64,000 bases of DNA from Podaxis mareebaensis (lineage: Eukaryota; Basidiomycota; Agaricomycetes; Agaricales; Agaricaceae). The notes beneath the pieces were generated by a model that was not told the DNA's origin, did no database searches, and was given only the letters and a program-made list of their open reading frames with translations. The stretch is taken from NCBI GenBank assembly GCA_018524725.1, contig JAEUWP010000097.1, positions 1 through 64,000 of the forward strand, written 5' to 3'. The translations under genes were made by a program, and so were the position numbers. How positions within the stretch are numbered: position 1 is the first letter of the stretch; each line of letters opens with the position of its first letter. This document shows, in pieces, positions 1-64,000 of this stretch.

Positions 1-1941
1 TCTTCTAGTGTGGATTCATAGTCTGTTATTCTAGCCGTAAAACTTGATTGTATTATAATCTAAGTACCGCTTTCATGACTGAAAACAGTTTAGGCCGTAA
101 CAGCGGTGGAGAGTGGAGGTGAGGATTTCATGGTTGGTGGAAGGGAAAAACTGCGCTATGTCAAAGGCAATGACGCTAGTTTTGAGTTTATGTTTCCAAC
201 CTGATTGAACCAGGTGGGTGACAGAGATGCCAGCATCTTCAGTAGAGCACTGAATGATTCCTCCAAATTGGAGGGGGTGGACGAGGTCATGTTGGGACGC
301 TTTGAACTGCATCTGAGTGGAGATCATTTTCTCTATGAGTTTGCTGAGGGTGTTGAGGAGAATAATGGGGTGGAACATCTTCAGGGTAGAATAGTGGGGT
401 TTATTGGGTTTCGGGATGATGACGGAGGTGGAATTCTTGAAGTGTTCCAGCCAAGTAGAGAACTCGATGCATTTGGTTGCAAAGGTGAGGAAGTTGTGGA
501 GGAAGGTATCGTTGGACATTAGGTGTTTGATGTGGGCCCATGATAGGTGGTCAGGACTGGGGGCAGAGGCGTTGGTGCACAGGTTGAGGGCGTCAAAGAG
601 CTCTGCCTTGGAGAAAGGGAGCCACAGGCGCTCCAGATGGGCATTAAATGATTCAATAGCACTTAAATCAATTGGGTGGTTAAACGCAGAGTTGTATGAG
701 TCAAGAGTGTGCCATAGGTCATCCAACTCATCACAGCTCTTGCCATTATGAGTGATGGATTGGGAGGGTGGGAGGTTACATTTGCTGATCCAGGACATAA
801 GGTCCCAGGGGCGATGATCTTTTTCTGCGAGGTCTCTAATCTTCTTGTCAAAGAAGAGGCACTTGGCTTGACGCGTAGTGTGACAGAACTTGGTCCAGTT
901 TGATTTGGACTTGTGGGTTTGAAACACTTTGAGAGTGGTAGAGCACTGTGTGTTCCACCATGGTTTGGACTGAGTGCAGATTTTAATAAGCTTGGCATTG
1001 TGTTGCCATTCTTAGTCGATGATTTGAGACATAGCTTGGGCGTAAGAATGAACGTCACTAGTGGAGTTGAAGATGGGCAGGATGTTTTGGAGGCAGATGC
1101 CTGTAGAGTAGAGGAAGGTGGCCTCTTCCTCCGAGTCTCTGGGTATGGTGAGCTTTTCGATAAAGGGTTGGAAAGGGGAGGGGATGGGAAGGGAAGTGAG
1201 GAGGGGGCAGTGGTTGGAAGTGAACTGCCAGTTGTCTCGGATTTGATGGATTGGGCTTTGAGAGGGTTCGTCTATCATGAAAATAAGGTCAATGACAGAT
1301 GGGTGCTTATTACCATCATAAGGGATGTGGGTATATTTATCTTGCAATGGTGTGGAAAGGGAGAGACCTAAAGAGTTCATAATATCAGTTAGTAAGTCTC
1401 TGCATGCAGTGTGGTGGGTTATATGAGGGTCCCATTCAGGAGAATGGGAGTTGAAGTCACCTCCAGTGCAGATGAGGCCTTTAGGGAGGAGGTGGACATG
1501 CTCTTCGAGGAAAGAAATGGAAGAATCGTTCAAAGGGTTGAAATAACAGTTCAAAAAGTAGACCTTTTGGGGAAAAGAAAAAGAAATAAGTTGGAAATCC
1601 AGAGAAGAAATGATGTTCGGATGGGAAGTAGGTAGAAGTGAATTGCATGAGCGTTGAATGAAGGTGGCTGTCCTTGGATGATCTTCATTCAACAGAAAGA
1701 TATGCCAGTTAGGGTTGTATGGCGTGCTTTTATAGGGGACTCCTTCAGAGTTGTCAGTGGAAGGAACATTTCAAATAACATTAAAAGGGGGTTCTTGGAG
1801 GCATATAACTAGAATGTCTTTGAAAAGAGGGTCATTAAGAAGAAGTTCGATGAGAGAGGAGGATCAATGAACATTGAAAAATAGAATAGGAATCGAAGAA
1901 ATGGAAGAGGGAGCAGGGCGGTTAAGGGGTCCTTTAGACAT
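1..1941 (-). pseudogene. LINE ORF2: endonuclease plus reverse transcriptase start, broken
   Basis: The ATG at 1941-1939 overlaps the ORF1 stop by 8 nt. The N-terminal part is an APE-type endonuclease: it shows ICLQEPP (metal-binding Glu), GGDFNSHSPEW, SVIDLIF and SNHCPL. The last motif has Asn where the usual Ser-Asp-His has Asp. A linker with the typical SKPWWN motif follows near 985. Then comes the reverse transcriptase N-terminus, with IIPKPNK and the motif-A region FDIAQFFPS. The YxDD active site is outside the window. In-frame stops occur twice between 1693 and 1941, at 1012 (TAA), at 73 (TGA), and twice more before base 1. The protein would nick target DNA and prime reverse transcription, but this copy is dead. 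Confidence 0.78.
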
Positions 1942-4540
1942 TAACGGTGTCTGAGTTGAAGTCGCGCCGGTTCTTTTTGGCTCTAAGTTCCTGTAGCTTG
2001 TTAGAGATCCATTCCCGATCAAATTGGTGATGGAAGAAGGGACACTTGTCCGAGTTCATGTGATGTTCCTTGGAATCACATGAAAGGCAGTTGAAGGAGG
2101 TCATGTGGGGACACTCCACAATGTTGGCAGGGGTGGGGGGACAGGGGTTAGGACCGGGCTTGCCATGACAGCAAAAGCCATCATGGCAGTGGTTGTCGGT
2201 GTGGTGGGGGTCTCCACAAATAGCACACCTGGGGTTGCGTGCTTTGCAGAGGTGTGTGGGGTGGCCCCATCTCCAGCATCAATTGCATAGAGGAGAAGCA
2301 GTACGCATGGATGCGCTGTGGAAGGTGCAGATGCAGTTTTCGAATAGGAGAGTGTGATTGATGAGGCTCTTGGCTCTCATGGCTGATTGAGAGTCCCAGA
2401 GGTCAAAGAAAAGGATTGCGGAATTGGAGTGGGGGGAGACGTGATGGAAGCGCAGTTTGTTGATGAGATGTTGGATCATCTTGTGATAGGGTGAGGACTC
2501 AATAACTTCTTTGAAGTCATCGGAAGTGTGGGGGGTGCCATCAGATTGGAAATATGGGAGGTTCGTCAACTTGACAAATGACTTGGATATGGGGAGGGAG
2601 GGGACAATGGCATCCTTTATCTCTGAGGTGGCAAAAGCTGACTGGTTAGAGTCAGTGATGCCTTTCTTGATGATGAGGAGTTCCTCATCAGTGGCGACTT
2701 GGCTGGTTGAAAGCCATAGGGTCCTGTCGTTGGACTTGGCTGACTCAACTTTGAGTAAGAAACCCTTCTGGTATAGGGCGTTATTGCAGTTTCTCACCAC
2801 AAGGTTGAGGGAGGTGATGAGGATAGGCTTAAAAATGTCATTGTAGGGAACAATGACATTCTTGCGGGAGGGGCCTTGAGTAGCCTTGGGTGAGTTGGAA
2901 GGGCAGGAAGGAGATTTAGGAGATGGTGAAGGGGATGACTTGATGTCTCTGGATGAACAGAGGAAGTTGATAATGTCGACCAGTGACATGTTGGGGAATT
3001 GATTTTGAAGAGCGGCATATTTCTGAAGCTCTTCTGATTGCAAGGGGGAGTTTGAGGCAGCCTTGGCATATGATGACCTCTGGGTGGAAGGGGAAGGGGC
3101 ATTGGACCTGGGACAGGTCTTGTAATTAATGGGGGAAGGGGAGGGTGAGGGGGGAGAGGGTTTGGGGGAGGGTTTGTGGGCTTGGGGAGGGAAGGAGGGA
3201 GCGACAATAGGCTTACACTATTCTTGAATGGCTATTGGTTTACAAGGTGCCTGTCAGCAAATGACGGGGGTCCATGAGCTAGAGTTGTTGTTATCCTTTC
3301 CTGAAGTTTGGGCTTCAGGAATGGATTTGGGAGCAATGGTAGTGGTAGGGGGCAGGGGGAGCATTTCAGTATTGACGTTAGAGCCAGAGGACTCACCTGG
3401 TTTATTGACGTCTTGAGGAGGAAGACGAGAAAGGGCAATTGCTTGTGCAGTGTCCTTATCAAACTGTGAGTCTGAGCTCTGGGAGTTCCCAGAGGCAGGA
3501 ATGATGGAAGAGCTCTGGGTAATCCCAGAAGCATTTTTGGGGGAGGGAGAGGACACTGCCAGTGCTTTTTCAGCCTGACATTCTTGACAGTGGCCAGTGG
3601 ACATGGGTGTAGGTGTGGGGGGTAAGGTGTGGGAGGGAGGGAACTGCATGGCAATGAAGTTGTACAGTTTGAGTTGGTGACCATTATGAGGGACGGACAT
3701 GTTGCATAGTTGGTTGGAGTGTGCAATTATCTGGAGTATGCAGATCAGGGCGGGGATGCCTTCAAATGTGGATAGATCTCCAGATTCAGCCCAGCTTCCC
3801 AAAAAGGAAGAAATGAACTCTAATAAAGAAGTGAGGCATTTAAGCCCCATGAGATCATTTGTGTTAGTGATGTCAATCATAGCGATGCCATCACCAATAG
3901 TTTCATGGACAGCTGACCAATCTGTTCCATGGAATGACTGCACTTCAGCATGAGGCTGAACCACAGGAGGGAGGGTTGTGGGGGTGAAGGTTGGGATAGT
4001 CAGGAGGGGATCAGAGGGATGGGATTCATCCCATGCACTGCCAGGAGTAGGTGGTACAAAGCCGTGAGAGGCAGCAAGGGCTTGAGCTGGTGTCAGAACC
4101 CTATGGGATGAAGGTGCAATCTCAGGAGACATATCGATGCCATCGTGAAATGGTGTGATGGAGGGGTGAGTGGATTTAGGGGTTGAAAGTCCTTGGGAAC
4201 CTTCATTGATATTTTCATCTCCTTCTTTGGCTGAAGATACAGAGGCGGCGTTATCATTTCCTCTGAATTTCATACTCTTCTCCAGGCAGTTGGAGAGAGA
4301 TTGATCAGTGGAGTAGGAGTGTTTGGCTCTAATAGAGGGAGAGGGTGAAGGAGGCTTTCAAATGAAATCCTCAGATATGCGGAAGTCGTTGAATAGAGGA
4401 ACAGAGGCCTCTCTCAGAAGTGTCAGGTTGGGCACTACACTGGCACTAGAGCAGCAGCGATGAACAATGCCAGAGCAAATGCTGCTGGTGGCATTCTTGA
4501 CACCTCCAAAGAAGCTGCTAATCTCCTTGGAGTCTTTCAT
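1934..4540 (-). pseudogene. LINE ORF1 (Gag-like nucleic-acid-binding protein), broken by stops
   Basis: This is about 870 codons in one frame. The N-terminal two thirds are Ser/Pro/Thr-rich and low in complexity. The C-terminus carries Cys/His zinc knuckles. One is split by a stop (C-N-stop-C, then WRWGHPTHLC). The next, CAICGDPHHTDNHC, is intact, and a third Cys/His cluster, CLSCDSKEHHMNSDKC, follows. In-frame stops lie near 4358, 3254, 3217 and 2279, and no frameshift was seen. The stop inside the knuckle fits CGA to TGA. The frame ends at 1934, overlapping the ORF2 start codon. Such proteins coat the element RNA. It is not functional as it stands. Confidence 0.75.
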
Positions 4541-4599
4541 ACTGATTTAGGATGAGTTTCTGTATTCCTTGTACTACAAATAACTGTGCCACTGAAACA

Positions 4600-6283
4600 A
4601 TAGTGGTAGTTATTGAGAAAGGAAGGTGTTTCGCTTGTTCTTTGAGGTGTAATTTCTTCTAGCTGGGCATTGTCTGTAGAAATGTCCCTTCTTCTTACAA
4701 AAGAAACATTCTCCATTCTTGATTGCTGTTCACTGTTTGTCGGTAAATACATTGTTAATGAGGTGTGATAAGGCATTGCTTGTTGTTCTTTCACTGTTAT
4801 GAACTCCTGATTTGGAAGATTGTATATTTTGTACATCTTCTGTTTCATTGTCTTCCTCTTCCTCGTCAGAATCTTGCTCATATTCTCCATCAGAGAATCC
4901 AAACTCATCAATGTCGTCAGTGAGATGATCAATGTCCATATCCCACTCGCTTCTCCTGTATTGAGGTAAGATGGGTTGGGAGGTGATATTTTGATAATGG
5001 GGTTGGATTCTGTAGCTCTTTGTTTTCCTTTGTCCTTTCTTTGCATAGGAAATTCTTCCATTGATTGCTGCTCTGTATTTGCACTGCTCCTGAACAATTC
5101 TATGGGCATTTCTTGCTGCATTCTTCCACTGTGTAATTGTGTCTGTGGTACTTTTAAGTGCTTCGTGTCTGACAGCAGGGTCAAGTCCATTCACAAAGTA
5201 TGCCCGAAGGGCCACACTGTCTGTGAGTCCTGCTTGGGAAGCGAGGACTGAGAATTCTGAGATATATTCCTCGATATATCTGCCATGCTGCTGGAGGTTT
5301 CATAATGCCTGTTCAGCCTTGAATGTCTGTTGTACTGGGGCAAAAGACTGGTCGAGGTCATTTATGAACTCATCCCATGTTTGTTGAGTTGCATCTCTCA
5401 CATGCGTTGAAAGATAATCCTGTTGCCATGCTGATGCTGCTCCATCAAGTAAAGCAAGGGTGTAGTTGACCTTTGTAGCATGGTCTGTGATGCCATAGGA
5501 TTTGAAGTATAATTCAACAAGGGATTTCCAGCTTCTGTACTGGGCAGTATCTCCATAGAATCTTGTTGGCTTTGGGTACTCGAAGTTGGAGTTCTGGTTC
5601 AACATAGTGGCTCCTGCAGATTGTGGAGGTGAAGGGCTTCTTCTGGTACTCCCTGAATTACTTGGGCTCATTCTTCCTCTTGTCTGAGTTCTTGGATCTG
5701 TTCCCCAAGATCCTCCAATCGACTGATGACTTGTTGAGTAAGGTACTGTTGCTCCACCCAAGGTAGTGAGGTTAGATCCAGTTGTGAATGATGGTCTTGA
5801 ATAGTCCATTGAAGGTTGATAAGATCTTGACTGGTGTACTGATGATGAAGATTCTGGTTGCTTTCCTTTCATTTGAGAGGAGAGATTGAATTTGGCAAGA
5901 TCCTCGGTGACTTCTTCAACACTTGGCTGTCTTGAGACCTGTTGCAGTGTGTTAAGTGCTGCTGCAAGTCCTGCAAATTGGTTTGTGGTTGGTTGTTGGG
6001 TTGTCCTCTCTCCTACCACAGCTCTTCTATCAAGTTCTTCTTGTATTGATTCAATTTGTTGCTGATCTTCTTTTGAAAAGTCTTCAAGGAGGAAGGTTTT
6101 GGGTTGGATTCCTGCTTGTTCAAGTAATCCAAACTCTGCTGAGTATTCTTCATTGAGTTTTCTTTGGATTGATGCTTCGAAGTAGTGAGGTCTGTTTCTT
6201 GCATCTTTGTAATACCACTCTTTTGTTGTGGGGTCTTTAAGAACTCTTCCTCTTGTGGGGCTGTCAAATGTGATTGTTTTCAC
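4600..6283 (-). pseudogene. Ty3/gypsy Gag (retrotransposon gag domain with CCHC knuckle), broken
   Basis: One frame runs from an N-terminus with a WYYKDARNRPHYFE stretch through a Pro/Ser/Gln-rich linker to a gag capsid-like domain (about codons 225-400). That domain shows KPTRFYGDTAQYRSWKSL, ALLDGAASAWQQDYL and, after a stop, YISEFSVLASQAGL. An acidic stretch (DSDEEEEDNETED) follows, then the zinc knuckle CFFCKKKGHFYRQC near 4680-4720. In-frame TGA stops lie at 5300 and 4730. The frame opens at a GTG codon just after a TAA, so the true ATG has been lost or lies in a leader exon. Gag packages element RNA; this copy cannot make the full protein. Confidence 0.8.
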
Positions 6284-6299
6284 AATTTTGAATTATCCA

Positions 6300-7366
6300 G
6301 TTTGGCAACTTTAAATTTCACTTCCTAATAAATTTCCTTCCCTTTCAACAACTGAGCGTCTGCAGCAAAGCCTCTTCTCAGTGGTACTTTCAATGGAAAT
6401 TTATATCCTGATAGATTATAGCTCTATCTAAGTGTAATCACTTCTTTATCATGAGTATGATTCCCTTCACTTGTTGAAATATCCTCCAGAGTCAAAGCTC
6501 CATCAAGGAATTTCCTCTAGATTGTGGGACTACAATCCTCAACTAATCTGCACTAGTTGGCAATGTGCACCTACTCTCTTTCTAATGCTAACTTCAGAAA
6601 CTAGGACCCAAAGTTAAGACACTAGCTGCTCAAGTAGGGCTTCTTTCAGCGATCAATGCTGAGCAGCCAAGACAAGGTAACAACTCCATGCTACAGAGAA
6701 GGATCATTTCTACTTAATCTTATAGTGAGGCCACTTCAGTCTGTAAAGAGGCCCGATACATATCTGAAGATCATATCAAAGGAGACTTCTCATGTACTAA
6801 CAGATAGATTACCTTTAAGCACTAACAGAGTCAACACATCAAGATAACTACTTGTAGTTGCACAATACGTCTACTCCTCAATAGAAAGACTTAGAGCAAC
6901 TTAGAGAGCAATAGAGATATATAAGACAACTTAAATCGTATCACTTATTGTTGATAAAGACTTCTATTTGAGTCTCCACCTAACCAAGTAGAAACGATGG
7001 TTTCTCCTTGTTAGTGTCAACAGTTTATATACTAAAGACAATGTATCTAAATATATCTATATTAGAACTTTCCAGAAGTTCTTCAGGTACCGAGGCTCGA
7101 CTCGGAGATTGACTCAGAACAAAGGAAGCCTAATTCTACTAATAATAGTTTGATACAAAAAGTTCTTTATCAAAGAAGTCTTCTTTTCTAGGAATAGTAT
7201 GAAAGCTTATCAATCCGATAAAGTCATACGACTTTTTGATATTACATAAGCTTAGTCATTAGGATTGACAAACAAATCAAAGATTAAGACTTTCAAATAA
7301 AACAAAGGACAAATAGTCTGAACAAAATTAGTAAATGTATAACAAACATTTACTAAGTTCATAACA
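6300..7366 (-). repeat. Probable 5' LTR plus leader of the gypsy element
   Basis: AT-rich noncoding DNA between gag and the Plavaka junction. It contains CpG sites (for example near 6868, 7090 and 7229), unlike the CpG-free tract beside it. A TATATA motif lies near 6915 on the minus strand. I could not fix the inner LTR end or the primer-binding site, because the second LTR is not in the window. Confidence 0.4.
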
Positions 7367-7371
7367 GTATG

Positions 7372-9420
7372 TCTCATATTGTGTGGAGTTATAGGGATTG
7401 TTGGGTTATCAAAATCAAAAGGATGGGACAAGCAGCTGTCCAGGTTACAGTATTAGACAGATGATACATTGTGAGTTGAAAGAAGAAAGCTGGCCTTGGA
7501 CACCAGCCTTGGACAATATACACAAGCTGACACTGTTCTGGATAATCAGCAATGTAAGGCTCCAAGCCAAAAACTGCATGTCAATAATGTCCATCAGAAC
7601 ACTTGATGTAGATAGGCTTCCTTATCACACTGTCAAGTGATTTGAGAATGTGTTCCAGGGAGGTGTGAAGTAGTTGATGGGAGAATTTCCAGTATTCATT
7701 ACTCTCCAAATGTTCCTTATCAGCTGAAATAGAATAAGCAAGATTTATGCTCTAACAATGCAGCTGCTTTCTGCACCTTTAGGAGTGGATAAAAACACTA
7801 TGACAATGAGTCCATCTTTGTGCACATGATAGATGGAGTTGTGAAGGTTCCCTATTGACATGTAAACCAGCCAGTATTCATTGTTGCCAGTTGCCACAGA
7901 TACTGTTGTTTTGTCACTCCCAAGAATAATTAGGACAAAAAATGCACCACAGTTATCAGGATCCATACCTAGTTCAGTCTTATACTCAAGTTAGATACCT
8001 GAAAGAAAGGAAGGGGGGCTAATTATCACTTACAGCTTGCTTCCATGCCCAATCACTGGACATGAAGTCTTGAAAGCAGTGGACCCCATTAATGTATTCA
8101 TGATATGGAGTGTAGTTGAACTCACCATTGAAAGCCAGGTTTGCAATTATTAATTATAGGATGCTCAATGGTTCATGGTACCAGACAATCTGTGGGTCTT
8201 CCATCTATGGTAGTGGACTTTCAAAGTCCTCACCATACATAGATGAGGGTGAAGGATTGCTACTCTACTTTGCCATAAGGAATAGCATTGATATAGCAGT
8301 ACATGTTTTCACAATTTACAAATGGTGTGTGATTGTCATGAATGCCAGAAGATGTTTCCCAAAGCTCCAACAAGGTGTCAACATTACCCACTGACATTTG
8401 AGCCCAGAGGTAAAGAAATTCAGCCACTTCAAACTGGGTGCAGTTCACAAATGGATACTAACCCTGGGGCCCATCCTCATTGATGAGACCAGGATTGGGT
8501 TCACATATTTCAGCTACACAAGAAGTTTGATTAGCAGCAGTGAATACAGCTTCAGGACATATACCCAAAAGTGTTAGGTGGTTTTAGATCATGCATTCCT
8601 CTGCTGTGGCTGCTTCTTCTGTGCTATGGGTATCATTGGATCCAGAAGATGAAGCCATTGCTGGTAGAGACTCCCAAGTCAATATTGCATCAAATTCTGA
8701 TAATAGTAACAGCACATGAGTGATGTGCAGATTTGAAGTATGCAGAAATTAACATACCAAGATTATTATCTTCAGTATATACTTAAGGGACTGCTGAAAA
8801 TGGGCTGGCTGGAACTGGTCAAGGGGAGGGGCTGAGAGGCAACAGAGATAGTGATCCCTCTGGGAAAGATGATCCAAAAAGTTCTTCATTTGGTGCATCT
8901 CTGAGTGGATGGGCTGGGATGTTAGACCAAGTGAGATATTCAAACTCTCCAGAACTTGCACTTCTCCAGTGGTATTGCCCATTGGATAATCAATGGGAGG
9001 AAGGTTGGCATAAGATAGTATATGTAGGGGAAAGACAGTGTAAGATGAACTAGGCTCAGGAGAAAATAAGGCAACATGTAGTGGGGTTGGGATGAGGCTA
9101 CTAGGTGAACTAAAGCTTGGGATACTTAGCACACAATCTATTGGAATGCCAGACCAGGAGGGTAGTGACAACAGAGAGAGTTCAAGTTGCTGATCCAGAT
9201 CATTGAATACTTGATTGTGAATCATTGATGATAGATTGGGAACATAATGCTGTCTGCAAATACAATCAGAAAGAGTACACTGTATGGAAAGGCAACCCTA
9301 CCAACTGCAAGACTGTATCCTGTTTGTGGCTGTATCTAAGGTGCTGTTTCAGACCATGATAGCCCTTGCACTACCCCAGACAATTGGGGACAGGGCATTT
9401 CTTGTCAAAGGTAACTTTTG
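7372..9420 (-). pseudogene. Plavaka-family DNA transposase, N-terminal half, decayed
   Basis: I recognise this from conserved Plavaka transposase blocks read across several frames and introns. They are FNGEFNYTPYHEYINGVHC and DFMSSDWAWKQA near 8020-8130, LGSDKTTVSVATGNNEYW with YMSIGNLHNSIYHVHKDG at 7780-7940, and KCSDGHY, EPYIADYPEQ and VQGWCP at 7460-7620. The N-terminal exon (9225-8749) is Pro/Ser-rich. Many TGA/TAG stops interrupt the frame. The catalytic second half is not in the window, because the gypsy LTR cuts in at 7366. Plavaka elements are cut-and-paste transposons distantly related to CACTA elements. Finding no CpG suggests long residence as methylated DNA. Confidence 0.8.
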
Positions 9421-9739
9421 AGCATGGCATCAAATGAGGTATTCTGTCAGTGGGATTTCAATGTGATGTGGACCACTCAGGTTGGAGCACTTTTATATAA
9501 GAAATGTACTAGTCACCCTAGTCAACTGATTAGTTATGGGTTGTTAGCAATGCATGGCTTTATGAATACTAGTGTCCAATTTCACCCATCTAGTCTCTTA
9601 CTACATCTTGACCAAAGCCCTAATTGCAAAGCACATCCTCCAAGTAAAACATGACTCCTTCCTTTCAGATGCAACTCCTCCTTTCAGATGTGACTCAGAT
9701 GTGACCCTTCCTAGGACAACATGACACCTTGCTCAACAT
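9421..9739. other. Spacer between divergent Plavaka transposase and DUF6532 gene
   Basis: About 320 bp with no coding signal. It holds short direct repeats around 'ctttcagatg' (9662-9720). Since the flanking frames diverge from here, it is the likely shared promoter region, but no clear core promoter was seen. Confidence 0.35.
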
Positions 9740-12700
9740 GGATGCAGAACCTCAAGATGAAAACTAGTAAGTGATCATACACACACACTGGGAGAAAATA
9801 TATTGAGTCTAAATAAATGTCATTGACAGAAGACAGATATGCTCCACTAACAAAGATGTCCATCCTGGGCTTGTTGACCTAGAGCCCATAATATCAGCCA
9901 AACTGAAGGAACAACTGAGAGTCCTAGTGAAGAAGGCTATCTCAGAAAAAGAAATGGAAAGGCTCTCTGAGGACCTTGCTTGAATTGAGGACAAGAATGC
10001 AGCAGAGCAGACTGACAGCAAGACTCCAGATAATCCTTCTCAGGAGCATCAGCAAAAGAAAAGTGGAAAGAACATGAAAGCTCACCTCTTTGAGGAGGAA
10101 AGTGAAGGGGATCACATATTATGAGAGACTGATGATGACTGCAATGATGAAACTGACATCAACAGAACTGTCTGAAAGAAATGAAAGGGTGGTATGGATA
10201 CTCAGAACATGATCCAGGCCAAGCAAAGGTTGCCAGTAGTTAGACTTGATGATGCTGAAGTAGAAGGTTATGAGGATATTGCCATTAATGGACTAGGTCA
10301 AGGTAACAAGGGTGCAAAAGGGGGTGAGGGATAAGAGCAACCAAGTCAAGTAGAAAGGGGCTGCTGAGAAGGTGAAGGCAGCCACTACAAAGGCAAAGGT
10401 GGCCACTACAAAGGCAAAAGGGGCTGCAATGAAGGTAAAGGATGTTGAGATGGAAGCAGTTGACACTGTAATGGGAGGTATGTACCTTTCTTATGACATG
10501 GCATCTTAACTGAGGAACTTGCTATAGATGTAGAGGAGGAAGGTGGTACTGATGGCAGAACAGAGCCAGCCAAATGAGTCATCTCAGCATCCAAATACCA
10601 GCACTTCAAAGTAAAAGAGACTGTAAGCCACATTTACCCTTCTAGAAGGCTGGCTACTTACCAATTATAAGAACTTTGAATCTTTGGGTGAGGAAGAACC
10701 CCCCTCCAAGAAGACCCATGTTGTAGACTTGAGGACTGTCAAAAAAACAACTAATAATACTGTGAAGGGCAGATATGCATCAAAGACATCCAATCCTAAA
10801 GTATCTGCAAATGTTGTAAGTATCTGGCTAATCTACTCACATATCTCAATAACATGTACATAGCCATAGAAGGGAGCAAGGTTGAAGAAAAGTTCTCATC
10901 TAGTAAACACACTAAGTAGTGGCACTAATTGGATAAATAGTGTACTTACATACCACTTCACATAGGAATCAGAGAATGTGATATATACAGAACCCAAAGA
11001 CTTCAATGTGGAGCCTGATATCATCAACATGGAAGCTAAAGTCAACAGCATGAAAGCTAAAGTCATCAATGTAGATCCTCAACCCATTGACACAGATCCT
11101 GAAGATAGTGATATGGATCCTGAAGGTGGTGACACAGAGCCAGAATATCAGACTCCCAAAACCAAAAAGACTTCAAGAAAATTGAAGCAGCAGGATGCCA
11201 TGATAATTGTGAGTAACAATGAACAGATCATGAACTGATTCACTTATACAACTGATATCCAGGACTTTGAAGATAAAGACACAGAAAGAGAAGTCACAAC
11301 CCCAAAAGCAGTGAAGAAAACTGTGGTGGGCAAGAAACCAAACTGGAATCCAGAGGTCAGTGTATACAATGTCATTCATATGTTCCCTCAACTCATGCAT
11401 GGAGCCCAGTTGTCAGCAGATAAGGGAAGCAAGGTGAAGTCTGATATCAACAAAGCTAAACCTGCAAATCAGTCAAAACATAGCAAGGTAAGTGAACAAT
11501 ACATTCATCAGTTGATACTTGGACTTACATAGCATGCATGATCAGGTTCAAGAAACCAAGAAGGCAAAACCCAAGACTACAACAGCAGTAACCAAAGCTG
11601 CTGGATGGAATGGGAAGGAAAAGCAGGCAGTGATGGGAGGAACCAAGGTGAGTAAGTGCCTTGGCCATAGTTCTTGTTGACTGACATGTGGTACCCACAA
11701 GACAACTAAAATGGGTAAAAATACTGCAACTTTGCCTATGGCCACTGCATGAGTGCAGTTCTATTCCTTTCACATTACAATAAGTAATGATCTTCTTTGT
11801 TCTTTATGACCTCCCCACCACTAGCTCAAATGCCACAGCTTCCCAAACAAGCTCAGGCAAGGCATCAAAGCACCAATCAACCACTAACTCAAGAAAAGTG
11901 CCTAAAGGCCTGGAACACCTCTGCACTTGGTCCACTCTCAATACAAAGTGTGTGAAGGAGGTTTCCATTGTCAGTGACAACAATGAGGATACAGGAGGCA
12001 TATCTGACTGTGACAAACACTATGGAGAAAAGAGGCAGCATGCAAAGGAAAGCCCAATCAAAGGCAAATAACAAATTACCAGCACTGTATGTTTCCTGCC
12101 ATGACTGATGTATGTATACCACAACTCACTTGCCTTCTAGGCTCTCATCAAAGAAGAGCCAGTAAAAAAGGAGCAGAGACCACACTCATGAGTCAAAAAT
12201 TAAGACCTGCCAGCTGAGTTCCTGACTAACAAGGTATTCATGAAGAAGTTGCTACCAGCCCTCTACCAATGGGTAGCAACTCTGAAAGACCCCTAGCAAA
12301 TTTTGAGTGCCCCAGTCAAGAATGCTATTCAAATCATTAGTCACACCTACCTCAGAGACAATTATGAGCCCACTGAGGATAGTGCCAAGGTTATAAAGGT
12401 AAATATTTTTATTTGTGTGTTCACAATACTCAAAATTTATTATCTTGTATAGGCAATGCAATGACTTTGTGATGGATGGCAAGTGGTATTCCAGTACAAT
12501 GCTGTCTGGTCCCTCAGTTCTTTCTTCAACAACAATGCTCATGTTTTTGGCAAGTCCAACATGAAGCAAAAAGCCTAGGCTGCCCAGCAACTCAAGGATG
12601 AGAAGTTCATCTACCATGACTCAATGATATGCATGCTTTGCTCCTCTTTGACTATCTTGCCAAGTATGAGCATTTCAGAATTGGGATGGCCTGTTCAAGA

Positions 12701-13425
12701 ATGAGTTGATTTTTCAAACATTTTTGGCACATCTCACAGCCATCTGGGACAGTAAGTGGACCAGAGGTCTCAGTTTTGATGGTAAAGACAGGTTTCTTCA
12801 TAGTGCCTTGCACTGGCCACTGCTGCTATAGGTGCTTTCTTCTTTACTTTCAAATATGACACTCATCTCCTGACAGGCAGAATGTGCTCTCACACTTTGG
12901 GCTTGTGATGTGTTGACCATTGCCAATGTTCATGAAGCTAAACACCTCAAGAAGAGGGTGATCAAGTTCAACTGCCAGCTCAATGACTGGAGTGAAGAAA
13001 CAATGGGATTCAGCATGTTCTCTGCTGATAAATGGGGCAAGAAAACACTCAATTACCTAACTTCAATCAATGGACTTACAGCTGATGACATGAACATGAT
13101 TATTGATGCAAGTCAGCTCTTCACAGGCAAACTTCCTACAGCTATGGTTAACAATGACTCAGATGACAAGAATGATTCCTGTCATCAGCTTTTTGGGCAG
13201 GTGGCTTCCACTTGTGAGGACAAAGAAGATGCCATAGACATTGAAAAGGCTGAAATCATTGGTGGATGGGGCTTAATCCCCAAGTCCATTCAAGATGTCA
13301 CCTTGGACAATGATACAATTGAACTTGAGGATACACCAGTGCCAAAGGCAAAGGTAAAACCTTGGGCTCATCCAGTCAACAAGTCTTCCTCTTCAGCTCA
13401 CAATGGAAGGTTGTGCAAGGTCTAG
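9740..13425 (+). pseudogene. DUF6532-type gene, decayed, multi-exon
   Basis: Plus-strand exon pieces are separated by GT-AG-like introns (GTAAGT or GTGAGT donors near 9768, 10816, 11487 and 11647). The first two thirds encode an acidic/Lys-rich tail with PKTKKTSRKLKQQ and runs of Asp/Pro repeats. The last third matches the DUF6532 domain: FLTNKVFMKKLLPALYQW near 12225, an interrupted FQTFLAHLTAIWD block near 12715, ALTLWACDVLTIANV near 12890, and WGKKTLNYLTSINGLTADD near 13035. The final exon piece (12910-13425) is still open. Numerous TGA/TAG stops break the middle. DUF6532 proteins are common in Agaricomycetes and have no known function. Shared CpG loss suggests it belonged to the same element as the Plavaka transposase. 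Confidence 0.68.
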
Positions 13426-14082
13426 AGTCATGGGACTTGACCTCAAAGTCAGTAAGGCTATTCCAATGCCATTATTGTCACTCTCTTGTAGTCCCTCACT
13501 TTGTCCTGTCATTATGTCCTCTGCACATCTATCTTTCATATTGTTACAATGTGCCATTTGAATTCTGCCTTCTCCTCCACTACCACACTCATTTAATATC
13601 CAATCTCACACCCCACTGCTAGACAGTGTTTCCTGCCTGATGTCCATATTATCTCATTCCCTGCTGTAGCAATTTTGCTGAGCCTATATACCCTGTCTTT
13701 TGAATGATGATCAATACTTATTACTCCTTACCATGGCTGAAAATGACTTTCTGTGTGACTTTCCTGACTTAGGCATAAACTTTCTTGGTGACTCTTGGCT
13801 TATTCTGCTTGCATACTTTGGCTTATCTTGATCCTTACATAGCCTTTCACAACCCTTATCTCATGCTTAAATTTTGCTCTTGTACTTAAATTTTGCTCAT
13901 GTACTTTTTTTGATACTTATTTATAAACTTTAGTTAAGTAAAACTCCAGATAATAAGGACAAAATAAGTAGGTTTAAGACAGTTTTAAGTCCGCCACAAG
14001 AGTCATTCAATACTCAATTTGACTTAAAATCTTTTTAAGGCAGAATAAGGCAATTTTAAGCATTTCTGGTTTTCCTGATGTA
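13426..14082. repeat. Right end of the Plavaka-containing element with subterminal repeats
   Basis: No gene. In the last 120 bp the word TTTTAAG (or its complement CTTAAAA) recurs several times (about 13980, 14018, 14030, 14052). Clustered subterminal motifs are typical of CACTA-like transposons. The block ends ...CCTGATGTAGT just before glucanase homology starts. Read on the minus strand this gives ACTACATCAGG, close to a CACTA-type terminus with the first base lost or changed. The matching left end is outside the window, so the terminus is an inference. Confidence 0.4.
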
Positions 14083-14090
14083 GTACCCAT

Positions 14091-14690
14091 TGATGGAGTA
14101 ATTGCCCACGGGCCAGGCACTACAAGTCCAGATCACGTCAAGTAGCAAATACCTCCTGACTGAGAGAGCAAAACTTGACGCACAACAAGAGCACCGTCGG
14201 GAGATAGATACCCTCCATACAACGCCGGATCACCAAAGAATGCAGTCACAAGATGCACCGGAATTGGTCCACTCTTCAATGCCATCAACCATCCCTTGTC
14301 CATACTCTTCTGCCCAAACCGACAATGCGATCCACCAAAAGTCGTAACAAACATCTCGCCGTGGTACCACACTTGACTTGGGTGGTTCCAATATGTATAC
14401 AAGTAATTCTTGAGCACATCCCCATCTCTCTCAGTAGCGCAGGCTATAGAAGTCATATCAAATGAAGGAAAAAGTTTGAACGTGATGCCTTTTTCGTTGA
14501 GGGCTTTGGCGGCTGTATATGCGTCGGCAACTTTCTGCATTTGCCATTTGCTCCGGCCGAAATGAAGAGCGAAAGCGTCGATGCCTTTCGAAGCTGCGAG
14601 GGTCACATCTAAATAAGATGATGATCAGGCTTGGATACTCAGGGGGGCTTAGGGCATACATACCTCTAGTCCAGGTGTCGAGGCCATGAT
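14091..14690 (-). pseudogene. GH71 alpha-1,3-glucanase fragment
   Basis: It encodes the middle of the GH71 domain, nearly identical to residues 65-206 of the intact gene at 17703-19342. It includes SKGIDAFALHFG, FPSFDMTSIACATERDGD and TTFGGSHCRFGQKSMDKGW. Substitutions are few (for example NEKG for NGKG, YHGE for YRGK). It lacks the signal-peptide exon and everything after the third intron, and a 10-bp deletion destroys the next exon start. It cannot make an enzyme. Confidence 0.85.
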
Positions 14691-14809
14691 TAGTTCATCA
14701 TTAGGAGAGAAGGTAAAAGTAAGGACAAAGCACACGACACCACAGAAACAAAAACAGGAAAAAGGAAGACAAATAATAAATCCGCACGTATGTCCCTTAA
14801 TCATCATCG

Positions 14810-15078
14810 GTGACAATAACATCGTCCATCACCTGGTCATTCGGATCGTCCAACGTAACCAGTCCATCCTCGTCCAATCTTCTTTTCTTGCTTGGGCTGT
14901 GTTGCACAATCGAGTGTTCTCGTTTCCTTGACACCTTCGGACCCCCAGTGGTTGTTGGTCGAGAAGGCCGTCGAGGCGTAGGATCGATCTCGATGATACT
15001 GTTTTCGTCCCCTCTGAACGTTTCTTTCGTCAGACGTGACGGTGTTGAGATTGCAGCAGGTGCGGTAGGCTTTGTCAC
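14810..15078 (-). pseudogene. UBA2 C-terminal tail fragment
   Basis: Ninety or so codons match the extreme C-terminus of the intact UBA2 gene at 19810. They include the basic KKRRLDEDG stretch and the terminal DDVIVTDDD. The intact copy ends DDVIVIDDD, a SUMO-interacting-motif-like tail. The homology ends at 15078 inside an Ala/Pro-rich stretch, so the E1 domains are absent. The fragment is a by-product of the block duplication. Confidence 0.85.
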
Positions 15079-15457
15079 TACCGCTCTGGAGACCTTGCAT
15101 ATTGTGATTGAGGAGTATGTTGTTGATAATGGTAATGCTATGGTGAGTACAAGAGCATCCGAGTATCTGAAGCTATCTTTGCTGATCAATCTACTAGGAC
15201 GCCATAAACACTCTCCCACACCTACTGGCTATTTTCAGCTTGCGCAAGCTCATTTGGACAACAAATCTAAATCCTCAACTGGGAAACCAAAATGTTCTAT
15301 TAACAAAGAACTCCAGAAGAGTCTTACTGAGGCCTGGTTCAATGCCTTACCCAATTTTGAAGCTGCATACTTCTCTATTGGTCCCCAAAAGAATTGTTAC
15401 TTGCGGTGGTTGAGGGGAGTGGTGGAGCCAGAGGAGGTTTCGTGCGATGATTTCTGA
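15079..15457 (+). other. Unrecognised open frame beyond the duplication border
   Basis: Directly after the UBA2 homology ends, the plus strand stays open for about 126 codons (LETLHIVIEEYVVDNGN, ..., NFEAAYFSIGPQKN), then stops at 15457. Composition looks protein-like. I do not recognise a family, there is no start codon of its own, and it may be the remnant of a mobile element or exon brought in at the breakpoint. The region to 15928 holds no further gene signal. Confidence 0.3.
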
Positions 15458-15928
15458 TATTCTACCCCATTCCACGATATTACCCTCGATCGTCGCCTCG
15501 TCTTTTGCCCCTGAACGAGATTCTGTACTGCCATTTTTACGTCGATTTGGTTCCTAAAACGGCTCGATAACACCCTCGAATTTGTTCGCAAACTTAACGA
15601 ATTTGGTTCATGCGAAGAGTAGAGAATGCAGAAATGCGGTGAGGGGAAATGCGAACGAAAATGCTAGGCAAGAAAAGGCCCAGGATTTAAATTTAGAGAT
15701 AACGTCGAAACGGCTTCAAGTGCAACGAGTTCCGGATTGGTCAAGCCAGCTACCTTGATCTCAAGAAATAGCCTACATGATGGAAATGTTCCAATGCAAT
15801 TTGAGTTTGGGTCTTAGGAGTAGAGCCTCTTAAGTTACATCATCGCAAATAAAACACCATTTAAGTAATCAAGTTGTGGACGAGTTATGCCACTCAACAC
15901 ATAACCACGTACTCAGCTTTCGACCACC

Positions 15929-17246
15929 ATGCCTCATGAGCGCGGACCACCTCTTGGCTTTGCCAGCTCTGTCCTGACCATTAGCGAGTCCAAGTACGGT
16001 GAATTCTTCGAAGGGGACTATGATACCGATCTTTTCGCCGAGGATGCGCTAAAGAATATTGAGCGCCACAGGAACCTCCTGCGCGCTGCACAGCCGAGAT
16101 TTCATCTTGACGAACTCTTGTCTGCCATGGTGGAACATGCACCGCATGAAGACGGGAAACGCCATGTGGCTATCGTCCTCCATATCGCAGACAACAAAAG
16201 CAGAAAAAGCGAAAACAGCTCTGACGCGGTGGTTAAGGTCGCGAAGGCATGGTTTTACCATTTAATGATGCCGAGTGAGCCATGATTCGTCTATCCTACT
16301 CTACATCCACTGATCAGTAGTGGTACAGTGAAAACCCTTGCCATGAAATTCAAAACGGAGCCTAGTACAAGTCAAACCCCCACGCTTGATGATTCAGCGC
16401 AGCGCATTGAGCCTGCGACCCGGGGACAGCAGCCTAGCCTGAGGGAACAGGTGACTCCTCACGGACCGCAATTTTGCATCCGGCGCTAAAGCAACTCACA
16501 GGTCGCCCGACGAGAACGATACTATTGTGCAATCACGAAGACATTTGACCTTGTCTATGTGCAAGAACTGGAAAGCAAGGGAGAGGCCGCGCCTGCGAAA
16601 GCTAATTGGAGTCACATGGAGGTTGCGCATATAATCCCATACTCGCTCAATAATTTTAAGGAGGCTATTTCGGATGTTGTTCGTCACCACGTCCCCGTTC
16701 ATTGTCTCATACCACTCTGACCATTAACACAGAAGGATGCTGCGATCACTTGGGATATGCTTCGCGCCTGGACAAACTTAGACCTTGATAAGCTCTGTGG
16801 CTCGAAAATCAACACTCCTGCGAATGCCATCTATATGTCGCTTGATGCCCACAAAGAGTTTGGAAGATTTTCTTTTTACTTGGACAAAGATGCGGTGTGT
16901 GGCGTTCTATCGACTACTTGTTTTCAGAATGAGGTTGATATTGTTATGTTAGTACCCAAATGACCCTAACAAGTATAAAGTGAAAACCCTTAGGATAACG
17001 ATCGCAGATGATTCGAGCGATGTTGAATTTGCGACTGTCGATGAATCCGGAAGCCCCATTGACCCACCTGACCCTGAATTTCTGAGGATTCATGCTGCCT
17101 TTGCACAAGTTTTATGTCTCAGTGGGGCTGCTGACTACATCGAAAGGGTTGAGAGAGACGCTGATGACTACGGAACTTTGGCGCCAAGCGGTGAAACAGA
17201 CATTGGGTTGCTCCTTTCCACTAGGTTGTCGGTCCTGGCGCGTTAA
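15929..17246 (+). CDS. Fungal HNH-endonuclease-domain protein (possibly frameshifted)
   Basis: Five exons are proposed: 15929-16274, about 16318-16450, 16502-16690, 16733-16894 and 16953-17246. The third encodes the HNH core RRERYYCAITKTFD then MEVAHIIPYSL, with Cys and the His of the HIIP motif. The fourth carries the second half, NTPANAIYMSLDAHKEFGRF (Asn and His). The last gives the family tail FLRIHAAFAQVLCLSGAADY. Exons 3-5 join in frame, and the 58-nt intron before exon 5 (GTGTGT...TTAG) is mirrored in the paralog at 30 kb. The exon 1 to exon 2 junction is off by one base with the splice sites I can see, so the gene may carry a frameshift. The family is expanded in Agaricomycetes and its role is unknown. 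Confidence 0.62.
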
Positions 17247-17702
17247 TTAGCAGTAGTTGGATAAAAATATGTCGACTTTATGTAGCATTTGAACCTAACC
17301 GTTCGTAATCCAGACTGGCATCGGCTGCCCACGGCGGCCACTGTGCGGGAAGGTCCATGATACAAGTGGGTGAACAAAGCTCACGGACTTGTGGGATGAT
17401 TATCTCGCCCGAGTTGCGAGATGGGAACCCTCGGCTATGACGCAAGTTACGGTCGTTCTCAGAGTTACGAGAGTATTAGAGGCGGAGGTGGGTCTGGCAA
17501 TTCAATATTATTTCTCATACAATCCGACCAAACTTCGGTAAAATCGGATGACCAGTTCCTTGTAAGCACTTGGTAACGCAGACTTCCCTCTTTGACAACT
17601 AAACTTTATCGAATACCGGCGGCTGGAGAGCAGAATGGCGACGACAAATCAACTATGACAGTGGATATGTGCAGATAAGTTTAGATATTAAGCAGCGGGT
17701 AA
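17247..17702. other. Intergenic, no gene seen
   Basis: About 455 bp between the convergent HNH and GH71 genes. No coding or RNA signal was recognised. Confidence 0.5.
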
Positions 17703-19342
17703 TCATGCAGGAGATGCCGCGACAAAAGCGTTAAAGTTGTATGATGACGGATGTTTCGAGAACACATAGCCTGAGGGAGCAAATTCCAGCACAGGCGTAT
17801 TCATCCGTGTAACGACGAAAACAACGGTGCATTCTTCCTTCTGCTCTAGGCTGACCTTTGAGACGCCTGCAGGCAGAGCGGTGGAGAGTGTTGAAAGGCC
17901 ACAAGTGAAATTTATCCGCGATTTTTCTTTCAACAGTATAACAGCCCAGATCTTATCTTGTGTCTGAAGTAAAAGGTTATTAGGGCACGAAGAAAAATCT
18001 GGACTGAGACTGTCACATACGAACTGCCAGTTCCTTGGTCTGCCAATGGGATCGTTGGGAGCGTCGGCATCCTTTGGGGAAAGCCTACCCCAAAGGAAGA
18101 CACGGTCCTGGGTGATGTTAGGGAAGCTTCCTGTCTTGAACGCGATGATATAATATTGCATGAGGTCCAACCAGCCTTGCAGGGAGCGTCAGCGACTCAA
18201 ATACTCGGAGAAACGTGGCCAAGGGACTTCACCTTGATGATCAAAACCGTTAGTCCAACCCGGCTGTGCGCCAATGATAGGTCCAAGGTAGTGTGACTCT
18301 CCGTAACCGTTCCATGAGATAACTTCAACAAGATCGACTTTCTCGCGTTGCGCAATCAGAAGTTCCCAGCGAGCGGCGAACAGCCAGTCGTCTCCACGAT
18401 AAATAAAGTTCTTGTTGTAACTGTTCCGTCCATAGTGCTACATCAAGTTAGCATGATGGGTTATAAAAGCCTGTCACACTCACCGTGAAGAACCAAGGCG
18501 AAACGGTGGCCATGTAAGTTCTACCACCGAGACGGTCGATATACTTCTGGTCGTAGTCCTCATTGATGGAGTAATTGCCCATAGGCCAGGCCGCATCCCA
18601 CTACAAGTCCAGATCACGTCAAGTAGCAAATACCTCCTGACTGAGAGAGCAAACCTTGACGCACAGCAAGAGCACCGTCGGGAGATAGATACCCTCCATA
18701 CAACGCCGGATCACCAAAGAATGCAGTCACAAGATGCACCGGGATTGGTCCACTCTTCAACGCCATCAACCACCCCTTGTCCATACTCTTCTGCCCAAAC
18801 CGACAATGCGATCCACCAAAAGTCGTAACAAACATCTTGCCGCGGTACCACACTTGACTTGGGTGGTTCCAATATGTATACAAGTAATTCTTGAGCACAT
18901 CCCCATCTCTCTCAGTAGCGCAGGCTATAGAAGTCATATCAAATGAAGGAAAAAGTCTGAACGTGATGCCTTTTCCGTTGAGGGCTTTGGCGGCTGTATA
19001 TGCATCGGCAACTTTCTGCATTTGCCATTTGCTCCGGCCGAAATGAAGAGCGAAAGCGTCGATGCCTTTCGAAGCTGCGAGGGTCATATCTAAATAAGAC
19101 GATGATCAGGCTTGTGTACCCAGGGGGGGGGCGCTTAGGGCAGACATACCCCTAGTCCAGTCGTCGAGGCCATAGCGTATCGTGTTCCCTACCACGAAAT
19201 GAGCGGTGACCAACTTGTGTTCGCTGCCTTGTCCAGTTGCCCAGCCGAAAAGTTGTTCAACGGTTAAGGGGATAAGAGCTAGCAACAAAATGAGGGTGGC
19301 GAGGATAGCCATTAGAGCTCGCATTGTGTCGTAAAAATGCAA
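17703..19342 (-). CDS. Secreted GH71 alpha-1,3-glucanase (mutanase-like)
   Basis: Six exons (19342-19150, 19089-18665, 18600-18484, 18437-18233, 18175-18021, 17963-17703) close in frame to 451 residues, a typical GH71 length. The first exon gives a signal peptide (ALMAILATLILLLALIPLTV). The domain begins HKLVTAHFVVGNT and contains YGLDDWTRD, SKGIDAFALHFG, FPSFDMTS, TFGGSHC, WDAAWPMGNYSI, YMATVSPWFFT and VISWNGYGESHYLGP. It ends in a beta-type domain closing on NFNAFVAASPA. GH71 enzymes hydrolyse (1-3)-alpha-glucan of fungal cell walls. Residue 289 is Gly where I expect the Asp of the catalytic Asp-x-x-Glu pair (Glu292 is kept), so activity is in doubt. A diverged partial copy lies at 14.1 kb. 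Confidence 0.9.
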
Positions 19343-19809
19343 GGAGAGTAGGGAGAAGCGGAACGAGCAAGTTTCACTCCGTTGAATGAGAGAGCATTCT
19401 TAAACCGACGTGATATAGCGTTGATCGATTATGTCGGTTGCTGGTTTGTTTTACACTTTTCCAGGCCGTCTGAAATGTCATTTTCGAGACATGGGCTCGT
19501 GTCGAGTACGATCACACCTAGTTGTCATGACTCTTAGCAGGCACGGTTAGGACAACTGAAGGAGATAAGGGGGTACTCACCGAAGGTCATCGTGCACGAG
19601 AATTCTTTAAGAACGACTAATAACCAAAGTGTTGAGTGTAACGCTGGGGTAAGCACCCTTCTCAAAGCTACGACCCAACAGATCGTATTCAATGCACTAC
19701 GATTAGTTCATCATTAGGAGAGAAGGTAAAAGTAAGGACAAAGCACACGACACCACAAAAACAAAAACAGGAAAAAGGAGGACAAATAGTAAATCCGCAC
19801 ATATGTCCC
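19343..19809. other. GH71 promoter and UBA2 3' flank
   Basis: Noncoding, 467 bp. It holds the upstream region of the GH71 gene and the downstream region of UBA2. Most of it is the stretch deleted from the duplicated copy at 14.69 kb. No element could be assigned. Confidence 0.4.
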
Positions 19810-22409
19810 TTAATCATCATCGATGACAATAACATCGTCCATCATCTGGTCATTCGCATCGTCCAACATAACCAGCCCATCCTCGTCCAATCTTCTTTTC
19901 TTGCTTGGGCTGTGTTGCACAATCGAGTGTTCTCGTTTCCTTGATACCTTCGGACCCCCAGTGGTTGTCGGTCGAGAAGGCCGTCGAGGCGTAGGATCAA
20001 TCTCGATGATGCCGTTCTCGTCCTCTTGGAACGTTTCTTTCGCCAGACGTGGCGGTGTTGAGACTGCAGCAGGTGCGGCGGGCTTTGTCCGCCTTGGCGG
20101 TTTGGGAAGAGGACTGGGGAGAATGAAGGGAGGTGCGTCGATGGGATGGTTTGGGCTGCAAATGGGATCCAAATCAACTACACGCTCCATGACGGACAAG
20201 GAGGGAGGAAAACCTACGGAAGCGAACACAAGTTCACAGAAATGGTCCCCCACTCCCCGTCTTCGTCCACGATCGTCAAAAACTTGCCTCTCGTGACATT
20301 CAAGCTCTCCAACGTTCTTTCATTATTATCATCCCAATCCGGATCACTCAACACGCGTTTATCTTCGTACACGCTGACCTCCCGCTCGTCATCACCCAAC
20401 AAACCCTTCACGACCTCACCCAAGGTCGCGCGTGCGGGGTCGCATTGCAACACGGCATAGGTGTCTCTGCAGACGCCGCAATTGGGGTTTGGCTCGCTAA
20501 GGGTGATACTGCTTATAGGAACGGAAGGTTTGAATTGGAGATGGACGTTGCGTAGTTTGTCGTAGGATTTACGTAGGAGGTGAAGGGCTTGTAGCACGAT
20601 TAGGCCGGAGACGACAGCGTTGGTAGTAGCAATTGCAGGAATGATGTTTCCGGCCATTTCTGTGTGATACTTAGTAATTAGGAGGCGAACGTAAAGAGAA
20701 CGGGGCTTACCTTTGACCTCCCATCTTGTCTTCTCCTCAATGCCATAGGCCGCTGACCGTAAATTCGATGAGGCAGTGATAAAGTCGAGCGTGTCGTCGT
20801 CATCCTTGTCAAATGAGATCGTTTCTTCGCCATTTTGCAAACGCGAAGCGAGTCGATTCGTACTATGAAGAAAGATCAGGGCACTGAACGAGAAAGGTGA
20901 ATATATGCGTTACTTACCTCGAGACGAACAACTCAAGGTTATCCTTGAGTGAGAGTTTACGTTGGTCTCTCAATACCGCCTGGCTGCTCTGCCCATTGGA
21001 CTCAGACGGAGGTACCGCCGGGGTATTGGTACTCCCATTAGGACCTCCGTTGGCAATCGTTGGGCGGTATATAAACGTTCCGCTCATAATGGCATCAAAG
21101 TCGAGCGGCGTGGGCGGTTGCCGGTTTTTCCACATGTCAACCATGATTAACAGATTCTTGATGTCGGCGTTGAAAACCTGGCAGCATATATGAGGCTAAC
21201 GCATCATGGGTGCTGGTTCATGTGAAGACGGACCTTGTCGAAGACAGTCTTCGCGACATCTGAAGAGCCGTTGGGGGATGGCGTGCGCAGCGCCAGGCGG
21301 ACGGCTTTGAATGCCTGTGCTTCTTTCCGCAGTGCTTCAATTTCCTGGCCTAGGAGCATGGTTTAGTCGATTGGGGAGATAAATATGGTGGGAATAACAC
21401 ACGGTTTTCGCCTTGTTTCTCGGCTTCGTCGAGTTCACCCACCGCGTCTTCGTCTTCACCAAACAATTGACTGAATAAGGACCATGTAAGAAGAATAAGC
21501 GCTCGCGGATGAGGTAACAACTTGCCCCATGAGATAGCTTTTGCTCCAAACGATACAGTGGATAGGTTGGCTGGGCGTCGAGCGGATAGTACACACAGGA
21601 AAAGTTTTTGGTGTTGGTTTAGGGACGCAGTCAAAGCACTCTGTGCGATCCTGTGTACTAATGAGCCGCCGACGGTGATGGGATGGACGCGCAACTCGCC
21701 TTGAGCAACGGTTGGACTTGACCTAGGTATCCTGCTGTGCCAGACTCCACCAATGGCACTTCCCCTGCTATGCACATCTTGTTGACGTGCCGGCGAGCAT
21801 CTAGGGACGGGTGGTTTATAAATGTTTCATGCTCCTCACGTAGAAGAGGTTTACCGAGGTTGTCAAGAGCATTCAACACGATATCGAACTGTTTGAACCA
21901 TTCCACGTCGTATTGTGATTCCTTGATGTTCCCGTGAATAGGTGTGATCTTCACGTTGGGGTTGAAAGGAGCGGCAGTCTGCGCAGCAATCTAGGGACGT
22001 GAACAGAATAGAACAGTTAGCACCCGTAATAATTCAAGTCACGTTCGGGGCTTGTTGCAGGACACAGCTAGCAACGGGGAAGGGGAAGGCGTACCAAGGC
22101 TTTACTCTGCTTCACATCCTTTTTTCTGAATAAAAATTGTCGGTTGAGGTTGGATAGGTCGATAGTGTCCAAATCTAGAATTGTGATGTTGCCAAAACCT
22201 GTCAGGACGACGTTCTTCACTATAAGCGAGACACGATGTCAGCCAGTCACATTATGTTCGCATACTGGAGGGAATCATCGCGACGTACAGAGTTCACAAC
22301 CAATGCCTCCGGCGCCTACCAAAAGGACTTTGGTGCGAGATAATTGGGAGTGGAGGTCTGGACCTAAAATGGCTTTTGCGTGGGTTGTTCGTCCACCAGC
22401 TATCGACAT
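19810..22409 (-). CDS. UBA2: SUMO-activating enzyme subunit 2 (E1 catalytic subunit UBA2)
   Basis: This is the adenylating and thioester-forming subunit of the SUMO E1, which works with AOS1 in the nucleus and passes SUMO to UBC9. The ATG at 22409 gives MSIAGG, followed by the nucleotide-binding loop [11 protein letters not shown]. Next come [29 protein letters not shown] and the catalytic-cysteine segment [13 protein letters not shown]. Then follow the Cys-domain blocks ([21 protein letters not shown]), [14 protein letters not shown] with the ubiquitin-fold domain ([14 protein letters not shown]), a basic KKRRLDEDG stretch, and a C-terminal DDVIVIDDD resembling a SUMO-interacting motif. At least nine exons join in frame. 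Two introns (21651-21699 and 21471-21525) use GC instead of GT donors. All key motifs are present, so it looks intact. Confidence 0.93.
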
Positions 22410-22601
22410 TGTGAGATTGGTGCGTCGCGAAATGCTTTCTGCGTGGTACTCTGTCCAGTGGAGATGTGGAGGAGGGCGTTCAAAACGCAGCGGTGCGCAT
22501 TGTCTATCGAGAATGTAGACGCGGTGTAATGAAATTGAAGTCACGAGGGCGTCTGACTCTAGAGACGAAGCCTATATGCTTTAGCTGACTTGAGCAGCAG
22601 G

Positions 22602-22697
22602 TCTCTGTTAGTATATCGGTTAGTACACGCGCCTGTCATGCTGTCTAATTGAGATTCGTGTCCGCGCGAAAGCGGGGTTCGACTCCCCGACAGAGAG
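22602..22697 (+). tRNA. tRNA-Asp (GTC) with a 24-nt intron
   Basis: Acceptor stem TCTCTGT/ACAGAGA, D-arm GTTAGTATATCGGTTAGTAC, anticodon loop CTGTCA+C with anticodon GTC, T-arm GGGGTTCGACTCCCC, and discriminator G. A 24-nt insert sits after position 37, the canonical place for a nuclear tRNA intron. Removing it gives a 72-nt tRNA almost identical to the intronless tRNA-Asp at 45793. It lies about 190 bp upstream of the UBA2 start, on the opposite strand. Confidence 0.93.
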
Positions 22698-22928
22698 TAG
22701 TATTTTCCATCTCCTATTTTATCGACTTTCCCTTTTGCCGAATGTCTTTCCCGCAACACCATGGCTTGCCCCTTTTACTTCGGCCGAAGTCACATCGAAG
22801 CCAGGCTCGCCATAGAAATGATTAATAATGGGCCCTGCGGCCTGAGGAGTCATAAGCTGAGGAGTCATAAACCGGCTTTCCGTCGCACCCCAACCTCATC
22901 CCAGAGTACAACAAAGCTCACCAGTCTT

Positions 22929-23907
22929 ATGGCCAAGTTCTACGATGAAATACCTGAGTTCCTCATTCCATGGATCCTGCAGCAGAAAATGTTCTGGGTT
23001 GCATCGGCACCTCTGACCCCCGACGGACATGTGAATGTGTCACCCAAGGGGTTCGAGAACACCTTTCATATTGTCAACTCCAGACAGGTCTGGTATGAGG
23101 ACTTGACTGGAAGTGGTGAGTACAGTAGTGCAGTTCTGCTATGAAGGTTGTCCTTGAGCCGCGCACACATGGATAGGTGTAGAAACGATCTCCCATTTGC
23201 GAGAGAACGGACGAATCACAGTCTTATTCACCGCTTTCGACGGACCTCCCAGAATCTGTCGAATGTGGGGAAAAGGTCGGACTTCCCCCCGTTCATAATG
23301 AGTTTGAGCTTATATTAAGTCAATCAGGAACCGTGTATGAGTTTGATACCCCGGAGTATAATGCCCTGCTCCCACCAGAGAAACGCCAACCAGGCTCCCG
23401 GGCGGTCATCATGGTTGATGTCCACAAAGTTGGAACCGTGAGCAACTGCGTTTGTCACCCAATACACGGTCATGTCGCTGATAATGTGCTCCTGATCATG
23501 TCCAGTCATGCGGCTTCTCGATCCCATACTACACGTTTGAAGGTCACCGGATGATACTCCACAACTTTGCGGTGGAGAGGCAGAATGCAGACGTCGCGGC
23601 AGAGGGCAAAGCGAATGCCAGCTGTGACTCGGATGCTGCGTCCGCTTCGGTGTCGACAACTGAAGACGGACTGAAACATTATTGGCAAGTTCGCAACGGG
23701 CAAAGTTTGGACGGGCTTCCAGGTCTTCAGGACGCTCCCGTATCTCGAGCAGCTTTCTCTTACATTGATCCGAAGTCAATTCCTAGGAGCCAGCCATCCC
23801 GCTCGGCTCTGAGGTGGATCAATTCAGAGACAGTGACGGCCTTTACGTTAGGTGCGGTGACCAGTGCGGCGTTGTTCAGATTGCTTCAGCAGCAGCGCTA
23901 TTTGTAG
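22929..23907 (+). CDS. Pyridoxamine 5'-phosphate oxidase-like flavoprotein with C-terminal hydrophobic tail
   Basis: Four exons (22929-23115, 23177-23275, 23328-23437, 23506-23907) close in frame to 265 residues. The N-terminal 150 residues match the FMN-binding split-barrel fold of PNPOx-like proteins: QKMFWVASAPLTPDGHVNVS, then PKGFENTF, GRITVLFTAFDGPPRICR and GSRAVIMVDVHKVGTSCGFS. The middle is a less ordered linker, and the end (AFTLGAVTSAALFRLL) is hydrophobic enough for a tail anchor. Family members bind FMN or related cofactors. The substrate is unknown and true PNPOx activity should not be assumed. The ATG chosen is the one that starts the conserved domain (MAKFYDEIPEFL); an upstream in-frame ATG at 22761 would add a poor leader. 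Confidence 0.85.
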
Positions 23908-24129
23908 CATTATTCAGGAAACGTGTGTACTATGTAACGAGACAAACCATGCTTATTAGGTGTGATCGGAACGGGGAAAGTGTTGATCAGACCTCGAGTT
24001 GGCTTAGTTGGCATCTCTCTACTCTACTTCCACCATTCTAGTCGCCTTGCTTATAACACGTTCCTAGTCGTGCCTTTCTTTCCTTTTCTCTTTTCTGCTT
24101 GGACTCTTACTACTAATTTCATACCATCC

Positions 24130-25950
24130 ATGAGCGATTTCACACAGTCGACGCTCACATCTCCACGATCCCCTCTTTTCTCGGACTCCGACCCACCCGA
24201 ACGCCAATCTGGCTCCGAGATCGTCACATCAGACGAAGAACCCGACTTGGGCGCTTTCACGACCGTTCTGCGAGCATGGGGTTATCTCCAACCACCACTT
24301 CGTATACCAACGCATTTCCCTTCGTCGTCGTCATCTAGGACACGCTCGACACCCACGACAATTACAGGCTACCCTGGATTTGGCGGAGGCGATTCAGAAA
24401 CTTTGGAGGAGAGCACCGTTTGGAATCGAATTCCAATCCAATCGTACTTTCGTCAGACCTATGGGACTGAAACATCATCGGGTCGCACAGAGCGTGCGAG
24501 GGAGGTCGTGGAGGAGTTCGATGAGGAGGAACTTTCACCTTCTCCGCCACCATCTCCTGCTTCGGAAGGTGCAAGAACGGTAGAAATTGCGTCTGAAGTT
24601 GATGCTACCAGCTTGCATTCTGTCACTTATGAAGATGGTGCATCCGGAGAAAGACTGGTGGTCCCTGTACCTACTCCACCTTCCATTGACGGGAGGACAG
24701 TCTCGGTGGCTTCAGGTGCCGAATCGCAGGACGAACAAACAACTTTCACTTCTCGTCCCTCTGTGCCTCCGACGTCCCCTATACCTTTCGGACCACGTCT
24801 GCCCGTCATCAATGATAACACCCTCTCGTCTTTATCCTCAGCGTCACCGATACATTCCCACTCCGATACCTCCTCAAGCCCGCCGCTCGATGACAACACT
24901 ATTACTTCCCGACTACGTCCCTATCCATCGACCTTATCTATTGTATCGTATCAACCTCATATGAGTGCCAACCGCACACAGTCCAGTGTTTTCCAAGAGT
25001 TTCCTTCACCTGCTCTCCCAACCAACCCCGGGCCTCCATTCCAGGAAACCACAACTTCCCCAGCCTCTTTTCACCTCTCTGAACCATCGGCACGCCGTGT
25101 GATCTCTAACTCGTCGCACGCAGAGTCGGACATCATTAATTCCTATTACACCCGGGGGCCTAACGTGTCTTCGCCATCCACGGACCAACCCGCTTTGGAT
25201 TTTCCTTGGCCCCGACGCTTAGCAATTGCAACACAGCCACCACTGTCGTCAAGCCACCAACCATTACTTGAACAGGACACCCCACCTACCCAACACCGTC
25301 AGACGCCCTCTATCATCGATGATAACTCATCGACCTCGGCTGTCACAGAATATACACCGCCACCATCAGCAACGACCTCAGCCGCCCTGTCTGTGCTGCA
25401 GGAAATGCTGACCGCCGGTTCTGAATCATCTGGAGTCTCTTCGAGTCATTCACTAACGCCATCCCACACCATCGTGCTTCCTCTTCCTCCTGCTTCTACT
25501 TCTACCTCTACTTCTACTTCGACCAATACCGCGACGGCTACCGCAGCTGCAACTGCAAATCCTACAAGACAATCTTCCCTGGAATCTTCAACTGTGTATA
25601 CTAGACATCATCCTTCCCTTGCTTCGACTTATCGTGAACAACAATCTCGTATTCGTAATTCTATGGACGTTTCAACTTTTCAAAATATGCAATCTCCTTC
25701 AGTGCAGCCGCGTTATCATCTACTCTCGTCGGAAAGGGACCCTGATCATGAACAACCCTCGCTGGGATATCTTGATGAGGCTTTAAGCTTTATCGCTGCG
25801 GAGCGTGCAAGGTGGACAGCAGCAAGAGAAGCTGGCTTGCATCGAGGACTCAGTCCTCAGAGAAATGAAGAAGAACAGGAGGGGCAGGATACTCATCGGG
25901 AGAATGGGTCATGGAGATACGCTATCGGTGATTACTTCCCCTTCCTTTGA
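24130..25950 (+). CDS. Ser/Pro/Thr-rich protein of unknown function
   Basis: A single uninterrupted frame of 606 codons from ATG 24130 (MSDFTQST). Most of it is Ser/Thr/Pro-rich and predicted disordered, with acidic patches (EEFDEEELS) and a TSTSTSTSTNTATATA run from a TCT/ACT microsatellite near 25500. More structured ends are GAFTTVLRAWGYLQP near the N-terminus and EALSFIAAERARWTAAREAG close to the C-terminus, which could form a helix. I recognise no domain. The long open frame in DNA of ordinary CpG content, and its fit between two real genes, argue that it is genuine. Confidence 0.7.
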   Translation: MSDFTQSTLTSPRSPLFSDSDPPERQSGSEIVTSDEEPDLGAFTTVLRAWGYLQPPLRIPTHFPSSSSSRTRSTPTTITGYPGFGGGDSETLEESTVWNRIPIQSYFRQTYGTETSSGRTERAREVVEEFDEEELSPSPPPSPASEGARTVEIASEVDATSLHSVTYEDGASGERLVVPVPTPPSIDGRTVSVASGAESQDEQTTFTSRPSVPPTSPIPFGPRLPVINDNTLSSLSSASPIHSHSDTSSSPPLDDNTITSRLRPYPSTLSIVSYQPHMSANRTQSSVFQEFPSPALPTNPGPPFQETTTSPASFHLSEPSARRVISNSSHAESDIINSYYTRGPNVSSPSTDQPALDFPWPRRLAIATQPPLSSSHQPLLEQDTPPTQHRQTPSIIDDNSSTSAVTEYTPPPSATTSAALSVLQEMLTAGSESSGVSSSHSLTPSHTIVLPLPPASTSTSTSTSTNTATATAAATANPTRQSSLESSTVYTRHHPSLASTYREQQSRIRNSMDVSTFQNMQSPSVQPRYHLLSSERDPDHEQPSLGYLDEALSFIAAERARWTAAREAGLHRGLSPQRNEEEQEGQDTHRENGSWRYAIGDYFPFL

Positions 25951-26129
25951 ATTTTTTTCATTTTTCTTCTCCGTCTCGATGGTCTCGTGCCTATGCTCGT
26001 TTCCTCGTATTTATCATCAGTGATGGGCTTCTTTATGTAACTTCGTCTTTCGTGGTTGCCCAGTTTCTTTTATTACATCTTTTCCGAAATATGTAATAAG
26101 TCCAACGACTAACTGCAGTTGAATACCAG

Positions 26130-29127
26130 AACCGCGGGGTACTGAGAAGCGAAAGAAACGTCATCTCCAATCCAAATCAAGTACCGTCGTTCCTGTGACT
26201 CCCACCTCCAGCACCTACGAAACCTTAAGCAGTGGCACCGATGCGGATGGTGCAGGCTCCACCAGTGAACGACCACAAACCTCATCTTCATCCAATAACC
26301 CTTCTTCGACAAGCGAAAACATAATCATCCTCAACTCTCCCACCGCATCTCCAAAGAAGGCAAAGAAGAAGAAGGGTAAATTCAAGACTGCGGTTTCAAC
26401 TTCAGCGAACGATATTAATCCTATATCTATACTGAAACGACCTGATACGACTGGGAATGCTACCGGTGCCTCGTGTTCGGCTATATTACCTTTTGACAAC
26501 AACCAACATAACGACGACGACGATTCTCATCCCCATCCCCACGCTCATCACTCACATGCAACTTCGTCTGCTTATGCTCAAGCCCATCCACACACATCCT
26601 CGTCTGTGGGAGTCTCTCCCACTACAACCAAGTTCGACGGGTCAGCCACGCCTCGTGCACATACCTATTTATATGCCTGGTCATCGGATAATCAGGACTC
26701 CGTCGATGATGATGAATATGGAGAAAGGGAAGGAGAAGAGTTTGCCGAGGATAGGGGCAGCAGTTATCAGAGGCGTAGTGGTGGTGGGGAATGGTATATC
26801 GATAAGTATGGAAGGAGGAGCCGGCGTGCAGATGCGAGTCAGTCGTATATTCATCGTGGGAGCCAGGATGCCGGTTCCATTGGCGTGGTGTATAAATCTA
26901 CACCGAATACCCCAAAGCATGTTACCCCCAAAGCGGGGAGGAGCAAAATTGATTTGAGTTTGGGGGATGAGGATGAGGATGAAGGAACTGGTGGGAGCGA
27001 GAATCAGAGTCAGAATCATGATGAGGTCGTGGAAGAGGATGGGGTGGGCGGTGGGGTGAGTACGAAGAAGAAGGAGAAGAAGAAGAAAAAGGCGAAGAAG
27101 AGAAAGTTGCCTGTGACGGCTCCTATTCCCATGTCGGCGACGTTGTCGCACTCGCGTTCGGTCCCGAATTTACGTGCTGAAGCCATGGATACAACGGATG
27201 ACGGAGAGGTTGAGTTTGATTCTTCGGGTGCTGATTTGCCTGGATCTACCGGGAAGCCCTCGGTCTCGTCATCCTCGCCTTCGAAGAGCAAGAAGCGGAA
27301 GGACAAAGAGAAAGCAGTTATTGATTCGTTCGTTTTTCGTGGAAATCAACCGAGTAATACTACCGGAGCGTGGCCAATCGGAGAAGGTGGGTTCGTGCAG
27401 GATAAACGTTCGCGTTTGATTGCACTCGCACGGCATCTCCAAACCCTATTCCCGGAAGAGCAGGAGTCGTTGAGGAAGGTTATTGGGAAATTGGGTGGCC
27501 TCTCTCTTGAAGCTGCCGCTGAGAAGAAAAAGAAGAAAAAGAAGGGCGGGAAGGTGTTGTTAGATGACTGTTCTTTGGAGTATAGCAGTTTGGCGGATAG
27601 TGACTTGTATAGGGCTGAGTTCGGGGAGGAGGACCCGGATCCGAGGGGTGATGCGCCAGGAAAGAAGGATACCCTGGTGCACGTTTTCATTGACCAGTAT
27701 GTGTTTCCATTGGTTATGTGCCACGACATGTATTGACGGCCATGACTCTAGTTCGAATATCCTCATCGGCTTTCTGTCCCATCTCAAACGCATGGCGCGC
27801 AAATTGAAACTACCACCATCGTCATCGAAATCCATGGTCACATACCCCACTCAAGACACAAGTAATGCCACAATAGCTACCACCACTAGTAACAGTTCGC
27901 GACCACTCCCAATACCAAAGACGAAAGCCGGTTTGCCGATACCGGACGCGAAACCACTAATGTCACTACCTTCTTTTGCAACCGCCAACATCTCGCGCTC
28001 AGCACCTTCTTTATCATATGCTAAACGCGTACCGCAGGCGACAAGAACTCGTGGACCCGAGATAGACGTGAGCTCCGATGGAGATGAGTACGATCAATCT
28101 GGATACGACGATGATCAAGAAGAGGACATGCCTGTGTTTGCGTTCGACGACCAGAGATATGGATATGAGGTATCTGAAGAGGAGCAGGCGGCGGAGTTGG
28201 CAGCGAAGAAAAGTAAAGCCGCGGTGAAACGTGCTTCACGGCATTTGTGGCATGCTGCCCTTGTTTTGATTCTGGAAAGAGGGAGACCAGTAACTCGTGA
28301 GTAATTTCTCCCCCTTATCTTCTTCAGACTTACACCTAATTCTGTTAGGTCGCGTCGTCGTCGCTTCTAGTCCGCTATATCAACCAATGGAGAACATCGA
28401 ACGTTTGGGTTATGAAGTGAAGATCTTCATGCGCGTGCCAGACTTCGGTGATGGTGCGGACAGACTCGAAAAAGCCGCTAAATATGAACATTATAACAAA
28501 GACAAAGACTCAAGTCAGAATGGAAGTCCTACGAAAGGTCTCGCGAGTCCGATCCGAACCCATGGCTCTTGGGGAAAAAAGAATGCGCACCGAATTTCTA
28601 GGAGCATGAGTGGCGGCATGGGATTAGGCACAGCTACTGCTGTTGCACCGACTTCCGTGCAGCAGAATGTATCAACACGTGTCAAGTATCGGGAGCAGGG
28701 AGTTGATGAACTCCTACAACTCAAATTACACCAGGCGATTGCAGCTACGGATCACGTACCGGAAGGTGCAACTATTATTCTTGCTACGGGTGATGGAAAT
28801 GTTGGTCAGTTCAACGAAGATGGATTCCTTGGTGAGTTCTTTGCCATGCTCGGGCCCGAAATCCGAACGCTGATTTCTACTGTTTCTTTAGGCCCGGTCC
28901 GAACCGCGCTAAGACGTGGTTGGAAAGTCGAATTGTACGCTTGGGAAGATGGACTCAGTAGGCATTCATGTCATTTTGCTTTATAGGTCCTTGCTGACAT
29001 GATATCTTAAGGCCGCAGCTGGCGACGTGAGTTTGGTCCCAACAGCGAGTGGGGTAAGAAAGAAATGTTCCGCATCATTGCCATGGAACAATTCGCCGAA
29101 TGTCTTGTCGAGCTCGGAGCATGGTAG
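26130..29127 (+). CDS. NYN-domain (PIN-like) ribonuclease-type protein
   Basis: The N-terminal 500 residues are disordered, with Lys-rich runs (KKKEKKKKKAKKRK) and His/Asp-rich stretches. The NYN domain begins LVHVFIDHSNILIGFLSHLKR across an intron (27697-27751) and is interrupted by a long Ser/Thr-rich insert. It resumes with RVVVASSPLYQPMENIERLGYE, then ATIILATGDGNVGQFNEDG, FLGPVRTALRRGWKVELYAWEDGLSRSWRREFG, and ends FRIIAMEQFAECLVELGAW. The Asp residues in FID and ATGDGN are the expected metal ligands. NYN proteins are PIN-fold RNases or RNA-binding factors. Splices near 27697, 28296, 28832 and 28958 all join in frame. The start codon must be in an upstream exon, because this frame has no ATG before about 27130. 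Confidence 0.85.
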
Positions 29128-30039
29128 GATAGGGTCCCTCCGCAATGCACTAGACAGTTTGTGAAAGCCATGGAATGAGTTTCTTGGGAACTACATCAGT
29201 TTTTTGCGGCCTGAATAGTCGTAAGACGTGTTTTGATTACCACCCGACGGCAGATCGACAGACTTCATAGCCCCAACGAATAGCCTCCTCTAAGGCCGAC
29301 TCGGAGCCCCCTTGCACTCAGTTCGTCAACGGCGCCTCTTCCAGAGCGCTATGTCATTCCAGTATCGCAAGGTCTCATAGACGGAGTGAATTGATGGCAT
29401 TCAGAGGCACGCCAGACCAGCATTTGAACTCACCTATTTCCGCTTCCACTGAAAGAAAAACCACTGCGCATAAGGACCCTCGCAATCCTTACATTCCACT
29501 TGATTCCATGCCCTTCTCATCCTTTCCAAAAACACCATCCCCGAGAATGTTCAATCAAGACTCAAAACTCAAACTCTCATCGCGAGGTCGGACCAACTAT
29601 CTGACCTCGGGACCCTACTGTATCTACGGCTCCGCGCCACCTACCTCGGTGCGCTCGGCTCGGCATAGCCAGCTTCCAACGTGGCTCCCCGGTTCTTCTC
29701 GTGTCCTTTCACACCACATTGATGTTCCCTCGAGTAACCCGAAAAAAACTGACCCTCAGTGTTCGGAAACCCCAATACACCCCAACACACAGTCGATTTC
29801 GTGGGACGCGTCGTTTGTTGGCTTCCAAAAGAATTCCGACGCCCTTGTATCGCCGCACAGTTACGAGCATGTATACCTGGCTTAGTCCGTGCGGAAGAAC
29901 TGGATGGTAAAGTTTAACCGCCGCAGGACTTCCGGGGATGTTTCACCTATGCCCCCAGTTACTTTGATTCAAAATCAACTCAGATCGTTCATTGTCACCC
30001 TTCTGTTCACTATATCGTCCCACCCTAGCTACCTATGCC
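29128..30039. other. Region between NYN gene and HNH remnant; one open frame, no family
   Basis: A plus-strand frame at 29391-29885 is open for 164 codons (Ser/Pro-rich, GSAPPTSVRSARHSQLPTW). It shows no recognised domain and could be chance or a decayed upstream part of the HNH paralog. Nothing else was seen. Confidence 0.25.
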
Positions 30040-30424
30040 GCAGGGGAAGGTTTGGGAGGCACTTGGGACATGCTTCATCCCCGGACGAACTCGGACCTCG
30101 CGAAGCTCGTAGGCCGGAAAATCAACGCACTTGCCAGTTCCATCTACATGGCTCTCAATGTCCACAAGGATTTCGGGCAATTTAAAATCCACCTGGACAA
30201 AGACGTGGTGTGTTGTGTTCTATCAGTTGGTCACTCCCAAGGCGAGGTTGACGTTACTATCCGAGTATCCGAGTAATCTTAAGTACCAACTTCGTATCCT
30301 CCGACTAAGAATGTTGGCGGCACTCAACAATATAGCGGATGTCGAATTTCCGACCGCCAATAAGTCCAGAAGCCCTCACAGGTTCTACATCTCAGTGGTG
30401 CCGCCGACTGCACGAAAAGGGTAG
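30040..30424 (+). pseudogene. HNH-domain protein remnant, paralog of the gene at 15.9 kb
   Basis: It encodes the second half of the HNH domain and part of the tail: GGTWDMLHPRTNSDLAKL, ASSIYMALNVHKDFGQFKI, then after an intron YPSNLKYQLRILRLRM. It aligns with TWDMLRAWTNLDLDKL and NAIYMSLDAHKEFGRFSF at 16.75 kb. The intron (GTGTGTTG...CCGAG) sits at the same codon as in the paralog. The HNH first half (Cys and the HIIP His) is not recognisable upstream and the tail soon stops, so this is a degenerate copy. Confidence 0.65.
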
Positions 30425-32929
30425 AAAGAGGTACAGGTAGCTACGGAGCGCTGGCCCGGGCAAGGAACCGGAATTGTATTGCTTCTGTCAGCTGGGTTGT
30501 CGGTCATGACACATTGATTATCAGCTGTGGGTTCCAATCGATTATCGATTATTCAGTTTGACGCTGGCCGGGTACCATAATTTCATCCAGTACATAAGCC
30601 TCATGCGAAGAGGCGATCCGATGTGACGAGGATAAAACTGTGCTACTCCTAGTCTTCACTCCGCCATGACGAACTACGAGCCATACCAACTACTCACACC
30701 GGAGGCACTACGTGACATAACGTTCGTCTTGTGCCACAGAGCAAAGTGCCAAGCCGAATTATAATCGCTCTGAAGCGTGAACAATGTACCATTGACCTCA
30801 ACATACGTATCACCCCACCACGCTGTCCACTACTCCGCCCGCATCAGTATCTTGGGAGTACTAATGACCAAGGACATTTACGCCATCATAATTCAGGTTT
30901 TCTCTCAGACCCGTCCTGAAATGACGCAGTGCAGCGACCAGCAGCTCCAAATGGCCACATTCACCGGCTAGCCTAACGTCTCACCGCTTATAACTATTCT
31001 TAGCACTAAAGAGTGTAACTTGCTTATGAATGGCACTCACGAAACTGCGAGCCCACGAGGGCCGTGGCCGCTCGAGCTGCTCCACCTGCCATAGTGCCTA
31101 GGGCCAATGAGCGAGAGGATATATGTTTCATGTAGGCAGTACGTGACTGGAATGCTCTTCCAACCTCCCGGTCCCGATAATCCAATTTCTTCCACTGAGC
31201 ATTTGTCAGCCTTTTGAGTGAAGAACGCAAAACCGAATTCAGGTCGTCTTCCATACCAGGTACCAGTAGACTTATTTACAGAAGTTTTGCATGGCTGCGG
31301 ACGCCACAGGACCGGTTACCTGCAAGAGAAGCCGTGCATCGCTGATTCTGATTCTGTGGGATTGAGGGGTTGTAAAGCGCGTCGGTTCTTCAACTCAATC
31401 TGTCATACATGCTAACCAGCACATTTTCCGATGTTTTTTTGGTGCCTTTAATTGGTGATATCCTAGAATATTACAGGCTTAGTGATATCTCTACGCCACC
31501 TCTGTGCCAGAACATGCAGTTTTAAAATCATCAACTTATCATTTCGAGGCTTGTGAGGCAGGATTGGCTTTAAGACATGTAAAAACATTTCCTATCTGTG
31601 GCGTCGGATGACGCCGATCTTGCTCTCACTAAGCTTCTGTTCTTGTCCATGTGCTAGGCTTCTTTGAATCGTGGCATTCAACGATTAACCCATCAGAATT
31701 TAGTTCTTTCCTTGCGTCACGAAGAATTCCACTTTTTTCCACAGGCTAGGTTCCATGTCAGACATCCCGAAACTTAACTCAGCGCACTTACATCATGAGT
31801 CCGTTTGCAGCCTTTGAATTTTAAATCTTTCTTTGGCACTGAGAGGTTGTGACTTAATGTAAGTAGTGACGAGTCTGACGGTGCATAACCATCCCGGGAA
31901 GACGTTCTCCAGAGCTCGGGTCCATTACACAGTCTCTCAACTCATACAGGTCATCGATGTGAAAGTGTTGGCGCTATTATCCCCAAGCTCTGGATCGTAT
32001 GACCTAGCTAGGGAATATCTTCGGTCCTATCGTCCTCTTGCGGGTGGATACAGGATAACGGGCCGCCTTGCTCAGAGAAGTTTTACTGACGATTCTCCCG
32101 CAAAAGCTTGGGGCTAGAAATTGCCGAGGTACTGTCGTTCATATATAAGAAGTTTAAGACACGGGGAGCCCGTTGGAAAGTCCATGGCATCCGCTTAGCA
32201 CATGACACAGTATGTAGCGGGAACAAACCTCGGAAAACGTCAGCAGTAACATGGGAACAGGCCAGAATACCGAGCTTGCTTACGGGGAAAAGGGAAACAG
32301 GTTATAATGTTCTGGCCCATAATCTCACCCAGACGTTTCACGTTAAATTTATAGCGGGCGATTTCTCATGTTCAAGGGGGGGGGCAGGACTATTATACGG
32401 AACACCCCCCGCCGAACGGAGAAATCCCAAAAGCTCGGGTCCTTTTGTACCTTTAAATAGAAGTTTTGACATATTGTGCAGTCGTGCCACAATTATCCAC
32501 TGACAAAATCGACGTAATAGTCAGGCCTCGTGAGTGAGAGAACACAGGACAAGGACCCCAGGAACTCTGAGAACCGTCACGATAACCTTGTCCTTCCGGT
32601 GGCATAAATTGATCATCGTGTGCGTCTGGCCGGTCTAACCACCCATTTGACAAGTTGCTGCTACAACAAGCGTAATGCTGACGCATCGACGTCTTATCAC
32701 AATGTTTCTCAGACCTCAGGGACAGCTTTGGTGCCATCCGCTGCTAGTGACACCATTTCCGGCCGTGTAATCCCAAATAGCTCAAATCGTTCCTGCGAAT
32801 CTCACGTCGATTCTCGGGGGCCCTCTGCCCTTGGTCTGGTTAGAAAAGGGATGGCAGAAGCTGGCACGGGTATTTTGATCTGTTCTTCCCTCCACCTCAC
32901 CAGTCGTTGAAGTTGATGGACACAACCAC
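30425..32929. other. 2.5 kb with no recognisable gene
   Basis: Only short, unrelated frames occur on both strands (for example 31024-31254 minus and 32108-32503 plus). None shows a domain, splice-consistent extension or start context that I could support. It may be decayed repeat DNA. Confidence 0.35.
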
Positions 32930-34326
32930 ATGTCGACGACAACGGATTTCATAGGCCCGCCCGCCTCGTTGTCGCCTCAGGTGGCGCACATCGTTGCTAT
33001 ATGGACTGAGGTGAGTTTCATCCGGTGTGGATTTTCCCACTCAAAACTGATCACATTGTTGGCCCAGGTTTTGCTCTATGGTGCGCCCGCTCTCTACTAT
33101 TGAGACAAATTGCTTGACAGACGCATCGTTACAGGCGTATACACATGCCTCTTCTTCGAGGCTGGCTATATCATGTTGAGGAAACGGAGAGAAAACATCG
33201 CATCCGCCCGGGTGAGAACTGTCCATTGATTGTACATCTGCCCGTGGTGACTAAGGCAATCACAATAGGTATTTCTGATAACAACCGTCTTGATGTACAT
33301 TCTCGCCACCGCTCATATCAGTGCGCAAGCGTTTTGAGATATGTCCAGGCATTTCCCACTAACTCTGCGTAGTTTTGGGCCTTTACCGGATGCTTCGAGC
33401 GTATGTCTGGCGAATCGAACCGCCGGAGTGGTACTTCATGGACTTCCGCCTCTGGGATACCGTTGCACACAATGCTATGTTGTGCATCATGACATGGCTG
33501 GGAGACGGTCTCGTCGTTAGTATTGTCGTTGTTGGATTTGCCTTGGCAAGCATTGACGATGAAGTCCCAGATTTACCGTTGCTGGGTGGTCTGGAACTAT
33601 AACTACTGGGTCATCCTTCTTCCCGTGATCCTTCTTATGCTCGAGCTCGGTCAGCAATAGTCATCTGGTACACCGCGATGATGTGCTCATTCCCCAACCC
33701 CAGCTTTCAACACCATGCTTCTCGTTTGGTTCACAAATCTTGGCATGGCACCGCTTAATACCGTCTTAGCTTGGATGGCGACTATCTACCCCCTCGTTTT
33801 TGCACAAAACGTCATTACGACGGGACTGATCGCTTTCAAAATCTGGACCCAGCACCGCAGTTCAGTCGCGAACGGTGTGGTCGATACATCATCCAGATTG
33901 AGTCTCATCCGCATCCTCCGGATCATTATCGAGAGTGCAGCCATCTATACCATTCAGCTTCTGGTCCTGTTGATCCTATACCCGATGCAACATAATGCTC
34001 AGTTCATCGTTCAATCGGCTGTGATACCAAGCATAGGTGAGAGCAGCATTTATGGAGTAATACGAACTGGTTGACAAATCTCACGATAAGGAATTGTCTT
34101 CGTACTTATCGCTGTGCGCGTCCACCTCACCAAATCCAGAACTTTCTTCCACAACCCCACCCATCTCGACGAGATCCCGAGCTGGTTTGAGAGTTATTCT
34201 AACTCTACCCGCAGTGCACCTAGTGCCGCCGCATCCAGTTCAAGGACGGAGCAACTAGACAAAGAAAAATGTGGCGGAAATATCGATCTTATACCTTCTG
34301 CAGATAACTTATTTCGCAGAGTTTAA
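32930..34326 (+). CDS. Seven-helix membrane protein of a basidiomycete family, function unknown
   Basis: Eight exons (32930-33010, 33068-33080, 33135-33211, 33269-33320, 33373-33515, 33571-33649, 33704-34036, 34091-34326) close in frame to 337 residues. Exon 2 is only 13 nt. Hydrophobic segments include LLYGVYTCLFFEAGYIML, VFLITTVLMYILATAHIIL, a segment with GDGLVIYRCWVVWNYNYWV, VILLMLELAFNTMLLVWF, YPLVFAQNVITTGLIAFKIW, AAIYTIQLLVLLILY and SIGIVFVLIAVRV. The GD-x-YRCWVVW and QNVITTGLIAFKIW motifs are typical of a large uncharacterised Agaricomycete 7TM family. The C-terminal tail is Ser-rich and hydrophilic. A receptor-like role is possible, but nothing here shows a ligand or partner. A copia element inserted about 460 bp downstream. 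Confidence 0.85.
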
Positions 34327-34510
34327 GTGTGTTTGAGCATTATTCGGTAGCTTGTAGCATTAGTTAGGTCCAGAATTTGCCATGGTTCATTCTATATTCC
34401 TTTGTTTCATGGCTCAACCAGTGTCAGATGGTGAGAATTGAGAATTGGACGGCCAAGCTCCCAGGGCTTGGTGCCCATATCTCTCTAACTTCAATTTGAA
34501 TCATGAGGCA

Positions 34511-34569
34511 AGCGCTAGGAAAGCGTGGTACAAGCTGAAGCAAAAAGTAGCTTGACCAAACCTAGCGCT
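34511..34569. repeat. Imperfect 59-bp inverted repeat (hairpin)
   Basis: The outer arms AGCGCTAGG (34511-34519) and CCTAGCGCT (34561-34569) are perfect complements. The inner arms TGGTACAAGCT (34526-34536) and AGCTTGACCA (34549-34558) pair with one mismatch or bulge. The loop is about 12 nt. The surrounding 34327-34789 holds no gene. Confidence 0.6.
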
Positions 34570-34789
34570 ATCGTGAGACCGACTCAAGAAAGCCGGTGGC
34601 AAGCCAAGACTACCGCTGGACTTCCCGGCATTCGCTGCGGATTGCTATCAAATTGCGGCACACTTCATGCCAAAGGAGCCTAGCTCTGCAAGTCCCTGAC
34701 ATATTCCGCGAAGGTATGTTTCGGCATTCATCTACTCACTCTTGGTGCTTCTTGGCTGCCTTTGTCCGCAAGTTATGTTCAGGAGTCTG

Positions 34790-35434
34790 TGACGAGGGGA
34801 GAACGGTTGCTACTACACAAGCATAGCGTCAGTGGAGAGTAAACCAGTTACTCACAATCCGAGTACGGTTGAACGGGATAGAGACCGTTAATGTGGGGGA
34901 ATGGCGAGTCTTGAGGAGTACCAGAAAAGAGGATACTGAATTGGTGATAGTGAGGAATGTTAGAGCTTAGAGTGGTAGTCGAGTAGATGAGGAATGTAAA
35001 ACTCCAGTGAAGAAAGTACGCTACTACATGAAGGTTTAAATACCGTAGAGCTACGACACTGGGTCAAGGGTAAAATACATGCATGAGTAAGTAAACATAA
35101 GGCATACGCGCATATAACATGAAGAATGTGCATGTAAAAGATAAAATAAGAAAGAACCTGACTCTACCGTATGCTACAGGAGTCATCCGCAGTCAGAGAA
35201 TGTTTCTACAAGTCATAATCCATGAGGATATGAGTAATACTAACACAGGCCGTATGTCTACGTATGTGTATAAAAGTATTAATAGAAACAGATCAATCTA
35301 ATCATAGCACGAAGCTATAGAGGGTTCCAAAAATATATCTGCTCTGTCAATGCAGAGCATACGCGTTGAGGATTCAGCATGTACTGCCGATGGCAAGTAT
35401 ATGCATAAGCTTAATGCTGATTAATTCCTCAACA
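34790..35434 (-). repeat. 3' LTR of the copia element
   Basis: 645 bp, the same length as its partner at 42118 and about 96% identical. A TATA-like TATAAAA motif lies near 35270 on the plus strand. It retains CpG at several sites where the partner has TpG or CpA. Confidence 0.93.
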
Positions 35435-35448
35435 CTCCTCCTCGCTCG
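35435..35448 (-). promoter_or_regulatory. Polypurine tract of the copia element
   Basis: The minus strand reads CGAGCGAGGAGGAG directly before the LTR start TGTTGAGG. This is the expected place and composition for the primer of plus-strand DNA synthesis. Confidence 0.8.
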
Positions 35449-35469
35449 AAATTGTCAGAGCGTGAAGTA

Positions 35470-38400
35470 TTAAAAGAATTCGACGCCCAATGAAGGCAAG
35501 AAGAAATTAAATTTCTGTGTGTCGAGATTCTTTGTTAATAAATCTGCGGGATTTTCAGTCCCTTTGATATTATACAAGAGGAATTTTTCGTCCTCAAGTA
35601 AATTGCGGATATAGTGGTATTTAACATCCACATGTTTTGAACATTTTTCGGTTACCGGATTTTTGGCCCAAAATACTGAACCTCGGTTATCACCGAATAA
35701 GTGTGGTTTCTTAATCCTTTCAGGATTAATGCCAATTTCAGTGAGCAGGTTAACTGTCCACTCAATTTGACAACTAGCGTCTGATAAAGCCATATATTCA
35801 GCTTCTGTCGAAGATAAAGCAACGGTTTTCTGGCGCCGTGATAGCCATGATACGGCTGCTCCGGCTATTCTAATAAAGAAGCCAGTGACCGATTTTCTGG
35901 TTTCTGGATCTTGTGCCCAGTCAGAATCAGAGAACACATTGATTCCTTCATTTGTTTGTCCATCATAGACAATGGCATATTTAGATGTGCCACGAAGGTA
36001 TCGTAAAGTATGTAAGCCGGCTTTATAGTGTTCCCATGACAGATTCGTCATTTGTTGGGATAACTTGACGACTGCAAAAGCAATATCGGGACGTGATCCG
36101 ATCATCAAGTACATCAAAGATCCAACCAATTGTTGGTACTTCTGCCTAAAATTAGCAGATGCCTCATCTTTTGCCATAGTAAAGATGAAGTCTCTCGGCA
36201 ATGGAGTTGATTTGGCTTTTTCAACCACATTGAAACATTCTAAGACCTTATCAAGGTAAGGTTGTTGATCAATCATGATCAATAGATTATCACGATCTCT
36301 TGTGATTCGCATTCCAAGGAATTCGGTGAGTTCGCCTAAAAAGCGACATTCCCATTTATCCATAAATGCTTTTATCTTCTGATGAAGGACTTTCGATCCA
36401 CGCGGTCCTAAGAAAGCCGCATCATCCACATAAAGTAGTGCGATGATAAGAGATTTCTCTTGTGTATCATAGTAATAATAGACTCCTGCATCAAGTGATG
36501 CTCGTTTGAAGCCTAGTTCTTTCATTGAATTTGTCACTTCAAGCCACCATTGTCAGCCAGCTTGTTTGAGACCATATAAGGCACGTTTCAAGTGCCATAC
36601 TTTGGTTTCTTGTCCTTTTTGGACGAAACCTTCTGGTTGTCGCATATAAATTTCTTCCTTAAGATGTCCGTAGAGATAAGCGGTCTTCACGTCAAGACCA
36701 AACATATCCCAGTCCTCGAGGGCAGTTATCGCAAATAGCAATCGTGCAGTCTCGTACCGGACAACAGGAGAGAAAAGTTCATTGAAGTCAATGCCTTCGA
36801 TTTGTGAGAACCCTTGTGCGACTAATCGAGATCTGAATCTGCCATCAGATTTCGGAGTGAATACCCATCGATTTCCAATCGCTTTCCTTCCTTTCGGAAG
36901 TTCGACGAGTTCATAAACTTGTCGTTTCTTTAATGCGTCTATCTCCTCAAGACAAGCTTTGTACCACTTATCGCGGATTTCCTTTGGAAGTTTGGCTAAG
37001 TCTTTGAAGACTTTAGGGGTATATGACGCATCAATTTTGTTCGCGAAAAGAAAATTGATGAACTGTACTCCTCCTTCTTTGCATAACTTATTCACGTGAT
37101 GTACCATCATAAGTTCCATCGATGTAGAAGTTTGCAGAGAATCAAGTGTGTGTTCATCAGGTGGCATTTCATTTTCCACATCGGGGAGTGCTACCGGGCT
37201 TCATTTGCGAATTCGCTTGAGTAATGGTTCTCCTTTAGGAGGTATCCATTCAAAGCCTCGATAATTACATAGTACCTTTACCGGATGTTGATCTCCATAT
37301 ATATTTTCGGGTTTAGAAGGAACCCGACGTTCTCTTTGAGGACGTTAATTAGAAGGTGCTTGCCATTGCTGCATCCATGGTGGAGAAGCGGCTTGACGTT
37401 TCTGTGCAGGTTTCATAGGGGAAAACCTAGAAGACGTCGTAGCAGGACCTTGTGATGCTTCACTTTCAGAAGTCCTAGGTCTAGGGCTTGATGATTCTTC
37501 CCTAAAGGGTGGATCATCACTGCGATTCTCATGCTCTTCTAATCTTGGAGACTGAGGAACAGGGGGAGATGCTGTATAAGGGCAATCATCGCCTCGTTCT
37601 TCGAAGTCATCCAAAAATGGAGATGGATCTCGATTTTCATTCAGATCAACGCTTTGCATAGGCGAATGTCTTTCTAGATCAGGATAATCTTTAGGATCAG
37701 CATATTCTAAATCAGAATCATGATCTTCTCGTGGAAGTTCATTTTTGCTGTCCTTATCCTCGTTATTATCGTCTATATCTGGAGTTCCATTCCAATATCT
37801 AGGATCTGGACTGGATGAAGAGGACGATGGTGGCGTTGGAGCCGAAGGTCTTTCCGGAGGTGGTGACCTCGAGTTATCCTGTCTAGGGTAAATTATAACC
37901 TCGCTTTGAGGTGTAGGAGTTCTTGATGAAGAACTACGACTACTATTTGATCTATGTTTCTTTTCAGAACATTTAGGAAAGAATTGTTCATCGAAGATAG
38001 CAGTTGGCAAAATGTAAAGAACATTGCCTTGCAGATGACACATGAACAAATAATTTTTTTGGTCCAAAGAGTATCCCAGGAATATCATTAATTCCAATTT
38101 CGGGGATAATTTATCCTTTCGGACTTCTTTAGGTAAAAATGCATAAGTGCCACATCCAAAGGTTCTGAATTTAGAAACATCTGGTTTGACACCTGTTAGA
38201 ACTTCTTGAGGGGTTTTCCAATCAAGGCGCGACATGGGAGTACGATTGTAAAGATAACAAGCTGTATCAATCGCAAATTCCCACCAACCATCTGGAATAC
38301 AAGCATGATGCCGCATGGCTTCAGCTTTATCCATTAAAGTATGGTTGAGGCGTTCCGCTCTACCATTTTGTTGGTGAGCATGTGGAGCGCTAGTCACATG

Positions 38401-41400
38401 GATAATCCCTTGAGAGCGTAAGAGAGCTTGTAAGCTTTCTTTAACGTATTCTCCTCCTCTATCAGTATGCAAGAACTTTACTGGACCACCAATGTGTTTA
38501 TTGACTAAGGTCAAGAAGTTCTTCATTACTGTGGGTGCTTCGGATTTTTTACGAAGTAAATGAACCCAAGCATTTGAGGAGAAGTCGTCCAAAAAAGTCA
38601 TTACCCATTTATATTTACGGTAACTAACTTTAGGCATTTCTAAAAGATCCGAATGGATTCTTTCTAGAGGCCTGGTCGCTCTCTCGAAGTTTATATTAAA
38701 GCTTTTCTGATGCATTTTTCCCATAGCACAACCTTCACATGGTTTCATGCTACTTTTGGGAATTTCTACATGAGGAAAGCCGATTGTATTTGTCTCAAAG
38801 TGTTTGAGGATACGATTTGACAGGTGTCCCATCCTATTATGAAGGATGTTGTATTCTGGTACGATACTAGTTGTAAACGCGTGCATATCATCATGCATTT
38901 TTATGATCTTACTCTTCACATAATGAAGGGTAGGTGAGCAACCTATCATGGGTTGCGCAACTAGTATTGGCTCATTCAAAGAGTCGTTGACGTGTGAGCA
39001 GGTATCAGTGGTTTCTATTTTAGCTCCAGCCTTGGCGAGCTGACCAACTGATAACAATCAATCTCCACTACCTTGTAGGTAATGCACCGGATATAGATAT
39101 GAATGATTAAGTATCCGAGTGCCATTATCTGTATTGACTACAGTTTCTATTAAGACAGTACCGTGTCCTGGTGATATCATTGGTTCACCGGCAGTGTATA
39201 TGGTTATAGGATCAGGGTAATATTGGAAGTCAATGAAGTCTTCCATATATGGCGTATAATGGCCAGATGCTCCTGAATCCATTAACCAAATAGCATTATA
39301 CTCATCCATTCTTATTATCTCATCATCTTCATATCTTCTGATCTTAGAGGATTTCGGACTGGGAGGTGCATGCACAGAATGAATTACATTAAAGCGAGAT
39401 GTGCTTGTGCACATCGCTACGAATTCTGTACATGTTCCATCGCAAAATTCAACATTGTCCAAAGCTATGAGCCACCTAAGTATCCGTTCCCTTGACAGTA
39501 GGTGCTCATCTCCTCTTCCTCCTTCTGTCCTGCATGGACGACCCTCTAAACCTCGCAACGTTTGGCCTTGGCGCGGCACTTCTTGCCGAGCTTGCCCTTC
39601 TTCTTCCCAAGAGGAAGCATCGTGACCGGTCTGAGTATGGAGGTGATCAGCATCAGATGATGGTGATAAGATATGGATTACATACCCCATAGCCTTCTTC
39701 TTCTCGAAGTCGCTGTCAGTGTCACTCGTGTTGTCAGCATCGTAGTCTACATCAGAAAGGTGACGTGGGCCATTGACAAGAGGCGGGCGATCCTCGATGT
39801 TGCTCCCGACGAGATCAATCTCATCATTGGGATGAGACGCTCTGGGAAGTTGTGGTGAAGAAGGTGGTGCAGGCGGAACATCGACCGACAAGGTCAAAGG
39901 CGCCATTGCTTCATCCCATTCACGTTCTGTTAAACCTATTGAGTAAAGGTATTCAACATCTTCTGGATCAGATGGATAACCTTCAGGGTTTTTGTCAATC
40001 ACAGCAAGCGCCTCTTGCAGGGCACAAGAGCTTTGTTCTCCCTGTTGGGTAACAAGGAAATGAATAAGCCGTAATCGACCAATAGGGTTAACACATACTT
40101 TAGGGTCGACTTCGCAAGTATCCTGTATGACACCAAAATGAATTAATTGGTTCATCAGATCTTGATAGAAGCGACCTATGTGTGGGATGTAGCATTCCCC
40201 TTGAACTTTGGACTTCTTTTTGAAGCGAAGTTCATGTGCCTTCCTCTGCTTCTCTTCCTCATGTTCATGAAGAGCTTCTTCGACGACGTCATACAGCTTT
40301 TCGGCTCGCTGCATGGAAGGGATAGTCTTCTTGGGTGGATTCTTAGTCCATTTACCCATGCGGACACGTCGAGAGTATGTGCCTACCTTGACTGGATGAC
40401 TGGGTGGAAGAAGACCTGAGTGTCCCAGAAGTGGCGGGAACTCTTCGTCAAAGTTCTTCGCTTTCTCGGATGCATCATCTAGTGACATGAGGAGTAAGGT
40501 TTCCTCAATCAGGTCTTGTACACTTCGTTTAGTGGGAGCACAACGAAGCTTATGAGCGCGATTGATGTCGTGATAGCATTGGGTCCGAATCTTCTGTTCC
40601 TCTCGAATCTGATCAAGCGACTTAGTCGCTGTATCAGTCCATTGACGTTTCATCGCTTGAAGAGTTTCATGCACCTCCTGTGTGAGATTAATTATCTCAA
40701 GCTCAAGGATAGCAGTAAAACAGAGGTTACTCGCCTCTATTTTAGTCTCTTCGAACTTACGTTTCTCCTGCAAAGCAGAAGAGTAAGTCGGTGCGATGGG
40801 AACAGGATTCTGAGATCGTACCCGATGAGAAAGTGAGGGAAGCAGGGGACGGTCCTGCAGAACCGTAGCAGCTAGGCGTTGTTGGACCAAAGCCTGAGGT
40901 GGAATGCGAGGTGCGTTCACTTGTGGCCTCTGGATTCGATCTAAGAGGTCGAATGGGTGCATATCGGGACCTGTGTGAGGTCTACCAGCACCAGCATGGG
41001 GAAGTGGAGGTGCCGCTGCTAGGTGAGCAGGTGCAGCAAAACCCGCCATGGAATCAGCTGGTTTAGCTGAGGCGTTAGGGGACTTCTTCTTCTTGGGAGC
41101 CCTCTTCTTCTTTGGCTTAACGGTCTGCCATTGACCTGGCTGACTGCCTTGTTGGCCTTGAGGCTTGGGACCGTTGGAGGTTTTATCCCGGCCGACAGGC
41201 TGAGGGATAAATCAACTCCAAGGTGGACCCAGACGAGACTTGTTCCAGGCAGAAGGACCACCCTGGTTATTGGGAAGTTTAGCTTTGTTAGCAAATTGAG
41301 CATTGGCGAGATGAGTGGACATTTTGTTGCGTCCATTCCTCTGAGCCCATTCAGCATTTAAAGCATCTGCAACCACCCACCATGTTAAGGCTTTGATTGT

Positions 41401-41934
41401 GGTATTATTGGTCAACAACGATTGTCAGACTGAGTCCCAATCATCCGGAATAGCCGAAAGAAGAACCATCGCTCTGAGAACCTCAGGGATGGCAGCAGTA
41501 GCTTCCTCAACCTGAGTGAAGAGTGTTGCCATTTCGGCAATATCAACTGCAATATCTCTTTTGCCGATGATTCTCTTCTTCAGAGCTCTGGTAAACAAGC
41601 CATAGACATTTGCTGGGCCTAATGTTCCAAATTGGGTTTGGAGATAGGTCCATAAGTCTTCTGGGTCTGATTTGCCATGAAGCAGCATGGAGTCAGGCAA
41701 TGTGTTTTCGATGATCGATAAAGCTTGCGCTCTCATCTGATTTTGCCGTGCCTCCTCTGCTGTGTTATCATCAGCAGGTTCTGTCACCGTTCCATTGGTC
41801 AAGGACCAGCCTGTTTCCGTGGAACTGGTAACACTAATTAAGGAAAGTGCACCTTGAAGACAACGAGCCCAGAACTTGTAATTAGAGGGGCCCTCAAGTT
41901 TAGGAAGGGAAGAAGTAGCAATAGTCGAGGCCAT
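35470..41934 (-). pseudogene. Ty1/copia Gag-Pol polyprotein, six in-frame stops, no frameshift
   Basis: One frame of 2,155 codons from ATG 41934 (MASTIATSS). Order: a copia-type Gag (KLEGPSNYKFWARCLQGAL, ALSIIENTLPDSML) and a long Pro- and Lys-rich middle without a zinc knuckle. Then protease (AIWLMDSGASGHYT), integrase HHCC zinc site (HNRMGHLS ... CEGC) and catalytic core (FLDDFSSNAWV, HTDRGGEYV, QQNGRAERLN). Reverse transcriptase follows (RLVAQGFSQIEGIDF, DVKTAYLYG, LLYVDDAAFLG), then RNase H (VFSDSDWAQD, SSTEAEYMALS). Stops fall after DSV, PPWS, GSGD, PSN, IRK and KQAG. Five are TGA that fit CGA to TGA and one is TAA. All catalytic residues remain, but this copy cannot make Pol. Confidence 0.93.
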
Positions 41935-42104
41935 ATTTGACGTATCAAAGAAATTGGCAGATAAAAAATTGACTAAGCAATGTAGAAGGGGTATTAGTAT
42001 AATGTTGTATACAGATAACAATTAAAGGTAGAAATAGGCTTGTCCCAAGACGTCTTTATCTCAATCCTAAATTAATAGGAGAGAATCCTCAGAAGGAGAG
42101 TCTC

Positions 42105-42117
42105 GGGGCCCATAACC
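42105..42117 (-). promoter_or_regulatory. Primer-binding site matching the initiator tRNA-Met anticodon region
   Basis: Directly next to the 5' LTR, the minus strand reads GGTTATGGGCCCC. This is complementary to the anticodon stem-loop of initiator tRNA-Met (GGGCYCAUAACC) with at most one difference. Priming by a half tRNA cut in the anticodon loop is known for Drosophila copia and yeast Ty5. Confidence 0.75.
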
Positions 42118-42762
42118 TGATGAGGGGAGAACAGTTGCTACTACACAAGCATAGCGTCAGTGGAGAGTAAACCAGTTACTCACAATCTGAGTACAGTTGA
42201 ACGGGATAGAGACTGTTAATGTGGGGGAATGGCAAGTCTTGAGGAGTACCAGAAAAGAGGATACCAAATTGGTGATAGCGAGGAATGTTTGAGCTTAGAG
42301 TGGTAGTCAAGTAGACAAGGAATGTAAAACTCCAGTGAAGAAAGTACGCTACTACATGAAGGTTTAAATACCATAGAGCTACGACACTGGGTCAAGGGTA
42401 AAATACATGCATGAGTAAGTAAACATAAGGCATACGTGCATATAACATGAAGAATGTGCATGTAAAAGATAAAATAAGAAAGAACCTGACTCTACTGTAT
42501 GCTACAGGAGTCATCTGCAGTCAGAGAACGTTTCTACAAGTCATAATCCATGAGGATATGAGTAATACTAACACAGGCCGTACGTCTATGTATGTGTATA
42601 AAAGTATTAATAGAAACAGATCAATCTAATCATAGCACGAAGCTATAGAGGGTTCCAAAAATATATCTGCTCTGTCAATGCAGAGCGTACGCGTCGAGGA
42701 TTCAGCATGTACTGCCGATGGCAAGTATATGCGTAAGCTTAATGCTGATTAATTCCTCAACA
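42118..42762 (-). repeat. 5' LTR of the copia element
   Basis: 645 bp, partner of 34790-35434. It has TpG or CpA at many sites where the partner keeps CpG, and the reverse at a few others. The outer end is followed by CACTG at 42763. Confidence 0.93.
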
Positions 42763-43635
42763 CACTGGATGTCAAACTCTATGTGAACTGTCTTCAGGTA
42801 TGCCCTGGTGACTGGTCTATACTTCGGAAAAATGCTTCTCAACTCACATTTGGAGGTTATTGGAAGACAAATGGATGCTCCAAACCTTCATCGTCACGGC
42901 CAATTATGACTGGCTTCAGTGAAGATGCTACTCGGATTGATAAAGCCACCTGGACCGGGGCAGAAAAAAAAACGTTGATCCTCTGGCCGACATGTTTGTC
43001 TACTGCGACAAAGCAATATCAGATTCCAGAGTCTTACCAAACCAAGATCTTGCTTCCAGGCATGTCAATCTGCCTCTCCCCAACAACCGTTACTCAAAGG
43101 GGGTCCATCCTTGTCCATGCATCTGTAGTACCGTGCCCCCAGAAAACCACATCAGACAAGGATATCAGGTCTCTGAAAAAATGACTGGTTGCCGCCAAGT
43201 TATTCCTCAAAAACGTCCATAAAGCATTCGGACGGGCCATTCTCGACGACAGATTCCCTTCGTAGTATCTTGGGAACATCGTTTTCTTTCACACGAGCTT
43301 GAATAACAGAGGACAGGCCTCTTGGAGGTGGTGATTTAAATTTGGTACATATGCAACATCTTGCAATACTTCATGTCGTTGGGTACACAGAAGTAGCTCT
43401 GTCTTGATTTGAGCGGAAAAGACATGTTCTTGGGCGAATACCGTTAAATGGCTATATCCACCTATAGATCCTCTAAGAATTCAGAACATACCTCCCTAAG
43501 TTGATATTCCGGGATCCTCTAGTTCATTATCTAGAAATAAGTAGTACGCGTCAATGCCAAGTAGAAGACCACGTGATCCAGAGAAACTGTTGCCTCGTCT
43601 GTTTGAAGTTCTCAGGCCATGACTTCATCTCAGCT
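42763..43635. other. Copia right flank and ATG12 upstream region
   Basis: 873 bp. Frames at 42783-43184 and 43501-43635 are open, but neither has a recognised domain. The segment just before 43636 is the probable ATG12 promoter and 5' UTR. Confidence 0.35.
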
Positions 43636-44249
43636 ATGACCCAGCCAGGAAACCCCCTAGTCGAGCCAGAAGAGACCCCAGCGGAAAAGTTGGAGGCTCA
43701 GGATGCATCCCCGGCTATCAAGGCAATCAAAGCTTTAGAGTCTTATAGGAAGAAGGATCCTTCCAAAAGTGCGTTTGCCATATGTATTTCAAATCTATGC
43801 TGTAGTTGTCGAACATCGTTCTAGTTGTCGTCCGCTTCAAAGCTGTTGGAAACGCACCAATAATGAAACAAAACTTCTACAAGATCAACTCCACAAATCG
43901 CTTTCAGGCAGTTATTCAATTCTTGAGGAAAGAGCTCGGTTGGCAGGCTGGTGAACCACTTGTGAGTGCTTTGACATAACGTCGTCGGGTGAAATCAGTC
44001 TGACAATTGATGATAGTTTACCTATATCAATCTTGCCTTCTCCCCTGCTCCTGATGACACAGTCTCGAATCTCTACAAGGTATGCTTATCCCACCGGAGG
44101 GTGTAAACAAAGTTGCCGACTACTGTCCAGATGTTCGCCACCGACGGGCACTTGATAGTGAACTACAGGTATGTCATAGTCCGCCTCGGCAGTCGTGACG
44201 TGTTCATAGCATACACTTTTCTTCTAGCACAACAGCAGCATGGGGTTGA
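43636..44249 (+). CDS. ATG12: Autophagy ubiquitin-like protein ATG12
   Basis: Five exons (43636-43768, 43825-43961, 44017-44079, 44131-44168, 44228-44249) close in frame to 130 residues. After a short acidic N-terminus (MTQPGNPLVEPEETPAEKLE), the ubiquitin-like fold shows VVRFKAVGNAPIMKQ, NSTNRFQAVIQFLRKELG, EPLFTYINLAFSPAPDD, MFATDGHLIVNY and the invariant ending TTAAWG. The C-terminal Gly is conjugated to a lysine of ATG5 by ATG7 and ATG10. The ATG12-ATG5-ATG16 complex then promotes ATG8 lipidation on the growing autophagosome. The last exon is only 22 nt and carries that tail. The copia insertion ends about 870 bp upstream, so the promoter may be affected but the coding sequence is intact. 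Confidence 0.95.
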
Positions 44250-45615
44250 TTAGTGCACTGTAGGAGTAGACTGGCGCAGCTATTCGATCATCATGTGAGT
44301 TGGTGTACCAGGCACTGTCATTCTCCTTCTGATCTCCTATAGGCCTTTCTAGTTGACGGGATCCTACCATATTGTTTTATAATCTTCTCGGATCACCTTC
44401 CTAACACCGTGGCACCAGATAGACATGGTACGACAAGTAACGCCTTGGGCTATCAGCTCTGAATTGTAGCTGGGGTATTCAAGCTAGGCCGTCCGTTTAT
44501 GATGCTATCCGAATATTGTTCTGTTATTTACTTGCTTCACTCCGGATGTCACAACGAAAGATCGATTACGTGGGAACCAACAGTTGAACCATCTGGGGTT
44601 GCTGCCTGCTGTGTGAGCCGGATTCTCACCAAGACGTGATTTCTAAAACATCATACAAGCACTCCTGAAATAATCTTCCCGTCTGATGCCCAACTTGCCG
44701 ATTGAACAGCACACGGTACCACAAGCGGGCAAAAGGGAGCCAAAATCAGCGATTTAATCTATCACTCGAGAGACATGGACATCTCGCATGAAGTAAGGGG
44801 ACGATTGGACTTCAATGCATCATAAACACTTTGCATTAACAAGATGAATTAACGGTACGAGCGGCGGCTCCACCATTGGATGGCATAATTGGACCACCAT
44901 TTTCGTTGCCTTTTCAGGTCCACGCACTTTACCAACGCACTAGCATGTCCTGGCCTTACGTTTGTTATACTGTTTCCATGCAGGCGCTCCAGGCTGTGTT
45001 GTGTACTGTGTACGGCTACGAGCAGTACGCCCTACCTCCAGAGCATCAGATGATTACCACATTCAACTGAGTTTCCATCCGAAGATATAATAGCAAGGAG
45101 ACCGATGTATCACTGGGACTTCCTTGGGACGATGTCAGGACAACTTTCTAAAGGAATTGTAGAACGCCAGCAAAGCGAGGCGAACACATCTCCGCTCCTG
45201 GGGGATTGTTCCTAATTGTATCATACCCACACACCACTCTAGGGCGCTCGTTCATGGCTATCCAATGACCATGTTATTGACGCTATGCATCTCCTTCCAT
45301 GCCACGGATCCCGACACACTCTTTCTTCCTTCGATTTGTGTTCAAGAATGCTGAAGGCGAGGTATTCTTCTGCCATAACACCTGACGTTGGCTCTCTCCC
45401 AATACTTCTTTACCACTCGAATCCATACCTTTGGATACTCCCTCCCTGTTGGACGAAATAGACTAGCCTCTCCACCCTTCAAGCGTAGTACCTACCCTTA
45501 GGAGAGCCTGAGTAGACCACTCAGAGGATGGGTCACCGCTCGTCAACATGCACCTGGAGTCCATATTTGCAATCGCAACGAAACGGCCAAACCTACCGTG
45601 ACAATGCAATTGTGA
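44250..45615. other. 1.4 kb with no recognisable gene
   Basis: ATG12 3' flank and intergenic DNA. Only short frames occur, the longest 44876-45070, without a family or splice support. Confidence 0.4.
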
Positions 45616-45722
45616 GCCCGCCTAGCTCAATTGGTCAGAGCGTCAGACTTTTAAGCCTAGTAGACTACTAAGTGCGATTAAATGTCATCTGAAAGTTGCG
45701 GGTTCGAGTCCCGCGGTGGGCT
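45616..45722 (+). tRNA. tRNA-Lys (TTT) with a 33-nt intron
   Basis: Acceptor stem GCCCGCC/GGTGGGC, D-arm GCTCAATTGGTCAGAGC, anticodon stem TCAGA/TCTGA with loop CTTTTA+A (anticodon TTT), and T-arm GCGGGTTCGAGTCCCGC. A 33-nt insert after position 37 is at the canonical intron site. The spliced tRNA is 74 nt with T in the discriminator position. It lies 70 bp before a tRNA-Asp on the same strand. Confidence 0.9.
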
Positions 45723-45792
45723 TCATTTTTACCCTTCTTCTCTTGCTTTAATACAACATATATAATTGTTAAATTAGCATAATCAAATGCGG

Positions 45793-45864
45793 TCTCCGTT
45801 AGTATATCGGTTAGTACACGCGCCTGTCACGCGCGAAAGCGGGGTTCGACTCCCCGACGGAGAG
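45793..45864 (+). tRNA. tRNA-Asp (GTC), intronless
   Basis: Seventy-two nt: acceptor stem TCTCCGT/ACGGAGA, anticodon stem CGCGC/GCGCG with loop CTGTCAC, T-arm GGGGTTCGACTCCCC, discriminator G. The body is identical to the intron-bearing tRNA-Asp at 22602 apart from a compensated base pair in the acceptor stem (C-G here, T-A there). Confidence 0.95.
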
Positions 45865-48800
45865 TTACTTTTTGGTCCATCGTTCTTCCCAAGATCAACG
45901 CATCAACGTTCAACTTTCAGCGATTGGTGTATTGGAGGTGGGGTAACAAGTTACCGAAGATCGGGGCACTCGGTGATGCCATACAGCGCTATGACTCTTC
46001 TTGCTCCTTTCATATCTATAATAGATAACAGGTAGCGGGGATTGTCACAAAGAACGGCAGGCCCAATTTCCCCCTGGGAGGAATCCACACCTTCAGATGC
46101 AATAATAACTTCGCATCCGCACGCAATATCTCAGTCTATGGTGGGAATGTCTGAGCCATACATCAGGCAAATATTTGCTTGCCCTCACCACAGAAATTAC
46201 GTGCGCGAGCTCCAGGCGAGTTCAACGCCTTCCGGTCATGACTCGTCAGGGCAGCTTGTTGGCAGCTTGTCTCAGCCTAGACCGTCAAGGTACTTATTAA
46301 GGGTTGGATCTATATCCTCCTAAAGCCGCTGTCGAGAGGCGAAGGCACGATGCCCAAGCTCGTCAAAGCCTTCCAGTTTCGCGGAGTTCAATTTCGTGCC
46401 CTTTGTACATCCCACCGAGACATCTGGGGTGCATCTTGGCAAATGCCGGCGAGCCGGACTTGGCCACCATCTGGCCATAGTGCTAACTCATTATCGAGCC
46501 GCATGCCTTCACTGACGGTCTGCATAACTGTATATTAGTACTACGCAGACCATTGATGGAACTTGGATAAGATGCAGACAATGCGACTCGCTGTTCAATC
46601 CCACTCTCTTCACATGCAGCCCAGAGTAGTGGTAAAGGGTGCGGGATGCACGATAAGAGACGTGGCATAGGAAGTCATAACCGGCCAGTGCATTAATGGT
46701 GGCGCGGTGGTGAGAGAGAGAAGTCCAAGGTTCTTCACCACCCAAAGTGAGTTGTGTCTTCTGGTTCTTGAATTCCTGAGAATGGGCGTGTGGCAAGCCT
46801 AGTTTGTATGGGGAAGTGCTGCCCTCGAGACGACACTTCAGTGCAAGGGAGTAATGAGGAGAACACCAGACTTCCCCCCAGCGTAGCGTAGCCACAATTT
46901 ATCGCGTCTTTTCCTTTTCTCCGATTTATAACTCCTAGGCTTAAAGTTGTGTCCTCTCTGATGCCTTCTTTGCGATGCCAGAGTCGAAGCGTTCAGTACC
47001 CGTCATATGATAACGTCACATAGACACAATTCTCACCTAATCTTTGAAACCTTCGCGGTTAAAGGGTGGAAGATTATAAGCGAATAAATCCGAAACAATG
47101 CGCCATCTTCCCGTAACCTATCGATGGAGGAAGACCGTAATAGACGTGATTTTGCGAATTCGGAGTCCAGGATCCTGCTATCATCAACATCAGCCCTTAA
47201 ACCTGAGGCCTGAGGGATGGCGTCTTCAGTGGTTCCCGGCGGAGGAATATCGCCATATTGTTGGCCGTGGCCCAGTCGTGAAGACGAACCCTTGATCAGC
47301 GGCGTTGTGATATCATCTTTTCCACATTGCACGGTGATAGGCCTAGGGGGTTGACAACTACGTGTCCGATCGTTGACAATGGCCTGGGCAGAGTCGACAC
47401 GCCAAGGATAAGCCCTTGACAGAAGTTGAAAGGGAAGTGGTTTGAGACTTCGCCTGTGGGACTCCCAGAGTGTTCATCCGTGAGCAATGAGCCGAGTTAC
47501 TCACAACACACAGTAACAAATGGATACGTATGCCATTTTCTGGCGTTCGCTGACGTCTATCAGTTGTTTGATAGTAGCACTAAAGATATAGTATTGCCTC
47601 GGGTATCGCTTTTGTCCTCGGTATTCAACGTAATTGACCTGTGCGATGACATGTATCATGGTTTTCGAAAGCGGAATGAGAAGCTGGAAGGAGCTAACAT
47701 CCCGAGACATGATGCGGTGCCAGGCTGAGCATTTGGTAAGCGCGACCGATTTGTTGGCATTGCTGAACGTAGCGAGTGGTTACTGGACTCAGGTTTACTG
47801 CTGGCGTAACAAGACGTTGGAAGAAATCGGAGTTAGTCTACAAGCAGACGTGGTGAAGAATAACCAAACATTAGCATCAATCCGGGGAGTGTGGAATTAG
47901 CCAGTGAGGTATTAATAGTGCAACTCGAGGCGGTGGAGTATATGCCCTAAATTGCCGTCAGCTACATGGCCTCAGCCTTTACTCCCTTAGAAGTCCTAGT
48001 GCTCAAGAAATTCCGGTCAGAATGTTTCTTAGTGAGATCAACTCGAAGGGCTTACTCACAGGATGCTTTGCTGGCTACGTTGTGACGTTGGTTTCTTGTT
48101 ACCGACAGGCACAATATGACTATCGGATTCACCAACCGAACCCGCAACAGGATTGCCGGCGGAAATACGAAAGCACTATTCAATTCAGCCATATAATAGA
48201 GAGTCCAAGATTGGCGCAACACAGGGCAGGATTGCGAGGCCATCATGTGATGCAAGTTCTTGAGAATCCTCGACTCGCTTTGTTTAATTAGGGACCCATT
48301 GGATTATCCCTGTTGTTTTACGCTGGTTCTACGCCAGAATACCGCGAAACAACGAGTTTGAAAGACTTATGTCGTCATAAACCGTGCCAGCTCCGAATCA
48401 TGGGGTCCGGCTGTGTAAAGATGCGCGGGAAACGTTAGATTAGCATTGCTGCTCTTCAACAGGCTAGTTGGATGGGAACCAATATTCGTATTGAATAACT
48501 GAAATGATCTGGGAAAATTAGGTTGGTTCACTTTAGGCCTGATTCATGAACAGTAGTTACTTCCTGACGAGGTTTAACTTTCCAAAGACGTGTCCCGCAT
48601 GTTTAGGAGTCCATGAGAAAACAAAGGGAGGGATAAGAGGAACTCCTTGAGTGATTCCGTGTCCGAGATGCGGATCACCGCTCAGCTGGGGGTGGCACGT
48701 TCACGGATGCAATCCAGGCTTGTCGTTTGAGGCCGTATGGGGATAATCTGCAGTGATTGTTAATTCCTAGCACCGTCTCACTCTTCAGACAGCATTCAGC

Positions 48801-50072
48801 CTTCAAAACTTCATGTAGGGACCATTTTGCAGCAGCCCGCTCTTCAAGCACGGTCTAAAGGCGAAGCTTACGATGAGATGCGAAGAAAATCGGAATGCTG
48901 CGAACCTGCCTTCACACCATTGGCAGCCAATTTACCCACGATCCACTCGGGTTCATCCACGCTTCTATATTAACGTATCAACATGTTGTAGCAGTGACGC
49001 TAGGTTACCCTTTCAGCGCTGGCCTTTTGGCAACGTGATGGTTACGGGGAGCAAAAATATGTCTGAAGCAGTGTCTAAGTACGCCAAGCAATGCAAAAAA
49101 ACTGTCAGCTATACCTCTGAGAAGTCGGTAAGTATAGCAACAGGTAGATTTTAATGTCGCGGCTCCGATAGGCACATAACGTGAGCTCTGCTTGGAGTGT
49201 TTCGGATCTAACTTCCCGAACTTACAACACTTCTGGCAACCCACCACGACACCGACAAGACACGGATGAGAAATACCTGTATGGACAAGCAAAGACGACT
49301 GTGATCAGCTGAGCTATTGGAGTGGCAAATCCGAGGGAAACATCGGGAAAAATGAGCTTATTACAGCCGTTTGCAAGTAAAGTTTCATGCCATCCTGCGA
49401 CATGCGGTGGAAGGAGTCCAGGAGAGGAAGGCGGGAACCGAGAGCAAGGATCCATTTGAATATGGTCGTTGGGTTTGACACATCAGGGTCGGGCACCTTT
49501 AATTCGCGTGGCATAGGGGCTCGGGCTGAATTTCGGAACCAACTGTTCACCTTGATGTTTGATTGGTGTTTCCAGGCGTTCGAGAAAAACTTGACTCAAG
49601 GATGAGATGGAGTGACGATAAAGTGAAAGCCCATTATATTGTCCAACGCAAAGGAACCAAAGGCTACATATCCGTTCTACCATAATACAATATCAGTGTT
49701 CAAGACGTGAACGAGATGGAAGACTAGAGCAAAGGAGAGTTAAATGCGATGATATGATGTGCGGAAGATGACGATCTCAATATGTACATGCGAAGCAACA
49801 CGAAAGCAAGCCAGATAGATGCGTGGAGAGGATGCGAAATGATGAGTGGTCCCACCAACCCAGATGGTGGGGTAATTCAGTCTGCAAAGTCCCTGGATGA
49901 TATGCAAAATGAGGTCTAGTTCGCCGTAGGCGTGGTGCGAAGGATAACCAGAAGTTCCTTAGTTCGCTTTTGATTTCTATATGAATAGGACATGAGCATG
50001 GGCATAGAGGAAAGGATAGGTAATACGAACCCGAGTTTTGATGGTTATAGGGGATGCAGATTCGGGAGTATT
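45865..50072. other. 4.2 kb with no recognisable gene
   Basis: Many short frames on both strands (for example 46509-46895 minus, 47634-47900 plus, 48873-49154 plus). None has a domain I recognise or extends through credible splice sites. The last few hundred bases are the likely 3' flank of the gene at 50073. Confidence 0.35.
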
Positions 50073-50505
50073 CTAGTGAACATGGGTCAGACGGGTGCTC
50101 ATTGTCATGGACTGAAGTGGGGTACGAACTTGGAGTTGCTGTTTCTCCTTTTCTTGTTCTAGCATCCTCAAGCGTGCAGCCTCCTTCATCTCTCGAAGAC
50201 GCTTCTCTTGCTCCTCTTGTTGCCTCTGCTTTGCCACAGCGAGGTTCTTGTTCAAGGCAACCTCAAGCTAAGGCAATTGAATCATTAGTACAGTCTATCG
50301 TTGTAACAGAGGGAGTACATACCTTGGCCTCGCTTTCCGAGGTGCGCTGAGCAAAAGATGCTGGGTGGAGCGAGACGGTATGCACACTCGTGGCAGAGGT
50401 CAACGAATATAGAGACTGGGAGACACTTGGGAAGGCAACGAGACTTGAAGGAACTCTTGACTTGGCTTGCTGAGAGGCGGGTGTAACAGTGCTGGTACTC
50501 GACAT
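50073..50505 (-). CDS. Small coiled-coil protein of unknown function
   Basis: Two exons (50505-50323 and 50267-50073) join in frame to 125 residues. The intron has GTATGT and TTAG ends and a TACTAAT branch-like motif. Residues 1-58 are Ser/Thr-rich and probably disordered. Residues about 60-110 are a strongly charged helix (AVAKQRQQEEQEKRLREMKE and RLRMLEQEKEKQQLQ) with heptad character, typical of a coiled coil. The chosen ATG starts MSSTSTVTPAS. There is no signal peptide or membrane segment. I do not recognise the family. It could be an adaptor or an assembly factor, but nothing in the context says which. Confidence 0.65.
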
Positions 50506-53500
50506 TGTGCCAAGACTTGCGGCTGGGAGTAAGAGCAAGATTAGAGACTGTGTAGAAGTTAAAGAGTAGTCTATACGAGTTGAAAGGAGGGATGAATACC
50601 GGGGTGGGGAACTGGGCTGGAGGCGACGAGGAACGCGATTTATAGGGCCCACAAGCGTCCACATGCAGCGTGACAAGAAAATCTCACGCGCAGCGATGGA
50701 TCTCGTCGCGAAAAAGGTGCCTAACGGGAAGGGGAAACTCGATGCAACGATTCAGAACGGCAAGTCGGTCAGATCTTTACAAGATCACGTACTAACCCAG
50801 ATGGCAACATACAACATCACAGATCAGAACTCGAATTATATTCACACATTTCCCGCTTTATTATACTTACACGCCAACTCGTCCCCCCATATCTGGCTTG
50901 CGCATTCCCGATAAGCTGCGCATCCCAAGCTTCTTAACAGCCTACGTCTCTCCTCAGTGCAAAACTATAAGGAAATCAGAATCCATTTTAGATGTCCCAG
51001 GGTCTTCCTCTGCCACTAATCCATCTCCTGCTCTCCGAAAATTCTGGGGTACTTACTCATTAGAGCTGCCAACGCGGTAGTCATCCCTGCATCACTCACT
51101 CTATTACGCCCGGAGTCTTTCATCACCAACCCCCTGCTTGCCCTAGGAACTTTTTCATCACCTGGCGACTTCCTAGTCCCGTCATTACCTCCGACTTCTC
51201 TTTCACCGTGAGGGTCCTACTCACGTTGGTGGGAACATACATTCCTAGAAACTGCAGCTCTTCGTGTTCCCTTCGTCGGGTATCCTACGTCAGCCATGCA
51301 GTCATCACACCTCCAAGACCCCATCGTTCAGGTCCCGAAGCGACTACCTTGTCCACAAACATTTCGCAGGCAACCGTGACCTTTCTTTCAACCCCAGTTC
51401 AGGTCTGGCAAGCCATCCTCTTTCTGTGTTAACGCCGCGCACACCCCCTTTGGATCTTCCGTTAACTTCGTCCAGTCTTCTGCTTTGTCAAACTCCCATA
51501 GTCGGCAATTATGTCCATCTCTCGACAACTCCCGGTACATGCCGTTGCGGTAATGACACGAGGTGAAGGTCGAACGAAGTTAGTCATTTTCAATACCACG
51601 GCGCTCCGCGACTGCACGACAGACGAATGCTACTTATAGCCCATATTTACAAAGCACCGACCGATCGCCTAGCAGAATTATGTATGTATGGAAATATTGA
51701 TACCCTTCGCACACGTCGCAATCCCTTCCACTCGTTACCCAATCCGACGGTCTCCTGTGAATACTGTCTCATTTGTGGCCATCATCTGATAATCTCTTTC
51801 CCCTTTTCTGCGGGCGGCCTACACGTGTAAGCCTTCAAGCCGCAAGTTGACTCAGATCAATTCAAAAGGCCTGAGTGGCAAGGAGGATTGATTAATTTCG
51901 GCTCCCACAAAGTGCTCTGACTTCTTGCGCAGTTTGGATGGTAGTTCTTTGTTTCCGCCAGGCCCCTTCGCTATGTTTCACACAACCCATAAACCTTGTT
52001 CTCGCAATCCTCCAATGAGAGGACGATCTCCTATTTGTGGTAATTAGCACTCCCCACTTGGATCACTTATGTCTTCTTGTAGCTCCATCTGCCCGTATGT
52101 ACGGCTGCCGATGAGATTCAGACCTTCATGCCTCATACTTGTTTATTAAATGTGTCAGTGCCTCAGGTTAAGCTAGTGTTTAAGATGAATATGCCAGAAG
52201 CCCTTTCCATGCCCGTCCAATATAATATAATAATAATAAAGCTCCATTGGGTTTCATACTCATAACGTATGGCGGTTCATGATGCACTTGGCATTCACGT
52301 TGCAGCACTTAATTCTGCGAATCTGATATGAGATGATACGCTTACCTTGATGATGAGCGGGGCGCTGGCATTCATATCTGATCAGATTAGTTGCCCTCTG
52401 TCTCATCATGGGCCCGAATATCTCCATACCACTTTTACCTACCTTAACCTCTTAGCAAACACGATTACCATTGGATTTTGAGTGCTGTTAAACAAGATTG
52501 TATCCTCACCCCTGAGACAAAATGAGGGGTATTTCAACCAAGCGTGAAACAAAAAGATAACGATTGATAACGACCCGTTACTTCGGATGGATCATTGGTG
52601 CTCACGCTCTCCTTCCTAGCTATACCAGGAGGTGCCTTAGACTTCCATAGCACTACCCTTCCAACTTTCGGAAGACGAAGACAGAAGAATGCCATGACTG
52701 GAAGGCACCCTTGAATACTGCACCTTGCAAGAGCATTTACTATGCTTCACACAAGCCATAGTCCCGGATGGTGTACAAACCATGGCGCCAGCCAGTTTAT
52801 AGAGTTCAACACTGTTGGTTAGCTCACTACCTAATACTGGTAAGCTTCTCCGAGAGTCGCAGAAGCAACTATGAGCTTCTTGTTCATTCACTTCACAGCT
52901 TTTGACGTGTATGCGCAGCCTTGCGTGATAGCACGACGATGTCCACGCAGCAATAACAATTCAAACTTCAAAGCTCATTACAGTTCTCTGCTGGAATTCC
53001 TCCGTTTCGAAATTTGCTCATTCAAGTGATCAATTGTACACCTAGACTGTTGACTCAGGTGCAACACACCCTCGACCCAGGCAACGGTTCTGATCTCCAT
53101 GTAGATCGTAGCTCCAGGATATCGCATCAAGAGAAACTCTTCGTGCGAGTCATGAAAAGTCCATGCTGTCTGTCAACGAACCCCAGCTGTCTCGGACCCT
53201 GTATTCAAGAATATGAACGTCTACCGTATTCCAACCCAGCCTTTACGGGAGAATCGATAAAAGGGGCATTGACAGCTATTTTTTAGATATACGGCCCATG
53301 TTAATCTCCAACATAAAAGCGCCCATTAATGCGCATCATCAACCTATGAGTCATAACAACGATCATCGTTCAAGCACTCAGTCCGACCTGGCAGTTTCTA
53401 GCGACTCGGGGAGATTCCGTGGCGCTTTACTTGATCTCCATGGTCACCTTTTATGATATCCCCCCCAGCAGTTCGGCGGCCTCACTTGCCAAGTATATCT

Positions 53501-55020
53501 AGATGAACGACAAGTGCTGCGGGTCTCGTCGGAGTTTGAGATTCAACTCGACCTGTTGGCCACCTGTAAAGGCTCTAGACTTCAATTTCAGACCCAGTAG
53601 ACATGTGCGAAGAAACAAAATCATCTCCGCTGATCTTCTAGCTTGAACTAGGTCAAGTGTTCTCATGCCTATATGCAAGGTAGCTGCCAAAGACAAAGGG
53701 CAATCACGGTCATCAGAACCCAGAAGTTGTCGGATCTAGGGCGAGGTCCAGTGGCCTTTATGCATGGTATCCGGACTCGGACCAAAAATTCCCTAGTTAT
53801 AAATATTCTCCCTTCAATCTCCCATCCTTAATCTTCATTGTCTGTTCTGAATGTGTTCGAGTTTCTGGGAAAATAAAAGAGAATGGTCAGCGTGTATGAC
53901 AACCTACCCCCGATTATTTTCCGTGCCGCAGACCATTAAGTGGCGATAACAGGTAGGAGTCCGTGGAGCTTGTGGAAATGATATTTCGACGCGTACGTTC
54001 CTGAACTCCCAGCACCACAATCTCGCTATTAAGGTGAACCGTCGGGGCAAGAGAGGACGGAACACTCCGTCAACTGTAATCAAAGCATTCGGCGGTGCGT
54101 GATGCACGCTTGTGATGGTCGAGACGGACCAGGAGTCTGGCAAGATTGTGCCGACAAACCCAATCACTGACGCTCACGGCTCGGATACTTACATACGAAA
54201 GCAATCCTGATTGTCCCATAAGCATGTCATAAATAAAAACGAGCCTAAGCTTCGTCATCATATCCTGTACCTCCTAGGAGACGCGTAAGCTCGTCGACAT
54301 CCAGGGTACAAGCTTGATAAGGGTCTCATCTCGCGTGTATTCACATATCCACAACACCGAACAGCGGACGATTCGCGAAGAGGATAAACCCTGATTAACA
54401 ATTTCCTCCCACCTCGTCGTTTCCTTCGTCCCGAACTGATGCATCAAGGACAGGGGATATGGTATCTGATATCCAACGAGATAAAAGACTTCTCGCCTGC
54501 ACTTCACCATAAAGTTATTTTTAGACACTGATTCGCTCCTTTGTATATTTATGGCATCGAGCGTCGAAAATCGAGCAGGAACGGGTTGTAGGACCGGAGA
54601 TAACACCATACGTTGCAATGTGTCGTCAGTCAATCGAAAAAAGTTACCTCATGGACACTCGGCTGAGTCTTCAACATCTTTGGCTTCGTCAACACGGTGA
54701 TCCCGGCATCATGTCTTGTTCTTGCGCGCGATTTATGTTTTTTTCTTCTTTCATTCTCAATTTTCCTATTCTCGCCGATAACATTCAGAGCATAATCCCT
54801 GCGCAAGCGATTCGTATCACGGTTTGTTTCGGGAATCTACATACTGCCATTTTTCTGCCTCGAATAAGTACCCGGTCTCGGATTGAAGTGTGTGAGAGCA
54901 AAGGGGAGAATCGGGGCTAGAGCGCCATCCCTTCACCAGCTCTATTGAAATAGCGCTGCCGCCACCATCATCACCCAAGAGACCGAGGAACCCAAGTCCG
55001 GCCTAATTTTAATAGTGCTC
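50506..55020. other. 4.5 kb with no recognisable gene
   Basis: Short frames only (for example 51208-51566 plus, 52637-52891 minus, 53904-54633 minus in several frames). No domain, tRNA or clear repeat was found. The left end holds the promoter of the coiled-coil gene, and the right end the 3' flank of glycyl-tRNA synthetase. Confidence 0.35.
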
Positions 55021-57919
55021 TTAATCAATGGCTTGAGTACCGGTGTAAGGTTCCAATCGTTGACAGGCTTCCGCCCAGTCAATGGTCCCATTAACCAGGT
55101 CCGTGACAGTCGCAATCACGTCGTCAATGGACCCAATCCTTTGATCCATGGTGTCTCGTTCCCTAAAGAGATAGAGAAGAAAGGAAAATACAAAGTTGGC
55201 ATGAGCAGTTCATAAATAAGAATGCACACGAGGCAACTTAAATGGGACTTACCGAAGTGTCATGGTATGGTTTTGGACGGCTATTTTCGTGTACAGGTTC
55301 ACGTTCGTGCATTATCATGCGTTGCATTGGGCGTTACGTGGCGAAGATTGTGAACGGGGGCATTAGGCATGACAGGAGGAATGGAAAGGATGCGGTGGAT
55401 GAAGAGCATGAGAAGTTAGCATAAAACCATGAGAACGATAACAGAGAGTTGGATGAGTGATAAAAGATGAGTACGTACAGGCAAAATCAATCGTTACTCC
55501 GTAAGGCGTGCCGAGTTCGTCATTGCGGGCATAGCGTTTGCCGATGGATGTGTTTGAGTCATCGACGCGAGAGAACACGCCCGCGCGGCGAAGTTTCGTG
55601 GCTTCGGATTCATAACACAAACAAGTCCAGGGGGCAATCAATCGATCAGATTGGCCGAGCAAAGTTCCGACAGACGAAAGATAACCGGAAATGTGAAAGG
55701 CAAACTGTCAGTACCCAGCATCCAGTACACAAGCTCAAGGCCCCAAGTGGAAAGGAAGTGTACGTACAGACTTCCTGCACCAACGGATCGAACTCTGCGC
55801 GTGCGCTCAAGGGAACAATAAGGACCTTGGTAGGGGCCACCACAGGTGGTAGTGAAAGCACCTAAGCGCAGGGATGATCAGCACCCTCGCATGTACGTAG
55901 CGGCACCCCGTAACAAACGGGACTCACACCACGCTCAACATCTTGTTCTCTGCTCCAGAAATTATGCTCGAGCAATGTATAAAGAATACGACCCAGACCA
56001 AATGATGGCTCGATAACATTAGGGATGAACTCTCGAACTGATCACCATCGTTTAATAGCAAAAAAGCGCGGAAGTGAGTTGAAGTTAGGAACGTGCCAGG
56101 ATAGGGTTCGGCCGGCACTTACTTGACTGCTTGAAGGTCTTGCGTTCGATGGTCAATATTTCTGAGGTAAGTTTGAAATCCTTTCCATCCTCGGACGTGA
56201 TAATAGCGGAACTAAACCCAAAACAACGGAATGAATAAGGCGATCGGAGGCAATATACTTTCACCGCAACTCAAAGTAGATACTCACCCCTGCGCAAGTT
56301 CACCCTTGAGTTTGACCAACGCGGTTTCGTCCAATGATTCCACAATCTTCTGGATAACACCGGCATCCTGTTTGTAAGTCTTGCCCAAATTCTTCCTGTT
56401 CCATTCTACCGCCTCCTTCTCCGTCACAATAGGCTCTTTCAGGGCCTGACGGACAACAAGGGGGTGCCCCGTCTTCGCGGTATGCACGGACAAATCGTAC
56501 GCAGCACGATCTGCGCACCCGACACACTCGGTCCATCCCGTCGAATTGTGGATCTCCGCGTCCCAGCAATCCGTCGCATAATGCGCCATCTCGTTGGCCA
56601 TATGTTGGCGGAAGCGCAGACGCTCGGGGTTGATGCCAATATTGATGAGGAACTGGTATATCCGCGCGACAAAGTACCCGAGAGTTTGGTTGGCGATAAT
56701 ACCCTTGTCCACGGCGTCGCCAACCTTCATCCTCTTCGTCTCGTTGCTACCGGACTCTTGGACATGCCGATCGAGCAGGACGATTTCGACGTCGCGTACT
56801 TCGTTGAATTTCTCGTGGTTCTTGTCTTCCGGATCGACGTAGTGTTCAATTTCGGCCATTGTGAACTCGCGGACGCGCAGCAGCCCGGCGCGGGGTGAAA
56901 TTTCATTGCGGAAGGAGCGACCGATTTGAGCAGATGCGAAGGGGACACGGCCGTTGTTATATTCAAGAAGACGAGAGAAATTGAGGAAATGGCCTTGAGC
57001 AGTTTCAGGTCGGAGGTATCTAAAGACGAGTGATTAAATGAGAAAAAAATAACCGAGAGAGCTTGACAACGCACCCTGGGTGCTGACCGGTAGGTCCGAT
57101 GCTACTGGTGAACATCAAGTTGAATTGCTGAGGCTCTCCAACTTCATTATCGGTATCCGGGTTACGGATATTATGAGTTCGGCAAAGTTCTCCAAGCTGG
57201 GGTCCCGAATAGTTATCCAACTGGGAAAATCCAATACAATCAGTTTCAAAAGCCGGGAGAAAGTGAGATAACCGCTAAACACACACCTGCGCCAAAATCG
57301 TCTCGTACTCCTTTACAACCGCATCATCAAGCATAACAGCAGTAGCTTTGGCACCCTTCTTCTTTTTCTTCTTATCCTTTTCATCCTGGGGAACGGCAGC
57401 GATGCCCCTCGCTTCCAAATTTCCAGCGAGCCTTGCCTCAAGGACGTTTTTCACGAGGTGGTCCGCCCGGAGGACGTCTCCAGTCTTGGTATCCTTGACC
57501 ATCCAGTCAGCAAAGCGTGCTACGTGGCCCGACGTCTCGAAAACGGGGGCGGGCGTCATAATAGTGGTATCGAGTTCAAGCATGCCCTCTTCGATAATAA
57601 AATGCTTGCGCCATTCCGCGATGATGTTGGCTTGGAGTGCAGAGCCTGGTGGACCATAATCGTAGAGACCAGCGACACCTGTAGGGGAAGTCGAGTCAGA
57701 GATCACAATGGGGAAAAAACGAGCCGGTAACGCACCTCCGTAGATTTCAAAAGCAGGAGCATAGAAGAACCTCCTATTCAACAAGGCCTCGAGACGGGTC
57801 TTGTCGAAAGGGTGTGCAGTCTTGTTCACCTGTGTGGACATGGACGACTGGAAGCGGCGATGAACGCAGCGATAAGATTTTGTGATACAGAAATGGAGAG
57901 TCCCATAGGCCAATCGCAT
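55021..57919 (-). CDS. GRS1: Glycyl-tRNA synthetase, cytosolic and probably mitochondrial
   Basis: It charges tRNA-Gly with glycine (class II, EC 6.1.1.14). Ten exons close in frame to 679 residues: 57919-57736, 57678-57287, 57220-57075, 57019-56288, 56211-56123, 56037-55928, 55861-55768, 55601-55479, 55280-55253 and 55162-55021. The start shows [14 protein letters not shown] and [14 protein letters not shown]. The Lys-rich insert KDKKKKKKG is followed by [28 protein letters not shown], motif 2 ([19 protein letters not shown]) and the Cys-containing [15 protein letters not shown]. Then come [16 protein letters not shown], the anticodon-binding [14 protein letters not shown] and the tail [11 protein letters not shown]. 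The first ATG adds 26 residues rich in Arg/Lys without acids, a likely mitochondrial leader. A second ATG at 57841 (MSTQVNK) would give a 653-residue cytosolic form. One exon is only 28 nt. Confidence 0.95.
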
Positions 57920-58000
57920 CGAGTTCTGGTCGTGACTCAGAAGAACATGTCACCATTTTTGGGTTTACCCGAGTATATACTTGTTATTCATAACTGTTTA

Positions 58001-60228
58001 CTACGAACCACTCAAAACACACAATATCTCATTATATCCCCTCTCCACCCACTCTGACGGAGGTATACGCTCGTCGCTCCCGTGGCTTGCCAACAAGAGG
58101 TCATTTTCTGGCACGAATGCCCACTGTGACGGGTCCGGTGGCGGTGTCGACGTTATAGCCTTGAGCTCCTTCTCTGCAACAATTGTCAACTTCAGTTCTC
58201 AATCATCAGGCTAGCTAAAGTAACCCCATACTGATAATATCGTTCGTGAAATGATCGAGGTTCTGTCAAGGAGCGATACATTCAGACCCTGGAATGAAAA
58301 GAAGCGGTCCATGCACAACGTACTAGATCGTTCTTGTCGTACCCAAATGGATCTGCCCTTATTGTCAGAACCACTTGTTTGAGCCACAACTCCGAAAAAG
58401 ACAAAAACCCACTCTCGATTTCTTCCCCTGCAACAAGAAACCCGTAGTAGAAAAAAGCCTACAATGCTGATCAGGGCATTACACCGATCAAAAGGGAGTT
58501 ATGCAGACAAGGACGGTGCTAGCGGGAATAGTCACCCATTTGAGGGTTGGCCAAATCATGAAGGGCTACAAAGGGATAAATAAGGACGGAGAACATCGAC
58601 AGCTGGACGGGCCTCACAAGAAAAAAGCAGTAGATCGTCGTTACCGACCACAGATGGACCGCGTAGCTGCAAAATCCTAGATTAGTGGATCTTTCCGTAG
58701 ATTCGAAACCATGGGACGAACGAAAATGGGATAGGAGTAGTTAGAATTCGCTCAAGTCCTGTCAGACTTTCCACAAGCAGATTTAACGCAGCCAGCAAAT
58801 TGGCTATAGGAAGATTCTCAACATCTAATCGTGCGAGAGATTTCTGCTATGCACGTACTGATGGTAGGAGCGTCACAAACATTTCTATGCTGAAGCGCGG
58901 CGATATACGAGCTCTAGGGAATCATCAGTCCATGTCTTCGAAAAGGGTGATAAGACGAACAAGGTAAAGAGAAAGTTCCAAAGGGAGGTTATGTGATACA
59001 GCCATACTCTGCATCCTGGTTCGGAGCCTCGCTGCTTTCCTGCCTTTGAGAGATTGTCCTCGTTCGACAAGAAACTTTATCAGAAGCGAAAAAGGAAATA
59101 GATCGCAGACATGATATTTCGGTGGCATGCTGGCAGGACACAGACTCTCTTCTTCACTCAGAGGAAGGATGACACGCTTCCTATCTCTACTATGTGTCTG
59201 CGCGGTCGAGGTATTTTGATTTCCATAATCTTGGAGCTCGACGGCAGTTTCTCGCTTCTCCGGGCAATTTAGCCGATGAGAGGGATGATTGGGATGAGAC
59301 TGAGCCTGCGGACTGGTCACTGGCTGAGGAAGATCTGGAGATAGTTGTCTTAGTTGTCCCACTTGAGAAGATTCACCATTCTGCGCGCCAGCCATGGTAA
59401 ATTCATGAGCGATCGAAGGCCCACGATCAGTCATGGTAGGGCGTCCAGCCGGCATGGCGTACGCAGGAAGGAACTTCACGTTATGATACAGATCCCTTGA
59501 AACGATCTCAGCCACATGTATAAAGTTCAAACGACGGACGGAACTTACTCGTAGTAGATCCCATCCTCTCCACGCAAGTAATGCTTCACTGCAACGGCAT
59601 ACGTTCCCAGCAGATTAATGACTGTCTTCTTCTCCACCAGCATCTGAGTTCTAATCTGCTCCGAGGACTCTCCTTCTCTAGGCTCGGGGTCTAGAGGACA
59701 TATGAGATTCCCACTCCACTCATTAGATAAGAGCGTGATTCATACCTGGTACATGAAACCACACCGTTCTTGCGAAATTACGAGTCGCGAAGATAATCGA
59801 GCTCCACAACTTCCGTCCTTCATTATACCGCTCGAACGATGACGTTGTGCGATAGGATATAACAAAGCCCAGTACAGTGCCAGCCCTATATTCCAGTACA
59901 GTCAGTTCCCTCTATAGCAATTACCAAGAATAAACAAACGAAAGAACACCCACGCTGTGAGAAGGGTAGGCTGTATATTCAGTGTATATCCATGATGGTT
60001 TAGTATCGTAATTAACGTCGACCAAGCCGCAAAGAAAACGATAATGTGCCAGCACCGGGACAACGCCGTAGCGAGTAACACGTTTACAAAACCAACTCCT
60101 GGCTTCTGCGCTGACGCAAGTCTGTCTTTCTGTGCTCCATAGGTAGTCCCCTAGACACGAACCGAAATAGATCCTCACGGATTAGGCACATGAAACTCTC
60201 CTTGCGGGAACATCTCGGTTTTCTGCAT
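58001..60228 (-). CDS. Bestrophin-family anion channel-like membrane protein
   Basis: A multi-exon gene read on the minus strand. Membrane segments include CWHIIVFFAAWSTLITIL, AAGTVLGFVISYRT and YAVHLWSVTTIYCFFL. Key blocks are SYRTTSSFERYNEGRKLW, IFATRNFARTVWFHVP, LLGTYAVAVKHYLRGEDG, LPLELSLYLSSYIAALQHRN and LVESLTGLERILTTPIPFSY. Then follow GFLVAGEEIE, PFGYDKNDL, NLDHFTNDII, and the end AITSTPPPDPSQWAF. This is the order and spacing of fungal bestrophin-like (UPF0187) proteins, which form chloride-type channels. A hydrophilic insert of about 150 residues (58.97-59.48 kb) lies between the second and third conserved parts. The start codon is either 60228 or 60213, in frame with each other; the first intron is my weakest call. 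Confidence 0.82.
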
Positions 60229-62545
60229 GCGCCACGTCAGTCATATAGTACATGTGAAGCACGAAGCAGTGTGAAATGAAGTGTGGGGGAGGGGAAGGGT
60301 AGGAGTTGAGACATGGAACATACCGGAATCCTGAGTCCTGGAGTAGGCATAATACCACAATCGTCACCCACATGGAGTGGAGTACATTTCCCTAGCTTGC
60401 TTGAATTATATACGCCCTGTAATGGACATTTACAATACAAAATCCCGCAAGGTGAAACTGGGATCGAGCAGCAGGAAGAACCTCGTTGCCTCAGCGAGTC
60501 AGAACAGCCGACGAGCACAAGCCACTGAAATGAAGCAGTAGAAATGAAGTAACAGCGAGCGCTCCCGAGGAGTAGAGTATTGTGATTAGTGGTTAAACGA
60601 AGGTGAAGTGTAGCGTAGGAGACAAGCCGCGTTAGCCTAGATTGTCGAGTAACGTGGATGTGAAGATTAATCTATGTGTCCAGCCGGTCACACAATGTAA
60701 CACGACGTTATACACCTCCCTCACACTACCTGTACATCATGGTTGATCCTTCCATGACCGACAACTGTGGATTCATTGACGACTCAATGCATGATCTGTT
60801 GCAAGTTATACTGTGGACTTCTACCGGCAATCAGTATCTGCAGTTAGCTGGATTAACGGGGAAAATGAATATATCCCGTTCACGGAGGTACCGGTCCGCC
60901 CGATCATGGTTCAAAACCACTCCTGTTCTATTTTCATCTCCTAACCAAAAATAAGTCGTTCAGTTTCTCTCCACTACGAAATCCTCTTAAATCCCAATAG
61001 CGTCTTCTCTGTAAGTACTCCGAACTATTTACTCATGAGGTCATTCAAATACCTTCTTCGCTTACTAGGTGTTATATTGTCACACGCGCTCAGGCGCTGG
61101 GGAAATGACAAGTCTTCCCGTCTGACATTAATACCCGACCTCTCTCCATCTGACAAGGTCTCTTGGCCCGTATGGATTGACCACTTGCCAGAGCGCCACC
61201 GCTTCATCCTTCTCGCGGAATCATGTGCTCCTTGACACAATGAGAACACCCGCCCCAGTTCCCGGTGCCAATTCCCGACCTCCTACTTACATTTCTTCGA
61301 AGCCCGCCCTGCGGATCACCCTCCTCAATAGCGGCGACTTATTCCGTTGAAGATAAATGGTTCTTATCTCTGTTCTCTAACTCGCGTAACGTTGATGATA
61401 GGCACGCCTTATACGTTAAGGATTTTAAGAAAATATGAAAATCGAGTATGAAGCCACGAGGCGTCCCTAAGTGGTCGGAGAGAGCAAGTCTGTCAGATAA
61501 CATTGGGATTGCCATCTTTCTGCTCCATGCCTAACCTTTGAGGGAATACTATCGCAGCGCAATCCCCATCTTATCGGGTCGCCCCTAACAAGGAAGCCTC
61601 CCGCAGCACCCTTGACAGCTGTATCGCAAAAGCGGTACACGGATTCAATGCCAAGTGTCATGGCATCAACCCGAGCAGTGTACGCAAATGTCATGATCCC
61701 GTCACTGACGTACGGGAATATTTGCCCTGCATCGTCGGGGGAACAAACGGGTACTCTCAATTACAATACTCAGGATAACTCAGTGTCTGAGAAGAGAAAC
61801 CTCTGCACGTTGCATAGAAGCGGGCGATAGATCAATAAACCCGCAAAAAGTGTCACTTGTCATGATATTTTCCCCACCCCGTCGTGCCCCTGCAAACAAG
61901 AACTCACGTATTAGTCCTTACCCAGCTCCATCACAAAGAGAAACAGAACAGAATAAACCCTGTATTAACCCTCGCTCAGGAGGTTTAGATATATGCATGG
62001 TGTACATATCCGCAGAAATTCAACAGAAATGAGCGACAGTATAAGGTACTTTGACTACATAAATTTTCAACGCCAGCGGTCAACAGAAATGGACACCGAG
62101 AAAAGACAAAAGGGATAAAACATAATGAGGGTTTTGGGTTCTTTGGGCTTTGAGGAAGAAAGGAGTGTCGGGAATGCGTTCGCGAGAGCAAACACAGAGA
62201 GGAGGGAAATAGCAAATCAAGGCGCTGGAAAGTGTCCTTGCTTCGTCCATTCTGAAGACCGAATGATCCAATCCACATCCAACACCCATCCTACCCGGCG
62301 TCAACCCAATCAAGACAACAACCACCCACCACCTCGAGATTAATGCCATAATCTTCCTCATTCCTTCAAACACCTAACACTGATCCACCGGTAAACCCAA
62401 GTCTTCCATAGTTTTCTTCACCATCTCCGATCAAAAACGATTCAAGCAAGGAACAAAGGGAAGGGGGGATTGATGCCCGCATCCAGTCAGGCGGCGTTTA
62501 ATGCTGTGCTGCACTACCTCTCTTTCATGCGGGGGTAAGTAGAGG
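60229..62545. other. 2.3 kb without a supported gene
   Basis: Upstream region of the bestrophin gene and downstream region of the peptide gene. Short frames (60676-60954 plus, 61035-61235 plus, 61985-62373 minus) have no recognised domain. Confidence 0.35.
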
Positions 62546-63060
62546 CTAGTTTTCGGGTGCAAAATCGCGCTTCCAGCCAGGAGGGGGGCCCCGTTGAGCC
62601 TCAGCTTCACGTTTCCAACTAGGTGTTCGTTGAGCCTCGGCTTCACGCTTCCAGCTAGGCGTTCGTTGAGGTTCGGCCTCACGTCTCCAACCAGGTGGAG
62701 GTGGGACGGGTGCAGCCTCGGCCGCGGCTTCTCTTCGCCAGCCGGGTGGCGTTCCTCCGGGCTCAGCAGTCCGCTTCCAGCCAGGAGAAGGAGGTCCCCT
62801 CTGAAAAGGCACCGAGATAAGTTTAAGATGTAAATTAGATTCATCCGATAAACTTACAGCAACAGCTGCCGCTCCACCGTCAACCTAAATAGCGCAAGTA
62901 GAAAAGGTGCATTGATCAGCCAAAGTGCTTTTTTCGATATAAAGAAGGAATAGAAGGGAAAAAAAAAAGGGGGGGGCAGTGTCGGGGAGAGACTTACAGG
63001 GACGGGAGCAGCTAGAGCAGCACCAATAACAGATACGAAGAAAAGGAGTTGGATTCGCAT
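62546..63060 (-). CDS. Secreted repeat precursor with six Kex2-type sites (alpha-factor-like layout)
   Basis: Three exons (63060-62998, 62884-62858, 62800-62546) close in frame to 114 residues. Exon 1 is a signal peptide (MRIQLLFFVSVIGAALA). After it come six units, each ending in Trp followed by Lys-Arg or Arg-Arg, the sites cut by the Golgi protease Kex2. Units start with X-Ala or X-Pro pairs (TAEP, EAAAEAAP, EAEP, EAEA, EAEA) of the kind trimmed by Ste13-type dipeptidyl peptidases. Predicted cores are GGTPPGW, VPPPPGW, QRTPSW (twice) and QRGPPPGW, after a first unit ending RGPPSPGW. A short DFAPEN tail ends the protein. There is no Cys and no CaaX end, so it is not a classical basidiomycete mating pheromone. 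Product and role are unknown. A TATA box lies 125 bp upstream. Confidence 0.85.
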
Positions 63061-63184
63061 TGCCAATCAGATTTACAAGTGGGACAGAATGGCACAAGGG
63101 CGGGGTGGGAGAGGGGACTGCAGGGGATGGAAAGAGAAGCGGGGGCTTTTTGTATGAAGTTCCAAGACAAATGGCCGTAAGCCC

Positions 63185-63191
63185 TTTTATA
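63185..63191 (-). promoter_or_regulatory. TATA box of the secreted repeat precursor gene
   Basis: The minus strand reads CCCATATAAAAGGG, with TATAAAA at 63191-63185, 125 bp before the ATG. It is a strong core-promoter match for an inducible, highly expressed gene. Confidence 0.55.
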
Positions 63192-64000
63192 TGGGTGCCC
63201 CAGGACTACCGAGGCATGCCTACCTTCCATTCGCGGAATAGGCCCTGTCTAATTTCCTCACTGAAAGGTAGGTGCCTTGCCGGTGCCTGGCGTTACACAC
63301 GCCCTGTTACGCACCTCACAAGGTACAGCCTTTCACATTTTGGGGTCTTCATTCAGCCCCTACCTTCTTAGTATCGTGACATAAGATACTTCTCGCAGTC
63401 AGAGACCTATCCTCTGGATGGCACAAGAGACGGGATGAAGCCTGGCCGTTGCCTTTCGGATAGGGACGAACCTTCTCGTGATGACAAGCAAATCATAAGT
63501 GGTTCATTAACAAATGGGCGATGCCCCTGTAGGACAAATTGTCAGGACCAGTAAATGACCCTGCCAAGGGGTCACCATCTTCTCCCAAATCAACAGAACA
63601 AGTCCTTGGTTGCCTTGGTCAGAGGCCACCGTCGATAGCCACGAAAAGAAGCCCCCGGATTCCTGGTCTTGGTTCTGAACAAAGTATTGGGTCGCGCGAT
63701 CTCCATAGAAATCCAGAAATGCACCAAGAAGCGTCCATTCAATCGTTGGACGGAATAATGCCTTGCGGCCTGGTGGGAGGTGTTTCTGGTATGCAGGTTT
63801 GTTTCAAGATGCGAGAGTCGGACCGCTTACGTGACATAAATATTCTCACCGCCGAGCTCATGCACCGTCCACGGGTTACGGATAAGTCAGGCAACGCACT
63901 GGAAACACACTGTCAATTGCTCGCTACATTCCATATGCGATTGTGGCCTACTTCATTCATGCATCGGAAATGTACATCGAAAAGTCCTGGGCTCTTACTA
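63192..64000. other. Window end, no gene seen
   Basis: Upstream DNA of the peptide gene. Only short frames and no recognised domain. Upstream regulatory sites are likely but could not be assigned. Confidence 0.35.

Follow-up and report, generated by a model that had tools for sequence, protein, structure and literature searches.

Structure of the precursor gene

The DNA analyzed in this study, referred to below as the window, comprises 64,000 nucleotides (positions 1 to 64,000) of contig C190. A precursor gene occupies positions 63060-62546 on its minus strand, the first base of the start codon being 63060 and the last base of the stop codon 62546. It consists of three exons and encodes a 114-aa protein once two introns are removed. 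The features of the gene, all on the minus strand, are as follows.

62998..63060, minus strand: exon 1, MRIQLLFFVSVIGAALAAPVP, signal peptide, assigned by hydropathy only
62885..62997, minus strand: intron 1, 113 nt, GTAAGT...TAG
62858..62884, minus strand: exon 2, VDGGAAAVA, short pro-region
62801..62857, minus strand: intron 2, 57 nt, GTAAGT...CAG
62546..62800, minus strand: exon 3, six Pro-x-Trp-[Lys/Arg]-Arg units, X-Ala/X-Pro spacers, tail DFAPEN, stop codon TAG
62771..62800, minus strand: unit 1, RGPPSPGW-KR, with core GPPSPGW if the single Arg is cut after
62732..62770, minus strand: unit 2, TAEP-GGTPPGW-RR
62681..62731, minus strand: unit 3, EAAAEAAP-VPPPPGW-RR
62645..62680, minus strand: unit 4, EAEP-QRTPSW-KR
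62609..62644, minus strand: unit 5, EAEA-QRTPSW-KR
62567..62608, minus strand: unit 6, EAEA-QRGPPPGW-KR
63186..63191, minus strand: TATA-like hexamer TATAAA, 131 bases before the ATG, by consensus match only

The predicted signal peptide is a hydrophobic stretch following the initial MR, with a best 10-residue mean of 2.67 by simple hydropathy. Both introns are of the GT-AG type with GTAAGT donors. Removal of intron 1 is required, because the signal peptide is otherwise out of frame with the repeats. Intron 2 is in frame and free of stop codons, and its retention is therefore possible; the retained form would add 19 aa ahead of unit 1 and place a Gln before the first Arg, yielding QRGPPSPGW, similar to unit 6. 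The spliced junction AVA-RGPPSPGW resembles VAA-RGSPGW of the Termitomyces relative P0001 and AAA-RGGNPSW of the Lyophyllum relative P0005 (see below), a likeness that weighs against retention and does not settle it. A public protein search with the precursor protein did not return an entry for this gene among the proteins found, so the gene is probably unannotated.

Similar units between KR or RR sites, the hallmark of KEX2-processed repeat proteins (KEPs), occur six times in the precursor. X-Ala/X-Pro pairs, the STE13 signature, directly follow five of the six dibasic sites, and the sixth is followed by DFAPEN. Over the 11 codons compared, the QRTPSW-containing units 4 and 5 show four differences, all of them synonymous. 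Since 21 of the 99 possible single changes are synonymous, four of four would arise by chance with a probability of about 0.002 (0.008 if transitions alone are counted), assuming an equal chance for all single changes. The only residue change lies in the spacer ahead of the core, EAEP in unit 4 and EAEA in unit 5, and both Pro and Ala suit a dipeptidyl aminopeptidase. The first-pass annotation had given the ends of the gene, the signal peptide, the six Trp-[Lys/Arg]-Arg units, the spacers EAEA, EAEP, EAAAEAAP and TAEP, and the purely synonymous divergence of the QRTPSW units; all of these are borne out, and the two introns, which it did not state, are added here.

This architecture is not expected by chance. 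Among 550 stop-to-stop frames of at least 60 aa in 84 kb of the contig, the precursor frame is the only one with at least two W[KR]R motifs, and 500 shuffles of the protein gave at most two Trp-dibasic sites compared with the six observed. At the DNA level, the pattern W[KR]R-E-[A/P]...W[KR]R has three matches in the 36.95-Mb assembly, all within the precursor gene, and its reversed control has none; because it requires specific codons at some positions, the pattern may miss further genes of this kind. A search of the assembly with the precursor protein found no gene besides the precursor's own exons.

Genomic neighborhood

Protein domains were sought in nine frames besides the repeat exon at 54-64 kb and in 10 of the 51 frames of at least 100 aa in the next 20 kb. 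The domains identified in these selected frames were those of class II tRNA synthetases and SET, and a single P450 match stayed below threshold. The exons of the class II aminoacyl-tRNA synthetase, of glycyl type by our reading, lie at window positions 55366-57033 on the same minus strand as the precursor gene. Two frames with similar starts, roughly 9 and 12.5 kb away from the precursor gene at C190:72.4-76.7 kb, are P450-like by reading; a sub-threshold P450 match was obtained for one frame of the second, and none for the tested frames of the first. A glycosyltransferase 90 gene about 20 kb away has its nearest match in Macrolepiota fuliginosa, at 69% across 87% of the query length, with the others at most 57% among the best 120 of 310. 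This points to a fungus of the Agaricales, perhaps one close to the Agaricaceae. Farther along the window are the following features.

14136-14624, 17706-18188, 18617-19105, minus strand: glycosyl hydrolase 71 (GH71) frames
76-1011, 5303-6292, 35473-41211, minus strand: retroelement pieces

Two of the GH71 frames, with seven differences in 163 residues, are about 4.5 kb apart and have a C-terminal GH71 frame between them; they represent a duplicated gene. One retroelement piece is a frame for reverse transcriptase that stands at the edge of the window, within 4 kb of strong GC skew (0.39); another is a match to the Ty3 capsid that stays below threshold, and the third is an RVT_2 frame of Copia type.

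Relatives of the precursor

The first protein search identified six proteins at E <= 1 among 819 candidates, and the second, based on an alignment of these relatives, gave 24 proteins at E <= 0.01 among 7991 scored candidates, the first six included. Twelve of the 24 carry a species name. All of these belong to mushroom fungi of the Agaricomycetes, and each is described as a hypothetical protein; the genera are Termitomyces, Hebeloma, Lyophyllum, Pleurotus, Arthromyces, Mycena, Amanita, Crassisporium, Pholiota, Favolaschia, Panaeolus, and Sanghuangporus. A lineage look-up assigned Sanghuangporus to the Hymenochaetales, and Arthromyces and Favolaschia to the Agaricales, to which we take the remaining nine genera to belong as well.

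The layout of the precursor is conserved in these proteins. The first-pass annotation had staked its reading on the conservation of W-[KR]R in relatives, and Trp indeed stands directly before 131 of the 155 dibasic sites in the 25 proteins (24 relatives and the precursor), a count that is biased upward by the word-based search, which favors W-K-R-E-A strings. X-Ala or X-Pro follows 99 of the 155 sites. A Met start and an early, clear hydrophobic stretch are found in 18 of the 25 proteins; the Met start is missing in P0003 and P0004, and hydropathy is below the chosen cut-off in P0006, P0007, P0014, P0023, and P0024.

The conserved end of the units extends beyond Trp. Pro occupies the position two residues before it (W-2) in 96 of the 131 units, which within one protein are not independent of each other. 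Among the 120 parsed cores, Pro is found there in 86; when residues were shuffled within the cores 2000 times, this count averaged 27.4 and never exceeded 42. Taken protein by protein, 15 of the 25 have Pro at W-2 in the majority of their units and 10 do not; in P0013, P0022, P0023, and P0024 no unit has it.

Processing machinery and proposed maturation pathway

The genome contains a kexin with a P-domain, the catalytic exon of which best matches the solved structure of Kexin 1ot5 (E 4.2e-71). It also contains one DPPIV_N gene, DPPIV-like by comparison with solved structures, whose upstream frame with a hydrophobic segment by our reading fits a type II membrane enzyme, and 35 matches to S10 serine carboxypeptidases; the S10 and DPP matches are assignments at the level of family, not of orthology to KEX1 or STE13. 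The Glu_cyclase_2 family (PF05096) has no match in the genome. M28 peptidases have 10, and an M28 match does not separate a cyclase from other M28 enzymes.

DPPIV-type trimming halts at a pair whose second residue is neither Ala nor Pro, and before X-Pro-Pro. By these rules GGTPPGW, QRTPSW, QRGPPPGW, and VPPPPGW are the expected trimming endpoints. We suggest that, if the gene is expressed, the signal peptide would take the chain into the secretory pathway, where kexin would cleave after every KR or RR, a Kex1-type carboxypeptidase would take off the basic pair, and a Ste13-type dipeptidyl aminopeptidase would trim the X-Ala/X-Pro pairs, halting at GG, QR, or VP-Pro. The predicted products are GPPSPGW, GGTPPGW, VPPPPGW, QRTPSW (twice), and QRGPPPGW, of which the Gln-starting cores are probably partly converted to the pyroglutamate form. 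The peptides would leave the cell in linear form. Since the shared end is the conserved part, the Pro-x-Trp end is probably what the target reads.

Possible functions of the peptides

In our judgment it is highly probable that the product of this gene is a KEX2-processed repeat protein with a STE13 signature, from which linear Pro-x-Trp-ending peptides arise. Their most likely role is that of an external signal or an interaction peptide, and not that of a mating pheromone. Our confidence was lowered slightly by the 10 of 25 proteins that have no Pro at W-2 in most of their units. The manufacture is probably alpha-factor-like; that the product is a mating factor or is cyclised runs counter to the evidence. 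The Kex2/Ste13-style processing of Trp-ending cores proposed in the first-pass annotation is supported by the sequence, by the relatives, and by published peptidomics of analogues (Vogt et al. 2022, PMC9769878). The signal role that it suggested stays hypothetical; the analogue KEP 490115 of Coprinopsis cinerea had no visible phenotype when knocked out, according to the same text.

Who listens to such a peptide is a separate matter. An interaction peptide acting outward, toward bacteria, animals, or plants, would be manufactured identically to a self signal and differ in its listener. We regard this as a real possibility, somewhat short of probable. Six C. cinerea KEPs, including 490115, were knocked out with no visible phenotype, and Vogt et al. 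favor a role in the biotic environment, the knockouts being normal in axenic culture; against it, the synthetic KEP peptides tested had no antibacterial activity (consulted text of PMC9769878). With normal knockouts and inactive synthetic peptides, that text lends support neither to a signal for growth or fruiting nor to an antibacterial role. A wider proposal is that the Pro-x-Trp peptides form a mushroom-wide family of secreted hormones. They would have a C-terminal pharmacophore in common, be made by the alpha-factor grammar, and act through a receptor that is neither STE2 nor STE3, while variation in the N-terminal part of the cores would let one precursor give species- or unit-specific signals; we put this forward tentatively, as unlikely.

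Trp and Pro might instead serve the protease, Trp occupying the P3 position of the kexin site, with the peptides as by-products or spacers. The frequent adjacency of Trp to a dibasic site (131 of 155) is what such a role would produce. However, 13 of the 25 proteins end in a bare Trp with no dibasic site after it, and Pro is at W-2 in 10 of these (the other three have Gln, Lys, and Ala); the precursor itself, with its DFAPEN tail, is not Trp-ending. The excess of W-2 Pro over shuffled cores likewise tells against service to the protease, and we consider that explanation improbable. Given the frequency of Pro at W-2 and the occurrence of Trp at bare chain ends, Pro-x-Trp looks like a part of the product. 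Neither the Pro-x-Trp count nor the chain-end Trp argument was met in the consulted parts of PMC6339444, PMC7329392, and PMC9769878 or in a limited further literature search.

Modification of the cores by UstYa/DUF3328 oxidases, which would make the gene a dikaritin-type cyclised RiPP precursor, is very unlikely. The genome does have UstYa matches, eight in all and spread over four contigs, and the P450-like frames are some 9 to 13 kb from the precursor gene. Furthermore, in a survey of 1680 KEPs from 317 basidiomycete strains, DUF3328 neighbors were reported for 103 of the 1680 and for 17 of the 76 KEPs homologous to putative Basidiomycota pheromones (Umemura 2020, PMC7329392); the latter figure makes a clean separation of pheromone-like from modified peptides doubtful. 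Nevertheless, none of the eight UstYa matches is on contig C190 (best candidates scored), there is none in the selected neighbor frames, and the 114-aa precursor protein has no Tyr. The suggestion that the peptides are a substrate for a modifying enzyme thus finds little support, UstYa matches occurring in the genome with none on the precursor's contig. The UstYa matches lie in twos on contigs C61, C58, C291, and C325, which suggests dikaritin-type clusters elsewhere in the genome. A crude scan for repeat precursors around them (a 5-mer repeated three times plus three dibasic sites), covering loci of only about 2 to 4 kb, found none.

Least credible is an alpha-factor-type sexual pheromone of mushrooms read by a STE2-like receptor, even though the precursor grammar is the same as that of ascomycete alpha-pheromones and hormone or pheromone roles have been suggested for such KEPs (Le Marquer et al. 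2019, PMC6339444). The genome has the ordinary basidiomycete parts, with 23 STE3 matches on three contigs and, amid those on contig C188, three short frames ending in a CaaX box (CIIS, CIIA, CIIS) within 10 kb. It is because of these STE3 genes with CaaX-ending frames among them that the mating role is marked down. Under the strict filter C-[VI]-[VI]-x the three C188 frames were kept, and the remaining 104 kb scanned gave none; a broad CaaX filter is unspecific, as it also picked up two frames in a further 20 kb of C188, six in the 64-kb window, and one in the adjacent 20 kb. STE2 has no match in the genome by a method that found the STE3 exons well, and none in the control genomes, so a STE2 gene may still have been missed. 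No Pfam family matched the repeat exon, though models of this kind can overlook a short repeat core, and solved structures gave no match to it either. The precursor ends in DFAPEN, with no CaaX box as in lipopeptide pheromones, and its gene and the STE3 cluster are on different contigs. In C188 the STE3-like matches span 69000-121000, and the CaaX frames are at 71021-71191, 71984-72151, and 75278-75436 (within C188:66001-76000); this region is probably the B mating-type locus.

For the preferred reading, a secreted linear peptide with a Pro-x-Trp end, two consequences follow. The end is kept even where no protease cut needs it, which narrows the search for its purpose. If a receptor is found, it would represent a second kind of peptide signaling in mushrooms beside the lipopeptide pheromones.

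Comparison with known systems

By its sequence, the precursor is an additional member of a class already known in mushrooms, the KEPs with a STE13 signature. The novelty lies in the gene as a member and not in the class, which was described in 2019 to 2022 (PMC6339444, PMC9769878). The gene adds a well-formed, probably unannotated member to this class of mushroom peptides. KEPs with clear STE13 signatures have been described in Basidiomycota (PMC6339444), and they share with the precursor the signal peptide, the repeats, the KEX2 sites, and the X-Ala/X-Pro pairs (PMC6339444, PMC7329392). The conserved motif reported for Basidiomycota KEPs is XSDW (PMC6339444), whereas that of the precursor is P-x-W. 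Many basidiomycete KEPs combine STE13 motifs with a C-terminal tryptophan (PMC9769878).

In the consulted text, the published knockout KEP with cores most like those of the precursor is C. cinerea 490115, which also has STE13 pairs after RR and Gln-starting, Pro-Ser-Trp-ending cores. Its expression in Pichia gave QMRPPSW, QYKAPSW, and pyro-QYKAPSW, all freed of the STE13 pairs (PMC9769878). Its core sequences differ from those of the precursor, and the comparison is by published cores only, not as an orthologue. Another peptide of similar form, GPPAPSW, was detected in C. cinerea supernatant (PMC9769878). The exact core QRTPSW was not found in the literature searched. The Pleurotus KEPs 1091723 and 1439342, from which SGVAADW was detected in fruiting bodies, have STE13 pairs and Trp-ending cores like the precursor, but their end is Ala-Asp-Trp (PMC9769878).

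Among the named sequence relatives found, the closest are those of Termitomyces (P0001), Hebeloma (P0002), Lyophyllum (P0005), and Pleurotus eryngii (P0006). They have the same layout and units ending in P-x-W (three of six units in P0006), and differ from the precursor in the number of units and in the cores. Finally, the ascomycete alpha-factor precursors share the Kex2/Kex1/Ste13 grammar with the precursor gene; their core sequence differs from its cores.
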